Positions 1 through 64,000 of a DNA stretch of 64,000 nucleotides are shown here, piece after piece (position 1 is the stretch's first letter; the number at the start of each line of letters is the position of its first letter). The notes beneath the pieces were generated by a model. The model had not been told where the DNA came from. It did no database searches and saw only the letters and a program-made list of their open reading frames with translations. The DNA comes from Cohnella sp. AR92 (GTDB lineage Bacteria > Bacillota > Bacilli > Paenibacillales > Paenibacillaceae): positions 62,001 to 126,000 of the forward strand of contig NZ_RZJR01000011.1 of the NCBI RefSeq assembly GCF_003990975.1, read 5' to 3'. The position numbers and the translations under genes were made by a program.

Positions 1-1
1 C

Positions 2-1867
2 GATACCGCAGGCAAGAACGTCGAGACGAGTGCCGGCGCGTCGCTGCCCTATGACCGTTTAATTCTAGCCACGGGCTCTTCGGCGTTCATTCCTCAGCTG
101 CCCGGCATCGGCAAGCCGGGGGTGATCGCCTTCCGGAGCATGGACGATTGCAGAAGCATGGTGGAGGCGGCGGGGCAGTACCGGCAGGCAGCCGTCATCG
201 GCGGCGGGCTGCTCGGCTTGGAAGCGGCGAGGGGGCTGCTGAATCTGGGGATGGAGGTCCATGTCGTTCACAACGCTTCGCACTTGATGAATCGCCAGCT
301 CGACCGGACGTCTGCCGAGATGCTGCGCCGGGAGCTGGAGAGTCAAGGCATGCGGTTCCTGATGGGCAAAAAAACCGAGAGAGTCCTGGGCCGCAAGCGA
401 GCGGAGGGCATCCAATTCTCGGACGGGACGAAGCAGCGGGCGGACCTGATCGTCATGGCGGTTGGCGTCCGGCCGAACGTCGAGCTGGGCAAGTCAAGCG
501 GCATCCAGGTGAGCCGGGCTTTCGTCGTCGACGATTACCTGCAGACGAGCGTGCCGGACGTGTATGCCGTCGGCGAATGCGCGGAGCATAGAGGCGTCGT
601 ATACGGACTGGTCGCGCCGCTATACGAGCAAGGCAAAGTGCTCGCCAGGAAGCTTTGCGACGTCGAGACGGAGCCCTATCGGGGCTCGATCCCATACGCC
701 CAATTGAAGGTATCCGGCGTCGACGTCTATTCCGTCGGGCAGATTGCCGAGACCGACGGCGAGGTCGCCTATCAGAGCTTCGACGGAATCCGGGGAACGT
801 ACAAGAAGATCATGACGAGCGGCGGGAAAATCTCCGGAGCCATCCTGTACGGCGACATCGCGGACGGCAGCAAGCTGCTGCAGCATCTGAAGCGCGGGAC
901 GGATGCGTCCGCGCTAGGCCGTCTCTTCTCGAGCGAGGGAGGAGACCGCGGCGAGGAAGCCGCCGCCTCCATGCCGGATCCGGAGATTGTCTGCAATTGC
1001 AATAGCGTGAGCAAGGCTGCGATCGTTCGGGCCGTACAAGAGGGAGGCCTCAAGACGGTAGAGGAGGTCAAGCAGCGCACGAAGGCGTCCGGTTCTTGCG
1101 GCGGCTGCAAGCCGATGGTCGCGGCCGTCTTAAAGCTGGCGATGAGCGGAGCGGTCAAGGCGCCTGCCGAAGCGGAACCGGCGGTGTGCGGCTGCACCGA
1201 TCTTAGCCATGCGCGGCTGAAGTCGCTTCTGGCGGAAGGGAGCTTCGAGCGATTCTCTCAAGCGATAGAGTCGCTTGGCTGGCGCACTCCGAACGGCTGC
1301 TCGGGTTGCAGGCCGGCCGTTCTCTATTACTTAGGAAACAAGGAGAGCCGGTTGGAAGAGGAGGCCGGGGAGCGGCATGCGGTGAGGATCTCCTACGGGC
1401 TTGGAGGAGATTTCGAACAAGCATCCAGTATCGGGCTGACGCTGGAGCATTCGATGAACGAATTGCGCATGCCGACGCCTTTTACGATTGCCGTGGATGT
1501 CGATTCCAAGGGGAGAGGCGGACTGCTCGTCCGGGAATTGGGCATCTCCAAAGCCCCTGCCGGTTGGGAGATCTATGCGGGCGGGAGCGAGACCCATCCG
1601 GTCCGGCAAGCGCAATTGCTTGCGGTGGAGCCGACGCTCGCCGGCGCCATGGACATCATCCTGGCCTGCTCCGTCTGGTACAGGGACAGCGCTGATTACG
1701 GAGAAACGATGTGGAGATGGCTGGAGAGAATCGGACTGATCGAAGTTAGAGAGAGATTGCTCGATCCGGAAGCGAGGATCGAGCTGCTGCTGGAGAAAGC
1801 GGCGATCGCGAAGGAGACGCGTATCGCCATCGGAGCGGGATGGGGGGAAGATCATGCAGGAGGCTAA
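2..1867 (+). CDS. nasB: Assimilatory nitrate reductase electron-transfer subunit (5' partial)
   Basis: This FAD/NAD(P)-dependent oxidoreductase passes electrons from NAD(P)H to the nitrate reductase NasC in the cytoplasm. The frame is open from base 2, so the start lies before the window; 621 residues are present. The visible N-terminus reads LPYDRLILATGSSAFIPQ, typical of the FAD-binding half, followed by an NAD-binding GGGLLGLEAA motif. Two BFD-like [2Fe-2S] modules follow, each with a Cys-x-Cys and a later Cys-x2-Cys: CNCN...CGGC coded near 990-1110 and CGCT...CSGC near 1188-1310. The C-terminal 170 residues resemble the nitrite reductase-like tail of NasB. The end overlaps nasC by 14 bp, so the two are translationally coupled. 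A NirB-type nitrite reductase is less likely because nasC follows directly. Confidence 0.85.
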   Translation, partial: DTAGKNVETSAGASLPYDRLILATGSSAFIPQLPGIGKPGVIAFRSMDDCRSMVEAAGQYRQAAVIGGGLLGLEAARGLLNLGMEVHVVHNASHLMNRQLDRTSAEMLRRELESQGMRFLMGKKTERVLGRKRAEGIQFSDGTKQRADLIVMAVGVRPNVELGKSSGIQVSRAFVVDDYLQTSVPDVYAVGECAEHRGVVYGLVAPLYEQGKVLARKLCDVETEPYRGSIPYAQLKVSGVDVYSVGQIAETDGEVAYQSFDGIRGTYKKIMTSGGKISGAILYGDIADGSKLLQHLKRGTDASALGRLFSSEGGDRGEEAAASMPDPEIVCNCNSVSKAAIVRAVQEGGLKTVEEVKQRTKASGSCGGCKPMVAAVLKLAMSGAVKAPAEAEPAVCGCTDLSHARLKSLLAEGSFERFSQAIESLGWRTPNGCSGCRPAVLYYLGNKESRLEEEAGERHAVRISYGLGGDFEQASSIGLTLEHSMNELRMPTPFTIAVDVDSKGRGGLLVRELGISKAPAGWEIYAGGSETHPVRQAQLLAVEPTLAGAMDIILACSVWYRDSADYGETMWRWLERIGLIEVRERLLDPEARIELLLEKAAIAKETRIAIGAGWGEDHAGG

Positions 1868-3971
1868 GGTGGAACGCAAGGCGCTGCCGGTTCTGGCCGC
1901 GATGAGCACGCAATGTCCGTTCTGCAGCGTGCAGTGCAAGATGAACGTGATTCCGGAGACGCTGCCTTCCGGACGTTTAAGCTATCGAGCGGAAGGCAAG
2001 AAGAATGCCGCATCCGAAGGCCGGCTGTGCGTGAAGGGAATGAACGCCCATCAGCACGCCTTGTCGAGGGAGAGGATCCTGTATCCTTTGGCGAAGAAGG
2101 ACGGAGAGTTTGTCCGTATCAGTTGGGAGGAGGCGGTCGATACGATCGCCGAACGTCTGGGGACGATTCAGCGCGAGCATGGCCGCGATGCGGTCGGCGT
2201 CTACGGCGGGGGCTCCTTGACGAACGAATCGGCGTATCTGCTCGGCAAGTTCGCCCGAGTGGCGCTTGGCACGAGATATATCGATTACAACGGCCGCTTC
2301 TGCATGTCCGCGGCGGCTTCCGCGGGAGTCAAGGCTTTCGGCATCGACCGGGGCTTGACGAATCGGCTCTCGGAGATTCCCGAGACGGATTGCCTCCTCC
2401 TGGTAGGGACGAACATCGCGGAATGCCAGCCGACTCTCATGCCTTATTTTAATAAAGCCAAAGAGAACGGAACGTATATTATCGTCGTCGACCCTCGGGA
2501 GACCGGGACGACCGCCATCGCCGACCTTCATCTGAAGGTTCGTCCGGGCACCGACGCGGCGCTGGCGAACGGGCTGCTTAAGGTTCTGCTGGAGGAACGG
2601 CTGGAGGATCGCCTCTTCCTTAGAGAGAGGACGAACGGATTCGAGGACGTAGAGGCGCATCTGGAGCGAGTCCGGCTGGAGGACATCTCGGAGCTGACAG
2701 GGATCGACGAGGTCAGCATTCGCAAGGCGGCGATCGCTTACGGTCGCGCGGCGACGGGAATGATCTTCACGGCTCGCGGAGTCGAGCAGCATCGGGACGG
2801 CCATATGGCGGTTCGCGCTTACCTGAATCTGGTGCTGGCAACGGGCAAGATCGGCCGTCCGGGCTGCGGCTACGGAGCCGTTACCGGACAGGGGAACGGC
2901 CAGGGAGGAAGGGAGCACGGACAGAAGGCGGATCAGCTTCCGGGCTACCGGCTGATCGAGAATCCGGCGGATCGGGAATACGTGGCCGGCGTCTGGGGAG
3001 TCGATCCCGCCGAGCTTCCCGGCAAGGGGGTGTCGGCTTACGAGATGATGGAGCTGACAATCAGCCGCGACATTCGCGGAATGCTGGTCATGGGCTCGAA
3101 CCCAATCGTCTCCAATCCGAATGCGGGTGCGGTCGAGGAAGGGCTCAAGAGCTTGGAATTCCTCGCGGTGGCCGACATGTTCCTGTCGGAGACGGCCGAG
3201 CTCGCCGATATCGTGCTTCCGGTTACTTCCTACCTGGAGAACGAGGGCACGCTTACGAATCTGGAAGGGAGAGTGCTGCTCCGGGAAGCGGCGAGGCCTG
3301 TCCCTGGAGAAGCGAGGCACGATTGGCAATGGCTTTGCGATCTGGCGGAACGATGGGGCCGGAAGGAGAAGTTCTCCTATTTCCATGCGGAAGAGATTTT
3401 CGAAGAGCTTCGGATCGCGAGCCGGGGAGGCGTCGCCGATTATTACGGAATCACGTACGAACGCCTGAGGAAGGAAGAAGGCATCTATTGGCCGTGCCCT
3501 GACCTCGATCATCCCGGGATGAAAAGGCTGTTCGAGGAACGGTTCGCGCATTCGGACGGCAAGGCTCAGCTGATAGCCGTCGGGAGCTTGTCCCCGGGCG
3601 AAGAGGCGGACGGGGACTATCCGCTGCTGATGACGAACGGCCGTCTGCTGCCTCATTACTTGACGGGGGTCCAGACGAGAAGAAGCCCGGCGCTCTCCGC
3701 TCGGGCCATCGAGAACGTCGTCGAGATCCACCCGTCCACCGCCCGCAGGTACCGTGTCGAGGATGGAGCGCTTGTCCGGATTCACTCCCGCAGAGGAACG
3801 GCGGTTCTCCGCAGCAAAGTGACGAACGGCATTCGCGAGGATACTTTGTTTATTCCGATGCATTGGGGAGGCGTTCAGAACGTGAACCTTCTGACGAATC
3901 CGCTGCTCGATCCGGTATGCCGCATGCCCGACTTCAAGGTCAGCGCCGTCCGCATCGAGCCTTGGTCGTGA
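1854..3971 (+). CDS. nasC: Assimilatory nitrate reductase catalytic subunit
   Basis: This molybdopterin oxidoreductase of 705 residues reduces nitrate to nitrite in the cytoplasm. An N-terminal [4Fe-4S] motif is clear: C21, C24, C28 and C59 in CPFCSVQC...GRLCVKG. NGRFCMSAA places a cysteine (C150) where the molybdenum ligand is expected. A molydop-binding domain occupies the last 120 residues (GRLLPHYLTG onward). No twin-arginine signal is present, which fits a cytoplasmic assimilatory enzyme. The start overlaps nasB, and a GGAGG-like site sits just upstream. The neighbours nasB, mobA and mobB supply electrons and cofactor. A formate dehydrogenase-like enzyme is the alternative, but the NasB partner argues for nitrate. 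Confidence 0.87.
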   Translation: MQEAKVERKALPVLAAMSTQCPFCSVQCKMNVIPETLPSGRLSYRAEGKKNAASEGRLCVKGMNAHQHALSRERILYPLAKKDGEFVRISWEEAVDTIAERLGTIQREHGRDAVGVYGGGSLTNESAYLLGKFARVALGTRYIDYNGRFCMSAAASAGVKAFGIDRGLTNRLSEIPETDCLLLVGTNIAECQPTLMPYFNKAKENGTYIIVVDPRETGTTAIADLHLKVRPGTDAALANGLLKVLLEERLEDRLFLRERTNGFEDVEAHLERVRLEDISELTGIDEVSIRKAAIAYGRAATGMIFTARGVEQHRDGHMAVRAYLNLVLATGKIGRPGCGYGAVTGQGNGQGGREHGQKADQLPGYRLIENPADREYVAGVWGVDPAELPGKGVSAYEMMELTISRDIRGMLVMGSNPIVSNPNAGAVEEGLKSLEFLAVADMFLSETAELADIVLPVTSYLENEGTLTNLEGRVLLREAARPVPGEARHDWQWLCDLAERWGRKEKFSYFHAEEIFEELRIASRGGVADYYGITYERLRKEEGIYWPCPDLDHPGMKRLFEERFAHSDGKAQLIAVGSLSPGEEADGDYPLLMTNGRLLPHYLTGVQTRRSPALSARAIENVVEIHPSTARRYRVEDGALVRIHSRRGTAVLRSKVTNGIREDTLFIPMHWGGVQNVNLLTNPLLDPVCRMPDFKVSAVRIEPWS

Positions 3972-3988
3972 ACAACGGAGGGATTCGG

Positions 3989-4606
3989 ATGGAGGGAGCT
4001 ATTCTGGCGGGAGGGCTGGGAAGACGGATGGAAGGAAGGAACAAAAGCCTTCTGCCCTTCCATGGCTCGACCTTGATCGCCGCGATCTCGAACCGGATGG
4101 CTTCCTGCTGCGAGCGCGTCTCTATCGTGGTCGCGGCGGAGGAGCAAGCGAGGGGATTTGCTTCCCTTAAGCTTCCGATCGGACTGGACGCCGTTCCGGG
4201 AAGCGGCCCTCTCTCGGGACTTCATTCCGCGCTTGCGAGTGCGTCTGAGCCCTTCGTATGGGTGTCGGCGTGCGACATGCCCTATGTCAGCCCGCATGCG
4301 GCGATGTGGATGGCCTCCAGGCTGGAAGAGAGCGGCGCAGGCGCGGTCGCGCCGTTCATCGATGGACGCTTGCATCCCCTGCAAGCGATCTATCGGACGG
4401 AATGCTCCTTCTATACGCAGGACTGCCTATCGCGCGGGATTCGAAGAATGATGGACCTGCTGGAGGCGATCCGGCCGCTGGTCGTGGAAGAAGCGGAATT
4501 CAAGGAAGCGGGAATCGACCCGAGGTTCGTCGCCAATATCAACACGGCGGAGGATTACCTCCGAATCGTATCGCGAGCTGGAGAGGATGATGGATGTGGC
4601 GGCTAA
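3989..4606 (+). CDS. mobA: Molybdenum cofactor guanylyltransferase
   Basis: MobA transfers GMP from GTP to molybdopterin to make the guanine dinucleotide cofactor used by NasC-type enzymes. The protein of 205 residues opens with the nucleotidyltransferase signature LAGGLGRRMEGRNKSLLPF (residues 6-24), with the LAGG turn, Arg and Lys in place. VSACDMPY provides the metal-binding Asp. The frame is open further upstream into nasC, but ATG 3989 has a GGAGGG site 6-7 bases upstream and begins exactly at the conserved N-terminus. The gene follows nasC by 17 bp and overlaps mobB by 20 bp, forming one operon. Confidence 0.9.
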   Translation: MEGAILAGGLGRRMEGRNKSLLPFHGSTLIAAISNRMASCCERVSIVVAAEEQARGFASLKLPIGLDAVPGSGPLSGLHSALASASEPFVWVSACDMPYVSPHAAMWMASRLEESGAGAVAPFIDGRLHPLQAIYRTECSFYTQDCLSRGIRRMMDLLEAIRPLVVEEAEFKEAGIDPRFVANINTAEDYLRIVSRAGEDDGCGG

Positions 4607-5108
4607 GGCGTACCAGGTTGTCGGTTACAAGAACAGCGGCAAAACGACCCTGATCTGCAAGCTGCTCCCCCTTCTTACGGAGCAGGGGCTGCGCGTCGGC
4701 ACCGTCAAGCATGATGCGCATGGGTTCGAAGCGGACGTTCCGGATACCGACACGTGGAAGCATCGGAATTCCGGCTCCGTCTTCACGGCGATCACCTCCG
4801 GGGATCGAACCGCGATCATGATGGAGCGCCCGTCTCCTCTGCGCGAGCTTATTCGGGAGGCGGAGAAGCATTGCGATCTTGTCCTCGTCGAAGGCTTCAA
4901 GAACGAGGACTATCCGAAGCTGCTGCTGATTCGCCATCCGAACGAAGCGGAGGAACTGCTGAAGCTGAGCCATGTCGATGCGATCGCCTGGTGGCCGGAG
5001 GCGGAGAAGCTGGCCGCGTTCCTCCCTCTCCCACGCCGAACAGCCCTCTTCTCCATCGGGGATGAAGAGGGCCTTCTTCGTCATCTGCTCCGCTTCGCCA
5101 ACGATTAG
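4587..5108 (+). CDS. mobB: Molybdopterin-guanine dinucleotide biosynthesis protein MobB
   Basis: MobB is a P-loop GTP-binding accessory protein that works with MobA in attaching GMP to molybdopterin. The protein has 173 residues with a Walker A motif GYKNSGKTT at residues 13-21, then the family-typical VGTVKHDAHGF and DTDTWKHRNSGS stretches, and VLVEGFKNEDYPK further on. A second ATG directly follows the first (4590), so the start could be one codon later. The gene overlaps mobA at its 5' end. Its stop overlaps the stop of convergent moaB by 4 bp, leaving no room for a terminator between them. Confidence 0.9.
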   Translation: MMDVAAKAYQVVGYKNSGKTTLICKLLPLLTEQGLRVGTVKHDAHGFEADVPDTDTWKHRNSGSVFTAITSGDRTAIMMERPSPLRELIREAEKHCDLVLVEGFKNEDYPKLLLIRHPNEAEELLKLSHVDAIAWWPEAEKLAAFLPLPRRTALFSIGDEEGLLRHLLRFAND

Positions 5109-5644
5109 CTCTCTCGGCGCGGCGAGTCCTTGTACAACTCTCGCATCACATGGCGAAGCTCCGGGAGGATCAGCCGCGTCATCGCAAGCTTGACGGCGCC
5201 CGTCGAGCCCGGCATGGAGAACACGGCCGTCGTGCCGATCGTTCCGGCGATGGCCCGGGACAGAATCGCAGCAGAGCCGATATCCTCGGTGAAGCTCAGC
5301 ATCCGGAAAATCTCCCCGAAGCCGGGCATCTCCTTCTGAAGGACATCGCGAACGGCTTCGTAGGTCGTATCCCGACCCGCTATGCCGGTGCCGCCGTTTA
5401 ACAGCACCGCCTCGACGGCAGGATCGGCCGCGGCATCCTGCAGCAGCTTACGAATGTTCTCGTACTCGTCCGGAACGATTCTCCGGGCGACGACGCGGTA
5501 CCCGTTCTCCAGCAGAAGAGTCTCGGCGAGCTGGCCGCTCTTATCGGTCTCCATCGTGCGGGTATCCGATACGGTAAGGATGAGGCAGGCGGCGGAAGCG
5601 GGCGCCTCTCGCCTATGCTGCTCGGTTGAAGGCAGGTCGGACAT
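5105..5644 (-). CDS. moaB: Molybdenum cofactor biosynthesis protein MoaB/MogA family
   Basis: The protein of 179 residues adenylylates molybdopterin before metal insertion, as do MogA/MoaB family members. The MPT-binding signature LLNGGTGIAGRDTT is at residues 81-94, and SMPGSTGAVKLAM is the second conserved block. The first 18 residues form a non-conserved extension. On the minus strand GAGGAG lies about 10 bases before ATG 5644. The gene is convergent with mobB, with a 4-bp overlap of the two stop codons. It is therefore a separate transcript from nasBC-mobAB although it serves the same pathway. Confidence 0.88.
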   Translation of the reverse strand: MSDLPSTEQHRREAPASAACLILTVSDTRTMETDKSGQLAETLLLENGYRVVARRIVPDEYENIRKLLQDAAADPAVEAVLLNGGTGIAGRDTTYEAVRDVLQKEMPGFGEIFRMLSFTEDIGSAAILSRAIAGTIGTTAVFSMPGSTGAVKLAMTRLILPELRHVMRELYKDSPRRES

Positions 5645-5659
5645 CTCGTTCTCTCCTCG

Positions 5660-5688
5660 GGGCTTCCTTTGCGGAAGGCTTTTTTTTC
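5660..5688 (+). terminator. Rho-independent terminator
   Basis: GGCTTCC-tttgc-GGAAGGC is followed by eight T on the plus strand. It lies in the 5' flank of moaB, so transcripts leaving mobB appear to run antisense through all of moaB before reaching a terminator. Confidence 0.7.
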
Positions 5689-5818
5689 GTCGATAGGGTC
5701 AGTTTAACAAAATTTGAGGTTCGCCGCATTCCCCGAGCAGCGCAACTATTGGTTCGTTCGCCTCGTTAAATAGGGGGAGCGGTTTTTGTATATTTCTACT
5801 AGTTCTGGAGGAATGTTC

Positions 5819-7024
5819 GTGAAGATAGGCTATAAGAAGCTGGCCGCAGGTCTGCTTGCAGGAATGATAATGGCCGCGGGTTATCCTCAGGCCGCTCCTT
5901 TCGGGGGCGAACTCAAGGCTTCGGCCGCTGCGGCGACGGTTCCCGCAAGCTCGGAACAAAGCCTGTATCCGTCAGGATGGTCATCATACGATCCTCGTAC
6001 GATGGGAGACACCGTCTTTATCAAGAACGGGATTGCCTACATGAATCTGGACACTTTGAGGCTGATCTATCCCGATTACCTCTGGACCATCGGTGACGGC
6101 GGCATTCTGACCGTGTCGGGTCCGAATCATAGGCTGACGTGGAAACCCGGCTCCAAGGTCGCGAAGACGAATGCCGGCAACCGAACGATGGCGGCCGCCC
6201 CGGTGAAGAAGAACGGCGCATGGTTCTACCCGTTGAAGTCCATGGTCGCCTGGGCCGGCGGAGAGATGAAGCTTGGCGCCAAGGGAGAAGTTCTCGTCAA
6301 TTATTCTCCTCTCAGCGTCAGGGCCAGCGACGGGAAGAACTGGTACTGGGTGCGCAGGGACAACGGAATCGTCTATGAGGCGAGAGGATATGACTTGCCT
6401 CATACGATCGGATGGTCGATCGCGCGTGCCGAGATGTACTACAACTTGACAGCCGTCCCGATGGGCGACACGGGCAACGTGCTGCTGACGGTTACTCACA
6501 CTTACGGCGAACCGTCGATGGGGACGGATATCTACAAGCTCGTTATCGAGAACGGCAAGCTGGGGCGTCAGTCCAAAGCGTCCTACTATGGCATCGGTTC
6601 GGCGAAGAGCATCGATAAGTCCGAAGACGGCTATCTTGTCCTGGTGAACGGAACCGAGCTCCTGCTGTTGGACGATAGCGCCAAGGTGGCGAGCCGGGCC
6701 AATGCCGCTTCGCTTCTAGGCAAGGACACCAATTTTACCGTGGAATACGCATCGGTCGAGGCGGGAGTCGCGTTGATACGTCCGTATACGAATGGGATGC
6801 TGCTGTTGGTCGATCTGAAGAAAGGAACGGCGGTGTCCCTCTATAAGGAGCTACTCTCCAAAGAGGAACAGGCTTGGCTGGACAGCTGGGAAGGGAGCTT
6901 TAACGAATACAAGACGGATAATCTCGTTCTAGTGAAGAGAGAGGGGAACGTCTTCACCTTCGAGCATAAGGCGCTCCAAGGGACGGGGAAAACGACGCTT
7001 ACTTACACTTGGAACCGGGCATAA
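5819..7024 (+). CDS. Secreted protein with copper amine oxidase N-domain-like region
   Basis: The protein has 401 residues with an N-terminal signal peptide (KKLAAGLLAGMIMAAGYPQAA, split by a basic start) and is probably exported. Residues 60-165 (NGIAYMNLDTLR, GSKVAKTNAG, NGAWFYPLKSM, GEVLVNYSPL) have the layout of the copper amine oxidase N-terminal-like domain common in Paenibacillaceae surface proteins. The remainder looks like a beta-rich sensor or propeller part and is not recognised. GTG 5819 is chosen because GGAGG at 5807-5811 sits 7 bases upstream; the ATG two codons earlier is too close to that site. Function is unknown. It heads a run of small exported or membrane proteins on the same strand. 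Confidence 0.7.
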   Translation: MKIGYKKLAAGLLAGMIMAAGYPQAAPFGGELKASAAAATVPASSEQSLYPSGWSSYDPRTMGDTVFIKNGIAYMNLDTLRLIYPDYLWTIGDGGILTVSGPNHRLTWKPGSKVAKTNAGNRTMAAAPVKKNGAWFYPLKSMVAWAGGEMKLGAKGEVLVNYSPLSVRASDGKNWYWVRRDNGIVYEARGYDLPHTIGWSIARAEMYYNLTAVPMGDTGNVLLTVTHTYGEPSMGTDIYKLVIENGKLGRQSKASYYGIGSAKSIDKSEDGYLVLVNGTELLLLDDSAKVASRANAASLLGKDTNFTVEYASVEAGVALIRPYTNGMLLLVDLKKGTAVSLYKELLSKEEQAWLDSWEGSFNEYKTDNLVLVKREGNVFTFEHKALQGTGKTTLTYTWNRA

Positions 7025-7042
7025 CGAGGGGGCGGCATTCGG

Positions 7043-7297
7043 ATGATCACTTATTTCATTTTTGCGCTGGGTTGCCTATTTGCCCTGCTTGCGCTGTTAC
7101 TCAACTCAGATGAACGTGGCCAGGATTTCTTGTTATCGTTTGTCGTATTTGCCGTTCTGTACTGCGTGAATCGAGTGAATAACGCGCTTGGGGTTTGGGA
7201 GAATTTCAACCGAACGCCTATTAACGTCATGGTCTCGTTGTCGGTTATCGCCTACGTGATCTACTTGTTCCGCAAGAGAGACGATCGCTGGAATTAA
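7043..7297 (+). CDS. Small membrane protein
   Basis: An 84-residue protein with three hydrophobic segments (about residues 2-20, 30-46 and 62-76) and a short charged C-terminus RKRDDRWN. No family is recognised. It starts 18 bases after the preceding stop, with GGGGGCGG as ribosome binding site, and ends 21 bases before the next gene. It therefore looks like part of an operon with the flanking secreted protein and lipoprotein. Base composition is a little more AT-rich than its neighbours. Confidence 0.65.
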   Translation: MITYFIFALGCLFALLALLLNSDERGQDFLLSFVVFAVLYCVNRVNNALGVWENFNRTPINVMVSLSVIAYVIYLFRKRDDRWN

Positions 7298-7318
7298 CAA
7301 GGACAGGAGAAATAGCAA

Positions 7319-7798
7319 ATGAAAAGAATCTCGGTGGTTGTGCTCGTCGTTTGCTTCTTGCTAAGCGGATGCCTATCAGATAAGCCGGATCGTCTAAGCG
7401 AAGAGCGGATCAAGGAGCTGGCCTGGAGTTCTCTCGAACAGGGAATTAGAGACGATGTCGTCGGGGCCAAGGTGGATATCGGGCATAGGCTTGAGCCTTC
7501 TGGCGTGACGTTGATCTACAATAAGGCTCCGGCTGACGTTTGGAAGCAAGCGGAGGTAAGCGATCTGAGCAAAGCCGAGATTGGAGCCATCGTTCACGCC
7601 GGACATCTGCAAGCGGATTCGCTTCCGAAGGAGATTGTCGCCGTTGGCTTTAAGCTGATGCTTCAGGAGGATTCGAATCTATCCTACCAACCGTACCGCG
7701 TGTATATCGAACCTGTCTCCGGCGAAGTTCTGGGCAAGCAGCCGGGAAGCTTAGGGAATCCGTCGCAAATCGTCCTGGATTACCCATCTCCGCCTTAA
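7319..7798 (+). CDS. Putative lipoprotein
   Basis: A 159-residue protein with a clear lipoprotein signal: a basic start, a hydrophobic core and the lipobox LLSGC with Cys18. Maturation would anchor it to the outer face of the membrane. The mature part (about 140 residues) is not recognised; the spacing of VIYNKA-like and YRVYIEPVSGEVLG segments suggests a small alpha/beta extracellular domain. GGACAGGAG precedes the ATG. It lies downstream of the small membrane protein, probably in the same transcript. Confidence 0.7.
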   Translation: MKRISVVVLVVCFLLSGCLSDKPDRLSEERIKELAWSSLEQGIRDDVVGAKVDIGHRLEPSGVTLIYNKAPADVWKQAEVSDLSKAEIGAIVHAGHLQADSLPKEIVAVGFKLMLQEDSNLSYQPYRVYIEPVSGEVLGKQPGSLGNPSQIVLDYPSPP

Positions 7799-7822
7799 TG
7801 CCATTAGGAAAAGAAGGGAAGC

Positions 7823-8197
7823 ATGCATATGATCGAATGTCCTTATTGTTCGAGCGAGATCGAGATTACGAACGGCAGATGCCCGGAATGCAAGCGGCGA
7901 TTGGCCGAGGTAGGCGAAGAGGACTTCGACGAGACGTCCGAAGAAGCCTCCATGAGCGCGGAGGATATGATTATCGCCAGATTCCGCTGCTCCAAGTGCC
8001 AAGGCGAGGAATGCGAGACCAAGGAAGTCGCGATGACGGGCACGGGCCTCAGCAAGCTGTTCGATATCGAGCACAATCATTTTCTGTTCGTCTCGTGCAC
8101 GAATTGCGGATTCGTCGAGGTGTACAATCCGGATATCCTGAACGGATACAAGTCGGGACGGTTGGGCACGGTGATGGACATCTTGTTTGGGGTTTAG
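7823..8197 (+). CDS. Zinc-ribbon protein, DUF2082-like
   Basis: A 124-residue protein with two zinc-binding knuckle pairs. The first, CPYC...CPEC, is at residues 6-9 and 20-23. The second, CSKC...CTNC, belongs to a C-terminal half (FRCSKCQGEE, TGTGLSKLFDIEHNHF, CTNCGFVEVYN) that matches the pattern of DUF2082 nucleic-acid-binding zinc ribbons. The linker between them is acidic. GAAGGGAAG precedes ATG 7823; an in-frame ATG at 7829 is an equally possible start. The protein is cytoplasmic by sequence and its partners are unknown. Confidence 0.75.
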   Translation: MHMIECPYCSSEIEITNGRCPECKRRLAEVGEEDFDETSEEASMSAEDMIIARFRCSKCQGEECETKEVAMTGTGLSKLFDIEHNHFLFVSCTNCGFVEVYNPDILNGYKSGRLGTVMDILFGV

Positions 8198-8213
8198 CCT
8201 CAGGGAGGGGCGA

Positions 8214-8360
8214 TTGGGGATCCTCTATCTTCTATGGGCGGAGATCGGGGAGAACTCCGAGCATATCAAGAGAAACTATCGGAAGATGCAGGAGAACTGG
8301 AATCAGCCGGGTGGACAATTCTTTATCCGAGAAGAAGAGGAAGAGGACAAAAAACCATGA
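8214..8360 (+). CDS. Small ORF, 48 residues
   Basis: TTG 8214 follows a strong GGGAGGGG site at 8203-8210 and opens a frame of 48 codons, beginning LGILYLLWAEIGENSEHIKR and ending in a very acidic EEEEEDKKP tail. The first residues are hydrophobic and the rest is charged. The good spacing from the zinc-ribbon stop and the strong ribosome binding site support translation, although codon use alone cannot prove it. No family is recognised. Confidence 0.45.
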   Translation: MGILYLLWAEIGENSEHIKRNYRKMQENWNQPGGQFFIREEEEEDKKP

Positions 8361-8436
8361 TTCCGAGGATTTTCTAAACGTTATTTCAATAGAGGCAAGC
8401 AGAACGCTAACAACCCCAACTCAAGGAGAAGGTGCA

Positions 8437-8826
8437 ATGAATTCGAATTTCGGCCAATCCAATGGCTTCTTTGATTTGTTAGATGATATTCCTGTCTTTT
8501 TCAAGATTTTCGGGGGTCTGGTTTTTGCATTGGTCTTCGGCGGATTTCTGTACATCATCATTCGCGGGCTAACGATGTGGATCTCGAACAACGCGGCCGA
8601 GCTTGCCCGGAGAACATGCAAGGTCATCGATAAGCGCACCGAGGTATGGGGGGGCTCCGGCGATTCCAGCGCCAATACGAACTATTACATCACATTCGAA
8701 TTCGAGGACAGAACCCGGATCGAGCTGTATGTTCGGCCGCAGCAATTCGGCTTGATCACGATCGGGGATACCGGAGATCTTACCTACCAAGGCAAGCGAT
8801 TCAAGCAATTCAATCGAGATCTTTAG
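8437..8826 (+). CDS. DUF2500 family membrane protein
   Basis: A 129-residue protein with one N-terminal membrane segment (about residues 22-45, FFKIFGGLVFALVFGG onward) followed by a soluble beta domain. The soluble part carries the DUF2500 pattern: CKVIDKRTEV, then NYYITFEFEDRTRIELYV, then GDTGDLTYQGKRFKQF. ATG 8437 is chosen because AAGGAGAAGG lies directly upstream. A much longer in-frame reading that begins near 7798 runs through the zinc-ribbon gene in another frame and is not credible. The family has no assigned function. Confidence 0.8.
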   Translation: MNSNFGQSNGFFDLLDDIPVFFKIFGGLVFALVFGGFLYIIIRGLTMWISNNAAELARRTCKVIDKRTEVWGGSGDSSANTNYYITFEFEDRTRIELYVRPQQFGLITIGDTGDLTYQGKRFKQFNRDL

Positions 8827-8837
8827 GAGATTGCGGA

Positions 8838-9524
8838 ATGGGATCGAGAACATTCAAGCTGTGGAATCCGGAGCTGGGAGACGAAGAGGCGAATCGCTGG
8901 GTGCGGGAAGAGAAGGCGAGCGCCTCCTACCGGCTTATGCTGGTACTGAGTCTCGTGAGCAGCGTCATGATGGCGGCTTTCCAACTCTATCGCTGGACGC
9001 TGGCGGATCAGGTGACGGCATTCGTCGCCGCGGCTTTTCAGATGTTTATTTATGTCCTGTTCTATGGAATACTTACTCTTTCCTTGCTGTACGCGCTATT
9101 CTCTTGGACCAAGGGCAGGCGGATGCGGAACGCGATTCCTGCGCTGATCGGGGTCGCCGTTCTCTTAATGGCGAACGTCCTTCCGCTTCCCGCCTATATG
9201 ATCGATTACGATTACCGCTCCAACAATAAGGAGCGCAATGCAGCGGTCGAATACCTGGAAGCGAACGAATGGATAGGTAACGGACTTCAATCAACCGTGC
9301 TGCTGCCAAGCGAATATCGGCATTTGTCCAAAGGCGGCGGGGAGGTGACGGTTCGGGGGCAAGGGGAGAAGCTTGAGATCTTGTTCTATACCTTCCGCGG
9401 AATCTTGGATAATTACTCCGGATTCGTCTACACGAAGGACGGCTCGTTCCCGGATTCATTGGGGAAGGAATTTATCGAATCCAAGAAGTATTCGTCGCAT
9501 TGGTATTGGGTGAAATCCGCTTGA
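8838..9524 (+). CDS. Uncharacterised membrane protein
   Basis: A 228-residue protein with three or four hydrophobic segments between about residues 30 and 120, then a soluble C-terminal domain of about 95 residues (YLEANEWIGNGLQSTVLL through HWYWVKSA). The predicted topology puts a short charged N-terminus and the C-terminal domain on opposite sides if there are three segments, or on the same side if there are four. ATG 8838 has AGGAGA 8 bases upstream and starts 11 bases after the DUF2500 stop. No family is recognised. Confidence 0.6.
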   Translation: MGSRTFKLWNPELGDEEANRWVREEKASASYRLMLVLSLVSSVMMAAFQLYRWTLADQVTAFVAAAFQMFIYVLFYGILTLSLLYALFSWTKGRRMRNAIPALIGVAVLLMANVLPLPAYMIDYDYRSNNKERNAAVEYLEANEWIGNGLQSTVLLPSEYRHLSKGGGEVTVRGQGEKLEILFYTFRGILDNYSGFVYTKDGSFPDSLGKEFIESKKYSSHWYWVKSA

Positions 9525-9561
9525 TCGATATAAGAAATCGGATGTTCGAGGGGGAAACGCG

Positions 9562-9756
9562 ATGTACGAATATTTCTTCGTGGAGTCGAAGTTCGGCGCC
9601 TTCTTCTCGCCGGATGCGCATCAAGAGATCATCGTCAAGTACGCGAAGCAAGGCTGGAGGCTTGTTCAGGTTCTTCCGACGAACTACAATGAACAGGGCA
9701 AACCGGGCAAATGCGAGATCATCTTCGAGAGACCGATCCCGGAGAACCGTACATAA
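9562..9756 (+). CDS. DUF4177 domain protein
   Basis: A 64-residue protein that covers a whole DUF4177 domain: YEYFFVESKFG, IVKYAKQGWRLVQVLPTN, then CEIIFERPI. The pattern of an aromatic start, a KQGWRLV helix end and a closing IIFERP strand is characteristic. GAGGGGGAA lies upstream of ATG 9562. The last codons run directly into the remnant of an acetyltransferase, so the present stop may derive from a deletion joint. Function of the family is unknown. Confidence 0.75.
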   Translation: MYEYFFVESKFGAFFSPDAHQEIIVKYAKQGWRLVQVLPTNYNEQGKPGKCEIIFERPIPENRT

Positions 9757-9868
9757 CGAACCGGCCTATCGCTTCTGGAGAAGCAAAGGGTTCAAGGAAG
9801 CGGCCGTCAAGCCATGGGGCCATAAACAAGTGATCGTCTATGAGCGAAAGGTGCCTCCAGCCGTCTAA
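9751..9868 (+). pseudogene. C-terminal remnant of a GNAT acetyltransferase
   Basis: In the frame that overlaps the DUF4177 stop the sequence reads HNEPAYRFWRSKGFKEAA followed by a short strand VIVYERKV. This is the usual end of a GNAT fold (Asn-x-x-Ala-x-x-Phe-Trp-x-x-x-Gly-Phe). No upstream acetyl-CoA-binding part exists in this frame. The piece has its own terminator. It is most simply the 3' end of a lost gene joined to the DUF4177 gene by deletion. Confidence 0.55.
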
Positions 9869-9892
9869 TCGGACGTTGGAGACACCTTTTTC
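9849..9892 (+). terminator. Rho-independent terminator
   Basis: AGGTGCCTCCA and TGGAGACACCT form an 11-bp stem with one mismatch, followed by five T. It closes the small-gene cluster and lies just past the end of the convergent minus-strand gene. Confidence 0.75.
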
Positions 9893-9893
9893 G

Positions 9894-10619
9894 TTAAGAG
9901 TATAATGCGGTCTGATAGTTGTCGCTTATGACGGCTATTTTCTTCAAATGCACGAGAATCGTTTTCAAGAACTCGTTCTCGTTCATAATGGCATAACCGC
10001 TCATACGATACGAGTCCTCCTTCAATCGCGGTTCCTGCAAGGCTTCGTTAACATAATGGCGAAGTTTATCGAGATCCTTGTCCATCAGACGAATTTCCTT
10101 GGCCATAAGTCCGAGATGATACAGCGCCAGCTCGCTCAGCTCTTTCGGGTCGCTTTTCCAATATTGAAAGCTAAGACTGGTAACCACGCTTAACGGATTC
10201 CCGCCATAGGCTAGGGATAGGGCGGCATTGCGTTCTTCCATCCGCTTGTCAGGATCGCTTTCGCCGCTCCCTGTACGGCTTATAAGAACGGAGAGCTCTT
10301 CTTCCATCTCGAAGGAAGAAGCCTTGACTTGCTCGATAAGCTTGACGACTCGGGTCGGGCTCTGGCCGTTCGGCACATTCCTCAGATCGTCTATCTGCTC
10401 AGCCAATGGGAGAAAGGATGGCGATCTCTCAAGGAGCCGTAGGAAGCTCTCGCCGTTCAAAGCCTGAAGCTCCTGAATCTCATCGTTCATCTTGGAATTC
10501 TTGTCTAAATACTCCGATCTGTCGTGGAGGAAAAGGGAGAGGATGATCAGGAGCGCAGCTCCGAGGAGCCATCTACCGATTTTTTTCTTCCCGTTATGCG
10601 TTGACTGCGCCTGGTCCAT
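9894..10619 (-). CDS. Uncharacterised membrane-anchored protein
   Basis: A protein of 241 residues with one membrane segment near residues 17-33 (WLLGAALLIILSLFL) and a long, helical, charged extracellular part with coiled-coil character (RSEYLDKNSKMNDEIQELQ and later LRHYVNEALQE). No family is recognised. ATG 10619 is preferred because GGTGGGAG lies about 11 bases upstream on the minus strand; GTG 10637 has its purine-rich stretch touching the codon. It stands alone between two terminators. Confidence 0.6.
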   Translation of the reverse strand: MDQAQSTHNGKKKIGRWLLGAALLIILSLFLHDRSEYLDKNSKMNDEIQELQALNGESFLRLLERSPSFLPLAEQIDDLRNVPNGQSPTRVVKLIEQVKASSFEMEEELSVLISRTGSGESDPDKRMEERNAALSLAYGGNPLSVVTSLSFQYWKSDPKELSELALYHLGLMAKEIRLMDKDLDKLRHYVNEALQEPRLKEDSYRMSGYAIMNENEFLKTILVHLKKIAVISDNYQTALYS

Positions 10620-10756
10620 GGTCGATGAGGCTCCCACCTTAGCTTTTCAAGTAACCTATTCATTGTATAAGGCAGAAAGTGTTTCGGCTATTGGCAAAAG
10701 GTGGGCGAAGGGTGGAGCGAGGGGAGGTCATTGTAAACGTTCTTTGATGGAAAAAA

Positions 10757-10799
10757 TAACCAAAAAATGGTTACCTCTATTGCGATAAAGTGCTATACT
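10757..10799 (+). promoter_or_regulatory. Promoter with overlapping operator-like inverted repeat
   Basis: TTACCT at 10771 and TATACT at 10794 are 17 bases apart, and a TG one base before the -10 makes it an extended type. TAACCA-aaaaa-TGGTTA (10757-10773) is a perfect 6-bp inverted repeat whose right arm enters the -35 box. This is the position of a repressor site. The regulator is unknown. Confidence 0.6.
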
Positions 10800-10805
10800 G
10801 ACGGC

Positions 10806-10864
10806 AGAAGGGTACAAGCCCTACCTTGCGGCACTCCAACATTCATTAATTCGAATACCCTTCT
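10806..10864 (+). other. 5' leader stem
   Basis: AGAAGGGTA (10806-10814) and TACCCTTCT (10856-10864) are exactly complementary and enclose 41 bases of the 5' untranslated region. The stem starts 7 bases past the -10 box and so would sit at the very 5' end of the mRNA. This position is typical of stabilising stems, but function is an inference. Confidence 0.5.
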
Positions 10865-10893
10865 CCATTCCATGTGCGAAAGGAGGGATATTA

Positions 10894-11265
10894 ATGAAAT
10901 CGAAGAAGCTGGTCGCATTCATGCTGTCCGTCGTGATGCTGCTCATGTTCGCTTCGGCCGCAAGCGCCGATCCGACTCCGCTGTCCTCCACGGATACGAT
11001 TACGGGACAGGGCCATCTGACGATTGCCGGAACGGCGTACTTCAGCGGTTCGATGGGCGCCGGAGTCATCTTCGCGGACGTCTATCGCGTCGAGAACGGC
11101 GTGCAGACGCTGGTCGAGAGCAGCCGTTCCAACATCTTCAGCAATCCGACGACGGTCAACTACAGCATTAACTTCAACACGTCGTTTACCCAAGGCACTT
11201 ATCTGATCAAATATTCGTATGGCGGCTCGCTGAGCTACTTGAGCAGCTATCCGCACTTCTCTTAA
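10894..11265 (+). CDS. Small secreted protein
   Basis: A 123-residue protein with a classic signal peptide (KSKKLVAFMLSVVMLLMF, then ASAASA before Asp26). The mature part of about 98 residues is rich in Ser, Thr, Gly and Tyr, with alternating hydrophobic residues, which suggests a small all-beta extracellular domain. It has no cysteines and no repeats, and no family is recognised. AAAGGAGGG lies 7 bases before the ATG, one of the best ribosome binding sites in the window. With a strong promoter, leader stem and terminator it appears to be a highly expressed single gene. Confidence 0.7.
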   Translation: MKSKKLVAFMLSVVMLLMFASAASADPTPLSSTDTITGQGHLTIAGTAYFSGSMGAGVIFADVYRVENGVQTLVESSRSNIFSNPTTVNYSINFNTSFTQGTYLIKYSYGGSLSYLSSYPHFS

Positions 11266-11296
11266 AGAATCGATAGAAGTCATCCCTGTGCAAAGC

Positions 11297-11338
11297 CAAA
11301 AACGACACCTTCCCGATGCTCGGGAGGTGTCGTTTTTG
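11297..11338 (+). terminator. Bidirectional terminator
   Basis: AAACGACACCT...AGGTGTCGTTTTT forms a long stem with an inner CCCGA/TCGGG extension. A-run and T-run on the two sides let it serve both the secreted-protein gene and the convergent minus-strand gene. Confidence 0.85.
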
Positions 11339-11357
11339 TATGCTTGTACCCATTTGT

Positions 11358-11834
11358 TTACTCAACCGTTTCGGTATCCAGCACCGGATCCTCGGAAGTG
11401 GGCGCGATCTCGTTAGATGGAACCGGCTCGTCCTTGGTGCGGATCAGGCGATCCGTGATCGCCGGCACGATAAGGAAGAAGGCGTAGGCGAGCGTCATCC
11501 AGACCGTATAGGCGTGGTGTTGTCCTTCGTCGAACTTCGTGAACACGCTGTCCCGGTTCCATACGATGATCGTGTTGAGCAGCAGGCCGATGAACGTGCT
11601 GATGAAGCCGAGGCGAGTCGCCGAGCCGGACACGCGGAACATCCGCAGGCGAACGACAAGCGAGATTCCGATCAGCACGAGCACGGTCAGCACTTCGAGG
11701 AGGAACAAGGAGGAGCCGAAGTGGTCGTCCTCCGTGCTCACCAGCAGCCAGTCTCCGAAGAGCAGGAAGAACAGAAGGGCGACCGCCCACATGGCAAGGC
11801 CGAGTCCGGTTAAGATCAAATTTTGACGCAGCAT
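11358..11834 (-). CDS. Uncharacterised four-helix membrane protein
   Basis: A 158-residue protein with four predicted membrane helices (near residues 6-26, 37-57, 72-90 and 105-128) and an acidic hydrophilic C-terminal tail. No family is recognised. The start at 11834 is preferred because AAAGGGAG lies 7-8 bases upstream on the minus strand; a start ten codons earlier (11864) has no such site. It is transcribed in the same direction as manA but is downstream of it by 63 bp and could be cotranscribed. Confidence 0.6.
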   Translation of the reverse strand: MLRQNLILTGLGLAMWAVALLFFLLFGDWLLVSTEDDHFGSSLFLLEVLTVLVLIGISLVVRLRMFRVSGSATRLGFISTFIGLLLNTIIVWNRDSVFTKFDEGQHHAYTVWMTLAYAFFLIVPAITDRLIRTKDEPVPSNEIAPTSEDPVLDTETVE

Positions 11835-11897
11835 CGTACGACTCCCTTTCGCGCCTAGGCGCATCCTAGTGATGGGACAATTCCATGCAGAGCAAGA

Positions 11898-12878
11898 TTA
11901 CTTCGAGCTAGGAACGCGGCTGCGGAGTACCGTCAGGCTGCCTTCCAGCGTATAAGCTCCGAGCGGAGCCGGAAGCAGGAAGCAGTCACCCGCCTTCGCG
12001 CCGATCCGATCCGATCCCCAGCCGATAGAGCCGGTGCCTTCGGCCACGATCACGATGTCGAAGCTCTCCGGGGAAGTCTCTTGCTTCCAAGAGCCGTTCA
12101 CGACCCCTTTATCGGTGATGAAGTAAGGGGATTCCGCAAGCGTCAGCCATTCGTTCGGCTTGGCTCCGTCCGTCTTCATGCGGGTCGCCCCGGCGCCTTC
12201 GTAGGCGGTCACGTTCAAGGAATCCTCGATGTGAAGCTCGCGAGGCTTGCCGTCCAGACCCGGACGGTCGTAGTCGTACAGGCGGTAAGTCGTGTCGGAG
12301 TTCTGTTGGATCTCCGCGACGAGCACGCCCGCGCAGAGGGCATGGACCGTTCCGGCCGGGATATAGAACGTGTCTCCCGCTTGAACGGATACTTCTTGGA
12401 GCGTATCCATGATGCGATTCTCCTCGATCGCCGCCGCGAACGATTCGCGGGTGACGCCGGGTTGAAGGCCGTAGATGATCTTGGCTCCCGGCTTCGCATC
12501 GAGCACGTACCACATCTCGGTCTTGCCAAGCTCGCCCTTCGGCAATCCGGCGTAGCTGTCGTTCGGGTGAACCTGGACGGACAGGTCGTCGTTGCAATCC
12601 AGCAGCTTGATCAGAAGCGGGAAACGTCCGTTGCCGGACTTGCTTCCGGCGGACCCGAACCAGTCGTCGCCGAGCTTCTCGCGGATCTGGTCGAGGCCTT
12701 GGCCGGCGAGCTCGCCGTTCAGGACGTGGGAGACGCCGTTCGCGTGGTCGGCGATCATCCAGCCTTCGCCGATGTGGCCTTCCGGAACGTCGAACCCGAA
12801 TTGCTCGAGGGCGCGTCCGCCCCATACTCTTTCTTTGAACTCCGGCTTGAAGTGCAGCGGATAAGGTTTGATTGTCAT
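11898..12878 (-). CDS. manA: Mannose-6-phosphate isomerase, class I
   Basis: ManA interconverts mannose 6-phosphate and fructose 6-phosphate in the cytoplasm. The 326-residue protein has the short Bacillus-type form of the enzyme. Zinc ligands are visible: Q102 and H104 in SVQVHPND, E121 in KTEMWYVL, and H179 in IPAGTVHAL. The active-site stretch NSDTTYRLYDYDR follows. Its start overlaps the stop of the upstream VOC gene by 4 bp (ATGA), so the two are coupled. The enzyme would feed mannose released by the mannan locus at 40-49 kb into glycolysis, although the two loci are not linked by operon. Confidence 0.92.
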   Translation of the reverse strand: MTIKPYPLHFKPEFKERVWGGRALEQFGFDVPEGHIGEGWMIADHANGVSHVLNGELAGQGLDQIREKLGDDWFGSAGSKSGNGRFPLLIKLLDCNDDLSVQVHPNDSYAGLPKGELGKTEMWYVLDAKPGAKIIYGLQPGVTRESFAAAIEENRIMDTLQEVSVQAGDTFYIPAGTVHALCAGVLVAEIQQNSDTTYRLYDYDRPGLDGKPRELHIEDSLNVTAYEGAGATRMKTDGAKPNEWLTLAESPYFITDKGVVNGSWKQETSPESFDIVIVAEGTGSIGWGSDRIGAKAGDCFLLPAPLGAYTLEGSLTVLRSRVPSSK

Positions 12879-13279
12879 TGTACATGTCCTCCTCTTGTTG
12901 ATTGGAAAAATTCAATGGATTCTCCGTCGGGGCCGTGGAAGAAGAAGTAGCGGCTTCCGTTCGGCAGACGGGTGATCTCGGGATCGATCGCGTCGACGCC
13001 CAGCTTGGATAGGCGAGCGTATTCCTCCTCGATATCGTCCACGGCGAAAGCGACATGATGCACCAGGCCCTCCGGATGCACGTCGCCGTCGTAGCCTTGG
13101 ATCAGCTCGATCTCGGTGTCTCGGGAACCGGGGAACGACAGGAAAGCCAGCTTGATCACGCCGTTCGTATGATCGAGCGTCTCGAGGTACTCGAGCCCGA
13201 TTACTTGCGTATAGAACTCGATGGACGCTTCCAGGTTGCTCGAATGAATGCCGACATGCTCGATTTTGCGTACAGCCAT
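12875..13279 (-). CDS. VOC family protein (glyoxalase/dioxygenase fold)
   Basis: A 134-residue protein of the vicinal oxygen chelate fold, with two beta-alpha-beta-beta-beta halves. Candidate metal ligands are H8 (IEHVGI), E58 (TEIEL), H74 or H75 (LVHHVAF) and E120 (GESIEFF). This matches the metal-binding pattern of lactoylglutathione lyase and methylmalonyl-CoA epimerase relatives. The substrate cannot be told from sequence alone. It overlaps manA by 4 bp and shares its transcript. Confidence 0.8.
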   Translation of the reverse strand: MAVRKIEHVGIHSSNLEASIEFYTQVIGLEYLETLDHTNGVIKLAFLSFPGSRDTEIELIQGYDGDVHPEGLVHHVAFAVDDIEEEYARLSKLGVDAIDPEITRLPNGSRYFFFHGPDGESIEFFQSTRGGHVQ

Positions 13280-13303
13280 GGCATCTCCAACTCCTTCTTA
13301 TCG

Positions 13304-13960
13304 TTATCTCTTCTGGATGGCAACGAGGTACGGGGCATTCGGCTTCTGCTGGAACCGATAAACGACCGATTGCGCGGCAGAGGCCGGAAGGGCCGCGCTC
13401 CAATCGGCCACGGCCGCCGCTTCCTCGCCGCCTCCTTCGTGGCCGGGATAGAGTACGATCGTAATAATTCCTCCTGGGGAGAGGAGATCGAGAGCAGCCG
13501 TAAGCGCGGCAAGCGTCGTCTCGGTCAACGTAATCAGCTTGCGGCCTTCCTCGCTTGCGGCCGGGAAGTAGCCGAGATTGAACATGACCGCCCTAACCTT
13601 GCCCTTATGCTCGGTGGCGACCAGCTCGCCCATTCGCTCGTGGCCGGCATGCAGCAGTTGGACAGGAGCGAGGCCGGCGCGGCGATAAGGCTTCCCGCGA
13701 GGATCGCGGACGCCGCCTTCCGTTTGCTCGGTCTCCGTCGACTTGTCTGCCGCCGAAGCGTCGAGCAACCGCTGTCGGGTCGCGTCCAGCGCTTCCTTCT
13801 GGACATCGAAGGCATAGACATGACCGGCGGAGCCGACCGTTCGGGCGAGAAACAGCGTGTCCACGCCGCCTCCGGCCGTCGCGTCGATGACGACCGAGCC
13901 GGGCGGGGCTTGCTCGGCCGCCCAACGCTGGGCCATGGTCAGTACGGAGAGGAAGCCCAT
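13304..13960 (-). CDS. mnmM: tRNA methyltransferase YtqB/MnmM family
   Basis: A class I SAM-dependent methyltransferase of 218 residues, matching YtqB of Bacillus. That enzyme is reported to methylate nm5s2U34 of tRNA to mnm5s2U. SAM motif I VIDATAGGGVDT is at residues 24-35, VYAFDVQKEAL is the acidic ribose-binding strand, and VMFNLGYFP is the catalytic motif typical of the family. It starts 1 base after the stop of the radical SAM gene ytqA, so the pair is coupled. The insertion RQRLLDASAADKSTETEQTE between strands 2 and 3 is longer than usual. Confidence 0.85.
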   Translation of the reverse strand: MGFLSVLTMAQRWAAEQAPPGSVVIDATAGGGVDTLFLARTVGSAGHVYAFDVQKEALDATRQRLLDASAADKSTETEQTEGGVRDPRGKPYRRAGLAPVQLLHAGHERMGELVATEHKGKVRAVMFNLGYFPAASEEGRKLITLTETTLAALTAALDLLSPGGIITIVLYPGHEGGGEEAAAVADWSAALPASAAQSVVYRFQQKPNAPYLVAIQKR

Positions 13961-13961
13961 C

Positions 13962-14927
13962 TTAGCGTCCCTCCCAAAGCTTGCCTTGCCAGCTGTTGCG
14001 GCGTATGAGCTCGGCGTCGATTCCGTTCAGGACGGGCCACTTATCAAGGCTCCACATGGGGCCGATCAGCAGGTCGCGCGGAGCATCGCCCGTCAGCCGA
14101 TGAACGATGATCTCCGGCGGCAGCATCTCCAGCGTGTCGACGACGAGGCCGATGTACTCGTCCCTCTCGAGGAAGCGCAGCAGCCCTTTCTTCCACTGGC
14201 GGACCATCGGCGTCTTGCGCATCAGATGGAGGAGGTGAATCTTGATGCCCTGAATGTCCATGCGAGCCGTTTGCCGTCCGGTCTCCAGCATCATCTCCCG
14301 ATCCTCGCCCGGCAGTCCGTAGATGATATGGGCGCAGACGCGAATGCCGCGAGCTCTCAGCCGCCTAACCGCGTCCAGGTAACAGGCGGTGTCGTGGGCG
14401 CGGTTGATCAGCGCCGAGGTCGATTCGTGGACGGTCTGCAGCCCCATCTCGACCCACAGATAGGTGCGCTCGTTCAGCTCGGCCAGATAATCGACGACAT
14501 CGTCGGGAAGGCAGTCCGGACGGGTCGCGATGGACAGGCCGACGACGCCGGGCAAAGCGAGAATCGTCTCGTAATACTCCTTGAGCGTCGCCAGAGGGGC
14601 GTATGTATTCGTGTAAGCCTGGAAGTACCCGATGTACTTGGCGTTCGGCCACTTCAGGTGCTGCCGGTCGCGGATCTTGTTGAACTGAACGGCAAGGTCG
14701 TCCCGCCGGCTCCCGGCGAAATCGCCGGACCCCCTCGCGCTGCAGAACGTGCAGCCGCCGGCCGCGATCGATCCGTCCCGATTCGGACAAGTAAAGCCGG
14801 CATCCAGCGTAACCTTGAAGACCTTCGCGCCGAACTGTTCTCGCATCTCGTGGTTCCACGTATGAAACCTTTTGTTATCGCTCCACGTCAGAAGCTCCCC
14901 TCCCCGGGGTTTTTCCGCGATTGGCAT
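13962..14927 (-). CDS. ytqA: Radical SAM protein YtqA (TIGR01212 family)
   Basis: A radical SAM enzyme of 321 residues. The [4Fe-4S] cluster cysteines are C47, C59 and C62 in GFTCPNRDG...GGCTFC, with the long spacing typical of the TIGR01212/Elp3-like group. Further conserved parts are YFQAYTNTYAP, GLSIATRPDCLPD and VEMGLQTVHE. It is directly upstream of mnmM. In Bacillus the pair is linked to conversion of cmnm5s2U to mnm5s2U at the wobble position of tRNA, and YtqA has been proposed to remove the carboxymethyl group. That assignment is literature knowledge, not visible here. Confidence 0.88.
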   Translation of the reverse strand: MPIAEKPRGGELLTWSDNKRFHTWNHEMREQFGAKVFKVTLDAGFTCPNRDGSIAAGGCTFCSARGSGDFAGSRRDDLAVQFNKIRDRQHLKWPNAKYIGYFQAYTNTYAPLATLKEYYETILALPGVVGLSIATRPDCLPDDVVDYLAELNERTYLWVEMGLQTVHESTSALINRAHDTACYLDAVRRLRARGIRVCAHIIYGLPGEDREMMLETGRQTARMDIQGIKIHLLHLMRKTPMVRQWKKGLLRFLERDEYIGLVVDTLEMLPPEIIVHRLTGDAPRDLLIGPMWSLDKWPVLNGIDAELIRRNSWQGKLWEGR

Positions 14928-15092
14928 TGTTCATAACCGCTCCTTGCTTGTTCCTACCGTACCCCCATTGTACCGAAAAAAAGGTGGATTGGCGAGAAGA
15001 GGGCGGCAGCCCGATAAAAGCTCCTTGGTGCCCGGAGGGGAATCGATAAAGAGGTTTTTACCTGGGAACCAGTGGAAAATAGCGCTTTCAAC

Positions 15093-15215
15093 TTGAAAAA
15101 GCTAACATGATGTGTTATTTTAAAAGTGCGCCAAATCAACAAACAAAGCTGACATCGCTCGATAAATTCAGCAATTTAATTTCCAGCTGCTCCGCGAAGA
15201 AGGGAACCCGTTCCC
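15093..15215 (+). promoter_or_regulatory. Promoter and palindrome upstream of small gene
   Basis: The 326-bp gap from 14928 to 15253 holds TTGAAA (15093) and TATTTT (15116) separated by 17 bases. Downstream, GGGAAC-cc-GTTCCC (15202-15215) is a perfect palindrome in the leader. It may be an operator or a tight hairpin. Nothing else is seen in the gap. Confidence 0.5.
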
Positions 15216-15253
15216 ACAATCATTTTATCAGGAGAAAGCGAGAGGTGAGGATC

Positions 15254-15439
15254 ATGACTTCTATCGTTAAGATCCCGCAAGGAGACGATACGATGAAGGT
15301 AGAGCTGACCATCAAGGAAGTGATGGCGCTCGCAGGCATCAAGTTCCACAACAACAATGTCGAAGTTTCCGCGAAGAAGAAGCTGCAAGAGGCCCTGGAC
15401 GCTCAGTATCATATTGAAGAATCCCGTCCGCTGAACTAA
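15254..15439 (+). CDS. Conserved-looking small protein, 61 residues
   Basis: ATG 15254 follows GAGAGGTGAGG and opens a 61-residue soluble protein. It has a likely strand MKVELTI, a helix VMALAGI and a second helix AKKKLQEALDA. It is mixed charged with no cysteines. No family is recognised. The gene has its own promoter-like sequence and a hairpin (AGACCGCC...GGCGGTCT at 15473-15509) downstream, so it is probably a monocistronic gene. Confidence 0.6.
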   Translation: MTSIVKIPQGDDTMKVELTIKEVMALAGIKFHNNNVEVSAKKKLQEALDAQYHIEESRPLN

Positions 15440-15626
15440 GCGGCCGTTGACGGAATGGAATAGAGCCCTTTGAGACCGCCTGCTCTCCGCTTGGAGCGTA
15501 CGGCGGTCTTCGTTGTCTGGAAGGCGAACGCGAATCCCTTTACTTTTCCGGCGAGATTCGGCACAATAGGTGTCGGTTGTTCAGAACGGATATTCGTCCC
15601 GTGGAGGGGCGACAGGAGGGTAATCG

Positions 15627-16421
15627 ATGCGTTTGCGCGGCAAGAAAAACAGAGTTAGCTTGGAGACCCAGACGGATCTGGTCGTGCTGGAGCCGAAGCG
15701 GTACAAGGGCAAGTGGCATGAGCTCTTCGGCAACGACCATCCGATACATATCGAGCTCGGAATGGGCAAGGGGCAGTTCATCAGCCGGATGAGCGCGAAC
15801 AATCCGGAGATCAACTATCTCGGCATGGACATGTTCGACGAGCTGCTCCGAATCGGCAGCCGGAAGGCCCGTACTTTATGGAAGGAAGAAAAGAACTCGG
15901 ACGAGGTGCCGAATCTGTTCCTCGTTCGAGGCAACGTGGAGCATCTGGAGGAGATGTTCGAGCCGGGGGAGCTGGAGCGGATCTATCTGAACTTTAGCGA
16001 TCCGTGGCCGAAGTCCAAGCACGCGAAGCGGCGCTTGACGTATCACCGTTTCCTGAGCATGTACAAGAACGTGCTCAACGAGCGGGGAGAGATTCACTTC
16101 AAGACGGACTCGCTGAGCCTATTCGAGTTCTCGCTCAACAGCTTCTCGGATTCGTTGCTTCAGATGAAGAACATCTCGCTTGATCTCCATCGCAACGGAC
16201 TGCGGGAAGACCTGGTCCTGACGGAATACGAGACGAAGTTCTCCAGCCAAGGGATGCCGATCTATCGCCTGGAAGCCGTCATCGGCAGCGAGGCGATCGA
16301 GAAGCACCGGCAGCGGGTCGCCGAGTCGATGAAGCCCTCCGCAAGGCGCGGTCCGTCCGATGGCGGAGACGATGCGGACGAGCCGGACGAGTCGGATGCG
16401 GAAGGCGGATCCGAGCAATAA
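15627..16421 (+). CDS. trmB: tRNA (guanine-N7-)-methyltransferase
   Basis: TrmB makes m7G46 in the variable loop of tRNA using SAM. The protein has 264 residues, against about 215-240 usually. SAM motif I is HIELGMGKGQF (residues 41-51), and the catalytic signature NFSDPWPKSKHAKRRL is near residues 122-137. The C-terminal 35 residues are a Ser/Asp/Glu/Gly-rich extension (GDDADEPDESDAEGG) beyond the usual end. AGGAGG-type sequence (GACAGGAGGG) precedes ATG 15627. Confidence 0.93.
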   Translation: MRLRGKKNRVSLETQTDLVVLEPKRYKGKWHELFGNDHPIHIELGMGKGQFISRMSANNPEINYLGMDMFDELLRIGSRKARTLWKEEKNSDEVPNLFLVRGNVEHLEEMFEPGELERIYLNFSDPWPKSKHAKRRLTYHRFLSMYKNVLNERGEIHFKTDSLSLFEFSLNSFSDSLLQMKNISLDLHRNGLREDLVLTEYETKFSSQGMPIYRLEAVIGSEAIEKHRQRVAESMKPSARRGPSDGGDDADEPDESDAEGGSEQ

Positions 16422-16461
16422 GCGGATCTGATTACGATAGCGAAGATCATCTATAGAAGAG

Positions 16462-16508
16462 AGACCTCATCCTAGCCCATTTACGGGCTTGGGTGAGGTC
16501 TTTTTTTG
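16462..16508 (+). terminator. Rho-independent terminator of trmB
   Basis: AGACCTCA...TGAGGTCT encloses an inner AGCCC/GGGCT stem and is followed by seven T. Confidence 0.9.
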
Positions 16509-16540
16509 GTGCGTTAAGGGCATAGGTGCTGCTTTTTAGG

Positions 16541-16721
16541 TCGATAGACGATTTTCTCGACTATCTGGCGTGTTTTAGGTCGCTTGGGGTGCACGATAGT
16601 CGATTTTTTCGACTACCGGGTGTGTTCTAGATCGCTTTCGGAGCTCGATAGTCGATTTTATCGACTATCTGGCTCGTTCTAGGTCGCTTGCGGTGCGCTA
16701 TAGTCGATTTTTTCGACTATC
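16541..16721. repeat. Tandem 52-bp palindromic repeat array, 4 units
   Basis: Four units start at 16543, 16595, 16647 and 16699, exactly 52 bases apart. Each begins with a stem such as ATAGTCGA-tttt-TCGACTAT, and the stretch between stems is conserved as well (TGTTCTAGGTCGCTTGCGGT-like). The array lies in the 521-bp gap between the trmB terminator and the next gene. No reading frame spans it, because 52 is not a multiple of three. It resembles the arrays at 58.0-59.0 kb. Confidence 0.85.
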
Positions 16722-16765
16722 TGCTTGCGAGGCTTGCGGGGGCGGTGCTAAATCGCGCGTATATC

Positions 16766-16836
16766 GTGTCGTACGGCAACATCTCGAGGAGTTAAGGCGC
16801 TGAGCGGCATGGAGATAGTGTCGTAGGGCAACATCT
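16766..16836. repeat. Second 52-bp repeat, 2 units
   Basis: GTGTCGTACGGCAACATCT at 16766 recurs at 16818 with one change, again 52 bases apart. The core TGTCG-tacgg-CAACA is an imperfect palindrome. The sequence is not that of the preceding array but the period is the same. Confidence 0.65.
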
Positions 16837-16942
16837 GGACTCGCGAATACACTCCGCTCTTAAATAGATCAAGCTTTGCGAGTTGACCGCATAGACTAGA
16901 ATAGGCCAGGTTGCCACGGCCGGCCGGAGAGGAGCGGACAAG

Positions 16943-17539
16943 ATGAAGCTCGCCCATCGCGAATTCTGGACGAATCCTATGATTGCTTTCATAACGGGGG
17001 TCGGAGTCGGCATGCTGGCGATATCGATCGCCGGTTACAGGGGGATGCCCAGCGTTATCTGTTTGCTTGGAGGCGCGGCCGTGTACGCGATCTTCGAGTA
17101 CCTCGTCCATCGTTTCCTGCTGCATCAGCTCCCGCGCATTGCCCCGGCGATGCACCGAGGGCACGCGGAGCATCATCGCCATCCGACGGAGATGGAGCAC
17201 CTTTTCAGCCCCCTTCGTTATGATCTGATCCTGTACTTGGGCTATTCCCTGTTCAACCTGGCGGTGTTCCGCGATTGGCGGCTGGCAAGCGCGGTCGTCG
17301 CCGGATCGGCGTTGTTCCAGCTTTACTACCAATGGATGCACTATTCCTCCCACCGCCCCATTAAGCTCATCACTCCGTGGGGGAGATGGATGAGAAAAAA
17401 GCATCTGCTGCATCATTATCTGGATGAACATGCCTGGTATGGGGTGTCCCATCCCGTCATGGATTACCTGCTCGGCACGAGCAAGCCGCAGCCGAAGAAC
17501 CGCGGGGAGCAAGGCAAGCAGCCGCCCGCTGTCCGCTGA
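16943..17539 (+). CDS. Sterol desaturase/fatty acid hydroxylase superfamily protein
   Basis: An integral membrane di-iron oxygenase of 198 residues. The histidine clusters of the superfamily are all present: HRFLLH (56-61), HRGHAEHH (71-78), HYSSH and HLLHH. Four membrane segments lie at about residues 13-30, 37-53, 95-112 and 117-135. Such enzymes hydroxylate or desaturate lipids or carotenoids using O2. The substrate here is unknown. GAGAGGAG precedes ATG 16943. The last 20 residues (KPQPKNRGEQGKQPPAVR) form a hydrophilic tail. Confidence 0.82.
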   Translation: MKLAHREFWTNPMIAFITGVGVGMLAISIAGYRGMPSVICLLGGAAVYAIFEYLVHRFLLHQLPRIAPAMHRGHAEHHRHPTEMEHLFSPLRYDLILYLGYSLFNLAVFRDWRLASAVVAGSALFQLYYQWMHYSSHRPIKLITPWGRWMRKKHLLHHYLDEHAWYGVSHPVMDYLLGTSKPQPKNRGEQGKQPPAVR

Positions 17540-17629
17540 ACCCTCTTTTCCCCGAATGATCGGATATCGGATTATCCACACTAACCAAGAAATCGGAGAT
17601 GCCACAGGAAGAAGGAAGGAGCTGTCGAG

Positions 17630-17929
17630 ATGAGAGATCTCATTAACAGGGCCGTATCGCTGGGACTTGGAATCGCGGTCGCGAGCAAGGAGCAGGTCGA
17701 GAAGCTGGTCGACGAGCTGGTCAAGAAGGGAGAGATGAGCCGCGCGGATTCGTTCGCCTTCATCGACGATCTGCTCAAGAAGGGAGAGGAAGCCCAACGT
17801 AAGGTGGAGGCTCTCATTCAGGAGAAGGTCCAGAAGGCGGTGGGCGACAGGAAGTGGGCGACCAAAGAGGATCTGGAGCGGATCGAACGCCGGCTGGATC
17901 AGCTTCTGGATCGGCTGGAGAAGAGCTGA
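17630..17929 (+). CDS. Phasin-like protein
   Basis: A 99-residue all-helical, Lys/Glu-rich protein with coiled-coil character throughout (LVDELVKKGEMSRADSFAF, then KEDLERIERRLDQLLDRLE). It resembles the phasin/PhaF-type polyhydroxyalkanoate accessory proteins that often precede AarF/UbiB genes in Firmicutes. It is 45 bases upstream of the aarF-like gene and probably cotranscribed. GGAAGGAGC precedes the ATG. A direct role in polymer granules cannot be shown from this window, which has no pha genes. Confidence 0.72.
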   Translation: MRDLINRAVSLGLGIAVASKEQVEKLVDELVKKGEMSRADSFAFIDDLLKKGEEAQRKVEALIQEKVQKAVGDRKWATKEDLERIERRLDQLLDRLEKS

Positions 17930-17974
17930 CGACCGGTTGTTTCGTTGAAAAAAGCAAGCTAGGGGGGCGGCAGA

Positions 17975-19651
17975 ATGGACGTGGGGCGGAGATTTCGTCA
18001 TCTTCACCGGTATCGGGAGATCGCGTCGGCGTTCGTTCGCTACGGCTTCGGCTACCTGATCAAGGATCTCGGGCTGGCCGAGCTGGTTCCCTATCGGGCG
18101 GCATGGAGCGGGAAGAAGAAGGGAGTCGACAAGAAGTCGCTCGGCATCCGCATCCGGATGTTCCTGGAGGAGCTCGGACCGACCTTCGTGAAGCTAGGCC
18201 AGATGGCGGGCTCGCGTTCCGATCTGCTTCCGGAGGACATCGCGGCCGAGCTAAAGTCGCTGCAGGATAACGTTGCCCCCTTCCCTTTCGAAGAGGCGGT
18301 CGCGATCATCGAGGCCGAGCTCGGAGACCGAATGGATGCCCTCTTCTCCGAATTCGCCGACCGCCCGGTGGCGGCGGCTTCCATCGGACAAGTCTATCTG
18401 GCCGTTCTGAGCACCGGAGAACCCGTCGCCGTGAAGGTGCAAAGGCCGAACATCCGGACGATCGTGGAGACGGATCTCGAGATTCTCGACGAGCTTGCGA
18501 GGATGGCGGAGAGACGAATGGAGTGGGCCAAGCGCTATCGGATCCGGGAGATGGCGGAAGAGCTCGGGAGATCGCTGCTGGCCGAGCTGGATTACGGGCA
18601 AGAGAGACGCAACGCGGAGAAATTCGCCGTCCTTGGGGCGTCGATTCCTCATCTGTATATTCCCGAAGTGTATTCGCAGCGGTCCAGCGCCAAGATTCTG
18701 ACGATGGAGCGAATCGACGGCATCAAGCTTTCCGACAAGCAAGGACTGACGCTGGCCGGGCATTCCCCGACGGATGTCGCGGACCGCTTCGTCTCGATTA
18801 TTCTGCATCAGGTGCTGTTCGACGGTTTTTTTCATGGGGATCCGCATCCGGGGAACGCGATTGTCCTGGAAGACGGCCGAATCGCGCTTCTTGACTTCGG
18901 GATGGTCGGCAAGCTGAGCACCACGACGAAGCTCTACTTCTCTTCGCTGGTCATCGCCCTTCGAGGCCAGAATACCCAGGGGATCGTGCGCTCGATATCC
19001 AGGCTGGGCCTTATTCCCGAGAACGTGAATAGGGAATCGCTGTACCAAGACGTGGACGAGCTTAGAGAGATCTATTATGGAGTCCCGCTGAGCAAGATCA
19101 GCATAGGGGATTCGATTCGCCGGATGATGGACGTCGCGCGCAAGCACGATATTCGTTTTCCTTCCGAATTAACGCTGCTGGCCAAGACGCTGCTGACGAC
19201 GGAAGGAGTCGCATCGGAGCTCGATCCGACCTTCAGCATTCTGAAGGTGGCCGAGCCTTTCGGAAGGCGGCTGCTGAAGCATAAGATCAATCCGGCTCGG
19301 GTGTTGAAGCAGGCGGGGGAGAGGCTGCCGGAGCTGCTTGACTGGCTGACGGATACGCCGGGCAAGCTGAAGGAGCTGCTGACGCTCGCCAAGCAGGGCA
19401 AGATCAAGCTGGAGCTTACCGTGCCGGAGACGGAGGCGTTCATGAGGAAGCTGGATCGGATCGGCAACAGGCTGTCCATCAGCATCGTTCTGCTGGCGTT
19501 CAGCATTCTGATGGTCGGAATCATGATCGGTTCTTCTATTAATAGCGAAAGCATCACCATCGGCCGAATCCCGGCGATCGAGATCGGGTTCGCGGCAGCG
19601 GGCGCGATGCTTCTCTGGCTCTTATTCTCGATCTTCCGTTCCGGCCGTTAG
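17975..19651 (+). CDS. AarF/UbiB (ABC1) family atypical kinase
   Basis: A protein of 558 residues with the ADCK/UbiB fold. The family KxGQ motif appears as FVKLGQMAGSRSDLLP, followed by PVAVKVQRPN (ATP-binding Lys), GFFHGDPHPGN (catalytic loop) and LLDFGMVG (metal-binding DFG). The C-terminus has two membrane segments (SIVLLAFSILMVGIMIG and FAAAGAMLLWLLFSIF). Relatives act in quinone lipid biosynthesis or lipid homeostasis. Since the window encodes menaquinone genes of the futalosine route, a role connected with quinones is possible. Its stop overlaps that of the convergent PAP2 gene by 4 bp. Confidence 0.9.
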   Translation: MDVGRRFRHLHRYREIASAFVRYGFGYLIKDLGLAELVPYRAAWSGKKKGVDKKSLGIRIRMFLEELGPTFVKLGQMAGSRSDLLPEDIAAELKSLQDNVAPFPFEEAVAIIEAELGDRMDALFSEFADRPVAAASIGQVYLAVLSTGEPVAVKVQRPNIRTIVETDLEILDELARMAERRMEWAKRYRIREMAEELGRSLLAELDYGQERRNAEKFAVLGASIPHLYIPEVYSQRSSAKILTMERIDGIKLSDKQGLTLAGHSPTDVADRFVSIILHQVLFDGFFHGDPHPGNAIVLEDGRIALLDFGMVGKLSTTTKLYFSSLVIALRGQNTQGIVRSISRLGLIPENVNRESLYQDVDELREIYYGVPLSKISIGDSIRRMMDVARKHDIRFPSELTLLAKTLLTTEGVASELDPTFSILKVAEPFGRRLLKHKINPARVLKQAGERLPELLDWLTDTPGKLKELLTLAKQGKIKLELTVPETEAFMRKLDRIGNRLSISIVLLAFSILMVGIMIGSSINSESITIGRIPAIEIGFAAAGAMLLWLLFSIFRSGR

Positions 19652-20199
19652 ACGATCCAGAGGGAGACCAGCATTGCCGTTGCGCTTCCCAGAAGCGCGC
19701 CTGCCAGCGTATCGCTTGGAAAATGCAGGCCGAAGTAGATGCGCGACAGGCCGATACCGACCGCGATCGGCAGCAGCAGCGGGATGAGCAGCGGTTCCGC
19801 GATCATCCACGGCGTGAGCATGGCGAAGCCCGCCGTCGTATGGCCGGAAGGGAAGGAGGGGTCCTTCAGCGGGCTCCTGCCCGTGGTCGCTTGGGGATAA
19901 ATCTGATAGGGCCGCTTGCGGGGAGCGCTCCGCTTCGCGAGGAAGACGGGCACGTGGCTCAGCGCGACGGCCGCAAGCGCTTGCCAGCCCGCCGTACTCC
20001 AATGCCCGGGAGCGAAGAAGCCGATCGCGGCAGAGACCAGCAGGCTGAAGGTAGCCCCTCCCATAAGGGTAAGAAGAGCGAACAACCGATTCAAAGCCGC
20101 GCGGTTCCACCTCTGGTTCACATGCAGGAAGATCGGGCCTTCCACCTGATCGAGAAGGCGGTAAATTTGGCTCACGTCCTCACTCTCCTTCGCCATCAT
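19648..20199 (-). CDS. PAP2 family phosphatase
   Basis: A membrane lipid phosphatase of 183 residues. The three PAP2 motifs are visible: KRSAPRKRP (89-97), PSFPSGH (114-120) and SRIYFGLHFPSD (152-163), with K89, H120, R153 and H159 as active-site residues. Five or so membrane segments surround them. Likely substrates are undecaprenyl pyrophosphate or phosphatidylglycerol phosphate. It converges on the AarF-like gene. ATG 20199 and the adjacent ATG 20196 are alternative starts. Confidence 0.85.
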   Translation of the reverse strand: MMAKESEDVSQIYRLLDQVEGPIFLHVNQRWNRAALNRLFALLTLMGGATFSLLVSAAIGFFAPGHWSTAGWQALAAVALSHVPVFLAKRSAPRKRPYQIYPQATTGRSPLKDPSFPSGHTTAGFAMLTPWMIAEPLLIPLLLPIAVGIGLSRIYFGLHFPSDTLAGALLGSATAMLVSLWIV

Positions 20200-20389
20200 C
20201 CGACGATTATCAACTTCCCCTCCATCCTAACGCAGCTTTGTTCTGAGGAGATCAACGGAAAAGCAGCGGATTGTTAACCTTCCGGGAACCATTGCGGAAC
20301 CGTCGGCCTTATACTCGCTTGACATTCGCGTGACACGCCGATAACTTCTCTCCTCTACGATGGAGATAAGATTAGGAGGCGATGAGCGT

Positions 20390-21565
20390 ATGGAAGAGCT
20401 TCGAATCGCGCTGTTCACCGACACGTACACCCCGGAGGTTAACGGCGTCGCCAAGACGCTGGAACGGTGGACCGCGTATTTGCGCAAGCAAGGGATAGCC
20501 ATTCAGGTGTTCGCCCCCTCTAGGCCGCGAAGGGAGGCCGCCTCTCCAGGATCCGCCGAGCGGCTTGCGAGCATTCCATTCTTCCTGTACCCGGAGCTGC
20601 GCTTGTCGGTCCCCGTCTCTCCGGCGGCTGAACGCAAGCTGCTGAAATTCCGACCGACCGTCATTCATGCGGCGACCCCGTTCGGAACCGGCATGGCCGG
20701 AAGGCATCTTGCCCTGAAGCATGGAATTCCCCTTATCGCCTCTCACCACACTCACTTTGTCCGATACCTTCCGTATTACAACCTTCAGTGGATGGGTACA
20801 CTGTTATGGAGATATTTGTATTGGTTTCACCGTCCGTGCGAACGGATTCTGGTTCCTTCGCCTTCCGTTCTGGAGGAATGCCGCAAGAAAGGCTGGAGCG
20901 GGCTGGAGGTATGGAGCCGGGCGATCGACACTTCCGTTTTCCATCCGGAGACGGATCGGAATCGCTTGCTGGAGCAGGCGGGAATTCCCGCGTCGAGGTT
21001 CCTTGTGCTAAGCGCGGGCAGGCTGGCGCCGGAGAAACAGACGGAGGTATCCGTCGAAGCCGTCGCCCGCTTCGCTTCGCTTACCGGCGCGGACGTCGAG
21101 CTTGTTCTGGCGGGGGAAGGCCCCGCCGAAGCGAGCCTTCGGTCTCTGGCGGCCAAGCGGAACGTCAACGCTCGCTTCCTGGGCTCCGTTCCGCAATCGG
21201 AGCTGCAGAAGTGGATGGCGGCGGCGGACGTCATGCTGTTTCCTTCGGCAACCGAGACGTTCGGCAACGTCGTCCTGGAAGCGATGGCGTGCGGACTTCC
21301 CGTCATCGGCGCCAACGGAGGGGCCGTGCCCGACACGCTCAAGCACGGAGTCAACGGCCTTCTCTGCGCGCCGGGGCAAGCGGACGAGTTCGCGGCCGCT
21401 TTAGCCGAGCTGCACGCAGAGCCCCGGCTTCGGGAGAAGCTGTCCGGAGCCGCTCTGGACACCGCGCGCTCGAAGTCATGGGATGAAGTGTTCGGCGGCC
21501 TGCTTGCCTGCATAGCCCAAGTCTCCTCCCGTAAGGCAAAGGAACAAACCGTTATTTCCGTTTAA
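20390..21565 (+). CDS. Glycosyltransferase family 4 (GT-B)
   Basis: A protein of 391 residues with the two Rossmann domains of GT4 enzymes. The N-terminal half begins RIALFTDTYTPEVNGVAKTL, the acceptor-binding start typical of MgtA/PimB-like mannosyl- or glucosyltransferases. The C-terminal half has GRLAPEKQTEV, then FPSATETFGNVVLEAMACG with the donor-binding Glu pair (E7 motif). ATG 20390 is chosen because AGGAGG lies 10 bases upstream. It probably glycosylates a lipid or cell-wall acceptor. The next gene is a membrane GT2, so the two may act on the same glycan. Confidence 0.85.
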   Translation: MEELRIALFTDTYTPEVNGVAKTLERWTAYLRKQGIAIQVFAPSRPRREAASPGSAERLASIPFFLYPELRLSVPVSPAAERKLLKFRPTVIHAATPFGTGMAGRHLALKHGIPLIASHHTHFVRYLPYYNLQWMGTLLWRYLYWFHRPCERILVPSPSVLEECRKKGWSGLEVWSRAIDTSVFHPETDRNRLLEQAGIPASRFLVLSAGRLAPEKQTEVSVEAVARFASLTGADVELVLAGEGPAEASLRSLAAKRNVNARFLGSVPQSELQKWMAAADVMLFPSATETFGNVVLEAMACGLPVIGANGGAVPDTLKHGVNGLLCAPGQADEFAAALAELHAEPRLREKLSGAALDTARSKSWDEVFGGLLACIAQVSSRKAKEQTVISV

Positions 21566-21673
21566 TCGGCAACACAATTAGAAAGCGGCGCCGGGAACCT
21601 TCAAACGACAAAAAAACGAAGGTCATGGCAGAAGCCGCGAAGAAAAAGGGGTTCAGGGGGTTAAAAACTGAAT

Positions 21674-22936
21674 ATGTGGAATCAAGCGTTTCTCGCTCTG
21701 CAGCTGATCTTCTTCCTGATCGGCGCCTACCAGGTGGTTCTGTCGCTGTTCGGTTGGCATCGCCAGAAGGAGAAGATCACGCGACCGCCGACGAAAACAT
21801 TCGCTATTCTTGTGGCCGCTCACAATGAAGAGGCGGTTATCGGAGCTCTTGTGGAGAACCTGCTGAAGCAGGAGTATCCGCGGGAGCTGTACGATCTATT
21901 CGTGATCTGCGATAACTGCAGCGACCGTACGGCGGAGGTCGTCAGAAGCTATCCTGGCGTTTATGTGTACGAACGCGCGATGCCCGGCAAGAGAGGCAAG
22001 GGCTTCGCCATCGAATGGATGCTGAAGGAGCTGTGGAAGCGGCCGAGGAGTTACGATGCCGTGGTCATGTTCGACGCCGACAATCTGGCGGCGACGAACT
22101 TCCTGGAATACATGAACGAGGATCTGTGCAACGGATACCGAGTCATCCAGGGCTATCTGGACACGAAGAATCCTCACGATTCGTGGGTGAGCGCCGCCAA
22201 CGGAATTAATTACTGGTTCTGCAACCGGCTGTGGCAGTTGCCTCGGCATAACGTCGGGCTGGCGAATTACCTGGGGGGCACGGGTATGTGCTTCGACGCC
22301 GCCCTGCTCAAGGAGATGGGGTGGGGAGCGACGAGCCTGGTGGAGGATCTCGAGTTTACGATCCGCTGCATCCAGCGGAACGTGTATCCGAAGTTCAATT
22401 TCGACGCCAGGGTATACGACGAGAAGCCGATAACCTTCGCGGCTTCCTCCCGCCAGCGGCTGCGCTGGATGCAAGGCCACTTCGACGTCGCCCGCCGATA
22501 CTTGCCGTCCATGCTGTGGCAAGGCTTGAAGGAACGCAGCTGGATCAAGCTGGACGCGGCGTTGTATATCTTCAACGCGTACAACTTTCTGATCGGTTTC
22601 CTGGTCACTTCTGTCTTGTGGATCGACGCTTTCCTGCCGGGAGATCCCCACTTCCAGTCGATTTACGCATTGATGCCTAACTGGCTCGCGGTACCGATCT
22701 CCCTGTACATCTATCTGCAATGCCCTCTGGCCATGCTGCTCGAGAAGGTGAACTGGAGAAGCTACCTGCGGCTCGCGACCTTCCCCGTGTTCTTCCTGTC
22801 GTGGTGGCCCGTGACTGTCTGGGCGTTCTTCACCCAGAACAACAAAACCTGGAGCCATACGAAGCATTCCCGGGTGCTTCGCTTGGAAGAGGTTCAGGGC
22901 AAGCGAATGGGCGCGGAAGGGACGAATACGGCATAA
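21674..22936 (+). CDS. Membrane glycosyltransferase family 2
   Basis: A processive-type GT2 of 420 residues. One membrane segment is at residues 5-25 and two or three lie in the C-terminal 130 residues (FLIGFLVTSVLWID, AVPISLYIYLQCPLAMLL, LSWWPVTVWAFF). Catalytic motifs: AHNEE (49-53), FDADN (133-137), VEDLEF (223-228) and Q261-x-x-R-W265. The QxxRW motif is typical of cellulose-, chitin- and hyaluronan-synthase relatives. Product is unknown. It follows the GT4 gene by 108 bp. Confidence 0.87.
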   Translation: MWNQAFLALQLIFFLIGAYQVVLSLFGWHRQKEKITRPPTKTFAILVAAHNEEAVIGALVENLLKQEYPRELYDLFVICDNCSDRTAEVVRSYPGVYVYERAMPGKRGKGFAIEWMLKELWKRPRSYDAVVMFDADNLAATNFLEYMNEDLCNGYRVIQGYLDTKNPHDSWVSAANGINYWFCNRLWQLPRHNVGLANYLGGTGMCFDAALLKEMGWGATSLVEDLEFTIRCIQRNVYPKFNFDARVYDEKPITFAASSRQRLRWMQGHFDVARRYLPSMLWQGLKERSWIKLDAALYIFNAYNFLIGFLVTSVLWIDAFLPGDPHFQSIYALMPNWLAVPISLYIYLQCPLAMLLEKVNWRSYLRLATFPVFFLSWWPVTVWAFFTQNNKTWSHTKHSRVLRLEEVQGKRMGAEGTNTA

Positions 22937-22946
22937 GCAAAGCAAG

Positions 22947-22975
22947 TTGACACGTTATCGGCAGCGTGATATAGT
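22947..22975 (+). promoter_or_regulatory. Sigma-A promoter of the infC operon
   Basis: TTGACA (22947) and TATAGT (22970) are separated by 17 bases. Confidence 0.88.
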
Positions 22976-22981
22976 AATCGA

Positions 22982-23156
22982 GTGACTGTTCTAATCATCA
23001 GCACGCACAAGCAGAAGCACCCGCTTCTCACCTGCCCGGCAAGCGTCGGCTGGTTTTTGCGTAGCCGACGTACCGGCAGCGACGGAGCGATTCCTCGCGA
23101 GCCAACCTAACGTTTGCGACGGAATGCGGGTCTTCAACGACTCGCATTTTTTTTGT
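22982..23156 (+). ncRNA. L20-type leader of infC-rpmI-rplT
   Basis: The 5' region of this operon in Firmicutes is a structured leader that binds ribosomal protein L20 and causes early termination. Here a long GC-rich structured stretch of about 140 bases ends in a perfect intrinsic terminator, ATGCG-G-GTC-ttcaac-GAC-T-CGCAT with eight T (23124-23154), placed 50 bases before infC. Position, terminator and downstream gene order identify it. Pseudoknot pairing was not verified. Confidence 0.82.
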
Positions 23157-23208
23157 TTGTTTGTGTAAGAGAAGAACAAGGCAACTCAGTCCTATATGGA
23201 GGTGGAAC

Positions 23209-23724
23209 ATTATCAGCAAGGATCATCAAATCAACGAGGAAATCCGGGCGAAGGAAGTCCGTCTCGTCGGACCGGAAGGCGAGCAGCTCGGCATTAAGCC
23301 GTTCCGCGAAGCTATGCAGATGGCTATTGATGCGAACATGGATCTGGTGAACGTGGCGCCGCAGGCGAAGCCGCCGGTATGCCGCATCATGGACTACGGC
23401 AAATTCCGTTACGAGTCGCAGAAGAAAGAAAAGGAAGCCCGGAAGAATCAGAAGATCGTCGACCTGAAGGAAGTTTGGTTCCGTTCGAATATCGAGGAGC
23501 ACGACTACCAGACGAAATTTCGCAACGTCGTGAAGTTTCTGAATGAAGGCGATAAGGTCAAATGTTCCGTTCGCTTCCGCGGTCGTGAGATTGCCCACGC
23601 GAACATCGGCCTTAAGATTCTGGAACGCGTCGCCAGCGAAGTGGCAGACATCTGCACCGTTGAGCGGGTTCCGAAGCTGGAAGGCCGCAGCATGATCATG
23701 ATTCTGGCTCCTAAGAGCCACTAA
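23209..23724 (+). CDS. infC: Translation initiation factor IF-3 (ATT start)
   Basis: IF-3 binds the 30S subunit and checks initiator tRNA pairing. The protein of about 171 residues begins ISKDHQINEEIRAKEVRLVG. Two domains follow, with the linker KFRYESQKKEKEARKNQ and the C-terminal domain (VWFRSNIEEHDYQTK onward). No ATG, GTG or TTG lies at the proper place. GGAGG at 23198-23202 is 6 bases before ATT 23209, so ATT is the likely start. Rare starts are known for infC and make its translation sensitive to IF-3 itself. First gene of the infC-rpmI-rplT operon. Confidence 0.93.
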   Translation: MISKDHQINEEIRAKEVRLVGPEGEQLGIKPFREAMQMAIDANMDLVNVAPQAKPPVCRIMDYGKFRYESQKKEKEARKNQKIVDLKEVWFRSNIEEHDYQTKFRNVVKFLNEGDKVKCSVRFRGREIAHANIGLKILERVASEVADICTVERVPKLEGRSMIMILAPKSH

Positions 23725-23742
23725 TGACAGGAGGAAAAACAG

Positions 23743-23943
23743 ATGCCTAAGATGAAGACCCACAGCAGCCTGAAGGATCGTTTCAAAGTTACCGGAACGG
23801 GTAAAGTGAAGCGTTTCAAGGCTTACAAGAACCACTTGCTGTCCCACAAGTCCGGCCGCCAGAAGCGCGTTCTGTCTTCGCAGCCGAACCTTGCGCAAGG
23901 CGACTACCGTCGTCTGCAACAACAAATCGCAAACCTGAAATAA
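23743..23943 (+). CDS. rpmI: 50S ribosomal protein L35
   Basis: A 66-residue basic protein with the full L35 pattern: [20 protein letters not shown] at the start, then [13 protein letters not shown] and a C-terminal helix. It sits between infC and rplT in the usual order, with AGGAGG before the ATG. Confidence 0.97.
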
Positions 23944-23994
23944 TCGACTACAAGATCGCGCAAGCGATATTCATATTCCGGGAGGTAATGAGCA

Positions 23995-24354
23995 ATGGCA
24001 AGAGTTAAAGGCGGATTCGTAACCCGCCGCCGTCGCAATCGAGTTCTTAAGCTCGCCAAAGGTTACTGGGGCGCGAAACACCGCCTGTTCAAGAAAGCTA
24101 ACGAGCAAGTCCTGAAGTCCCTGACGTACGCATACCGCGACCGTCGTCAAACGAAGCGCAACTTCCGCAAGCTGTGGATCGTGCGCATCAACGCGGCTGC
24201 TCGTCAGAACGGCCTGTCCTACAGCAAGCTGATGCACGGCCTGAAGCTGGCCGGCATCGAAGTCAACCGCAAGATCCTGGCCGACCTGGCTGTGAACGAC
24301 ATCGCTGCGTTCAACACGCTGGCTGGCACTGCTAAAGAGAAGATCAACGCGTAA
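23995..24354 (+). CDS. rplT: 50S ribosomal protein L20
   Basis: A 119-residue protein, the usual length, with [20 protein letters not shown] at the N-terminus and the globular C-terminal domain [18 protein letters not shown]20 assembles early on 23S rRNA and also binds the operon leader to repress its own synthesis. GGGAGG precedes the ATG. Confidence 0.97.
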
Positions 24355-24371
24355 TTCGCGTTAGTCATCGA

Positions 24372-24411
24372 AGGCCGTCTTTTTCCGTATGCGGAAGAAG
24401 GCGGCTTTTTG
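24372..24411 (+). terminator. Terminator of the infC operon
   Basis: GGCCGTCTTTTTCCG-tatg-CGGAAGAAGGCGGC forms a long stem followed by five T. Confidence 0.85.
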
Positions 24412-24575
24412 CATTTCCGAATGCGATTTTGCGGCCCTAGCCCCTTTTGAATGCCACGGACAAGGGTGCAGTCGGCGGCTCGAACGGCTTCATATGTTAT
24501 AGGACAACGGGGACGGACTCTCGAGGCCTTCAGCGGCCATCAAGAGTGGCGCTCCGTGAGGGGAGGAGGGGGAAA

Positions 24576-24863
24576 ATGTCACGAGTTTCTCGCGATCAGG
24601 TCTCTAAGCTGGTTGGCAAATCGATCTATGCGAAGCTGAAGGACGGCAGCGTCGTCAGCGGCAAGCTGGTTCGGGTTAGCGGCGATCAGCTGATCCTTGA
24701 AGCACCGAAAGCATCCAAAGGCAAGAAGGTCCAGACGAAAGCGATCCTTCCGCTCGCGCTATTCGATCTTCTCGCCATCGGCACGGCTCCTTTCGCATAT
24801 GGCGGCTACTACGGTGGAGGGTACGGCTATGGATATGACGGCTTCTATGGCGGCTGGTGGTAA
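24576..24863 (+). CDS. Sm-like small protein with Gly/Tyr-rich tail
   Basis: A 95-residue protein. Residues 10-40 (VGKSIYAKLKDGSVVSGKLV then VSGDQLILE) have the strand-turn-strand pattern of Sm/SH3-like barrels, as in Hfq and LSm proteins. Residues 70-95 are a tail of Gly, Tyr and Trp (GGYYGGGYGYGYDGFYGGWW). Such tails occur in spore-coat and other surface-assembling proteins. ATG 24576 is chosen for the very strong GGGGAGGAGGGGG site; the frame is open further up but without a start of similar quality. No precise family is recognised. Confidence 0.6.
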   Translation: MSRVSRDQVSKLVGKSIYAKLKDGSVVSGKLVRVSGDQLILEAPKASKGKKVQTKAILPLALFDLLAIGTAPFAYGGYYGGGYGYGYDGFYGGWW

Positions 24864-24894
24864 TCTCCTTCCGACAGCTCCATGATTAAACGAA

Positions 24895-24945
24895 TAGCCT
24901 CCAAGCTTCGAAGGCGCGCTAGCGCGCCTCGGGCCTGGAGGCTAA
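24895..24945. terminator. Strong hairpin between convergent genes
   Basis: TAGCCTCCA...TGGAGGCTA encloses an inner GGCGCGC/GCGCGCC stem. Flanks are AT-rich on both sides, so it may terminate both converging genes. Confidence 0.65.
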
Positions 24946-24949
24946 TTTG

Positions 24950-25546
24950 TTAAAGGGGGCGATAAAGCCAGTCGTCGCCGGCCGCGCTCGGTCCGTTGCC
25001 GTAACCGGACTTGTGCGATTCACGGAAGGACCTGTTCCCGCGAGTTTCTTGAAGCTGGTTCTCCTCGTTGCCAATGGCGAAATGCCAGATCCAGCCCGGA
25101 TCGATATCGAGCTTCTTCTCCATTCGATAGCAGACCAGGGCTTCCACGTATTGCGCGTTCGAGTAGCCTAGCTTGGAGTAGAAGCGCTGGGCTTTGGCGT
25201 TGTCCTTGTCGACATAGAGGATACTCTTGATGCAGCCTTTCTTGCGTCCGTACTCTTCCGCGCGGCTCATCAGCTCCGTGCCCCATCTGCGATTCTGATG
25301 GGTCGGATCGACGGCAAGAAGATCGATGAACAGGACTTTGTCCTGAACGATCAGATGGAGGAATCCGAACGGCTCTTCGCTTCGGCTGCGAGAAGCGACA
25401 AGCGTGGCGCCTTTTCTAAGGCGATCGACAATCTCGCTGTGCAGCCTGCCGTCGCGAGGATGCTGCCACGGCGATTTCGGCACCAGTTGGGTGCGGACGA
25501 GCTTGACGATTCCTTTGATATCCCGGGGCTGCTTCCAGCGAATCAT
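24950..25546 (-). CDS. GNAT family N-acetyltransferase
   Basis: A 198-residue protein. The acetyl-CoA-binding motif A is DLLAVDPTHQNRRWGTELM, followed by the conserved NAKAQRFYSKLGYS. The catalytic domain ends near residue 150. The last 45 residues (WHFAIGNEENQLQETRGNRS and on) are a hydrophilic extension of unknown role. The start at 25546 has GGAGGTGAC 5-6 bases upstream on the minus strand. Substrate unknown. Confidence 0.82.
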   Translation of the reverse strand: MIRWKQPRDIKGIVKLVRTQLVPKSPWQHPRDGRLHSEIVDRLRKGATLVASRSRSEEPFGFLHLIVQDKVLFIDLLAVDPTHQNRRWGTELMSRAEEYGRKKGCIKSILYVDKDNAKAQRFYSKLGYSNAQYVEALVCYRMEKKLDIDPGWIWHFAIGNEENQLQETRGNRSFRESHKSGYGNGPSAAGDDWLYRPL

Positions 25547-25701
25547 GATGTCACCTCCAGGAGAGATCGATGCGGGGACAGGGCGGCGGATTGCTATATG
25601 GTATGTATACGTCCTCGCGGTTGCTCTCCACGAATGGCCGATGTCTCTGTTGGAGAAATGGAGACGTGCGGGGATTCCCAATAAGAATTAGCTCGGTTGT
25701 A

Positions 25702-25730
25702 TTGACGAATGCGATGGGGAAGCATATAAT
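25702..25730 (+). promoter_or_regulatory. Sigma-A promoter of the ilv operon
   Basis: TTGACG (25702) and TATAAT (25725) are 17 bases apart, followed about 35 bases later by the T-box leader. Confidence 0.88.
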
Positions 25731-25762
25731 TAAGCTTATTCAACCGAACATTCAACAGCAAT

Positions 25763-26086
25763 GATAAGGAAGAAGCGAGAGGGCTCTTGAGCTCAGAGAG
25801 CGTCGGATATGCTGAGACCGATGCCTTAATCCCTGTACGCTGGGTCTCCTTGGAGCTGTTCGCCTGAACCGCCGGAATCGGCATTGTAGGGTGAAACGGA
25901 TTGGCGCTCGTTAACGTGCCTAAGGTATGCGATTGCCTCTTGAGCGCTCAAGCTTGCAGCCATACTTTATGAGACCGTCACCGCGAGGTGCACGGTGAAT
26001 CCGGGTGGTACCGCGGAAGGAACAGCCTTTCGTCCCAGAACATCGAGACTGATGTTCGGGATGGAAGGCTTTTTGGTTTTTTTACG
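25763..26086 (+). ncRNA. T-box leader upstream of ilvB
   Basis: T-box RNAs read the aminoacylation state of a tRNA and control termination. The hallmark GGGTGGTACCGCGG is at 26003-26016. AGAGAGC and GCTGAGA motifs of the distal stem I are at 25796-25817, and CTTGGAGC is at 25849. The terminator AGCCTTtCgTCCC...GGGATGGAAGGCT with a T-run ends at about 26085. The specifier is probably the triplet just before CTTGGAGC (CTC for Leu or GTC for Val), but the fold was not computed. Charged tRNA shortage would switch on ilvBNC. Confidence 0.92.
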
Positions 26087-26135
26087 ATCGTAAACGACAA
26101 CCTTAACATTTTACATTCCGGAAGGAGGATGACGG

Positions 26136-27881
26136 ATGAGCGCACAAAGTGCCACGCTGAAATCCAAAGAAGAATTGATTGAGAAGTGGAGCAAACCGGA
26201 GGTCATATCGGGATCGGAAATGCTTCTGCGCAGCCTGTTGTTGGAGGGTGTGGATTGCGTCTTCGGTTATCCGGGCGGGGCGGTTCTTTATATTTACGAC
26301 GCCATGTATGGCTTCAGCGATTTTAACCACTTGCTCACCCGCCACGAGCAGGGGGCCATTCACGCGGCAGACGGCTATGCCCGCAGCACGGGCAAAGTCG
26401 GCGTCTGCATCGCCACTTCGGGTCCGGGAGCGACCAACCTGGTAACGGGTATCGCAACCGCCTATATGGACTCGGTGCCGCTCGTCGTCATCACCGGCAA
26501 CGTCATCTCCTCGCTGATCGGCACGGACGCGTTCCAAGAAGCCGACATCGTCGGCATCACGATGCCGATCACGAAGCACAGCTACATGGTTCGCGACGTC
26601 AAGGAGCTGCCTCGCGTCATTCACGAAGCGTTCCATATCGCGAATACGGGCCGCAAGGGACCGGTGCTTATCGACATCCCGAAGGATGTCTCCGCAGCCA
26701 AAGCCTTGTTCCAGCCCTCGAACGAGATCGATCTTCGCGGTTACCATCCGACGGTCAACCCGAATCGCAACCAAGTCGACAAGATGATCCGCGCCATCGA
26801 GAAGTCCGAGCGCCCGGTTCTGCTCGTAGGCGGCGGAGCGGTTTACTCGGGAGCGCACGAAGAACTTTACGAATTCGTCACGAAGACGCAAATTCCGATT
26901 ACGACGACTCTGCTCGGACTCGGCGCATTCCCGACCGGCCATGAGCTTCATATGGGCTTCCCGGGCATGCACGGCACCTGGACGGCGAACACGGCGATCC
27001 AGAACGCGGACCTTCTGATCAATATCGGCGCTCGCTTCGACGACCGCGTAACGGGCAAACTCTCGGGCTTCGCACCGAAGGCGAAGATCGTCCACATCGA
27101 CATCGATCCGGCGGAGATCGGCAAGAACGTGCCGACGGACATTCCGATCGTCGGCGACGTGAAGGCCGTTCTGCAGCTGGCCAACACGCTGGTGAAGAAG
27201 ACCGAACATGCGGACGCATGGCGCGGCCAGATTGCGGAATGGAAGGCAAGCAAGCCGTTCAAGTACATCGATTCCGAGACGGAATTGAAGCCGCAATGGG
27301 TCGTCGAGCTGATTCACGACACGACGAACGGCGACGCGATCGTCACGACGGACGTCGGACAGCACCAGATGTGGGCCGCGCAGTACTATCCGTTCAATAA
27401 GCCTCGTTCGCTGGTTACCTCCGGCGGCCTGGGAACGATGGGCTTCGGCTTCCCGTCCGCGATCGGAGCTCAGATGGGCAACCCGGACCGCACGGTCGTC
27501 TCGATCAACGGCGATGGCGGCATGCAGATGTGCGCCCAAGAGCTCGCGATCTGCGCGATCAACAACATCCCGGTCAAGGTCGCGATCCTGAACAACCAGG
27601 TACTCGGCATGGTTCGCCAATGGCAGGAGCTGATTCACGAGAATCGTTACAGCCACATCGATCTGGCCGGCAGCCCGGACTTCGTGAAGCTGGGCGAAGC
27701 TTACGGCGTCAAGTCGTTCCGCGCAACGAACAAGGAAGAAGCTCGCCGCGCTTGGGAAGAGGCGCTTAATCATCCAGGGCCTGCTCTCGTCGAATTCGTC
27801 GTACGCAAGGAAGAGAACGTCTACCCGATGGTTACGCAAGGCAGCACCATCGATCAAATGCTCATGGGGGATTCCGAATGA
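26136..27881 (+). CDS. ilvB: Acetolactate synthase large subunit
   Basis: The ThDP-dependent enzyme condenses two pyruvates to acetolactate, or pyruvate with 2-ketobutyrate, as the first common step to Val, Leu and Ile. The protein has 581 residues. E71 in TRHEQGAIHAADGYAR is the ThDP-activating glutamate. The ThDP-Mg motif is INGDGGMQMCAQELAI through VAILNNQ. FAD-binding and central domains lie between. The stop overlaps ilvN by 4 bp. GGAAGGAGGATG precedes the ATG. Confidence 0.97.
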   Translation: MSAQSATLKSKEELIEKWSKPEVISGSEMLLRSLLLEGVDCVFGYPGGAVLYIYDAMYGFSDFNHLLTRHEQGAIHAADGYARSTGKVGVCIATSGPGATNLVTGIATAYMDSVPLVVITGNVISSLIGTDAFQEADIVGITMPITKHSYMVRDVKELPRVIHEAFHIANTGRKGPVLIDIPKDVSAAKALFQPSNEIDLRGYHPTVNPNRNQVDKMIRAIEKSERPVLLVGGGAVYSGAHEELYEFVTKTQIPITTTLLGLGAFPTGHELHMGFPGMHGTWTANTAIQNADLLINIGARFDDRVTGKLSGFAPKAKIVHIDIDPAEIGKNVPTDIPIVGDVKAVLQLANTLVKKTEHADAWRGQIAEWKASKPFKYIDSETELKPQWVVELIHDTTNGDAIVTTDVGQHQMWAAQYYPFNKPRSLVTSGGLGTMGFGFPSAIGAQMGNPDRTVVSINGDGGMQMCAQELAICAINNIPVKVAILNNQVLGMVRQWQELIHENRYSHIDLAGSPDFVKLGEAYGVKSFRATNKEEARRAWEEALNHPGPALVEFVVRKEENVYPMVTQGSTIDQMLMGDSE

Positions 27882-28363
27882 ACCGCAAACATACCATTGC
27901 CATTCTCGTGAACGACCAGCCGGGCGTTCTGCAACGGGTGTCTGGGCTGTTCGGACGCAGAGGCTTCAACATCGAGAGCATTACGGTTGGAGCCTCCGAA
28001 GAGCCCGGCCTGTCCCGGATGGTTATCGTAACCACCGGAGACGACCATACTTTAGAACAGATACAGAAGCAGCTCTACAAGATCATTGACGTCATCAAAG
28101 TCATCGACATCGGATCTAGCCCGATGGTCGGAAGAGAGCTTGGCCTGATCAAGGTCAACGCCGAGCCCTCTTCCCGTCCGGAGATTCTCGGCGTCGTCGA
28201 GACCTTCCGCGCGGCCGTCGTCGACATCAGCCCGAACAGCCTGATCGTTCAGGTGGTCGGGGATTCGGACAAGCTGGACGCCATGATCGAGCTGCTGAAG
28301 CCATACGGCATTCGCGAGCTGTCCCGTACCGGCGTCACCGCGATGATTCGCGGGGCCCGCTAA
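27878..28363 (+). CDS. ilvN: Acetolactate synthase small (regulatory) subunit
   Basis: A 161-residue protein with an N-terminal ACT domain (IAILVNDQPGVLQRVSGLFG, FNIESITVG) that binds valine for feedback inhibition. The C-terminal domain is ELGLIKVNAEPSSRPEIL onward. It overlaps ilvB by 4 bp and activates the large subunit. Also named ilvH in some genomes. Confidence 0.95.
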   Translation: MNRKHTIAILVNDQPGVLQRVSGLFGRRGFNIESITVGASEEPGLSRMVIVTTGDDHTLEQIQKQLYKIIDVIKVIDIGSSPMVGRELGLIKVNAEPSSRPEILGVVETFRAAVVDISPNSLIVQVVGDSDKLDAMIELLKPYGIRELSRTGVTAMIRGAR

Positions 28364-28414
28364 ACTAAAGTTTATCCAGACGCTTTAGCGCTTCGCATCA
28401 AGTAGGCATTATTT

Positions 28415-28500
28415 TCCGAACGCTGCCCGCTGGAGCGGGTGTTCGAGGAGAGGAGCGGCAGGCTGCGAACCTGGCTTGTCCTGCTCTTCTCTCTTGGAAC
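28415..28500 (+). other. Structured ilvN-ilvC intergenic region
   Basis: The 193-bp spacer has CCCGC-tgga-GCGGG and a long imperfect stem between GAGAGGAGCGGCAGG and CCTGCTCTTCTCTC. No T-run follows, so it is not an ordinary terminator. A processing or mRNA-stability element is a reasonable guess. Confidence 0.5.
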
Positions 28501-28541
28501 GCCCGTTCCATGAGGGTTGCCAATATTGCTCTATCTATTAA

Positions 28542-29549
<1,008 letters not shown>

Positions 29550-29566
29550 GATAGCTTGAAGGCACC

Positions 29567-29607
29567 GGCTGTCCCGGGGGCAGGCTCTGCTCCTAGGACA
29601 GCCTTTG
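29567..29607 (+). terminator. Possible terminator after ilvC
   Basis: GGCTGTCC and GGACAGCC form an 8-bp stem with a 21-base loop, followed by TTTG. The short T-run makes it weak; it may only partly separate ilvBNC from leuA. Confidence 0.55.
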
Positions 29608-29633
29608 TTATATCCAAGACTCTGCTTCATGTG

Positions 29634-29642
29634 TGCTATAAT
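29634..29642 (+). promoter_or_regulatory. Extended -10 promoter before leuA
   Basis: TGCTATAAT at 29634 is an extended -10 element without a clear -35 box. With the hairpin just upstream it suggests separate transcription of leuA. Confidence 0.5.
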
Positions 29643-29689
29643 TCAAGTATTAAACTGTCAGCTTCAGGAGGTGCGGGTAAACCCCTGCC

Positions 29690-31246
29690 ATGAGGAAAAT
29701 TTATATTTTCGACACGACCCTGCGTGACGGAGAGCAATCTCCCGGCGTTAACCTGAATACCCAAGAGAAAGTTGAAATCGCTCTCCAGCTGGAGAAGCTC
29801 GGCGTCGACCGGATGGAAGCCGGCTTCCCGGCCGCCTCTCCGGGCGACCTGGCCGCCGTCAACGCGGTAGCCCGCGCGGTCAAGAACGCCTCCGTCATGG
29901 GGCTGGCCCGCTCGGTCGAGAAGGACATCGATGCCGTGAAGGAAGCGCTGAAGGGCGCGGCCGATCCGGCGATTCACATTTTCCTCGCCACTTCTCCTAT
30001 TCACCGCAAGCACAAGCTTCGCATGGAGAAGGAGCAGGTGCTGGAAACGGCGGAACGCGCGATCCGCTACGCGAAGAAGTACTTCTCCCGCGTCGAGTTC
30101 TCCGCCGAGGATGCCGGACGCACGGAGCTGGACTTCCTGTGCCAAGTCACGGAATTGGCCGTACGCGAAGGCGTCTCGGTCGTCAACATTCCGGATACGG
30201 TCGGCTACCTCAATCCTCAGGAATTCGGCAATATTTTCAAGACGCTTAAAGAAACGGTACCGGGTATCGAGCGAATCCAGCTGTCCGCGCACTGCCACGA
30301 CGACCTCGGAATGGCGACCGCGAACTCGCTGGCTGCGATTCTGAACGGCGCCGACCAAGTGGAAGGCACGATCAATGGAATCGGGGAACGCGCCGGCAAT
30401 ACGGCTCTCGAAGAAGTCGCTCTCGCCCTGGCAACCCGCGCCGACTTCTTCCAAGCCCACACGACGCTGAACCTTAAGGAGATCGCGAAGACCAGCCGTC
30501 TGGTCAGCAAGCTGACCGGCATGCCCGTTCCTGGCAACAAAGCGATCGTCGGGGCGAACGCCTTCGCCCACGAATCCGGCATTCACCAGGACGGCATGCT
30601 GAAGGAGAAGACGACGTACGAGATCATCTCGCCGGACACGATCGGCCTGAAGGACAGCAAGCTCGTGCTCGGCAAGCACTCCGGACGCCATGCGTTCCGC
30701 GAGAAGCTCGTCGATCTCGGCTTCGACGACCTTACCGAGGACCAGATCAATGCGGCATTCGGCAAGTTCAAGGACCTGGCCGACCGCAAGAAGGACGTCA
30801 GCAACGAGGATATTATCGCGATGCTGGAAGAGAAGATGGTCGAGACTCCGGAGGTGTTCGCGCTCGAGCAGCTCGTCGTCTCGTTCGACAGCCACGCGAC
30901 TCCTAGCGCGACCGTTCGCTTGAAGACGCCTCAGGGCGTGCAGACGACCACTTCGGAAGGCAACGGTTCGATCGATGCGGTCTACCGCGCGATCGACGCG
31001 CTGTCCAAGGAAGAAGTCGTTCTTGACGATTACACGATCAAGTCGGTAACCGACGGCACGGACGCGCTCGGCGACGTTCACGTCGTGCTGAAGCAAGGCG
31101 ACGAGAGCGCGCAAGGCCGCGGCGTGAGCACCGACATTCTCGAAGCCAGCGCCCGCGCTTACGTGGATGCGCTGAACCGCCTGATCGACAAGAAGAACGC
31201 TCCGAGACGCAGCCGCCGCGACCGTGACAACGTCACATTGATCTAA
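29690..31246 (+). CDS. leuA: 2-Isopropylmalate synthase
   Basis: LeuA condenses acetyl-CoA with 2-ketoisovalerate, the first committed leucine step. The protein has 518 residues. The catalytic TIM-barrel begins IFDTTLRDGEQSPGVNLN, and the metal-binding HCHDDLGMATANS follows at about residue 200. The last 130 residues form the LeuA dimer domain for leucine feedback. AGGAGG lies an unusual 17 bases before ATG 29690, with GGGT-aa-ACCC in between, so spacing is odd, but the N-terminus is exactly conserved. Confidence 0.96.
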   Translation: MRKIYIFDTTLRDGEQSPGVNLNTQEKVEIALQLEKLGVDRMEAGFPAASPGDLAAVNAVARAVKNASVMGLARSVEKDIDAVKEALKGAADPAIHIFLATSPIHRKHKLRMEKEQVLETAERAIRYAKKYFSRVEFSAEDAGRTELDFLCQVTELAVREGVSVVNIPDTVGYLNPQEFGNIFKTLKETVPGIERIQLSAHCHDDLGMATANSLAAILNGADQVEGTINGIGERAGNTALEEVALALATRADFFQAHTTLNLKEIAKTSRLVSKLTGMPVPGNKAIVGANAFAHESGIHQDGMLKEKTTYEIISPDTIGLKDSKLVLGKHSGRHAFREKLVDLGFDDLTEDQINAAFGKFKDLADRKKDVSNEDIIAMLEEKMVETPEVFALEQLVVSFDSHATPSATVRLKTPQGVQTTTSEGNGSIDAVYRAIDALSKEEVVLDDYTIKSVTDGTDALGDVHVVLKQGDESAQGRGVSTDILEASARAYVDALNRLIDKKNAPRRSRRDRDNVTLI

Positions 31247-31338
31247 TAGGAAGATAAGCTCCGCCGCCCCATGGACGACGGCAATATAGGAAGCAGAGGC
31301 CATATCGGCCCTCGCTGCAAAGAAATGGGGAACTCTCT

Positions 31339-32538
31339 ATGAATTATCGATATTCCGAACGTCTCGGGACTTTCTCTTCGTCTGCCGTTCGCGAGATCCT
31401 GAAGCTGACGCAAGGCGATTCGATTCTCTCGTTCGCAGGCGGCCTGCCCGCGGAGGAACACTTCCCGGTGCAAGCGATCTCGGATGCGTTCGCGCGCGTC
31501 ATGGAGCAAGGCACCAAAGCGCTTCAATACGGCTTGACGGAAGGCTACCTGCCGCTTCGGCAGGCGCTCTGCCGCCGTATGGAGAAGAAGCATGTCCGCG
31601 TTACGCCGGACGACATGCTGATCACGACGGGATCGCAGCAAGCGATCGACCTGCTCACCCGCATCTATATCGATCCGGGCGACATCATCCTGGTCGAGCG
31701 TCCGACGTACCTGTCCGCTCTGCAGGTCTTCCGTTCGTACGGCGCGGTTCCGATCTCCGTTAACGGAGACAAGGACGGCCTCGATCTGGCGGATCTGGAA
31801 GCGAAGCTGAAGCAGTACAATCCGAAGATGATCTACGTCATTCCGACGTTCTCGAACCCGGCCGGCAGGGCTTGGAGCGAGGAACGCCGCCGCGGCGTAT
31901 TGGAGCTGTGCCACCGCCACAATACGCTCATTCTGGAAGACGACCCGTACGGAGAGCTCAAGTTCGGCGACGCATCCGTGGAGTACCGTTCGCTGTTCTC
32001 GCTCGACAAGCATCCGCAAGGCTCTTGCGTGGTGTACACGAGCACGTTCTCCAAGACGGTCGCTCCGGGGCTTCGTACCGGCTGGGTGCTCGCCGATCCG
32101 GGGATTATCGCGGGCATGGCTCGCGCGAAGCAGGCGGCCGACCTGCAGTCGAGCTCGCTCGACCAGCAGACGCTGCATCAGCTCCTGGAGCACTTCGACC
32201 TGGACGCGCACATCGAATTCGTGCGCAAGGAATACGAAGAGCGCAAGAACCTGCTGATCTCCTTGCTTGAGCAATATGCTTGGCCGGGCGTCACTTGGGA
32301 GGAGCCGAAGGGCGGCATGTTCATCTGGCTGCATCTTCCCGAGGGCATCGATTCGGGAGCTCTGCTCAAGATCGCGGTCGCGGAAGGCGCGGCGTTCGTT
32401 CCGGGCGTCTCCTTCTTCGCGGAGGAGCCCGAGCTCAACACGCTGCGCATGAACTTCACCTACAACGACACCGAGACGACGATCGAAGGCATGAAGCGCC
32501 TCGACCGGGCTCTTCAGAGCGTTCTGGTGAAGGGGTAA
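31339..32538 (+). CDS. PLP-dependent aminotransferase (class I/II, MocR/LysN-like)
   Basis: A 399-residue fold-type I aminotransferase. Key motifs are FAGGLPAEEHFP near the start, the PLP Lys in STFSKTVAPGLRTGW, and EEPKGGMFIWLHLP. The family includes 2-aminoadipate and multi-substrate transaminases. Its place directly after leuA suggests it may act as a branched-chain or broad-range transaminase for the pathway, but the true IlvE family is different, so this is inference. A strong terminator follows. Confidence 0.88.
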   Translation: MNYRYSERLGTFSSSAVREILKLTQGDSILSFAGGLPAEEHFPVQAISDAFARVMEQGTKALQYGLTEGYLPLRQALCRRMEKKHVRVTPDDMLITTGSQQAIDLLTRIYIDPGDIILVERPTYLSALQVFRSYGAVPISVNGDKDGLDLADLEAKLKQYNPKMIYVIPTFSNPAGRAWSEERRRGVLELCHRHNTLILEDDPYGELKFGDASVEYRSLFSLDKHPQGSCVVYTSTFSKTVAPGLRTGWVLADPGIIAGMARAKQAADLQSSSLDQQTLHQLLEHFDLDAHIEFVRKEYEERKNLLISLLEQYAWPGVTWEEPKGGMFIWLHLPEGIDSGALLKIAVAEGAAFVPGVSFFAEEPELNTLRMNFTYNDTETTIEGMKRLDRALQSVLVKG

Positions 32539-32554
32539 GATTGGTTGTAAGTTC

Positions 32555-32587
32555 GCCGGCAGGCTGTTGTCCTGCCGGCTATTTTCA
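32555..32587 (+). terminator. Rho-independent terminator
   Basis: GCCGGCAGG-ctgttgt-CCTGCCGGC is a perfect 9-bp stem followed by tattttc. Confidence 0.85.
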
Positions 32588-32870
32588 TTATTAGGGCACC
32601 GTTTGGCCAACATTGGCTCACATTAGCTCGTTAACTCCAGTAACCAAAAAAGTAGTGCACCCAGTACCCTGCATTGGCGTCACCCCCCGGCCAGAAAATA
32701 TTACAAAGTATTGCAACTAGCTAACACCCCGCATCAGCTCACCCAGAACCCCGCATCACCCGCAAGCCTCCCCGCTATCCGCCTTCTTTTGAATTATTCT
32801 CCGAGGAAAGTCCCTGCTTAACCCCATTCATGTGTTATATAGAACAAAGACGCAAGAGAGGTGATCGCAC
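32588..32870. other. Gene-free region with degenerate short repeats
   Basis: No coding region is seen. CACCCAGTACCCTGCAT, ACACCCCGCATCAGCT and CACCCAGAACCCCGCATCA are degenerate copies of one motif. The 3' end contains AGAGAGGTGA, the likely ribosome binding site for the sigma-factor gene. Confidence 0.4.
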
Positions 32871-33461
32871 ACGGAACAACTGTCGATTCAAGCAGCGATA
32901 GAAGCCGTGAGGAACGGCAACGCGGAGGAGTACGGGCACATCGTCCGGCAATTCCAACGACCCATCTACATTTACTGCAGCAGGCTGTTGGGGAGCGATT
33001 CGGAGGGAGAGGACGCGGCTCAAGACATCTTCGTCAAGGCTTATCAGTCCATCGGACGGTACAAGCCAACGGGGAGCTTCTCCTCTTGGCTTTACAGCAT
33101 CGCTTACCACCACTGCCTGAACCTTCTTCGCAGGCGCAAGCTTCACTTGAAGCTCCAGAGTTTGTTGAAACGAGAAGAACAAACTCCGGGACCGGAGACG
33201 ATCGTGGACAATCGAACGTTAAGCCCGAACATAGAAGCTGCGCTGGGTCGATTGTCGGCTTCAGAGCGAAGTCTGCTCATTCTTAACATTCTCGAAGAGA
33301 GGACAAGCCAAGAGATCGCGGCCATCGTGGGCAAGAACCCGGAAGCGGTAAAAAAACGGATCGGACGAGCCAAACGCAAGCTGAGAACGATGTTGGTAGA
33401 AGAAAGGGAGGTTGGAATATGGAGCGCACAGCAGGACACTTTAATGCAGACGAGAAGCTGA
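32871..33461 (+). CDS. ECF RNA polymerase sigma factor (non-standard start)
   Basis: A sigma-70 family ECF factor of about 196 residues. Region 2 runs from EYGHIVRQFQRPIYIYCSRL to FSSWLYSIAYHHCLNLLRRR, and region 4 from LSASERSLLILNILEERTSQ to RIGRAKRKLR. The conserved N-terminus (EQLSIQAAIEAVRNGNAEEY) begins before the first standard start, GTG 32907, which has no ribosome binding site. AGGTGA at 32859-32864 points to ACG 32871, in frame 7-8 bases later. The start is therefore uncertain. It overlaps the anti-sigma gene by 43 bp. Confidence 0.85.
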   Translation, partial: TEQLSIQAAIEAVRNGNAEEYGHIVRQFQRPIYIYCSRLLGSDSEGEDAAQDIFVKAYQSIGRYKPTGSFSSWLYSIAYHHCLNLLRRRKLHLKLQSLLKREEQTPGPETIVDNRTLSPNIEAALGRLSASERSLLILNILEERTSQEIAAIVGKNPEAVKKRIGRAKRKLRTMLVEEREVGIWSAQQDTLMQTRS

Positions 33462-34426
33462 GGGCGACCTTGGGCAAAACGGAACCGTTCCGCGAGATCG
33501 ACATCGTGGACGCTGTAATGGACAGAGTGCGGGCAATGAATAGGGGCCAGCGAAGGACTGTTCCTCCTCGACGCCTGACGAAGGCGGCGGTATTGGCGGC
33601 AACGGGAAGCATCCTGCTGTTCGGATCAGTGGTGGGCTACGCCGCAACGGAGTACGCGAAGCTGAAGGATTCAAAGGGCAAAGTCGTATTCGAGACGGTC
33701 CCAGCTTCCGGATACACATTGCCGAACAAGATAAGCGAGAGGATACTCGAGTATCGAAACCGGGTGCATGACAAGCTGAAACAGGACGAGATGGCGGCGT
33801 ATTACGTCAAGGACGACAAGGTCAGCGCGTATGCCGCGATGGAACAGATCGATTTTGAGTCGAAGCTGGAGTACGATGTGTACGGAGACTATGAGGAGAA
33901 GATGAAGAAGACGAAGGCTCCTTATTTGACCGTGCCAAGCTATCTGCCGGAGGGCTATTCGTTCGAGAGAGGCGAACTGACACCGAGACCGCCCTTGCGG
34001 GGAGAGGCAGGAGGAGAATTCGAGAAGATACGGGGGCGTCTCCTGACGGCGGCACAGAACGCCAAGAATAACGAAGTGCTGTTTATGGAGATCGTCCAAT
34101 GGAAGAAGATCTTGAATTCCAAGCTCGTATTCAGCAAGCAGAATGCCAAGCTTTCGCTTCTTGCGACGACTGGAGCGGAGAATGGAGAGGCCAAATCAAC
34201 GTTCTCGCAGCGGGGGGCGGATCGATCAGAAACGGTAACTCTGAGTAACACTCAGCAAGCCATTTACGTTCGAGATAACGGTCAAGGAGGGGCGTCTTCC
34301 AATTCGCTTGGCTGGTATGACGAGACCTCCAACACTTTTTATTCCATCTACGCGGACAACACGGTTACCAGGGAAGAGATGTTGAAAATCGGGAAGAGCC
34401 TGGTTCAAGCGGCGGAGAAGCGATAG
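33419..34426 (+). CDS. Probable anti-sigma factor
   Basis: A 335-residue membrane protein with a cytoplasmic N-terminal part of about 57 residues, one membrane segment (AAVLAATGSILLFGSVVGYA) and a large extracellular part. The N-terminal part has no clear zinc-binding anti-sigma motif. The extracellular end (YLTVPSYLPEGYSFERGEL, then SNSLGWYDETSNTFYSIYAD) has DUF4367-like features. The 43-bp overlap with the ECF gene and GGGAGG upstream of ATG 33419 support coupled synthesis. Assignment as anti-sigma rests on context and topology. Confidence 0.75.
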   Translation: MERTAGHFNADEKLRATLGKTEPFREIDIVDAVMDRVRAMNRGQRRTVPPRRLTKAAVLAATGSILLFGSVVGYAATEYAKLKDSKGKVVFETVPASGYTLPNKISERILEYRNRVHDKLKQDEMAAYYVKDDKVSAYAAMEQIDFESKLEYDVYGDYEEKMKKTKAPYLTVPSYLPEGYSFERGELTPRPPLRGEAGGEFEKIRGRLLTAAQNAKNNEVLFMEIVQWKKILNSKLVFSKQNAKLSLLATTGAENGEAKSTFSQRGADRSETVTLSNTQQAIYVRDNGQGGASSNSLGWYDETSNTFYSIYADNTVTREEMLKIGKSLVQAAEKR

Positions 34427-34534
34427 ACGCTTATCCCCGTATCCCCGTATCCCCCTCTATAGTCTCCACCTATGAAGCAAATAGCTTTTATCTATTTTGC
34501 CTACACCCCCAAGTATGCTACAACTGTTATAGGA

Positions 34535-34672
34535 CACTAATTGGACTATCAGATGGGGTATGGGGGGAAAGTCCTTACTCCCATCAGATACCGACGCAAA
34601 AACTTCTTTGGCTTCTATTGCCGCTCAAGTCGTTTTTGCTCGGACAAACGCAAACGGGAGTGAATTTATACC
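34535..34672 (+). other. Structured leader upstream of leuB
   Basis: TATCAGATGGG (34547-34557) and CCCATCAGATA (34580-34590) pair over 11 positions with one A-A mismatch, enclosing a G-rich loop. It is in the 246-bp spacer before leuB. No T-run follows directly. TTATAGGAC upstream could be part of a promoter. A regulatory leader is possible; no known riboswitch was recognised. Confidence 0.5.
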
Positions 34673-35752
34673 ATGTCAGAAGTGAAGAAGATCGCCGTCA
34701 TCGCCGGCGACGGAATCGGACCGGAAGTCGTAGGAGAAGCCATCAAAGTTCTGAGAAAGACCGAGGAGCTGTTCGGCTACAAGTTCGAGCTTGAGCACGG
34801 CTTGTTCGGCGGAATCGCCATCGACGAGAAGGGCACGCCGCTTCCGCAAGAGACGCTTGAGATCTGCAAGAACGCGGATGCCGTGCTTCTCGGCGCGGTC
34901 GGCGGCCCGAAGTGGGACAGCAATCCGAAGGAGCTTCGTCCGGAGACGGGGCTGCTCGGAATCCGCAAGGCGCTCGGCCTGTTCTCCAACATCCGTCCGG
35001 CTGTCGTATTCGATTGCCTGAAGGATGCATCCACGCTGAAGCCTGAAGTGCTGGAAGGCACGGACCTGATCGTCGTCCGCGAGCTGACGGGCGGCATCTA
35101 CTTCGGCGACAAGTTCCGCCGCGAAGGCGCGAACGGCCAAGAAGCCGTGGACACTTGCGTCTACAACGTCGTAGAAGTAGAGCGCATCGTGCGCCAAGCG
35201 TTCGAGATCGCCCAGACCCGCAGCAAGCGTCTGGCTTCGGTCGACAAGGCGAACGTTCTCGAGACGTCCCGCCTGTGGCGCGAGACGGTTATCCGCATCG
35301 CTCCGGAATATCCGGACGTCGAGCTGGAGCACGTGCTCGTCGACAACTGCGCGATGCAGCTGCTTCGCCGTCCTTCGAGCTTCGACGTCATCGTGACGGA
35401 GAACATGTTCGGCGATATCCTGAGCGACGAAGCCGCCATGCTGACCGGTTCGATCGGCATGCTGTCGTCGGCATCGCTCGGTGAAGGCAGCTTCGGCCTG
35501 TACGAGCCGGTTCACGGCTCGGCGCCGGACATCGCGGGCCAAGGCATCGCGAACCCGATCGCGACGATCCTGTCGGTCGCACTCATGTTCAAGCTGACGT
35601 TCGGCTACCAAGAAGCCGGCGACGTGATCGAGCGCGCGGTGAAGGAAGTTCTGGACGCGGGTCACCGCACCGGAGACATCGCCGTGGATAAGAGCAAGGC
35701 GATCGGAACGACGGCGATGGGCGATCTGATCGTTGCCGCCATGGCTCGTTAA
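34673..35752 (+). CDS. leuB: 3-Isopropylmalate dehydrogenase
   Basis: LeuB oxidatively decarboxylates 3-isopropylmalate with NAD. The protein has 359 residues. [15 protein letters not shown] begins it. [12 protein letters not shown] is the substrate-binding stretch, [12 protein letters not shown] follows, and [19 protein letters not shown] is the NAD-binding motif. GGGAGTG lies 9-10 bases before the ATG. leuC and leuD, usual neighbours, are not in the window. Confidence 0.97.
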
Positions 35753-35788
35753 TCCTCTTTGTTCCAGTCTATCGAATCATTGGCAATA

Positions 35789-35823
35789 GGCGCATGTTTC
35801 CGCATGCGTCTTTGCTTTTTTCG
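35789..35823 (+). terminator. Terminator of leuB
   Basis: GGCGCATG-tttccg-CATGCGTC forms an 8-bp stem followed by a T-rich tract (TTTGCTTTTTT). Confidence 0.8.
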
Positions 35824-35950
35824 TCAAAATGCGTCAAAATCAATGCTAGAGGGGAATAAAGCAAGCGGCAGGAATTCGAACGGATCGAAGAGAATATAGT
35901 GAATAACGCATTGGCGATAGCGTGACGTAAGGTTCTAAGGAGGGAAGACG

Positions 35951-36376
35951 ATGAGTTTCTGCTGCGGCGCAAGCATGATCGGAACCAAAGGAACATTGAA
36001 GCATTACCGGACACGGATCCATAATGTGCCCATCCTGTTCTGTCCGGTGTGCCACCGGGTGGAAGTCCATTACCTGGTGGAGAACGAGTACGAGATTCTG
36101 GCCGAGTACGCCCATGGAGACGGCGCGTCCGAAGTCGACTTCCACGATTACGTTGACGAATCGGACAAAGCCCTGCACGAGAACTGCGTGAACAATGAAG
36201 ACGAGGACCCGATGCACATCGTCCAAAGTCAGATCGATATGGCTCTCGATCTTCTATCCTTCTCGAAGCAATTGAAGGATTCGGAGTGGGAGCAGCAGCT
36301 GAAGCGGAGACTCGGCGTGCTGGCTCAGAGGAAGCACAAGCTGAAGACGAAGCGGATGACCGGAGGCGCCTTCTGA
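35951..36376 (+). CDS. YgiT/MqsA-like zinc-finger protein
   Basis: A 141-residue protein. C4-C5 and C31-x2-C34 (ILFCPVCHRVEVHYL) form a probable zinc site like that of YgiT-type fingers, though the first pair is adjacent rather than spaced by two. An acidic middle (EDEDPMHIVQ) and a basic helical C-terminus (KRRLGVLAQRKHKLKTKR) follow. Function unknown. AAGGAGGGAAG precedes the ATG. Confidence 0.65.
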   Translation: MSFCCGASMIGTKGTLKHYRTRIHNVPILFCPVCHRVEVHYLVENEYEILAEYAHGDGASEVDFHDYVDESDKALHENCVNNEDEDPMHIVQSQIDMALDLLSFSKQLKDSEWEQQLKRRLGVLAQRKHKLKTKRMTGGAF

Positions 36377-36544
36377 AGGGCGTCCTGGAGGATATGCTGC
36401 GGAACGAACGCCATCTCTGCGTTGGAATCCGGATACCCGACCATCTGACCTGATAAGCGATGCGCATGCGTCGACGCGGTCCGGACGGAAGGGATATGGG
36501 GCAACGGCGCAGAGATGGCTTTTTTTGCTTCTACCCCCTAAACG

Positions 36545-37390
36545 ATGGAAGAGCTGCGAATGTTATTAACGTGGGGTGAGCGCTTGCTTCTCTTATTGTG
36601 GAGAAAATGGACAGGACGTGGCAGCACGGCGGCCGTTCCCGAGACGGAGGCACTCAATCCGGAGGAGACGGTCGAAGCGATTCAGCAAGGCCGTGAGGAG
36701 CTGCGCAACGATCTGATTAAACAATATCGACCCTTCATCGTAACGACGGCGAGCCGCTTCAGCAAGCGGTACATCGATCCGGATCGCGACGATGAGTTTA
36801 GTGTCGCCTTATTAGCCTTTGACGAAGCGATCACGCGCTACTCGCCCGAGGCGGGAAGCCGCTTCATCGGCTTCGCCGCTCAAGTGATGAACCGCCGGCT
36901 GATCGATTACGCCCGCAAGGAACAGCGTCATCTCAGCTCGGTTCCCTATAGCTCGCTTCAATCGGATTCGGAAGACGAAGGATCCGTGTTAAGCAAGATC
37001 GAAGCGAGAGAAGCGATATCGGTATACTCCAGAGAGCAGGTGGCGCAGGATCGAAGGGACGAGATCCGGGCGCTGACGGAAGAGCTTGAGCCTTACGGCA
37101 TTTCTTTCTTCGAGCTAAGCGAGCAGTCCCCGAAGCACCAGGACTCCAGAGACGCTCTGCTGGAGATCGGCTGGCGGCTGGCCAATCGGGCGCCTCTTCT
37201 TGCTCTGCTTAAGGATAAAAAGAAACTCCCATTGAAGGAGCTGGGCGAACTGGAGAACGTATCGCGCAAGACGCTGGAGCGGCATCGCAAATACTTGATC
37301 ACGATTGCATTGATCGCAGCGGGAACGTATCCCCTGCTTCAACAATACATAGCCGGAGCACCCGCGGACATGAAGGAGGAACGGATATGA
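36545..37390 (+). CDS. sigI: RNA polymerase sigma factor SigI
   Basis: A 281-residue sigma factor. SigI-type region 2 is IQQGREELRNDLIKQYRPFI through DDEFSVALLAFDEAITRYSP and FIGFAAQVMNRRLIDYARKE. The unusual SigI C-terminal domain ends with LGELENVSRKTLERHRKYLI. In Bacillus SigI responds to heat. In cellulolytic clostridia SigI/RsgI pairs sense polysaccharides. Its stop overlaps rsgI by 4 bp. Confidence 0.92.
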   Translation: MEELRMLLTWGERLLLLLWRKWTGRGSTAAVPETEALNPEETVEAIQQGREELRNDLIKQYRPFIVTTASRFSKRYIDPDRDDEFSVALLAFDEAITRYSPEAGSRFIGFAAQVMNRRLIDYARKEQRHLSSVPYSSLQSDSEDEGSVLSKIEAREAISVYSREQVAQDRRDEIRALTEELEPYGISFFELSEQSPKHQDSRDALLEIGWRLANRAPLLALLKDKKKLPLKELGELENVSRKTLERHRKYLITIALIAAGTYPLLQQYIAGAPADMKEERI

Positions 37391-38769
37391 GCAAGGCGAT
37401 TGTCATGTCGATCGAAGGAAAACGCGCGGTCGTCCTTGCTCCGGGAGGGCGCTTCGTAAGGGTTCCGCGAGAGCAGCATTACCAAGTCGGAGACGAGATC
37501 GAATTGGAGTCCGAGGAAGGACGCTCCCTCCCCCGAACGGCGAGCCGGAGGCGTACTCGCTGGATGGCGGGAGCGGGAACCGCGGCCTTGCTGTGCCTCC
37601 TGCTGTTCGGGGGAATGTGGCTGCATACGCCGTCCGTCGTGGCGTACGTGACGATGGACGTGAATCCGAGCGTAGAGCTCGGCATCGACGGCAAGGAACG
37701 CGTTCAGAAGCTTCGCGCCGTCAATCCGGATGCCGTCCCGATCATTGAAGGCATCGACTATAAGGGCAAGTCGCTGAAGAAAGTGACGGACCAGCTTGTC
37801 GATAAGCTCGCTTCGCTGCACCTGCTCGATGGCGAGGATACCGAAGTCGTCCTGACGACCGTTCCGGTCGGCAAGGTCGACGCGAGTTGGGAGGGAGAGG
37901 TCTCTTCCATGATGAAGCAATCCATCGAGGAAGCGGGAGCCTCCTCCGAAGAGGCGTCTTCGGGAACGGCGGAAGCGTCGGCTCCGGTTGTGACGACGGT
38001 CTCGGTGCCCAAGGAGGTTCGCGAGGAAGCGAACGCCAAGGGAGTCTCCGCGGGCAAGATGGCATTCTGGCTTAAGGCCGAGAGCCAGGGACACCGCGTC
38101 CCTCTGCAGAAGCTGCAGAAGGAGTCGATGAATAAGATCTCCTCCTCTTGGGGCGGCGTCCACGAGGTGCTGAAGGATGCGGAAGCGAAGGATAAGAAGC
38201 AATCCGACGAAGAATGGAAAGAGCTTGTCGCCAAGGCGAAGGCCAAGGAAGACAAGATCAAGAAAGCCAAGCAGCAGAAGAAGGACGAAGCGAATAGGGC
38301 GGGGCAGCCTCATGCGAGCGGCTCCAAGCATAATCCCGATTCCGACGACGATAAGACGGCAACCCCGGCCAAATCCGCTCCGGGCGCGTCCGCTGGCCCG
38401 GCCTCCTCGAAGGACTCGGGGAAGGCCAAACTCGAGGACGGACGGAAACCTATCGGAAGCGGCCATGCCCAGAACAATAGCCATGCCAACAACGGCAACA
38501 ACGGCGATTCGAATAAGAACGCCAATGCCAACAAGAACGGCAATGCCAGCTACGACGGCAACGGCAGGAACAACGGCAACAACAGCGGAAACGGCCAAGA
38601 TTCATCCTCCCATGGCAATCGTTGGGGACAAGAGGATGGCGGCAAGGACGACAACGGGAAGAACGGCAAGAAGGACGACAAGGAGAAGGAAGACAAGGAG
38701 TCCGGCCGCGAAGATCGCGAGGGCGGCGATCGACTGAACGGCCGGACAAGCGGCGACAGGGACCGGTAA
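37387..38769 (+). CDS. rsgI: Anti-sigma-I factor RsgI
   Basis: A 460-residue protein. The cytoplasmic RsgI N-terminal domain is at residues 1-55, and a membrane helix is at about 59-79. The conserved extracellular YVTMDVNPSVELGIDG follows at 87-102. Its Asn93-Pro94 lies in the juxtamembrane domain that self-cleaves in studied RsgI proteins. A helical region follows. From about residue 300 on the chain is low-complexity, rich in Asn, Gly, Lys and Asp, without a recognisable carbohydrate-binding module. It overlaps sigI and would hold SigI at the membrane. Confidence 0.9.
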   Translation: MSKAIVMSIEGKRAVVLAPGGRFVRVPREQHYQVGDEIELESEEGRSLPRTASRRRTRWMAGAGTAALLCLLLFGGMWLHTPSVVAYVTMDVNPSVELGIDGKERVQKLRAVNPDAVPIIEGIDYKGKSLKKVTDQLVDKLASLHLLDGEDTEVVLTTVPVGKVDASWEGEVSSMMKQSIEEAGASSEEASSGTAEASAPVVTTVSVPKEVREEANAKGVSAGKMAFWLKAESQGHRVPLQKLQKESMNKISSSWGGVHEVLKDAEAKDKKQSDEEWKELVAKAKAKEDKIKKAKQQKKDEANRAGQPHASGSKHNPDSDDDKTATPAKSAPGASAGPASSKDSGKAKLEDGRKPIGSGHAQNNSHANNGNNGDSNKNANANKNGNASYDGNGRNNGNNSGNGQDSSSHGNRWGQEDGGKDDNGKNGKKDDKEKEDKESGREDREGGDRLNGRTSGDRDR

Positions 38770-38820
38770 AACGACAAGCGGCAGGCTTCTCCGACAACAA
38801 GCGATATACCCGCCTTGAAT

Positions 38821-38865
38821 CGACAAGATCTCTCATTGACAGGGCGATCTTGTCGCGTCTATGAT
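38821..38865 (+). promoter_or_regulatory. Promoter with flanking 10-bp inverted repeat
   Basis: TTGACA (38836) and TATGAT (38860) are 18 bases apart. CGACAAGATC (38821-38830) and GATCTTGTCG (38846-38855) are perfectly complementary and flank the -35 box. This could be an operator or, less likely, a terminator of rsgI, since no T-run follows. Confidence 0.65.
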
Positions 38866-38921
38866 AGATGTGAAATTTTGCATAAACGCCCTTCATCTAA
38901 CATTCCGGAAGGGGTTCTCTT

Positions 38922-40304
38922 ATGTACCGTTGGGAGACTCGCTACTTCGCCACTCTTGTAGCTTTCGTTATGGGGAATGAAGAAGCAAACGATAGAAAAA
39001 TGGCGGAACTTCAAACTTGGCTGCAGAACACCTCCACCGAGGATATGTTGAAGTATCACGAGGACAGCGTCAGGATGCTGCTCTCCAACGCCGAAGATGA
39101 AGACCGGATGTCGATTATGCACCGGTCTCTTTTGTTTCTAATGGAAGTGATCTCCGCCCTGAAGCAGTCCGAAGGGGCTGCGACGGTCGAGGATCGGGAC
39201 TCGGATCGGTTAAAAGAGGCCGTCATCGATTCCATTCCGATCGAGCACGGGCCGCCCAGCAAGTTCGAGACCGTTCTGCAGCACATGGATACCGGAGTTG
39301 CCCTGTTCGGTTCCGACGGGCATCTGCGTTTCTTGAACGTGCAGATGGCCAGGCTGCTGCAGATGCCCAGGCGCTCGCTGATCGGCCAATCGTTCCGGCA
39401 GCTGTTGTATCACCCCGCGCTTCGCCGTTCGCTCCGGCTTATTTTCCTGCGCATGTACAAGGAATTCGCTTATTATCGCCGTTACCACCGCGAATTCGAA
39501 GATGAGAACGGAAGAATCATGCTTATCAGCGTCTCCCGGATCGAAGAGCTGGAAGGGGATTATCTCGTCAGCGTGAAGGACGTGTCGGAATACAAGCAGA
39601 TCGAGCAAACCGCCTTCCAGAATGATAAACTGGCGATGCTGGGGAAGATTGCGGCTTCTATCGCCCACGAGATACGCAATCCTCTCACTTCCATTCGGGG
39701 GTTCATTCAATTATTGAAGCCCTATCTGGAATCCATAGGCAAGCAGGAATACGTTCGCATTATTCTCTCCGAGATCGATCGCGCCAACGAGATCATTTAC
39801 GAGTTTCTGAATTCCTCCAAGCCGTCGGCTCCGATGAAGAAGAAGCTCACCGTAGCGGAACTGCTGAAAGAAACGAATCTCCTGACCCAGAGCGAAGCTC
39901 ACATGAAGGGCTGCGAGATGCAGACGGAAATTTTCGACGAAGAGATCATGATCGCGATCGACGTGAAGCAGATCAAGCAGGTTCTCCTCAACATGGTTAA
40001 GAATGCGATCGACGCCATCCAAGCCGCGGGGGATAACCGCAAGGGGCTAATCGAGCTTTCTTCGCGCAAGGAAGGTCGTTACGCGGTCATCCGGATCCGG
40101 GACAACGGCAAGGGAATGGATCGTTCGACGTTAAGCAGGCTGTTCGATCCGTTCTTCACGACCAAAGAAGAAGGCACCGGCTTAGGATTATCGGTAAGCT
40201 ATCGGATCATTCGCAACCATGGGGGAATGATAGAAGTGAAGAGTACCCCGGGAGAAGGGACCGAATTCATCATTTATTTGCCTTTGGCGGAGGAGAGAGA
40301 GTAG
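38922..40304 (+). CDS. Sensor histidine kinase, sporulation-kinase type
   Basis: A cytoplasmic histidine kinase of 460 residues with no membrane helix. The N-terminal 110 residues are a helical region of unknown role. A PAS domain is at about 113-225 (VLQHMDTGVALFGSDGHLRF). HisKA has phospho-acceptor H249 in AASIAHEIRNPLTS. The ATPase domain has LLNMVKNAIDAI, IRDNGKGMD and GTGLGLSVSYRII boxes. The architecture resembles KinA/KinE-like kinases feeding the Spo0 phosphorelay. No response regulator is adjacent, which fits an orphan phosphorelay kinase. Confidence 0.87.
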   Translation: MYRWETRYFATLVAFVMGNEEANDRKMAELQTWLQNTSTEDMLKYHEDSVRMLLSNAEDEDRMSIMHRSLLFLMEVISALKQSEGAATVEDRDSDRLKEAVIDSIPIEHGPPSKFETVLQHMDTGVALFGSDGHLRFLNVQMARLLQMPRRSLIGQSFRQLLYHPALRRSLRLIFLRMYKEFAYYRRYHREFEDENGRIMLISVSRIEELEGDYLVSVKDVSEYKQIEQTAFQNDKLAMLGKIAASIAHEIRNPLTSIRGFIQLLKPYLESIGKQEYVRIILSEIDRANEIIYEFLNSSKPSAPMKKKLTVAELLKETNLLTQSEAHMKGCEMQTEIFDEEIMIAIDVKQIKQVLLNMVKNAIDAIQAAGDNRKGLIELSSRKEGRYAVIRIRDNGKGMDRSTLSRLFDPFFTTKEEGTGLGLSVSYRIIRNHGGMIEVKSTPGEGTEFIIYLPLAEERE

Positions 40305-40354
40305 AGTCCGCTGCACCGGTCTGATCCGAAGTCGTGGATAATAAAAGATCGAGG

Positions 40355-40386
40355 AAGAGGGATCTAAACGATCTCTCTTTTTTTTG
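40355..40386 (+). terminator. Terminator of histidine kinase gene
   Basis: AAGAGGGATC-taaac-GATCTCTCTT is a 10-bp stem with one mismatch, followed by a T-run. Confidence 0.85.
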
Positions 40387-40544
40387 TTAGTTTATTTTAT
40401 GCAATTAATTAAAAATTAGTTTAAATAATAGGCAATCAAATGAAATTTGGTTGTTACCTAAAATGATAATATTTTTTAATAACATTATTGAGTTAGGTTG
40501 ATATTTATACGATAAATTTAAATAACGGGCCATTATTTTTGCTA
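40387..40544. other. AT-rich spacer upstream of the importer operon
   Basis: About 160 bases are strikingly AT-rich against a GC-rich chromosome. They contain A- and T-tracts but no gene. An UP-element or curved DNA enhancing the next promoter is a possible reading. Confidence 0.4.
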
Positions 40545-40586
40545 TTGACAAAGATAAAACCAAAAATTAGAATGTAAGCGATAACA
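40545..40586 (+). promoter_or_regulatory. Sigma-A promoter with cre/LacI-type operator
   Basis: TTGACA (40545) and TAGAAT (40568) are 17 bases apart. TGTAAGCGATAACA (40573-40586) overlaps the end of the -10 box and the start point. It fits the CcpA cre consensus TGWAARCGNTNNCA and is of the general LacI-family operator type. The LacI regulator at 47.9 kb or CcpA could bind here. Confidence 0.8.
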
Positions 40587-40744
40587 TTAATAAGTGTTAG
40601 GGCATTAGAATTAGGTTTTGTTTGGCGACAAACTACAAGTGTTTTGTTTTGTTAGGGGGATGGAAATGAGAGTTGGGCAGTAGGTTTATCATTATTCGGA
40701 ATCTTCAAAAAAATCAAACGAAGATTGAGGAGGATTTCCCAAGA

Positions 40745-42916
40745 ATGAATAAGAAGAATGCGATTTCGGCTCTCGTCCTATCGGCGGCTCTGCTCTCTAC
40801 GGCCGCTTGTTCAAACAACAACAATTCCGGCAATTCGGCGCCCGACAGCGGCAGCGCCAGTACGGCGTCCGCTTCGAACGGCGGAAGCGACAAGTCCGGC
40901 ACCAAATCCGGCGGCGACAGCAACGGCGCTCAAACGGCGGTCAAAAATGCAAACGCTTCCGATCCGACCATCAAGGCCGGAAGCTCGGTAACGGTCATTA
41001 ACCCGAAGATCCCGACGCTGGATCCGACGCAGTGGCAAGGCCAGATTCTTGTTCAGCAAGGAACGCTGCTGGAAGGGCTTTACGGCTATAACCAAGACCA
41101 TCAGATCGTTCCGAAGATCGCAACGGGTTATAAGGTATCCGAAGACCAACTGACGTGGACCTTCTCCCTGAGGAAGGACGCGAAGTGGTCGAACGGCGAC
41201 CCGGTCACGGCCCATGATTTCTATAACGCTTATATGTACCAGTTGGATCCGAAGAATACGACCGCGCAGCTCTGGCTTAGCGTTCTTAACTACGTGAAGA
41301 ACTCGTACGCCTACCACGCGGGCTCGGTGGCCAAGGAAGAGGTCGGCTTGAAGGTCGTCGACGATTATACGTTTGAGATTACGACTTCCCTGCCGCACGC
41401 CATTCTTGGCAGTCTGGTTCTGGCCGGCGCGATGCCGATCAACTCCAAGAACCTTGAAGCGCATCCGACGGATTGGTTCGAGCCTCAGAACTTCGTAAGC
41501 AACGGCCCGTACACGGTGAAGTCGTTCACGCCGAACGGAGAGCTCGTCATGGTGGCGAACCCTAATTACGTAGGCGCGGCGGGACAACTGAACCACGGCA
41601 ATGTCGAAACCATCCATATCCTTCCGGAGTCGAGCGTGCCGGTTGAAGTGTATATGGCAGGCAAGACGGATGTCTCTCTCGTTCAGAGCACGTCCGACCT
41701 GCAATACGTGAAGACGCATGATCTTAAATCTCAGCTGTACACGGCGCCGAACTATTCGATTCGTTATCTGGAATGGAGCAATCCGCCGTCGGAATCCCCG
41801 TACGACAAGAAGGAAGTGCGCCAAGCGATCGCCAAAGCGATCCAGCGCTCGCCGATCGTCGATTCGGTTCTGAACGGCATGGGCGGCGCCACCAACATCT
41901 TCGCATCCACCGGATGGCCGACGGAGAAGCTGGAGAAAGGGATCGACGAGAACGTAGAGGAAGCCAAGAAGATGCTCAAGGATGCCGGCTACGAGAACGG
42001 CAAGGGCCTGCCTAAATTAATGCTGTATATCGGCATTAAGGATAAGGATCCTCAAGGCGAATCCATCGCATTGGCTCTTGGACAGGAACTGCAGCAGAAC
42101 CTGGGCATTCAAACGGAGATCAAGCAGCTCAGCGAGACGGAGTGGAACAACTACCAGTACGCAGGTCCGCAAGCGGGTTCGGCGCCGGGCTTTATCCTGG
42201 CATCCGGAGCGACGAACTGGAGCGAGCCCGGAAGCCTCGATATGGGCGCAACCCAACAGCTTTATTCGATGGGAACGCTTGACGCCCCATTGGAAGCGAC
42301 GCAGAAGTTCATCGACTGGGGCAAAGAAACTTATTACAAGCCTGCCATCGATAAATACGGCAACCCGGACAATTCGAAAGCCGGCGTGGAATGGAGCGAT
42401 TGGGCCGCGCTCGAGCAAGCGGCCAAGGACGACATCGCCAAGCTGGAAGCATGGAATGCCAAGCAGCCGCAAGAATGGCAGATCTATCTGAATCCTCCGG
42501 GGAGCAAGACAACCGCCGAGCAATGGCAGGAGATCGTCGACTCCTGGAAGAACGCGAAGAGCAACGAAGAGAAGCACACTGCGTTCGTTAACGCGTTCAC
42601 GTTCATCGCGCCGAACGCGCCTGGCGGCAAGGTGAATCAGAATGCGTTGGACGTTAAAGTGTACTACAACGAGTACACCTCGGATAATCTTCGGGATCTG
42701 AGAATGTGGAAGGATCAGTTCGTCAATGCCCTGACGGTCGAAGATGCGGCTCCGTACGCCGCCAAGGTCGTCAACAGCCTCCTGGACGATGCCTATGCCA
42801 TTCCTCTCTTCTATCAGAAGCAATATTTCCTGGTGAAGCCGAACGTAACGGGAGTCATGTCCAACCCTTGGGCATGGGGCAACTTCTATGAGTTCCAATA
42901 CCTGAATGTCGAGTAA
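40745..42916 (+). CDS. ABC transporter substrate-binding lipoprotein (SBP_bac_5)
   Basis: A 723-residue extracellular lipoprotein. The lipobox LLSTAAC has Cys22, then a Ser/Gly/Asn linker. The mature part is a peptide/oligosaccharide-binding family 5 protein (LEGLYGYNQDHQIVPKIATG, TWTFSLRKDAKWSNGDPVTA). It is longer than OppA by about 150 residues. Family 5 proteins also bind cello- and manno-oligosaccharides. The downstream mannanase gene suggests this one carries beta-mannosides. ATG 40745 follows GAGGAGG by 12 bases. Confidence 0.88.
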   Translation: MNKKNAISALVLSAALLSTAACSNNNNSGNSAPDSGSASTASASNGGSDKSGTKSGGDSNGAQTAVKNANASDPTIKAGSSVTVINPKIPTLDPTQWQGQILVQQGTLLEGLYGYNQDHQIVPKIATGYKVSEDQLTWTFSLRKDAKWSNGDPVTAHDFYNAYMYQLDPKNTTAQLWLSVLNYVKNSYAYHAGSVAKEEVGLKVVDDYTFEITTSLPHAILGSLVLAGAMPINSKNLEAHPTDWFEPQNFVSNGPYTVKSFTPNGELVMVANPNYVGAAGQLNHGNVETIHILPESSVPVEVYMAGKTDVSLVQSTSDLQYVKTHDLKSQLYTAPNYSIRYLEWSNPPSESPYDKKEVRQAIAKAIQRSPIVDSVLNGMGGATNIFASTGWPTEKLEKGIDENVEEAKKMLKDAGYENGKGLPKLMLYIGIKDKDPQGESIALALGQELQQNLGIQTEIKQLSETEWNNYQYAGPQAGSAPGFILASGATNWSEPGSLDMGATQQLYSMGTLDAPLEATQKFIDWGKETYYKPAIDKYGNPDNSKAGVEWSDWAALEQAAKDDIAKLEAWNAKQPQEWQIYLNPPGSKTTAEQWQEIVDSWKNAKSNEEKHTAFVNAFTFIAPNAPGGKVNQNALDVKVYYNEYTSDNLRDLRMWKDQFVNALTVEDAAPYAAKVVNSLLDDAYAIPLFYQKQYFLVKPNVTGVMSNPWAWGNFYEFQYLNVE

Positions 42917-42953
42917 GCGGTAATCATTCGGAAATCAATAAATCGATCATCGA

Positions 42954-42975
42954 GGGGCACCGATCCAGGTGCCCC
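42954..42975 (+). other. Intercistronic hairpin
   Basis: GGGGCACC-gatcca-GGTGCCCC is a perfect 8-bp stem without a T-run between the binding-protein and permease genes. Such stems often protect the 5' message and raise binding-protein over permease levels. Confidence 0.6.
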
Positions 42976-43002
42976 CCTATGATTGGCTTAGGAGGATGGA
43001 TC

Positions 43003-43965
43003 ATGGCTGTCGTCAAGTTTATCGCAAAGCGCCTCATTCAAATCATCATCACCTTGATCCTGGTCATGACGGTCAGTTACATGCTGATGTACTATTCGCC
43101 GGGCGGCTTCATGCATACGACCGTGATGGCTTCGGTGCTGGCGCCTCTCCAGAGCCAGAACCCTATCCTTTATCAGCAAGTCATGGATCAATTCAACAGC
43201 CGCTACGGGCTTAATCTGCCGCTGTGGCAGCAAATCGCCAAGTACGTGTGGCACGAATTGTCGTTCGATTTCGGCAATTCGATGCAGAATCCGTCGCTGT
43301 CCATCATGTCGCAGTTGAAGCAAACGCTGCCGGTCAGCGTCGACCTGGCTGTCGGTTCGGTTGTTTTGTCGGTTATCGTAGGGGTTCCCCTCGGCATCGT
43401 TGCCGCTTTGAAAAGAAACACTTGGATCGACTATGTCGTAGGTACCGTGTCCTTAGCTGGCCAAGCGATTCCGGCCTTCGTGCTTGCCGTTATTATGGTT
43501 CTTCTGTTCGGCGTCGTGTTCCCGGGCATCCTGCCCATTGCCGGCTGGGGAGCCTGGAAGGATGCCATTCTGCCGGTCATCTGCTTGTCCGCCGCCAATA
43601 TCGGCGTGGTAGCCCGCTATATGCGCGGAAGCTTGATCGAAACGCTCCGGCTCGATTACATTCGGACAGCCAAAGCAAAAGGCGTCAAATATTGGCCGAT
43701 GGTCATGAACCACGGCGTGAAGAACTCGCTGACGGCGATGATTACCGTCATCGGCCCCCAATTCGCCTTTACGGTAATGGGGACGATCTGGGTGGAGCAA
43801 ATCTTCGGAATACCGGGACTCGGCAAGGTCATGCAGACGGCCTTCACCAGCTTCGATTACCCGCTGGCCATTACTTCCGTCTTCCTGCTCGGTTCCATGA
43901 TCATGATCATGAATTTATTGGTTGACATCATATATGCCTTTATCGATCCTCGCGTGAAATTATAA
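43003..43965 (+). CDS. ABC transporter permease (OppB/DppB family)
   Basis: A 320-residue membrane permease with six helices. The N-terminus FIAKRLIQIIITLILVMTVSYM is typical of OppB. The coupling EAA-like loop is IETLRLDYIRTAKAKG. ATG 43003 has AGGAGG 7-8 bases upstream and is preferred over ATG 42979. It pairs with the next gene as a heterodimeric channel. Confidence 0.93.
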   Translation: MAVVKFIAKRLIQIIITLILVMTVSYMLMYYSPGGFMHTTVMASVLAPLQSQNPILYQQVMDQFNSRYGLNLPLWQQIAKYVWHELSFDFGNSMQNPSLSIMSQLKQTLPVSVDLAVGSVVLSVIVGVPLGIVAALKRNTWIDYVVGTVSLAGQAIPAFVLAVIMVLLFGVVFPGILPIAGWGAWKDAILPVICLSAANIGVVARYMRGSLIETLRLDYIRTAKAKGVKYWPMVMNHGVKNSLTAMITVIGPQFAFTVMGTIWVEQIFGIPGLGKVMQTAFTSFDYPLAITSVFLLGSMIMIMNLLVDIIYAFIDPRVKL

Positions 43966-44001
43966 CAACCCGCACTTTCGCAAACATAGGAGGGGGAGCT
44001 A

Positions 44002-44904
44002 TTGGCTGGAACAGTAGCGGCAGCTCGATCGGACGCATTAAATCAGAAAATAAAGAACAGGCACCGGTCCTCTTGGTATCAAGGCTGGAAGCGCTTCAAG
44101 AGAAATCGACTTGCCGTCGTCGGCCTTGTCTGGGTGGTCTTGTTCTTCCTGGCGGGCATCATCGGCCCGTGGGTGGCCCCATACGATTATCGGGTCGGCG
44201 ACTTCCTCGCGATTAACCAAGGCCCGTCTTGGCAGCACATCTTCGGCACCGACAACGTGGGCCACGATATGTTCAGCCAGATCCTGTACAGCGTTCGAAG
44301 CGCTCTGATTATCGCCCTGGGAGCGACGCTGGTCAGCTTCGTTATCGGGGTCATTCTGGGATTGTGGGCAGGCTTGCGAGGCGGTCTCGCGGACGTGATC
44401 ATCATGCGCGGCGTCGACTTCATGATGACGCTCCCGGGCTTCCTGTTCGCCTTGATCCTGGTCGTTCTCTTAGGTCGCGGCTATTGGTCGTTAATCCTGG
44501 CTATCGGAATTCCGGGCTGGGCGGGCTATGCGAGATTGATCCGAAGCTTGGTCCTTGGCATGCGCAACGGCGAGATGGTCGAAGCGGCCACGGCGCTCGG
44601 CGCCTCGCAAGCGCATATCGCCAGGCGCTATATGCTGCCTAACGTCGTCGGCAGCATGGCGGTGTCCCTTGCTTTCGGCATTCCCGGCGACCTTGCGCAG
44701 ATCGCGGGCCTCAGCATCTTCGGCATGGGCCTTCAGCCGCCGATTCCTTCGTTCGGCAACATGCTGGCCGCGGCCGGCGACAATATCCTCGGGTTCCCGT
44801 GGCTGCTTTATTTCCCGGCGGGAATCTTCGCGATCACTTTGCTTGCTTTCTTATTCGTAGCGGACGGACTCCAAGAAGCATTCAGCCCGAAGGGAGGCAA
44901 CTAA
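44002..44904 (+). CDS. ABC transporter permease (OppC/DppC family)
   Basis: A 300-residue permease that starts with TTG 44002 behind AGGAGGGGGAG. The OppC N-terminal segment is WKRFKRNRLAVVGLVWVVLF. A periplasmic-type loop has IFGTDNVGHDMFSQ, and the EAA-like loop is NGEMVEAATALGASQAHIAR. Two bases separate it from the ATPase gene. Confidence 0.93.
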   Translation: MAGTVAAARSDALNQKIKNRHRSSWYQGWKRFKRNRLAVVGLVWVVLFFLAGIIGPWVAPYDYRVGDFLAINQGPSWQHIFGTDNVGHDMFSQILYSVRSALIIALGATLVSFVIGVILGLWAGLRGGLADVIIMRGVDFMMTLPGFLFALILVVLLGRGYWSLILAIGIPGWAGYARLIRSLVLGMRNGEMVEAATALGASQAHIARRYMLPNVVGSMAVSLAFGIPGDLAQIAGLSIFGMGLQPPIPSFGNMLAAAGDNILGFPWLLYFPAGIFAITLLAFLFVADGLQEAFSPKGGN

Positions 44905-44905
44905 C

Positions 44906-45892
44906 ATGAGCCAGCCGTTGCTTTCCATCGATAACCTCCATGTGAGATTCGCCAGAAGCGAAGACGAGGTCTACGCCGTTAACGGCATCAGCTTCGACGT
45001 CTACGAGAACGAAGCGCTGGGCATCGTCGGGGAGAGCGGGTCCGGCAAGTCCGTCACGCTGATGTCCTCGATCGGATTGCTCCGCGAGAACGGCAAGATC
45101 TCTTCGGGGACAGCCCATTTTCAAGGAAAAGATCTGCTGAAGCTGAAGCCGAGGCAGCTGGAGGACATTCGCGGCCGCGACATCGGCGTTATTTTCCAAG
45201 ATCCCATGACCAGCCTTAACCCGATCATGCGCATCGGCGACCAGATCATGGAGGCCATGCTGACGCATCGCTACGCAAGCCGCAAGGAAGCGTTCGAGCG
45301 TACGCTTCAGCTCATGCACGAGATCGGAATCCCCGATCCGAAGTCCCGGTTCAAGAATTACCCGCATGAATTCTCCGGGGGCATGCGCCAACGCATCATG
45401 ATCGCCATCGCGCTGGCCTGCGAGCCGCAGCTTCTGATCGCCGACGAGCCGACGACGGCGCTGGATGTCACGGTACAGATGCAGATTCTTGCCCTGCTGC
45501 AGGATCTGCGCCGCAAACGCGGAATGAGCGTCGTCATGGTCACGCACGACTTCGGGGTCGCCACGAACTTCTGCGACAAGATCATCGTCATGTACGGCGG
45601 GCAGATCATGGAGATGGCCCGAACCGATCAATTCATCCGCCGGACGGCACATCCTTATTCGATCGGACTCAAGCGCTCGATTATCGAGGTCGGCCACAGG
45701 GGCAAGGAGATCCTGCCGATCCCGGGAGCTTCGAAGGCATTAACGGAGGAGCCGGTCGGCTGTCCGTTCGCCGCTCGCTGCTCGTTCGCCACCGAACGCT
45801 GCTTCCAAGAGACGCCGGCGCTTCGCATTTACGGAGAAGATCATCATATCGCCTGCCATCATGCCGAGGAGGTCGCCCGCCATGCCGTCTAA
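44906..45892 (+). CDS. ABC transporter ATPase (OppD/DppD family)
   Basis: A 328-residue ATPase. Walker A is GESGSGKSV, the signature is FSGGMRQRIMIA, and Walker B is LLIADEPTTALD. The C-terminal oligopeptide/dipeptide domain has the four-cysteine [4Fe-4S]-type pattern CPFAARCSFATERC and a last Cys near the end. It overlaps the next ATPase gene by 11 bp. Confidence 0.94.
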   Translation: MSQPLLSIDNLHVRFARSEDEVYAVNGISFDVYENEALGIVGESGSGKSVTLMSSIGLLRENGKISSGTAHFQGKDLLKLKPRQLEDIRGRDIGVIFQDPMTSLNPIMRIGDQIMEAMLTHRYASRKEAFERTLQLMHEIGIPDPKSRFKNYPHEFSGGMRQRIMIAIALACEPQLLIADEPTTALDVTVQMQILALLQDLRRKRGMSVVMVTHDFGVATNFCDKIIVMYGGQIMEMARTDQFIRRTAHPYSIGLKRSIIEVGHRGKEILPIPGASKALTEEPVGCPFAARCSFATERCFQETPALRIYGEDHHIACHHAEEVARHAV

Positions 45893-46838
45893 TTCGTTGC
45901 TTCAAGTAGAGAATGTTTCCAAGACGTTTCGCGTGCGGGGCAAGAAGCTGCATGCCGTCGAGAATGTATCGTTCGCCCTGGAAGCGGGGAAAACGCTGGG
46001 GCTGGTCGGCGAGAGCGGCTCGGGCAAGTCGACCCTGGGACGGCTGGTGTTGAGGCTTCTGGATTCCGACAAGGGAAGAGTCGTCTTCGACGGGACGGAT
46101 ATTACCAAGTTCAAGAAGAAGGACCTGCGCGCTCTGCGCAGGGACATGCAGATTATTTTCCAGGATCCAAGCGCCAGCTTGAACCCGAGAATGACGGTGG
46201 GAGAAGCCATCGAGGATGCGATGGCGATCCATCAGATCGGAACCAAGGCAAGCCGGCAGCAACGGGTGAGCGAATTGCTGGAGAAGGTCGGCCTGCCGGA
46301 AGAGGTCAAGTACGCTTACCCTCACGAGTTGTCGGGCGGGCAATTGCAGCGCGTCGGCATCGCCAGGGCGTTGTCGCTGAATCCGAAGCTGCTCATCTGC
46401 GATGAACCGGTATCCGCTCTGGACGTATCGATACAGGTTCAAGTCATTCAACTGCTGCGCGACCTGCAGAAAGAGTTCAACCTGACGTACATCTTCATCT
46501 CGCACAACCTTGCGGTCGTCGAATACCTGAGCGACGAGATTGCCGTGCTGTATCTGGGAGAAGTCGTTGAGCAGGCTCCCGCCGACGAGCTGTTCCGGAA
46601 GCCCAGCCATCCGTATACGCAGGTGCTGCTCAATTCGATTCTGAAGATCCCGAACAGTCCGGAGCAAAGACAGAAGATGTTGTCCATCCAGGGAGAGATC
46701 CCGTCGCCGCTTAACCCGCCGAGCGGCTGCGCCTTCCATCCGCGTTGCTCCTTCGCGACGGACGCCTGCAAAACCGTCAAGCCGGAGCGCCGCCAAGTCT
46801 CGGAAGGGCATTATGCCGCTTGCCATCTCGTCGAATAA
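45882..46838 (+). CDS. ABC transporter ATPase (OppF/DppF family)
   Basis: A 318-residue ATPase. Walker A is GESGSGKST, the signature is LSGGQLQRVGIA, and Walker B is LLICDEPVSALD. The C-terminal FHPRCSFATDAC is the family cysteine cluster. ATG 45882 is preferred to ATG 45861 because GGAGG lies 9 bases before it. It completes a five-gene importer. Confidence 0.94.
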   Translation: MPSNSLLQVENVSKTFRVRGKKLHAVENVSFALEAGKTLGLVGESGSGKSTLGRLVLRLLDSDKGRVVFDGTDITKFKKKDLRALRRDMQIIFQDPSASLNPRMTVGEAIEDAMAIHQIGTKASRQQRVSELLEKVGLPEEVKYAYPHELSGGQLQRVGIARALSLNPKLLICDEPVSALDVSIQVQVIQLLRDLQKEFNLTYIFISHNLAVVEYLSDEIAVLYLGEVVEQAPADELFRKPSHPYTQVLLNSILKIPNSPEQRQKMLSIQGEIPSPLNPPSGCAFHPRCSFATDACKTVKPERRQVSEGHYAACHLVE

Positions 46839-46860
46839 GTCAGGAGAGGGAGTAACCGAT

Positions 46861-47823
46861 TTGTTTATCAAAGGCATGACTTACGGCTGGAACAGCAAGC
46901 GCGGCTCTTATCGGCAGCCTTATGCCGTGGAATCGCTCCGGAAGCTGAAGGACACCGGAAGCGAGTGGATCGCTCTTGCTTTCTACACGCTTCAACCTAG
47001 CATTCATTCTACCGTGATCCCCTTCGACTATGGAACGACGATGACGGACCGGGATATCGAATATGCCGTCAGGCAAGCGCATGCCCTGGGATTGAAGGTG
47101 TGCTTGAAGCCGGTCGTCAATTCGGCGGACGGCATCTGGCGAGCCCACATCGGGTTTCCGGAGGAGGAGGGGGCGCAGCCGTATTGGGATGCATGGTTCC
47201 GTTCCTATGAGAATTTCCTGTGCCACTATGCCGAACTGGCGGAGGAATTAGGCTGCGAGATGTTCTGCATCGGCTGCGAGATGGTCGCAACGGAGAAGAA
47301 GACCAGCCATTGGACCGCTCTGATCGGGCGAGTACGTCAGCTTTATGGCGGTCCGATTACCTATAATGCGAATCACGGCTCGGAAGAGGGAATCGCTTGG
47401 TTCGACCAGGTCGATCTTATCGGGACCAGCGCTTATTATCCGATCGCGAACAGGCCCGGCGACAGCGAGGAAGCGATGATCCGGAACTGGCTTCCGGTAA
47501 GGGACAAGTTGAAGCGGCTGCATGCCAAATTCGGCAAGCCGATCGCTTTCATGGAGATCGGCTGCCGCAGCGCTCTGGGATGCGCGACGATGCCGTGGGA
47601 TTTCACGCACACGGAGCTGCCGGCCAGCGAAGAGGAGCAGGCGAACTTCTACGGCTCCGTCATCCGAACGTTCTGGGAGGAGCCCTGGTTCGCGGGATTC
47701 TTCTGGTGGGATTGGAGCGTCGAGCTCTATCCGCCGGAGGAAGCAAGGACGAATACCGGCTTCGACATTTACGGCAAGCAGGCGGAACGGGTGCTGAAGG
47801 AATGGTACGCGAGACCGAGGTGA
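46861..47823 (+). CDS. Glycoside hydrolase family 113 (beta-mannanase/mannosidase)
   Basis: A cytoplasmic (no signal peptide) glycosidase of 320 residues with a TIM-barrel that begins FIKGMTYGWNSKRGSY. E140 in FCIGCEMV is the probable acid/base and E232 in IAFMEIGCRS the nucleophile, at the spacing of GH113 mannanases. The C-terminal WFAGFFWWDWSVELYP closes the active site. TTG 46861 follows GGAGAGGGAG by about 8 bases. A start at ATG 46813 inside the ATPase gene has no such site. It would cleave imported manno-oligosaccharides. Confidence 0.85.
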   Translation: MFIKGMTYGWNSKRGSYRQPYAVESLRKLKDTGSEWIALAFYTLQPSIHSTVIPFDYGTTMTDRDIEYAVRQAHALGLKVCLKPVVNSADGIWRAHIGFPEEEGAQPYWDAWFRSYENFLCHYAELAEELGCEMFCIGCEMVATEKKTSHWTALIGRVRQLYGGPITYNANHGSEEGIAWFDQVDLIGTSAYYPIANRPGDSEEAMIRNWLPVRDKLKRLHAKFGKPIAFMEIGCRSALGCATMPWDFTHTELPASEEEQANFYGSVIRTFWEEPWFAGFFWWDWSVELYPPEEARTNTGFDIYGKQAERVLKEWYARPR

Positions 47824-47940
47824 GTTCGACATTCTAGTCTCATTCGCCTACCATTAACCCTATTTTTGATCGCAAACGGCTATTCAAACCTATTTTTTTT
47901 GCTACAATGGTAGAAGTTGATCAAACGGGGTGAACCTCGA

Positions 47941-49023
47941 TTGAAGAAAGTGACCATGCAGCAAATCGCCGACCAAGTCGGCGTATCCAAGTTTGCCGTA
48001 TCGCAAGCGTTGTCCGGCAAGCCTGGAGTCGCCGAAGAGACTAGGATGCGGATCGTTCAAGCGGCGAATGAACTGGGGTACTCCTGGAAGACCAAGGCTG
48101 CCAAGAAAGAGAAGAACGGCGGAGCCGAACCGCGCGGGAAGGCTTCCGTGGCGAAGAGCACCGTTATCATTCTGATGCCGAATGTCCGGTTCCAGAGCCG
48201 GGAATCGTTGTTCTGGGGCAAAATTATCGACGGCGTCGTCGCCGCGCTGGCCGAGCGTGAGGTCGGCGTCTTGATGGTAACCGAGAGCTTCTCGGAGCGC
48301 ACGCTTAAGAGCATCAATCCGGAAGGCGTTCTCGGCCTTATCGGAATCGGATATATCGCGACGCAGCTGCTTCTTGAGATTCGCTATTCCGGAATCCCGT
48401 TCGTGCTTGTCGATCATGAGGACGCCATGATTCCGTCCGACACGGTGTTCATGAACAATTACGACATTATGAAGCAGCTGACGTCCCTCGTCCTTCAGTC
48501 GGGCAGACGGGATCTCCGGTTCGCCGGAAGCCCTAGCTATTCCCGCAGCTTCCACGATCGTTGGCTCGGCTTCCGGATGGCGATGGAGGAAGCGGGGGAG
48601 AGAGCTCCCCTGCTGGGAGAAGACCCGTTGCTGGAGATGGAGGACGAGGCCTATCGGATCGTCGACCGGGAGATCCCGCAGCTTGTCGCCCAGCGGAAGC
48701 TGCCTTCCGCCTTTGTCTGCGCGAACGACTTCTTCGCTTACCTGGTGCTCAAATCTCTCGTTGCCAACGGCGTTAAGGTGCCTGAAGAAGTGGCGGTTAC
48801 GGGCTTCGACCACACCGACGAAGAATTGGCCGAGGATCTGCCTAAGCTGAGCACGGTGCATGTCCCGAACGCGATCCTGGGAAGGCGAGCGGTCGAGATG
48901 CTGTTCGCCCGGCTGGACGATCGGAATCGCCCTTACGAGAAGACTCTGCTTCACGGCGAGTTGCTGATTCGCGAATCGTTCGCCAAGGAATACGAGAGGC
49001 TGCCGGTTGAATCGGCGGAATAA
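47941..49023 (+). CDS. LacI family transcriptional regulator
   Basis: A 360-residue repressor. The helix-turn-helix is VTMQQIADQVGVSKFAVSQA at residues 4-23, with the hinge helix after it. The periplasmic-binding-like sensor domain covers 75-350. TTG 47941 is chosen with GGGGTGA 8 bases before. It has its own extended -10 promoter (TGCTACAAT at 47910) and terminator. It probably controls the importer-mannanase operon through the operator at 40573. Confidence 0.88.
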   Translation: MKKVTMQQIADQVGVSKFAVSQALSGKPGVAEETRMRIVQAANELGYSWKTKAAKKEKNGGAEPRGKASVAKSTVIILMPNVRFQSRESLFWGKIIDGVVAALAEREVGVLMVTESFSERTLKSINPEGVLGLIGIGYIATQLLLEIRYSGIPFVLVDHEDAMIPSDTVFMNNYDIMKQLTSLVLQSGRRDLRFAGSPSYSRSFHDRWLGFRMAMEEAGERAPLLGEDPLLEMEDEAYRIVDREIPQLVAQRKLPSAFVCANDFFAYLVLKSLVANGVKVPEEVAVTGFDHTDEELAEDLPKLSTVHVPNAILGRRAVEMLFARLDDRNRPYEKTLLHGELLIRESFAKEYERLPVESAE

Positions 49024-49024
49024 A

Positions 49025-49072
49025 CGATCCCCCGCTTCGTCCGTTAGGGACGAGAGGGGGGCGTTTTTTTTA
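49025..49072 (+). terminator. Terminator of the lacI-type gene
   Basis: CCCCCGCTTCGTCC-gtta-GGGACGAGAGGGGG followed by eight T. Confidence 0.9.
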
Positions 49073-49101
49073 TGCGGTTATCGTTTCGTCATTCCGACAA
49101 A

Positions 49102-49144
49102 ATCTTACCGATAAGATACACAGGAATCCGTCGGGTGCTATAAT
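49102..49144 (+). promoter_or_regulatory. Promoter with inverted repeat before MFS gene
   Basis: TGCTATAAT (49136-49144) is an extended -10 element. ATCTTA-ccga-TAAGAT (49102-49117) is a perfect inverted repeat at the expected -35 region and may bind a regulator. Confidence 0.55.
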
Positions 49145-49196
49145 GGGAAAATCAATTGAAAATCAACTGTTCGACTCAAGGAAAGGAATTGGCTTC

Positions 49197-50432
49197 ATGA
49201 CGTTTTCGGATGCCCCTGCAAGCCCCCGCTTGTCCAAGAAACTTCTACTGACGATGGCCTTCTCGGCCGGAATGACCGTCGCCAATCTCTATTACAGCCA
49301 GCCCCTGCTCGCGGATATCTCCCGTTCCTTCGGCGTTAGTCCGGATGCGGCGGGGCTGATCTCGACCTGCACCCAGATCGGCTATGCCCTGGGGATGCTT
49401 CTATTTGTCCCTCTCGGGGACATCAAGGAGCGTCGCATGCTCATCACGACGCTGCTTGCGCTCGTTTCGTTGTCTCTTATCGGCGTAGCGACCGCCCAGA
49501 GCTTGGCCTGGATTTACGCGGCAAGCTTCGCCGTCGGGATGACGACGATCGTGCCGCAGATCATGATCCCGCTGTCGGCCGAGCTCGCATCGCCGGAGGA
49601 GAGAGGCAAAGCGATAGGAACGGTATCGAGCGGCCTTCTGCTCGGCATCCTGTCGGCTCGAACGGTATCCGGGCTGATCGGCGGCACCTGGGGGTGGCGC
49701 ATCATGTTCTGGATAGCGGCGGCCGCGATGCTTGCCCTTCTTATCCTGCTGAGGTCGCTGCTGCCGAAGAGCCGGCCGGTATCGCAGCTTCGCTATGGCC
49801 AATTGCTGAGATCGCTGGGAACGCTGGTTCGCAAGTATTCCACCCTGAGGGAATCCGCTCTTATCGGAGCGGCGAACTTCATTGGCTTCAGCGCGTTCTG
49901 GACGACTTTATCCTTCTATCTGGAAGGAGAGCCTTACCATTACAGCAGCCAGATCGCGGGATTATTCGGCTTGATCGGCGTAGCCGGAGCGGCGGGAGCG
50001 CCGCTCATCGGCCGGATGGTCGACCGAGTCTCTCCGAAGCGGATGATCGGCGGCTTGACCGTCCTGTCCCTGCTCTCCTACCTCGGCTTCGGGTTGATGG
50101 GAACTTCTCTATGGGTTCTTTTCGTCGGGATTATCTTAATGGACCTAGGCGTTCAAGGGACGCAGGTATCGAACCAGACCCGGATTTACGCATTGGAGCC
50201 GACCGCGAGAAGCCGGCTGAATACCGTTCAGATGGTAACGACGTTCCTCGGCGGGGCGATCGGGTCTTCGCTTGGCAGCTTTGCTTGGAAGGAGTGGGGC
50301 TGGACCGGAGTGTGCCTGACGGGCGGCAGCGCTATCGTTCTTACTTTGTTGATCTGGCTTGTCCACCGTAAGCCCTCGGCTGTCCGTTCCGTCCAGGCCG
50401 GGAACGATGCGGCCGGGAGCGAAGCCGTGTAG
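49197..50432 (+). CDS. MFS transporter
   Basis: A 411-residue major facilitator with 12 predicted helices. LYYSQPLLADISRSFGVSP in the first loop and DIKERRMLI after helix 2 match the YnfM/YdeP-like drug-efflux group. ATG 49197 has AAAGGAA upstream; an earlier frame start at 49143 falls at the promoter and is excluded. Substrate unknown. Confidence 0.82.
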   Translation: MTFSDAPASPRLSKKLLLTMAFSAGMTVANLYYSQPLLADISRSFGVSPDAAGLISTCTQIGYALGMLLFVPLGDIKERRMLITTLLALVSLSLIGVATAQSLAWIYAASFAVGMTTIVPQIMIPLSAELASPEERGKAIGTVSSGLLLGILSARTVSGLIGGTWGWRIMFWIAAAAMLALLILLRSLLPKSRPVSQLRYGQLLRSLGTLVRKYSTLRESALIGAANFIGFSAFWTTLSFYLEGEPYHYSSQIAGLFGLIGVAGAAGAPLIGRMVDRVSPKRMIGGLTVLSLLSYLGFGLMGTSLWVLFVGIILMDLGVQGTQVSNQTRIYALEPTARSRLNTVQMVTTFLGGAIGSSLGSFAWKEWGWTGVCLTGGSAIVLTLLIWLVHRKPSAVRSVQAGNDAAGSEAV

Positions 50433-50592
50433 AACCGCTTTATAGCAGGTATCTTCTCTCTCGCCGGATCGCCGGGCCGTCGGCTTGTCGGCTCGTCGGG
50501 AGAACTGCTATTATTAAGGAATCGAAGATTATCGGCTGGGCTTGCCGGCGTCATGCCGGATAAAGTCCCATCCCGGTAGGGAGGAGATCAAG

Positions 50593-51057
50593 ATGTCTGA
50601 ACATCACCTAATGAAGGCGCAGGATATGCTTGGCGTGATGTCGCGCAACGGCTGGAGAATCACCGATCAACGCCGGACCCTCGCGACGATTTTCTCGTCT
50701 ACCGAACAATATTTGTCTCCGAAGGATGTGTACGACCAGCTTACGGAGAAGTATCCGAGCGTCAGCTTCGATACGGTCTACCGCAACCTCCGGATGTTAA
50801 GCGAGATGGGCGTGCTGGAGCAGTTCTACTTCATGGAAGGCGGACTCAAGTTCAAATCCTCATGCCTCGATCATCATCATCACCATCTGATCTGCACGAA
50901 CTGCGAGAAGACGCTGACGTTCGATTTTTGCCCGATGCAGGATACGCTTAACCTTCCGGGGAACTATAGAATCATGAGCCATCGCTTTGAGATCTACGGA
51001 ATTTGCGAGGAATGCCAGAAAGAAATGGACGCCGGCTCGGGGGCGCAAACGGAATAG
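50593..51057 (+). CDS. zur: Zinc uptake regulator, Fur family
   Basis: A 154-residue Fur-family repressor. The winged helix is WRITDQRRTLATIFSSTEQY through SFDTVYRNLRML. The dimer domain has C91, five His at 94-98, C101-x2-C104 and C138-x2-C141. The run FKSS-C-LD-HHHHH and the following FDFCPMQD match Bacillus Zur rather than Fur or PerR. GGGAGGAG precedes ATG 50593. A Zur-box-like sequence lies 38 bases after the stop. Confidence 0.85.
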   Translation: MSEHHLMKAQDMLGVMSRNGWRITDQRRTLATIFSSTEQYLSPKDVYDQLTEKYPSVSFDTVYRNLRMLSEMGVLEQFYFMEGGLKFKSSCLDHHHHHLICTNCEKTLTFDFCPMQDTLNLPGNYRIMSHRFEIYGICEECQKEMDAGSGAQTE

Positions 51058-51094
51058 GTGAGGGCTGAACAGCCTGCTATTCCACGGTTAATAA

Positions 51095-51109
51095 TCGTAA
51101 TAATTACTG
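51095..51109. promoter_or_regulatory. Zur/Fur-box-like palindrome
   Basis: TCGTAATAATTACTG agrees at 13 of 15 positions with the Bacillus Zur box TCGTAATNATTACGA. It lies between two convergent genes, 3' of both, which is an odd place for an operator. Confidence 0.55.
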
Positions 51110-51142
51110 TCCAAACTCTGCTTTCCGGAATCAAGTCAATAA

Positions 51143-51177
51143 AAAGAGACCTGCAGTTCTCCTGCAAGTCTCTTTCC
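51143..51177. terminator. Bidirectional terminator
   Basis: AAAGAGACCTGCAG-ttctc-CTGCAAGTCTCTTT is a 14-position stem with one mismatch, with A- and T-runs on the two sides. It serves zur and mqnD. Confidence 0.85.
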
Positions 51178-51189
51178 TGGTCAGCGCAG

Positions 51190-52020
51190 TCAGCGCAGCA
51201 AAGACAAATCAAAGGCCGGGACAAGCCCCTCTTCGGCAGCCCGCCCGAGCAACGCTTCAACCGCGGCGTATCCGTCCTGGCCGAGGTTCTCCGTGAACTC
51301 GTTCACGTACAGCTCGATATGCTGCTTCGTCACTTCCGGAGCCATCTCTTGCGCGTGGCCGGCCACGTAAGCCTGCGATTGTTCCGGATGCGCCCAAGCA
51401 TACTGCACGGACGCGCGCGTCCAGTTCTCGATCGCTTTGAGGTCCAGGTGCCGGCGGGCGATAATGGCGCCGAGAGGAATCGGCAGGCCCGTATCTTCTT
51501 CCCACCAGCTGCCCATGTCGGCGACCAGGTTCAGGCCATAATTCGGATACGTGAAGCGGGCTTCATGAATGACGAGCCCCGCGTCGATACGTCCGTCGCG
51601 CACGGCGGGCATGATCTCATGGAACGGCATCACGACGATCTCGCCGACGCCGCCCGGAATCTTCTGAGCCACCCAGAGGCGGAACAGCAGATAGGCGGTC
51701 GAACGCTCGCTCGGCACGGCGATCCGCTTGCCGGACAGGGAAGCGGGATCGACCTGCTCGGACTTGGTCAGAACGAGCGGACCGCAGCCTCGGCCAAGAG
51801 CCCCGCCGCAAGGAATGAGGGCATAATCGTTAAGAACCCAGGGCAAGGCGGCGTATGAGATCTTCATGACTTCGGGACCGGCGACATCGGCAGCCCAATG
51901 GTTCGTCAGATCGATGTCGGCGTAAGTCACGTTCAGCTCGGGAGCGCCCGGAATCAGGCCATGAACCCAGGCATGGAATACGAAAGTGTCGTTCGGACAA
52001 GGGGAAAAGGCTATATTCAT
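51190..52020 (-). CDS. mqnD: 1,4-Dihydroxy-6-naphthoate synthase
   Basis: MqnD acts in the futalosine route to menaquinone, turning cyclic dehypoxanthinylfutalosine into 1,4-dihydroxy-6-naphthoate. The protein has 276 residues with a periplasmic-binding fold. The family start MNIAFSPCPNDTFVFHAWVH is clear. The start at 52020 has GGAGGT upstream on the minus strand. It overlaps mqnB by 4 bp. Confidence 0.9.
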   Translation of the reverse strand: MNIAFSPCPNDTFVFHAWVHGLIPGAPELNVTYADIDLTNHWAADVAGPEVMKISYAALPWVLNDYALIPCGGALGRGCGPLVLTKSEQVDPASLSGKRIAVPSERSTAYLLFRLWVAQKIPGGVGEIVVMPFHEIMPAVRDGRIDAGLVIHEARFTYPNYGLNLVADMGSWWEEDTGLPIPLGAIIARRHLDLKAIENWTRASVQYAWAHPEQSQAYVAGHAQEMAPEVTKQHIELYVNEFTENLGQDGYAAVEALLGRAAEEGLVPAFDLSLLR

Positions 52021-52685
52021 CTCAGTACCTCCGAAAGAATGGTAGAAGCTTTCTCCAGCGACTGAAGGGCTTCCGGGATACGCCACGCCGAGCGGTCGCG
52101 CGGCCCGACGGGGTTCGAGACCGCTCGCAGCTCGAGCGCCGGAATGCCGAGATGCCGGGCGGCGGCGGCAACGCCGAAGCCTTCCATTCCCTCGGATGCT
52201 GCTCCAGGGTACAGAGCGGCTAATCTCTCGGCGGTTGCGGCCGATCCCGTCACCGTAGACAGGGTCAGAGCCGGCGCCTGAACGGCGACGATCCCGGCTC
52301 TCCGCAGCTCGTCCGCCAACCGTACGGCAAGCTCCGGATCCGAGTCTATCGTGGCGGACCCGAACCCGAGCTCGTCCACGCTGGCGAAGCCGTCCGGCGT
52401 CTCCGCTCCGAGGTCGGCGGCCACGATCTTGCTCGAGACGACGATGGAGCCGATCTCGGCATGGTTCGGATAGCCGCCGCCGATTCCGGCGCTGATCACG
52501 AGGTCGTATGGATGGTTGGCCAATTCGAACGCCGTGCTGGCGGCGGCGGCAGCCGGGCCGACACCGGCCACCCGAACGGTGAATCCTTCCGCGTTCGCGA
52601 GCTCAAGGCCTCGCTGCACCGCATCGCGCTCCATGGAGACGGCGGTCATAATTAGAATGTTCTTGTAGGGAACGGTCTGGCTCAT
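52017..52685 (-). CDS. mqnB: Futalosine hydrolase
   Basis: A nucleoside-phosphorylase-fold protein of 222 residues that removes hypoxanthine from futalosine. Motifs: ILIMTAVSMERDAV at the start, ISAGIGGGYP, and SEGMEGFGVAAAARHLGIPA with the catalytic Glu-Met-Glu region. The start at 52685 is favoured over 52730, which has no ribosome binding site. It is upstream of mqnD, with which it is coupled. Confidence 0.87.
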   Translation of the reverse strand: MSQTVPYKNILIMTAVSMERDAVQRGLELANAEGFTVRVAGVGPAAAAASTAFELANHPYDLVISAGIGGGYPNHAEIGSIVVSSKIVAADLGAETPDGFASVDELGFGSATIDSDPELAVRLADELRRAGIVAVQAPALTLSTVTGSAATAERLAALYPGAASEGMEGFGVAAAARHLGIPALELRAVSNPVGPRDRSAWRIPEALQSLEKASTILSEVLR

Positions 52686-52754
52686 CGGAATCTGTTCATC
52701 TCCAATCACTCGATATTCTAACTTTAACAAACGGAATGTCGAATGACAAAAGGT

Positions 52755-52802
52755 TTGCGTAGATTGGGGTTTTCGGGTACAATTAGATTAGAATTATTCT
52801 AA
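52755..52802 (+). promoter_or_regulatory. fur promoter with PerR/Fur-type box
   Basis: TTGCGT (52755) and TACAAT (52778) are 17 bases apart. TTAGAATTATTCTAA (52788-52802) is a perfect 7-1-7 inverted repeat over the start point. It differs at two symmetric positions from the PerR box TTATAATNATTATAA. Confidence 0.8.
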
Positions 52803-52861
52803 ACAAGCGAATCGCTTTACCGGGACGATAGCTCCGTAACTGCGGTCAGAGAGGTGGACCC

Positions 52862-53362
52862 ATGACGATAACGGAACAGATTGAGAAGATCAACCGGCAG
52901 ATGATAGATAAAGGCTACAAATTAACGCCGCAACGCGAAGCGACGGTCCGGGTTCTGTTGGAGAACGAGAAGGACCATCTGACAGCGGAAGACGTATACA
53001 TGCTGATCAAGCCGAATTATCCGAACATCGGGCTTGCTACCGTTTACCGCTCGCTCGAGCTGCTTGCCGAGCTTCATGTCGTCGAGAAGGTGAACTTCGG
53101 CGACGGCGGGGCGAGGTTCGACCTGCGCAGCGACGATCAGCCGCACATGCACCATCATTTGATCTGCACTCGCTGCGGGACGGTGGAAGAGATCAAGGAA
53201 GACTGGCTGCTTCCGATGGAGAATCGGATCGAGAAGGAGCTGGGCTTCCGGGTTACGGATCACCGCCTCGACTTCCATGGCATCTGCCGGGAGTGCAACG
53301 CGAAGGAGAAGGCGAAGAAGGACAACGGGCAAGAGGGAGACTGCGGCAAGGCGGTATCCTGA
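52862..53362 (+). CDS. fur: Ferric uptake regulator
   Basis: A 166-residue Fur protein. The DNA-binding part YKLTPQREATVRVLLENEKD and LATVYRSLELL is almost that of Bacillus Fur. The metal sites comprise H95-H99, C102-x2-C105 and C142-x2-C145. The tail after residue 148 is a charged extension. GAGAGGTGG lies upstream of the ATG. The operator at its promoter suggests control by PerR or by itself. Confidence 0.92.
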   Translation: MTITEQIEKINRQMIDKGYKLTPQREATVRVLLENEKDHLTAEDVYMLIKPNYPNIGLATVYRSLELLAELHVVEKVNFGDGGARFDLRSDDQPHMHHHLICTRCGTVEEIKEDWLLPMENRIEKELGFRVTDHRLDFHGICRECNAKEKAKKDNGQEGDCGKAVS

Positions 53363-53369
53363 AGGGAAT

Positions 53370-53408
53370 GACGGCTCGATCCCCGTACGGGATCGGGTCG
53401 TTATTGTT
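53370..53408 (+). terminator. Terminator of fur
   Basis: CGATCCC-cgtac-GGGATCG with outer GAC/GTC pairs, followed by a T-rich stretch. Confidence 0.7.
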
Positions 53409-53514
53409 ATAACCGGGGGATTTGTTCTCCATCCTAGTGGTAAAATATAACTCGGTTCGCTTCGACATCATACGGGAAGGCAACATCGATTGTCTTGGAA
53501 AAGAGGTTCGGGAA

Positions 53515-54180
53515 ATGGGCGGTCATCGCGCTAAGAAGACATGGAAGAGGTACCCCCTTGAAGCGGCGGCCATCGTGCTGCTGGCGGTTTCTTTATCCGC
53601 ATGCTCGGAGAATAAGAGCGAAGGCGGTTCGGAAGCGGCGGGCTCCCCTGCCGCAACGGCAGCCTCCGCGTCCGCGGCGGGCAATTCGTCGCAAGAGGAG
53701 CAAGGCGAGCATTACGAGCTGCAAGCGGAAAGCTTCGAGCAGACTCCGGAGGGGACGAAGCCGGATCCGCTTGCGAAGGATAGCCCGATCTATGTGGCGT
53801 CCGGAGGCAAGGAGGCAAGCGTAAGCTTGAACCTGAGCTTGGACAAGCGAGGGGATTTTCTGCTGGCGCAAGGGACCGGCGAGCTGAAGAACGGACAAGG
53901 CTCCACCGTTCCGTTCAAGATCGACCAGGTCTCGGTCATGCATTCGGATCCGTTAAGCGAGGGCAAGACGCTCGTGTACGGGGGATTAACGGTCAATGCA
54001 ACCGATCCGAAAATGACGTTTATTCTCGGCATTCGATATATTCCGGAGACGAACGAGCTGGAGCTTCGGCTGTCGAACGGGGAAGGGCTTGTCGTATTCG
54101 GCAAGGGCGATACGCTGGATACGAGCAAGGAACGGATCGAGGAGCTGGAAGCGGACCATCGGCCGCGCAACGCGGAGTAG
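53515..54180 (+). CDS. Putative lipoprotein
   Basis: A 221-residue protein with a basic start, a hydrophobic segment and lipobox SLSAC (Cys30). A Ser/Ala/Gly linker follows. The mature domain of about 140 residues is beta-rich (ASVSLNLSLDKRGDFLLAQG, LVYGGLTVNATDPKMTF). No family is recognised. ATG 53515 has a weak GAGG site; no better start is in frame. Confidence 0.65.
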   Translation: MGGHRAKKTWKRYPLEAAAIVLLAVSLSACSENKSEGGSEAAGSPAATAASASAAGNSSQEEQGEHYELQAESFEQTPEGTKPDPLAKDSPIYVASGGKEASVSLNLSLDKRGDFLLAQGTGELKNGQGSTVPFKIDQVSVMHSDPLSEGKTLVYGGLTVNATDPKMTFILGIRYIPETNELELRLSNGEGLVVFGKGDTLDTSKERIEELEADHRPRNAE

Positions 54181-54181
54181 A

Positions 54182-54228
54182 GATCAGGGGCGCTCGGAGC
54201 CAAGCCGGCTCCGAGCGCCCCTGATCGG
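54182..54228. terminator. 20-bp perfect hairpin between convergent genes
   Basis: Arms at 54182-54201 and 54207-54226 are exactly complementary over 20 bases with a 5-base loop (aagcc). The T-run is short, but stability is extreme. It separates the lipoprotein and xyloglucanase genes. Confidence 0.85.
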
Positions 54229-54252
54229 TTTATCGCGGATGTTAAAGCTTGC

Positions 54253-57200
54253 TTACGGCTCGACTCCCCATGCAAGCGATCCGGACAGGTAGGCCGGGGC
54301 CTTGGTCCAATCGACATAGGCCGTATCGGCAGAGTCGTAGGAGTAGTCGTCCGATTGCGAATAGTTGGTCCAGTCCGTCTTGGAGAAGCGAATCTGCAGA
54401 TCGGTGCTGGCTCCTGCCGCAAGAGAACCGGCACCGCTCGCGAAGCCGATCTCCAGGTAGTAGTCCGCGCCGGTCTTGGCGGTCGTCAGCTTGGTGAAGG
54501 CGCCGGTCACATTGGCGCTGCCTGCCGTCGCCCAATCGCAGAAGAAGCTCTGGGCTTTGTCTCCGTCGATCGTGTAGTAGTACCGGATCTTGACATTGCT
54601 TAGCGAGACGGCTGTCGTTCCCGTATTGACCAGCCTTATCCGAGGGTTGATGGATTGGGTGGACGCTGCCGTGGTGCCGTTAAACATCTGGACCTTCAGG
54701 GCTCCGCCCGAGGAGGGCGTCGTATCCGCAATGGAGATGGCCAATGCCGCGTTCGAGCCCGCGCTGAAGGCGAAGGTCAGCGTCGTGGTGCCGACCGGCT
54801 GAGCGGCGAGGTACGCCTTCTTTATCGTCACCGTCGTACCGGAGACGGCGTAATCCGTGCCGGAGACGAGAGTCGCCGAGCCGTTCTTGATAGAGGACAG
54901 CGTGTTGCCGTTCAAGGTGAGCGTGACGCCGACGTCGGCTTGATTGGCCGCGTTCTTATCGAACGTTGCCGTCGTCGGGCTGATCGTCGAGTTCGCGACG
55001 GAGGTGTTGACGACCGTCACGGCAAGCGAAGCGTTCGAGCCTGCGCTGAAGGCGAAGGTCAGCGTCGTGGTGCCGACCGGTTGAGCGGCGAGATACGCCT
55101 TCTTGATCGTGACCGTCGTACCGGAGACGGCGTAATCCGTGCCGGAGACGAGAGTCGCCGAGCCGTTCTTGATAGAGGACAGCGTATTGCCGTTCAAGGT
55201 GAGCGCGACGCTGACGTCGGCTTGATTGGCCGCGTTCTTATCGAACGTTGCCGTCGTCGGGCTGATCGTCGAGTTCGCGACGGAGGTGTTGACGACCGTC
55301 ACGGCAAGCGAAGCGTTCGAGCCTGCGCTGAAGGCGAAGGTCAGCGTCGTGGTGCCGACCGGCTGAGCGGCGAGGTACGCCTTCTTTATCGTCACCGTCG
55401 TACCGGAGACGGCGTAATCCGTGTCGGAGACGAGAGTCGCCGAGCCGTTCTTGATAGAGGACAGCGTATTGCCGTTCAAGGTGAGCGTGACGCCGACGTC
55501 GGCTTGATTGGCCGCGTTCTTATCGAACGTTGCCGTCGTCGGGCTGATGCTGGAGCCGGTAACCGGCGCGTTAACCGGGTCGGCGACCAGAATGCCGCGG
55601 CCGTTCGTTCCCAGATACACGCGGCCGTAAACCCTCGGATCCCCCGTGATCGCCATATTGATCCGCGCATATTGATGCTGGTCGTCGTTGATGCGAACCC
55701 AGCTTGCGCCGGCGTCGTCGGAGCGGAACACGCCGCGCACTCCGTCGATTTTCGCTACCGTATAGAGAGCCATATAGGTTTGGCCGGGAGCGGCCTTGCC
55801 CAAGCCGATCAGATCCGCTTCCTGCACGTTGCTCAGCTTGGTGAAGGAGGAGCCGGAGTTCGTCGAGTGCCAAAGGCCGTAGATCCCTTCGGTCTCGTTG
55901 CCGCCTGCGAACCAGATGTCGCCTTCGATGCCGGGGACGGTCTTGAGGCTGATCTGCGCTTCGTTCGGCAGCAGGCCGGCGACGTTATTCGTAGGCAAGC
56001 CGGTAGCGCCGGTAGCCGCGAAGGTGGCGCCGCCGTCCGTGCTGATGTAGAACGTGCCCTCATAGAACGCATAGAATTTGTTCTTGTTCACGCGGTCCGA
56101 GGCGATCTTCGCCAGAGCCGGTACGCCCGTGCTGGCCGTCCACGAATTGCCGTTCGTCTTCGAATAATAGACGCCTTTATCCGAGGTGCTCCAGAGGATC
56201 GAGCTTCCGTCAGCCGCAACGGCGACCGTCCCGCCTCCGGCCGTGCCGGAAGGCTCGGAGTTGGCCTTGTACCAGGTGGTGCCTCCATCGGTGGAGATGC
56301 CGATGGACCTCGGATTGTATTCCGTCGTGTCCTGGTAATCCGCCATCCCGACGCGGACGACGAAGCTCGGATTCGATTCCGCGAAGTCGATGCCGTAGGT
56401 GGTCGCCCATCTCGGGTTCGTCTGGTACGCGGTCGGTGCCGTCGTCAGATCGTCATGCCGGAAGCCCGAGACGTCGCCGATCGCGCTGAGCAGGTGAGCG
56501 CCCGAAGGAGGGCTGACGAGGCCGAGCACGGCCATCTCCTCGATGCCCTTGGCCATGACGGAGATGTTCACGGTTCCTCCGCTGTCCCATGCGGCGAGGT
56601 TGTTCGTGCCGTAGATCGTCGCTCCGGTGCCGTACATCATCCGGCTCGAATTGAACGGGTCGATCTCCAGGTCGCCGATCATCCAGCCCAGCTTCAGGCC
56701 CGGCTCCGGCGGATTGTCCGCTTTGCCGAACGTCAGCCACGGCGCGGCGGAGATATCCTGCGCGTAACGCAGCGTCCGGCTCGGATAGCCGTTCCATTCC
56801 CAGATGCCGGTCCAGGTCGTTCCGCCGTCGGTGCTGCGGAAGATGTTCGCGTCCGGCCACCAGGAATTCAGTGTAGCGACCATGATCGTATTCGGGTGCT
56901 GCTTGTCGACGGCGAGTCCGCCGTAGCCGTAATAGTTGTCGGTGCTTGAGCTCGGCACGGGGCTGATCTTCGTCCATGCCCCCGTCGCCGTATTGAGCTT
57001 CCAGACGTCGCCTTTGGCGCCGTCATAGGGCCCGACTCCGTCGCTGTAAGAGATATAGAGATAGCCCGTGGAAGCCAGGACGCCGTGGTGAGGGAGGTAG
57101 CCGGTCGGCTGTCCGGGTACGGCCGCCCAGGTCGCTCCGCCGTCCGTGCTCTTGTACACGCTGTTGCCCGTATCGGCGACGCCGACGTATATTGTCTGAG

Positions 57201-57909
57201 TCGCATTGCCCGCGCTGCCCGTCGACTTGTCGAAGGTGATCCACGCCAATCCGACGGGATCGTTGCCGTACTCCAGATCGGGGTTCTGGATATACGTGCC
57301 CGGATTCGGGAAGCTGGTCACTTTGCTCCAGGTGACTCCATAATCGGTGCTCTTCCAGAGGCCGTTGCCGCTGCGGGTTCCGAAGAAGAGGACGCTGTTC
57401 TTGTTAGGGTCGATGACGAGCCGCTCGCCCATCGAACGTCCCGGCATGTTGCCGCCGACCTTGAAGGGAAGGGGCGTTACCTGCCAGGTGTTGCCCTGAT
57501 CGGTAGAACGCATGATTTGGCCGTTCGTGTCCCAATCGTTCGTATAGGTACCCGTTGCCATGTAGACACGGTTCGGGTCCACCGGGTCGGTCGCCAGCGC
57601 GTCGACGCCGTTCTTATTCCAATCTACCCAGCCTACGGAATCGGAGATCGACACCCAGCTGCTCGTCGATTGATTCCAGCGGTAGGCTCCGCCGATGTCC
57701 GTCCTTGCGTAGATCAGGTTGGGCTGCGTCTCGTTGAAGATAATGCCGGGAACGAAGCCCCCGCCCGCGCCGGTGACGACATTCCGCCAATTATAAGCTT
57801 CGGTTCCCGCCGCTTGCGCTTTGGATCCCCCGAAGAGAGGGACTCCGGTCAGAACGAGAGCCGCCGCAAGGCATAACGAAACAGCGCGATTCCAACGTTT
57901 GTTGATCAC
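54253..57909 (-). CDS. Secreted GH74 xyloglucanase with three X2 modules and CBM3
   Basis: A secreted modular enzyme of 1218 residues. Signal peptide: residues 1-34 (SLCLAAALVLTGVPLF, AQAAG). GH74 double beta-propeller: about 38-780, with catalytic Asp71 in YARTDIGGAYRW and Asp479 in IGDVSGF. Three tandem X2/Ig-like modules of 94 residues each run over about 786-1067 and begin ISPTTATFDKNAANQADV. CBM3, which binds cellulose, covers 1071-1218. GTG 57909 has GGAGG 8 bases upstream on the minus strand. It cuts xyloglucan outside the cell. Confidence 0.93.
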   Translation of the reverse strand: MINKRWNRAVSLCLAAALVLTGVPLFGGSKAQAAGTEAYNWRNVVTGAGGGFVPGIIFNETQPNLIYARTDIGGAYRWNQSTSSWVSISDSVGWVDWNKNGVDALATDPVDPNRVYMATGTYTNDWDTNGQIMRSTDQGNTWQVTPLPFKVGGNMPGRSMGERLVIDPNKNSVLFFGTRSGNGLWKSTDYGVTWSKVTSFPNPGTYIQNPDLEYGNDPVGLAWITFDKSTGSAGNATQTIYVGVADTGNSVYKSTDGGATWAAVPGQPTGYLPHHGVLASTGYLYISYSDGVGPYDGAKGDVWKLNTATGAWTKISPVPSSSTDNYYGYGGLAVDKQHPNTIMVATLNSWWPDANIFRSTDGGTTWTGIWEWNGYPSRTLRYAQDISAAPWLTFGKADNPPEPGLKLGWMIGDLEIDPFNSSRMMYGTGATIYGTNNLAAWDSGGTVNISVMAKGIEEMAVLGLVSPPSGAHLLSAIGDVSGFRHDDLTTAPTAYQTNPRWATTYGIDFAESNPSFVVRVGMADYQDTTEYNPRSIGISTDGGTTWYKANSEPSGTAGGGTVAVAADGSSILWSTSDKGVYYSKTNGNSWTASTGVPALAKIASDRVNKNKFYAFYEGTFYISTDGGATFAATGATGLPTNNVAGLLPNEAQISLKTVPGIEGDIWFAGGNETEGIYGLWHSTNSGSSFTKLSNVQEADLIGLGKAAPGQTYMALYTVAKIDGVRGVFRSDDAGASWVRINDDQHQYARINMAITGDPRVYGRVYLGTNGRGILVADPVNAPVTGSSISPTTATFDKNAANQADVGVTLTLNGNTLSSIKNGSATLVSDTDYAVSGTTVTIKKAYLAAQPVGTTTLTFAFSAGSNASLAVTVVNTSVANSTISPTTATFDKNAANQADVSVALTLNGNTLSSIKNGSATLVSGTDYAVSGTTVTIKKAYLAAQPVGTTTLTFAFSAGSNASLAVTVVNTSVANSTISPTTATFDKNAANQADVGVTLTLNGNTLSSIKNGSATLVSGTDYAVSGTTVTIKKAYLAAQPVGTTTLTFAFSAGSNAALAISIADTTPSSGGALKVQMFNGTTAASTQSINPRIRLVNTGTTAVSLSNVKIRYYYTIDGDKAQSFFCDWATAGSANVTGAFTKLTTAKTGADYYLEIGFASGAGSLAAGASTDLQIRFSKTDWTNYSQSDDYSYDSADTAYVDWTKAPAYLSGSLAWGVEP
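54755..55600 (-). repeat. Three tandem 282-bp repeats inside the xyloglucanase gene
   Basis: The start of the block GCGCTGAAGGCGAAGGTCAG occurs at 54761, 55043 and 55325, exactly 282 bases apart. Units differ at only a few positions. They encode the three X2 modules. Confidence 0.92.
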
Positions 57910-57963
57910 GGTTAAGACCTCCGGGATATTAAGATAAATGCAGAGTGGGAAAATAACCGATCG

Positions 57964-58600
57964 TACGATTAGACTACTTCCGCTCCAGACTCCCGGCCCG
58001 CCGCCGAGATCGTCTCATTCGAGACTAATTCCGCAACAGACACTCGGCTGATCGACGAGATCGTCTCATTCGAGACTAATTCCGCACCAGCCTCTCGGCT
58101 CACCGTCGAGATAGTCTCAAACGAGACTAATTCTGCTCCACCCCCCCCGTCCCACCGCCGAGATAGTCTCAACCGAGACTAATTCCGCACCAGACACTCG
58201 GCTGCTCGCCGAGATAGTCTCATTCGAGACGAATTCTGCTCCAATCCCCCGTCCCACCGCCGAGATAGTCTCATTCGAGACTAACTCCGCTCCAACCACT
58301 CGGGCCACCGTCGAGATCGTCTCATTCGAGACTAATTCCGCTCCAGCCTCCCGGTAATCGACGAAATAGTCTCAACCGAGACTAACTCCGCACCAGACAC
58401 TCGGGCCATCGCCGAAATAGTCTCAACCGAGACTAACTCCGCACCAGACACTCGGGCTATCGCCGAGATCGTCTCATTCGAGACTAATTCCGCTCCAGAC
58501 TCTCGGGCCATCGCCGAGATCGTCTCATTCGAGACTAACTCTGCTCCAGCCTCCTGGCTCACCGCAGATATCGTCCCAACCGAGACTAAATCATCTCCAA
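57964..58600. repeat. Tandem 51-bp palindromic repeat array, about 12 units
   Basis: Units begin at 58006, 58057, 58108, 58160, 58211, 58262, 58313, 58363, 58414, 58465, 58516 and about 58566, after a degenerate unit at 57964. Each holds GTCTC-nnnn-GAGAC, often extended to TAGTCTC-aacc-GAGACTA, and then a conserved TAATTCCGCTCCAGACTCTC-like stretch. Minus-strand frames stay open because most periods are 51 bases, but there are no ribosome binding sites. It occupies the first half of the 1182-bp gap upstream of the xyloglucanase gene. Confidence 0.88.
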
Positions 58601-59040
58601 GTCCCCGGTCCTCGACAGGACTAACGGGCCCTCGCAAGCGCCGACGGGCGGGAGATCGTCGACAATATCGACTAACGAGCCCTCGCAAGCGCCGGACAGG
58701 CGGGAGATCGTCGAAAATATCGACTATCGAGCCCTCATGAGCGCCGAATGAGCGGGAGATCGTCGAAAATATCGACTATCGGGCCCTCGCAAGCGCCGAC
58801 GGGCGGGAGATCGTCGACAATATCGACTAACGAGCCCTCGCAATCGCCAGAAGGGTTGGAGATAGTCGACAATATCGACTATCGAGCCCTCGCAAGCGCC
58901 GGACGAGCGAGAGATCGTCGACAAAATCGACTAACGAGCCTTCATGAGCGCCGAATGAGCGGGAGATCGTCGACAATATCGACTATCGGGCCCAAAAAGG
59001 CGCCGTGAGGATGATAGATAGCCGATAGAATCGACTAACG
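58600..59040. repeat. Tandem 52-bp palindromic repeat array, 8 units
   Basis: Units begin at 58654, 58706, 58758, 58809, 58861, 58913, 58965 and 59017, with a partial unit before. Each has a stem such as CGTCGA-caata-TCGACTA (TAGTCGA/TCGACTA in the best unit) and a tail CGAGCCCTCGCAAGCGCCG. The palindrome matches that of the array at 16.5 kb. The array abuts the 51-bp array without a break. Confidence 0.88.
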
Positions 59041-59091
59041 GCTTGCCGGGTCTTGCTTCCTCGCGATTTCACCTCCTTTCATCGTCATCGA

Positions 59092-60759
59092 TTAGTGGCT
59101 GCCGACGACAGCCTGAACTTCCCGGGTGATCTGGTCGCCTCCTTGCCGCTTCCATTCCTGCGCGAAGCCGTCGAACGCGTCGATCGGCTGGTCTCCGACC
59201 ACGATGTTCAAGAACGTTTCGTTCTCCAGCCTCTCGAGATCCGCCCAGCGCTTCTCCATCGTCCTCGTCGTGCCGTAGAACACGCTTTTGACCTTCTCCA
59301 TCGGCCTGGACAGCAGCGCGCTTCCTCCGTATTCATAAGCCTTGGCGGCTTTCCAGCCGTCCATGTCCTTCTTCGGGCTGGCTTGCTCGGCCAGCCAATA
59401 ATCGTAAATCTTGCGGGTATCGGGATCGAGGGAGGCGACCGTTCGTTTGCCGTCCAACGCGTCCTTGACCCCGAGATACCGCTGCTCGATCGCGTCGGTA
59501 TAATCGAGCAGCAGGTCGAACGGATAGTACTGCCTCGGCTGAACGCCGGTCTTCGCCGCGAACTCGTCGATCTGCTTGACGGCCGCTTCGTTGGGATCTT
59601 GCCTGCGCTCGAGCCGGGTGAAGGCGTTCAGCAGCTTGATCGCCGCTTCGGGATGTTCATAGCCCTTCCGTACGACCAAGTAGCGGTCGGTGACCGGCGC
59701 CATATGCGTCACGTATTGGCCGTCAGCATCCAGAGGGGCCGCGTAAGCCCGCCATTCCGCCTTCGTATCGGAGGCGACCGCTTCGGAGAGGGGCCAATAC
59801 GGCATCCACCAAGGACCGAAGAAAATGCCGGTCCGATTGGAGGTAATCGGCTCTTGAGCCTCCTTGTACAGGGCGAACTGCGGATCGATCAAGCCAAGCT
59901 TGTACCATTCCGCCAGCTTCTCCAGGGCAAGCTTGTTCTCGGGCATGATCGATCCGTACACGACGTTGCCCGAAGCGTCCCGGACCCAGTTCTTGGGGAA
60001 GGCATGGAAGCTGCTGAAGACGGCGTCGAAGCCGCTGACATTCAGCTTCTGTCCGTAGACGAGAGACTTATAGCCGGCAAGGCCGACCGTATCCCTCTTG
60101 CCGTTGCCGTCGGGATCCCTCTCGATGAACGACTTCGCGATGGCGGCGATGTCGTCAAGGGTTCGAGGCGGCTTCAGGTTCAGCCGGTCAAGCCAGTCCT
60201 GGCGGACCCACAGCAGCGAGGTCGCGTCGGCTTCGATTGCGATGTTCGGCAAGCCGTAGAGCTTGCCGCCGAAGCGCGCTTCCTCCAGCGCGGCTCCCTC
60301 GGTCGCGTCGTACATTCCCTTGACGAGGCTGGAGCCGTAGTCCTCGTAAGCGTCGGTCAGATCCTGAATCATGCCGTACTCGATCAGCTTGCGAAGTTGA
60401 GAGCGGTCCACGACCATCGCGTCCGGAATGTCGCTGCTCGCGATGGCGAGACTTACCTTCTGCCCGAAGGCTTCGTCGCCCTTGGCTTCCCACGAATGAA
60501 CGACCTTGATGTTCGTCAGCTCCTCGAAATAGCGCGACATCGGGTTGTTGTCGTTGGTGTCTCCCGTGGTCAGCCGGGCATCCGGGATCTTGAAGCCGAT
60601 CCGCAGCGTTACGGGAGCGTCATAGCTCGAGAACGCGGGGGCGGTCTCCTTGACCAGAGCGGTCGCATCGGACGGGGACGCATGCCCCGCGCAAGAGCTG
60701 AGAAGCACGGGGGCGAGCAGCAGGGGGAGCGCGAGCTTGGTGGTGGACAAGGTGGACAT
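59092..60759 (-). CDS. ABC sugar-transport substrate-binding lipoprotein (LplA-like)
   Basis: A 555-residue extracellular lipoprotein: lipobox LLSSC with Cys23. The mature part is of the long LplA/YtcQ-like type (WVRQDWLDRLNLKPPRTLDD, YGLPNIAIEADATSLLWVRQ). The start at 60759 has GGAGG 6 bases upstream; a longer frame toward 60879 lacks one. It is 55 bp after the response regulator gene and may be cotranscribed. Sugar unknown; the nearby xyloglucanase suggests xyloglucan oligosaccharides. Confidence 0.85.
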   Translation of the reverse strand: MSTLSTTKLALPLLLAPVLLSSCAGHASPSDATALVKETAPAFSSYDAPVTLRIGFKIPDARLTTGDTNDNNPMSRYFEELTNIKVVHSWEAKGDEAFGQKVSLAIASSDIPDAMVVDRSQLRKLIEYGMIQDLTDAYEDYGSSLVKGMYDATEGAALEEARFGGKLYGLPNIAIEADATSLLWVRQDWLDRLNLKPPRTLDDIAAIAKSFIERDPDGNGKRDTVGLAGYKSLVYGQKLNVSGFDAVFSSFHAFPKNWVRDASGNVVYGSIMPENKLALEKLAEWYKLGLIDPQFALYKEAQEPITSNRTGIFFGPWWMPYWPLSEAVASDTKAEWRAYAAPLDADGQYVTHMAPVTDRYLVVRKGYEHPEAAIKLLNAFTRLERRQDPNEAAVKQIDEFAAKTGVQPRQYYPFDLLLDYTDAIEQRYLGVKDALDGKRTVASLDPDTRKIYDYWLAEQASPKKDMDGWKAAKAYEYGGSALLSRPMEKVKSVFYGTTRTMEKRWADLERLENETFLNIVVGDQPIDAFDGFAQEWKRQGGDQITREVQAVVGSH

Positions 60760-60814
60760 GGGCAACCTCCGTTGAACAGCGCCATCGGATGATCGCGCTT
60801 TCATTTTAATCCGT

Positions 60815-62314
60815 CTAGTCTCGGAGAAGAGAGTGAAATTCGCCTTGCATTCGGGATATTCCGCCCGCTGATTGCGCACCGTTCTCGTACCGCTTCGAAC
60901 GGATTTCCTCCCTGTCCGCGCGATATTCGGTCGGAAGCTTGCCGACCCGCTCGCGGAACAACTTGCTGAAGTACTTGTCGTCTTCGAAGCCGGCGGCGGC
61001 GGCGATCTCGTAGACGGGGGAGGCGGTGTTCAACAGCAGCCACTTGGCCCGCTCGATGCGGATATTGCGCAGAATCTCCCCGAACGGCTGCCCCGCGAAC
61101 CGGGCGAAGCATTGGCTGAAGTAGCTTCGGCTCATATTGATGTGGGCGGCGACGTCGTTCTGGTTGATCTTGTCTCCGGCATTCCTCGTCATGAAGCGGA
61201 TCGCCCGGATCAGGCAGGCCATCACTTCCCGGGAGAGAGATAAGTCGATCATTCGGTTGCGGACTCGATCGGAGAAATGGCGCAGCCAGCTCTCCCAGTC
61301 CTTCCAGCTCGAACTGCCGGCCGCGGCGGCAGCGAGCTTATCGGCGTCCCTCGGCTCCAGCAGGACATCCGCCCAAATTCGGCACAGCTCATGCGCGAAA
61401 TCCCGAAGCTTCGGCGGAGCGATGCGATGGCGAACGATTCCTCGGGTGAACTCCTCCCATTCCCGGTTGTAGAGCGTCCAGCGCAGCTCCTGGCCGGCTT
61501 CCAGCCAATCGGCAGCCGCTCGGTCTCCTCCGGGTCCGGCATCCCGCACGCAACGGATCAAGTCTTCATAAGAAAGTCTGGATATTCCGCCGTCTTCGTC
61601 CTCCGAATAGAAGAGGGTGCCGCCGAGTCCGGCCTCCAACGTCTCTTGAAGATCCTGCAGTCGCTCATTCGAGATGCCGTTCAACTGGATGGTGCGCCAT
61701 CGCCCATGGGAGGCGCCGCGCATCTCCTTGAACAATTCCTCCGACGAGGGGGAGCCTTGAAGAGGAGCCAGTCGGTATTTACCCAGCCGGATCAAGCGGC
61801 TTCTCGTGACCGAAGGCAGCCGAAGCAGCTCCGCGTCGATGTCCTCTTCCAAGAGCGGAACGAACAATAAGCCGGAGGAAGAAGGGAAAGGCTGATTCGC
61901 CTCCTCCTGGACTTGGGAGGGGCGGTTCATGTTCTCCCAGCCGATTCTCTCGACGATTCGGCCCATGACCTCGTCGGCATTCTCGACTTCGAGCAGCGTC
62001 TTTACGATATAGTCGATCGCGCCCAGCCGAAGCGCTTCCTGGATGTAGTCGAATTCGTGGTGGCAGGTCAGGATAACGGAACGAATATGCGGGTGCCGCT
62101 GGCGGACCGCCTTGATCAGCTCGAAGCCGGACATGCCCGGCATGGTGATGTCGGTGAAGAGAAGATCGGCTTCGGTCCGTTCGAGCAGATCCAGCGCGGT
62201 TCTTCCGTCGCCAGCTTCGCCGACGATCGAGATTCCGAAGGACGGCCAATCGAACATCGAGATGAACCCTTTGCGAACCAATTTCTCGTCGTCCACCACG
62301 ACGGCTCTTAACAT
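60815..62314 (-). CDS. Response regulator, YesN-type (REC + AraC HTH)
   Basis: A 499-residue transcription regulator. The receiver domain (1-120) has acidic pair D8-D9 and phospho-acceptor D55 in LLFTDITMPGMSGFE. A helical middle region follows. The last 100 residues are an AraC-type DNA-binding domain (DVAAHINMSRSYFSQCFARF, IAAAAGFEDDKYFSKLFRER). Such regulators normally pair with a YesM kinase, which is not in the window. It lies between two sugar-binding protein genes. Confidence 0.9.
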   Translation of the reverse strand: MLRAVVVDDEKLVRKGFISMFDWPSFGISIVGEAGDGRTALDLLERTEADLLFTDITMPGMSGFELIKAVRQRHPHIRSVILTCHHEFDYIQEALRLGAIDYIVKTLLEVENADEVMGRIVERIGWENMNRPSQVQEEANQPFPSSSGLLFVPLLEEDIDAELLRLPSVTRSRLIRLGKYRLAPLQGSPSSEELFKEMRGASHGRWRTIQLNGISNERLQDLQETLEAGLGGTLFYSEDEDGGISRLSYEDLIRCVRDAGPGGDRAAADWLEAGQELRWTLYNREWEEFTRGIVRHRIAPPKLRDFAHELCRIWADVLLEPRDADKLAAAAAGSSSWKDWESWLRHFSDRVRNRMIDLSLSREVMACLIRAIRFMTRNAGDKINQNDVAAHINMSRSYFSQCFARFAGQPFGEILRNIRIERAKWLLLNTASPVYEIAAAAGFEDDKYFSKLFRERVGKLPTEYRADREEIRSKRYENGAQSAGGISRMQGEFHSLLRD

Positions 62315-62489
62315 GATTAATCCCCCGCTTTCATCGCAAAAAGATTAAGAGAGATCCGAGAGGCATTCCGAGCTGCCGCGTTACTGTCACTTTAAGGGAA
62401 TTTTACCACAAAACGATCGCTTGATGGCGCCAATCTATTGACTCCAACTTGCGAACCGGAACGAGAGGGTCGTCGCAAGAGAGTAGACT

Positions 62490-62533
62490 TAAACCTCCCC
62501 AACCGGCGCGTACGCGCGGGCTGAGGAGGCTTG
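62490..62533 (-). terminator. Terminator of the upstream binding-protein gene
   Basis: On the minus strand GCCTCCTCAGCC...GGTTGGGGAGGTTT forms a long stem with inner CGCG/CGCG pairs and a short T-run. It separates the binding-protein gene from the response regulator gene. Confidence 0.75.
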
Positions 62534-62585
62534 TGAGAGACCAATGACCTATGCAGGCCGATTGACCAGACCTTCTAGAAGCTCG

Positions 62586-64000
62586 TTATTGGGATACGCT
62601 CTTGCGGGCTTCGAACAGCTCCTCCGCTTTCTTGATCGAGAAGTCCATGATCTCGTCGTAGTAGCCGAGACCCTTGACCTTCTTGAGCATCTCGTCTTTA
62701 AGCTTGTTGTATTCCGCTTCGTTCTTCGCGAAGACCATCTTCCAGGAGTATTGCTGGATGATCGTGCCGATCTGCTTGTTCTTCTGCAGCAGCGATTGGT
62801 CCATCTGCAGCGGCTCCTTGCCGGTGAAGCCTTGAGGAGCGACGGCGATCTGATTGTTCTTGACGAAGTATTCCTTCTCGGTCAGCACGCCCATCTTCTC
62901 GCGCCAGTCGCTCTCGAGCTTGGACGGGTTGCGCTTGAGCGACGTCTCCCACAGGTTATGGTCATAAGCTTCGCCGGTCTCCGGATTCACTTCGGCCGGA
63001 ACGATAAAGGAGAAGTTGATCTGATTGTTGCCGTCGGAGAAGTTGCCGCCGCCGTATTCGTCCGGGATAGCGGTGCCCTTCTGGTCGGCATAAGCCTGCC
63101 AGCCGAGGTCGGTGACATATACCTTGCCCTCGCTGTTGATATCCCAGAGAAGTCCCTTCGGTCCGTTCGGAACGGCCGTTCCGCTGCCCGCCGAGATCAT
63201 CGCGCCTTCCGGCGTGTACATCCAGTTCAGGAACTCCATGATTCTCTCCGGATCCTTGGCCTTGGAGCCGATCGAGATGACTCCGTTGCCTCCATAGATG
63301 TTGAAGCCGGTCGAGTACATCACTTCGCCTTTGAAAGGAACGGTCGCGAAGCCCTTGCCTTCCGCCGTTCTCTCCGGCGTATTGTAGTTGGCGGCTCCGA
63401 GCCACGGGAACCAGGAGAACAGCAATCGGCCGTCCTTGTACTTGCCGGTGACGTCGTCGAACTTCTGCGTCGGGGAATCCGGGTCGACGAGCCCCATCTG
63501 ATTGGCGTCAAAATAAAGCTTGAGGGACTTCATGTACCAGCTGTCTTCGGAGAGGAAGTCGTAGTACTTGTCTTCATCGGCCTTCACGTAGACCGCCGTG
63601 TCGGGGATCTCGTCGTAGCCGTACATGTTGGCGAATTGCTTCGCAAGCGTCATCTTATAGCTGCCGTCCCAGTCCGACCAGAGCGAGAACGCGTACGTCT
63701 TCTTGCCTTGGTCGTTCGTCGGCTCCTGCTCTTGCATCTTCTTGAGGACCGGCAGATAGTCTTCGACGGAATTGATCTCGGGAGCGCCGATCTTCTGGTA
63801 TAGATCCCAGCGCAGGTCCGGGCCCCATGTCATATCCTTGCCTTCGGAAGGTCCGTTCGGGTTGGAGGCGACGTTGTTGCCGATACCGTAAACGGCGCTG
63901 CCTCCTCCGAAGGAGATCTTCGCCTTCTCGATCGCCTTCGGGTACTTGGCGACGAGGTCCTTGCCGTACTTGTTCAGCAGATCGTTCTTCGTCCAGTCGA
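62586..64000 (-). CDS. ABC sugar-transport substrate-binding protein (5' partial)
   Basis: The frame remains open to the window edge, so the N-terminus and signal lie outside. At least 470 residues are present, beginning DWTKNDLLNKYGKDLVAKYP. WGPDLRWDLYQKIGAPEINS and FLNWMYTPEGAMISAGSG are typical of long LplA-like solute-binding proteins. The ending is KKAEELFEARKSVSQ. Permease genes, if present, are expected upstream beyond the window. Confidence 0.87.
   Translation of the reverse strand, partial: DWTKNDLLNKYGKDLVAKYPKAIEKAKISFGGGSAVYGIGNNVASNPNGPSEGKDMTWGPDLRWDLYQKIGAPEINSVEDYLPVLKKMQEQEPTNDQGKKTYAFSLWSDWDGSYKMTLAKQFANMYGYDEIPDTAVYVKADEDKYYDFLSEDSWYMKSLKLYFDANQMGLVDPDSPTQKFDDVTGKYKDGRLLFSWFPWLGAANYNTPERTAEGKGFATVPFKGEVMYSTGFNIYGGNGVISIGSKAKDPERIMEFLNWMYTPEGAMISAGSGTAVPNGPKGLLWDINSEGKVYVTDLGWQAYADQKGTAIPDEYGGGNFSDGNNQINFSFIVPAEVNPETGEAYDHNLWETSLKRNPSKLESDWREKMGVLTEKEYFVKNNQIAVAPQGFTGKEPLQMDQSLLQKNKQIGTIIQQYSWKMVFAKNEAEYNKLKDEMLKKVKGLGYYDEIMDFSIKKAEELFEARKSVSQ

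Follow-up and report, generated by a model that had tools for sequence, protein, structure and literature searches.

Arrays of imperfect palindromes at a 51-52-bp spacing between genes of Cohnella sp. AR92 and its relatives

The palindromic repeat arrays that we describe here from Cohnella sp. AR92 are a class of intergenic DNA elements with a patchy occurrence across the order. Their period stays within 1-2 bases, in many species and with many stems, while the sequence turns over, which suggests that something measures length; identifying it would reveal either a protein that organises DNA or a mechanism of duplication. We tentatively favour, with a probability of roughly 0.36, a reading in which the arrays are DNA platforms with palindromic sites for a protein, spaced at about five helical turns, and may have a topological or boundary role. 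The literature covered by our search terms gave no description of such 51-52-bp palindrome arrays, and a term search of PMC12306157 found neither Paenibacillus nor Cohnella nor tandem.

Anatomy of the arrays in the window

The window, the 64,000-nucleotide stretch analysed here, is C8:62001-126000 of the 6.02-Mb genome, which is in 36 contigs. The earlier note had described 57964-59040 of this window as 12 units of 51 bp directly abutting 8 units of 52 bp, and TRF, self-matching and the positions of the units confirm this (Table 1). TRF places array A at 57971-58589 (period 51, 12.1 copies) and array B at 58619-58993 (period 52, 7.2 copies). When lags of 45-59 are compared, self-match is 0.71 at lag 51 in array A and 0.69 at lag 52 in array B, with the remaining lags at 0.18-0.34. 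The 12 hairpin units of array A start at 58006 (first) to 58567 (last), with steps of 51 throughout except one of 52 and one of 50; the starts in array B run from 58652 to 59015 in 52-bp steps, one being 51. From the last A palindrome to the first full B palindrome is 85.5 bp, so that the two arrays are out of step.

Table 1. Coordinates of the arrays and flanking features in the window
Feature	Position	Strand	Description	Basis
Array C	16538..16723	none	Class II palindromes, 52-bp step	
Two copies of a further class, adjoining array C	16765..16836	none	GTGTCGTA(C/G)GGCAACATCT, 52 bp apart	Sequence
Flanking gene	54253..57909	-	Sortilin-Vps10/BNR protein with CBM_X2 and CBM_3 domains; start faces array A	Pfam
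Part unit, edge of array A	57964..58005	none	3' half of class I palindrome and linker	Sequence
Array A	58006..58617	none	12 units, 51-bp step, loop of 4	
Array A unit			Imperfect palindrome GAG-A-TAGTCTC-N4-GAGACTA-A-(T/C)TC	
Part unit, A/B junction	58618..58651	none	3' half of class II palindrome, GACTAAC at 58619	
Array B	58652..59040	none	8 units, 52-bp step, TAGTCGA-N5-TCGACTA	
Flanking gene	59092..60879	-	595-aa protein without Pfam match; stop faces array B	

The GTCTC/GAGAC and TCGA stems that had been read from these units are present, but most of them are imperfect: the 7-bp stem is unbroken in 5/12 A units and 1/8 B units. Written out, the array B unit is GAGATAGTCGA-N5-TCGACTA(A/T)C, and its first arm is mostly TCGTCGA. 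An A-to-C change (GATCGTC) faces an unaltered T, and is thus uncompensated, in 6/12 A units and 6/8 B units; because it is common to both arrays, it suggests that array B arose from array A in place, or that the two have exchanged sequence.

Arrays A and B sit between two minus-strand genes of the same direction, one with its stop at 59092 and the other with its start at 57909. Within the latter, which bears CBM_X2, a 282-bp unit is repeated in 2.8 copies at 97% identity (window 54749-55548). The array at 16.5 kb has the same architecture, as had been proposed, with a class II stem at 52 bp. R1, a covariance model of three hairpins, matches both array B (C8:120757-120884, window 58757-58884, E 6.5e-15) and array C (C8:78594-78722, window 16594-16722, E 1.2e-17). 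The two copies that adjoin array C are of the same class as the arrays at L022 8700 and L046 7581.

Abundance, period and spread

The idea that the arrays belong to a genome-wide family, diversified in stem and conserved in spacing, is borne out, and the family is larger than proposed. A blastn search with arrays A and B found 43 places in the genome. Within 620 tiled kb there are 14 array loci, which extrapolates to roughly 136 genome-wide, a rough figure since the contigs C8 and C6 were picked for already holding matches. A perfect-hairpin detector that is blind to sequence, applied to 40 stretches totalling 800 kb (31 of them tiles of C8 and C6, 9 placed around matches), gave hairpin-pair spacings with maxima at 51 and 52 and at multiples of these. 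It found 19 chains of at least 3 hairpins, in three palindrome classes, and TRF adds further classes. Repeats within coding sequence were rejected as an explanation, since 13/19 arrays from the tiles of this genome have period 52, which is no multiple of three.

A TRF scan for period, blind to palindromes and hairpins, found a period of 50-53 in 37/139 arrays of Cohnella and its relatives, as against 0/22 arrays of Bacillota that do not belong to the order (329 kb; Fisher, 0.0025). The former comprise 19/58 arrays in the tiles of this genome (620 kb), 6/13 in other Cohnella stretches, 5/32 in other genera of the family and 7/36 in the surroundings of a single gene, from 80 loci of named relatives that include a few from outside the order. 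In a wider set of 115 arrays selected for a period of 50-53, 67 have 52, 47 have 51 and 1 has 50. Periods of 41 and 62 bp are almost missing from the scan, at one array each, so helical phasing by itself is insufficient to explain 52. In G019, L157:18519-18788 is a tandem repeat whose 41-bp unit comes near four helical turns.

Individual palindrome classes are narrowly distributed. Exact class I palindromes (TAGTCTC-N4-GAGACTA) number 94 in the genome, with 0 for the reversed-pattern control, and occur in 0/36 congeners. Exact class II palindromes (TAGTCGA-N5-TCGACTA) number 67 (control 1), with 68 in G033, 33 in G018 and 13 in G035; they occur in any number in 11/295 family genomes, where a lone match carries little weight, as the reversed pattern also yields 0-4 matches in each genome. 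The R1 model reaches further, matching 35/37 Cohnella genomes at E 0.01. At E 1e-4 it matches 45/177 family genomes (17 Cohnella, 28 of other genera), and it matches 22/119 order genomes (14 belonging to other families) and, across the phylum, the AR92 genome alone among 249; these family, order and phylum runs used stricter filters and scored 19, 29 and 13 candidates per genome, which makes the counts lower bounds, and the phylum run was the least sensitive. One R1-negative genome, G013, nonetheless has a 52-bp array of 2.4 copies.

Palindromes, stem switches and turnover

A near-perfect palindrome (at least 8/9 Watson-Crick pairs) is found in 18/37 arrays chosen by period, against 1.5% of 3700 shuffles, and is missing in the other 19/37. 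The consensus of 48 oriented 52-bp units is GAG(A/T)TAGTCGA-AAAAA-TCGACTAAC, with strong TA and CG anchors and two free positions in between. The anchors, as TAxxCGx-N5-xCGxxTA, recur in 34/115 arrays with 17 distinct stems, while strict anchors are missing in 81/115.

The compensating stem changes anticipated in the earlier note do not occur within arrays A and B, where 1/10 pairs (array A; equalled in 294/500 shuffles) and 0/7 pairs (array B) are changed on both sides; a comparison across arrays and species does support them. Where the anchors set the register, pairing at the free stem positions is seen in 38/51 cells; 1000 shuffles average 21.3 and reach 33 at most. This supports covariation of the free positions, with the caveat that some arrays in the set were found via the R1 structure model, so that the set leans towards pairing. 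A further alignment, A2, is 98% paired with 21/21 pairs covarying, and is circular, as its triples were picked for perfect hairpins. Because the double-stranded site of a dimer and a hairpin both predict covariation, covariation alone does not discriminate between DNA and RNA.

Stems can switch within an array while the step is kept. In locus L144 (G033), six TAGTCGA units are followed by six TGCACGG units with every step 52, the flanks being kept throughout and the A-loop in all units but one; in L247 (G108), TTGCTCGG/CCGCGCAA passes to TAACTCGA/TCGACTTA at 52. Junctions between classes are also near step in L197 (also G108; 54) and L041 (49), and out of step in L021, L024, L176 and another part of L144 (99, 95.5, 30 and 138 bp). 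At L144:13733 one unit has both arms intact and a TTTTT loop in place of AAAAA, a pattern resembling an inverted hairpin. The same locus carries a ZTP riboswitch on its minus strand (L144:6910-6995; 53.8 bits).

The arrays also turn over between relatives. The gaps of C. fermenti and C. xylanilytica that are orthologous to that of arrays A and B hold no 51/52 array; in C. fermenti this slot is taken by 14.5 tandem copies of a 12-bp unit (GATGCGGAGTTT; L049:7065-7242). Of 30 loci fetched for the gap between SOD and MutY, 19 show both genes, and 7 of these 19, our genome included, have a 51/52 array in the gap, with differing units. L280 was left out of this count, its 2.1-copy 51-bp repeat being inside MutY, as were L278, L279, L285 and L293, which have arrays and no SOD in the locus. 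In G033, the closest relative as judged from MutY (84%), the gap contains no more than two degenerate copies that resemble class V of our genome (64% identity, E 0.001). A derivation of the linkers from local unique sequence is weakened by these copies, and also by the CATGCGGCG-like class V linkers common to L017 and L027, and not L024.

Genomic context and possible explanations

Arrays are rare between divergent genes. The array loci of the AR92 genome lie in 9 convergent, 15 same-direction and 1 divergent gaps (1/25), with 2 more at stretch ends, compared with 37, 177 and 64 among all its gaps of at least 100 bp (array gaps included); divergent gaps are thus rarer (Fisher, 0.022) and convergent ones commoner (0.006) at array loci. 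The gene caller was simple and some genes are mis-set: L012, for example, is scored as same-direction where the window shows convergence. Oriented arrays from many genomes, a set that overlaps the first and includes model-chosen loci, lie in 23 convergent, 37 same-direction and 2 divergent gaps (2/62). Among 97 gene ends that face an array within 500 bp, an intrinsic-type terminator stands before the array at 22 and within 250 bp beyond at 2. Since 32/219 comparison gene ends without arrays have a terminator too, and none was seen at most array-facing ends, this argument is weak, and a position of the arrays past terminators is only suggested.

No gene linked to the arrays emerged, although a search for such a protein or a reverse transcriptase-like gene had been suggested: the 30/48 neighbour proteins of own-genome arrays that were scanned include no recurrent gene and are mostly of ordinary metabolic, transport and repair kinds, with two without match and one Mutator transposase. 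The genome has one RVT_1 match, and a reverse transcriptase was rejected as partner in view of array matches in four genomes with no RVT_1 match (G003, G004, G005 and G017). A RAYT was likewise rejected, with 0 matches to PF01797 in the genome.

The element consists of head-to-tail imperfect palindromes (~18-27 bp), centre to centre 51-52 bp or about five helical turns apart, and we suggest that arrays of it act as DNA, in the manner of multi-site platforms. A putative protein would read the conserved anchors, TA outside and CG inside, and bind each palindrome, so that bound units would align on one face of the helix. Between transcription units, the platforms might then have a topological function or act as boundaries, as proposed for REP/BIME elements; roles of REPs in supercoiling, termination and mRNA stability are described as hypotheses in PMC3733652. 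Arrays would grow, shrink and homogenise through tandem duplication and unequal exchange, by which each array would drift to its own linker and stem. A bolder form, in which the arrays are a wholly new chromosomal element of the order that sets boundaries between transcription units through a length-ruled array and a dedicated putative protein, seems to us doubtful; here identity would drift while palindromy, anchors and spacing were kept, the array being both built and read by that protein. Several observations weigh against the DNA-platform reading: stem classes frequently meet at distances other than the step (99, 95.5, 30, 138 and 85.5 bp, versus 52, 52, 54 and 49), periods of 41 or 62 bp are scarce, and near-perfect palindromes (19/37) and strict anchors (81/115) are missing from many arrays.

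Nearly as likely as the DNA platform is a selfish or mutational by-product without function, whose hairpins would promote replication slippage and template switching: these would amplify the 51-52-bp unit and copy changes from arm to arm, so that palindromes and covariation persist. The empty orthologous gaps in C. fermenti and C. xylanilytica and the differing units between SOD and MutY fit such turnover, and the loop flip in L144 is expected from intrastrand template switching; the recurrence of the TA and CG anchors across species and the avoidance of divergent gaps are harder to accommodate, and we know of no slippage feature that sets 51-52 bp across differing sequences. We regard it as rather unlikely that the arrays are transcribed as tandem hairpin RNA, with one hairpin per 52 nt in a regulatory, decoy or small-RNA array. 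The elements do have a polarity, the A-loop strand reading GATA...TAAC with a recurrent A.A mismatch (27/99 mismatches), and this strand is the coding strand in 26/37 same-direction arrays (binomial, 0.020, not all being independent), a bias that a purely DNA role need not produce. A second hairpin in the linker, centred at 34-36, is weak and was noticed post hoc (26 versus 9.7 expected), and linkers fold little more than their shuffles (mean z -0.18). G.U mismatches are not clearly favoured over A.C (20 versus 14, binomial 0.39), no promoter-like site was found in 57850-59200 (shuffles 0.5), and Rfam 15 gave 0 matches at gathering score in the window and, over the arrays of six array loci, only matches below it. 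Anchors, palindromy, a length constant to 1-2 bases and the rarity in divergent gaps fit a DNA platform somewhat better than transcribed hairpins. Least probable, and in our view improbable, are palindromes that a transposase (REP/RAYT-like or MITE-like) mobilised and dispersed and that were then amplified in place: the same stems do stand at many dispersed loci, and the polarity and mismatch are reminiscent of REP elements, but the genome lacks the Y1 transposase (PF01797), its presence in 12/37 genus genomes does not visibly follow how many array matches they have, and most arrays of a given class have linkers of their own.

The arrays can be compared with several known systems. BIMEs are located near gene ends. 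Like REP and BIME elements, the arrays are short imperfect palindromes, many per genome, dispersed and intergenic (94 of class I, 67 of class II). However, they are direct head-to-tail repeats at 51-52 bp, whereas BIMEs alternate in orientation (PMC2817692); they also have many stem sequences and array-specific linkers, and their genome is without the Y1 transposase. With both RAYT and alternation missing, we do not class them as REP/BIME, even if they may work somewhat similarly. In contrast to arrays of intrinsic terminators, which have a T-run after the stem, 57850-59200 has 0 terminator-like sites (shuffles 1.5), and terminators lie inside arrays at 2/97 gene ends. Intergenic minisatellites or VNTR, such as MIRU, have tandem units of ~50 bp, as do the arrays, whose period, however, is constant across sequences and species and which hold a near-perfect palindrome in about half of the period-chosen cases. 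The repeat RNAs of type III toxin-antitoxin systems are tandem structured repeats of similar length; the arrays differ in being scattered over the genome, and no toxin family was recognised among the adjacent proteins scanned. CRISPRs share the regularly spaced palindromic repeats and a similar unit length, but the would-be spacers of the arrays are near copies of one another within an array, the arrays are many and dispersed, and no cas-type Pfam match was found in 6 window proteins or the 30/48 scanned neighbours. The arrays could be mistaken for CRISPRs. They may also break assemblies, as four matches, in contigs C16, C19, C24 and C31, lie within the first 1 kb of the contig.
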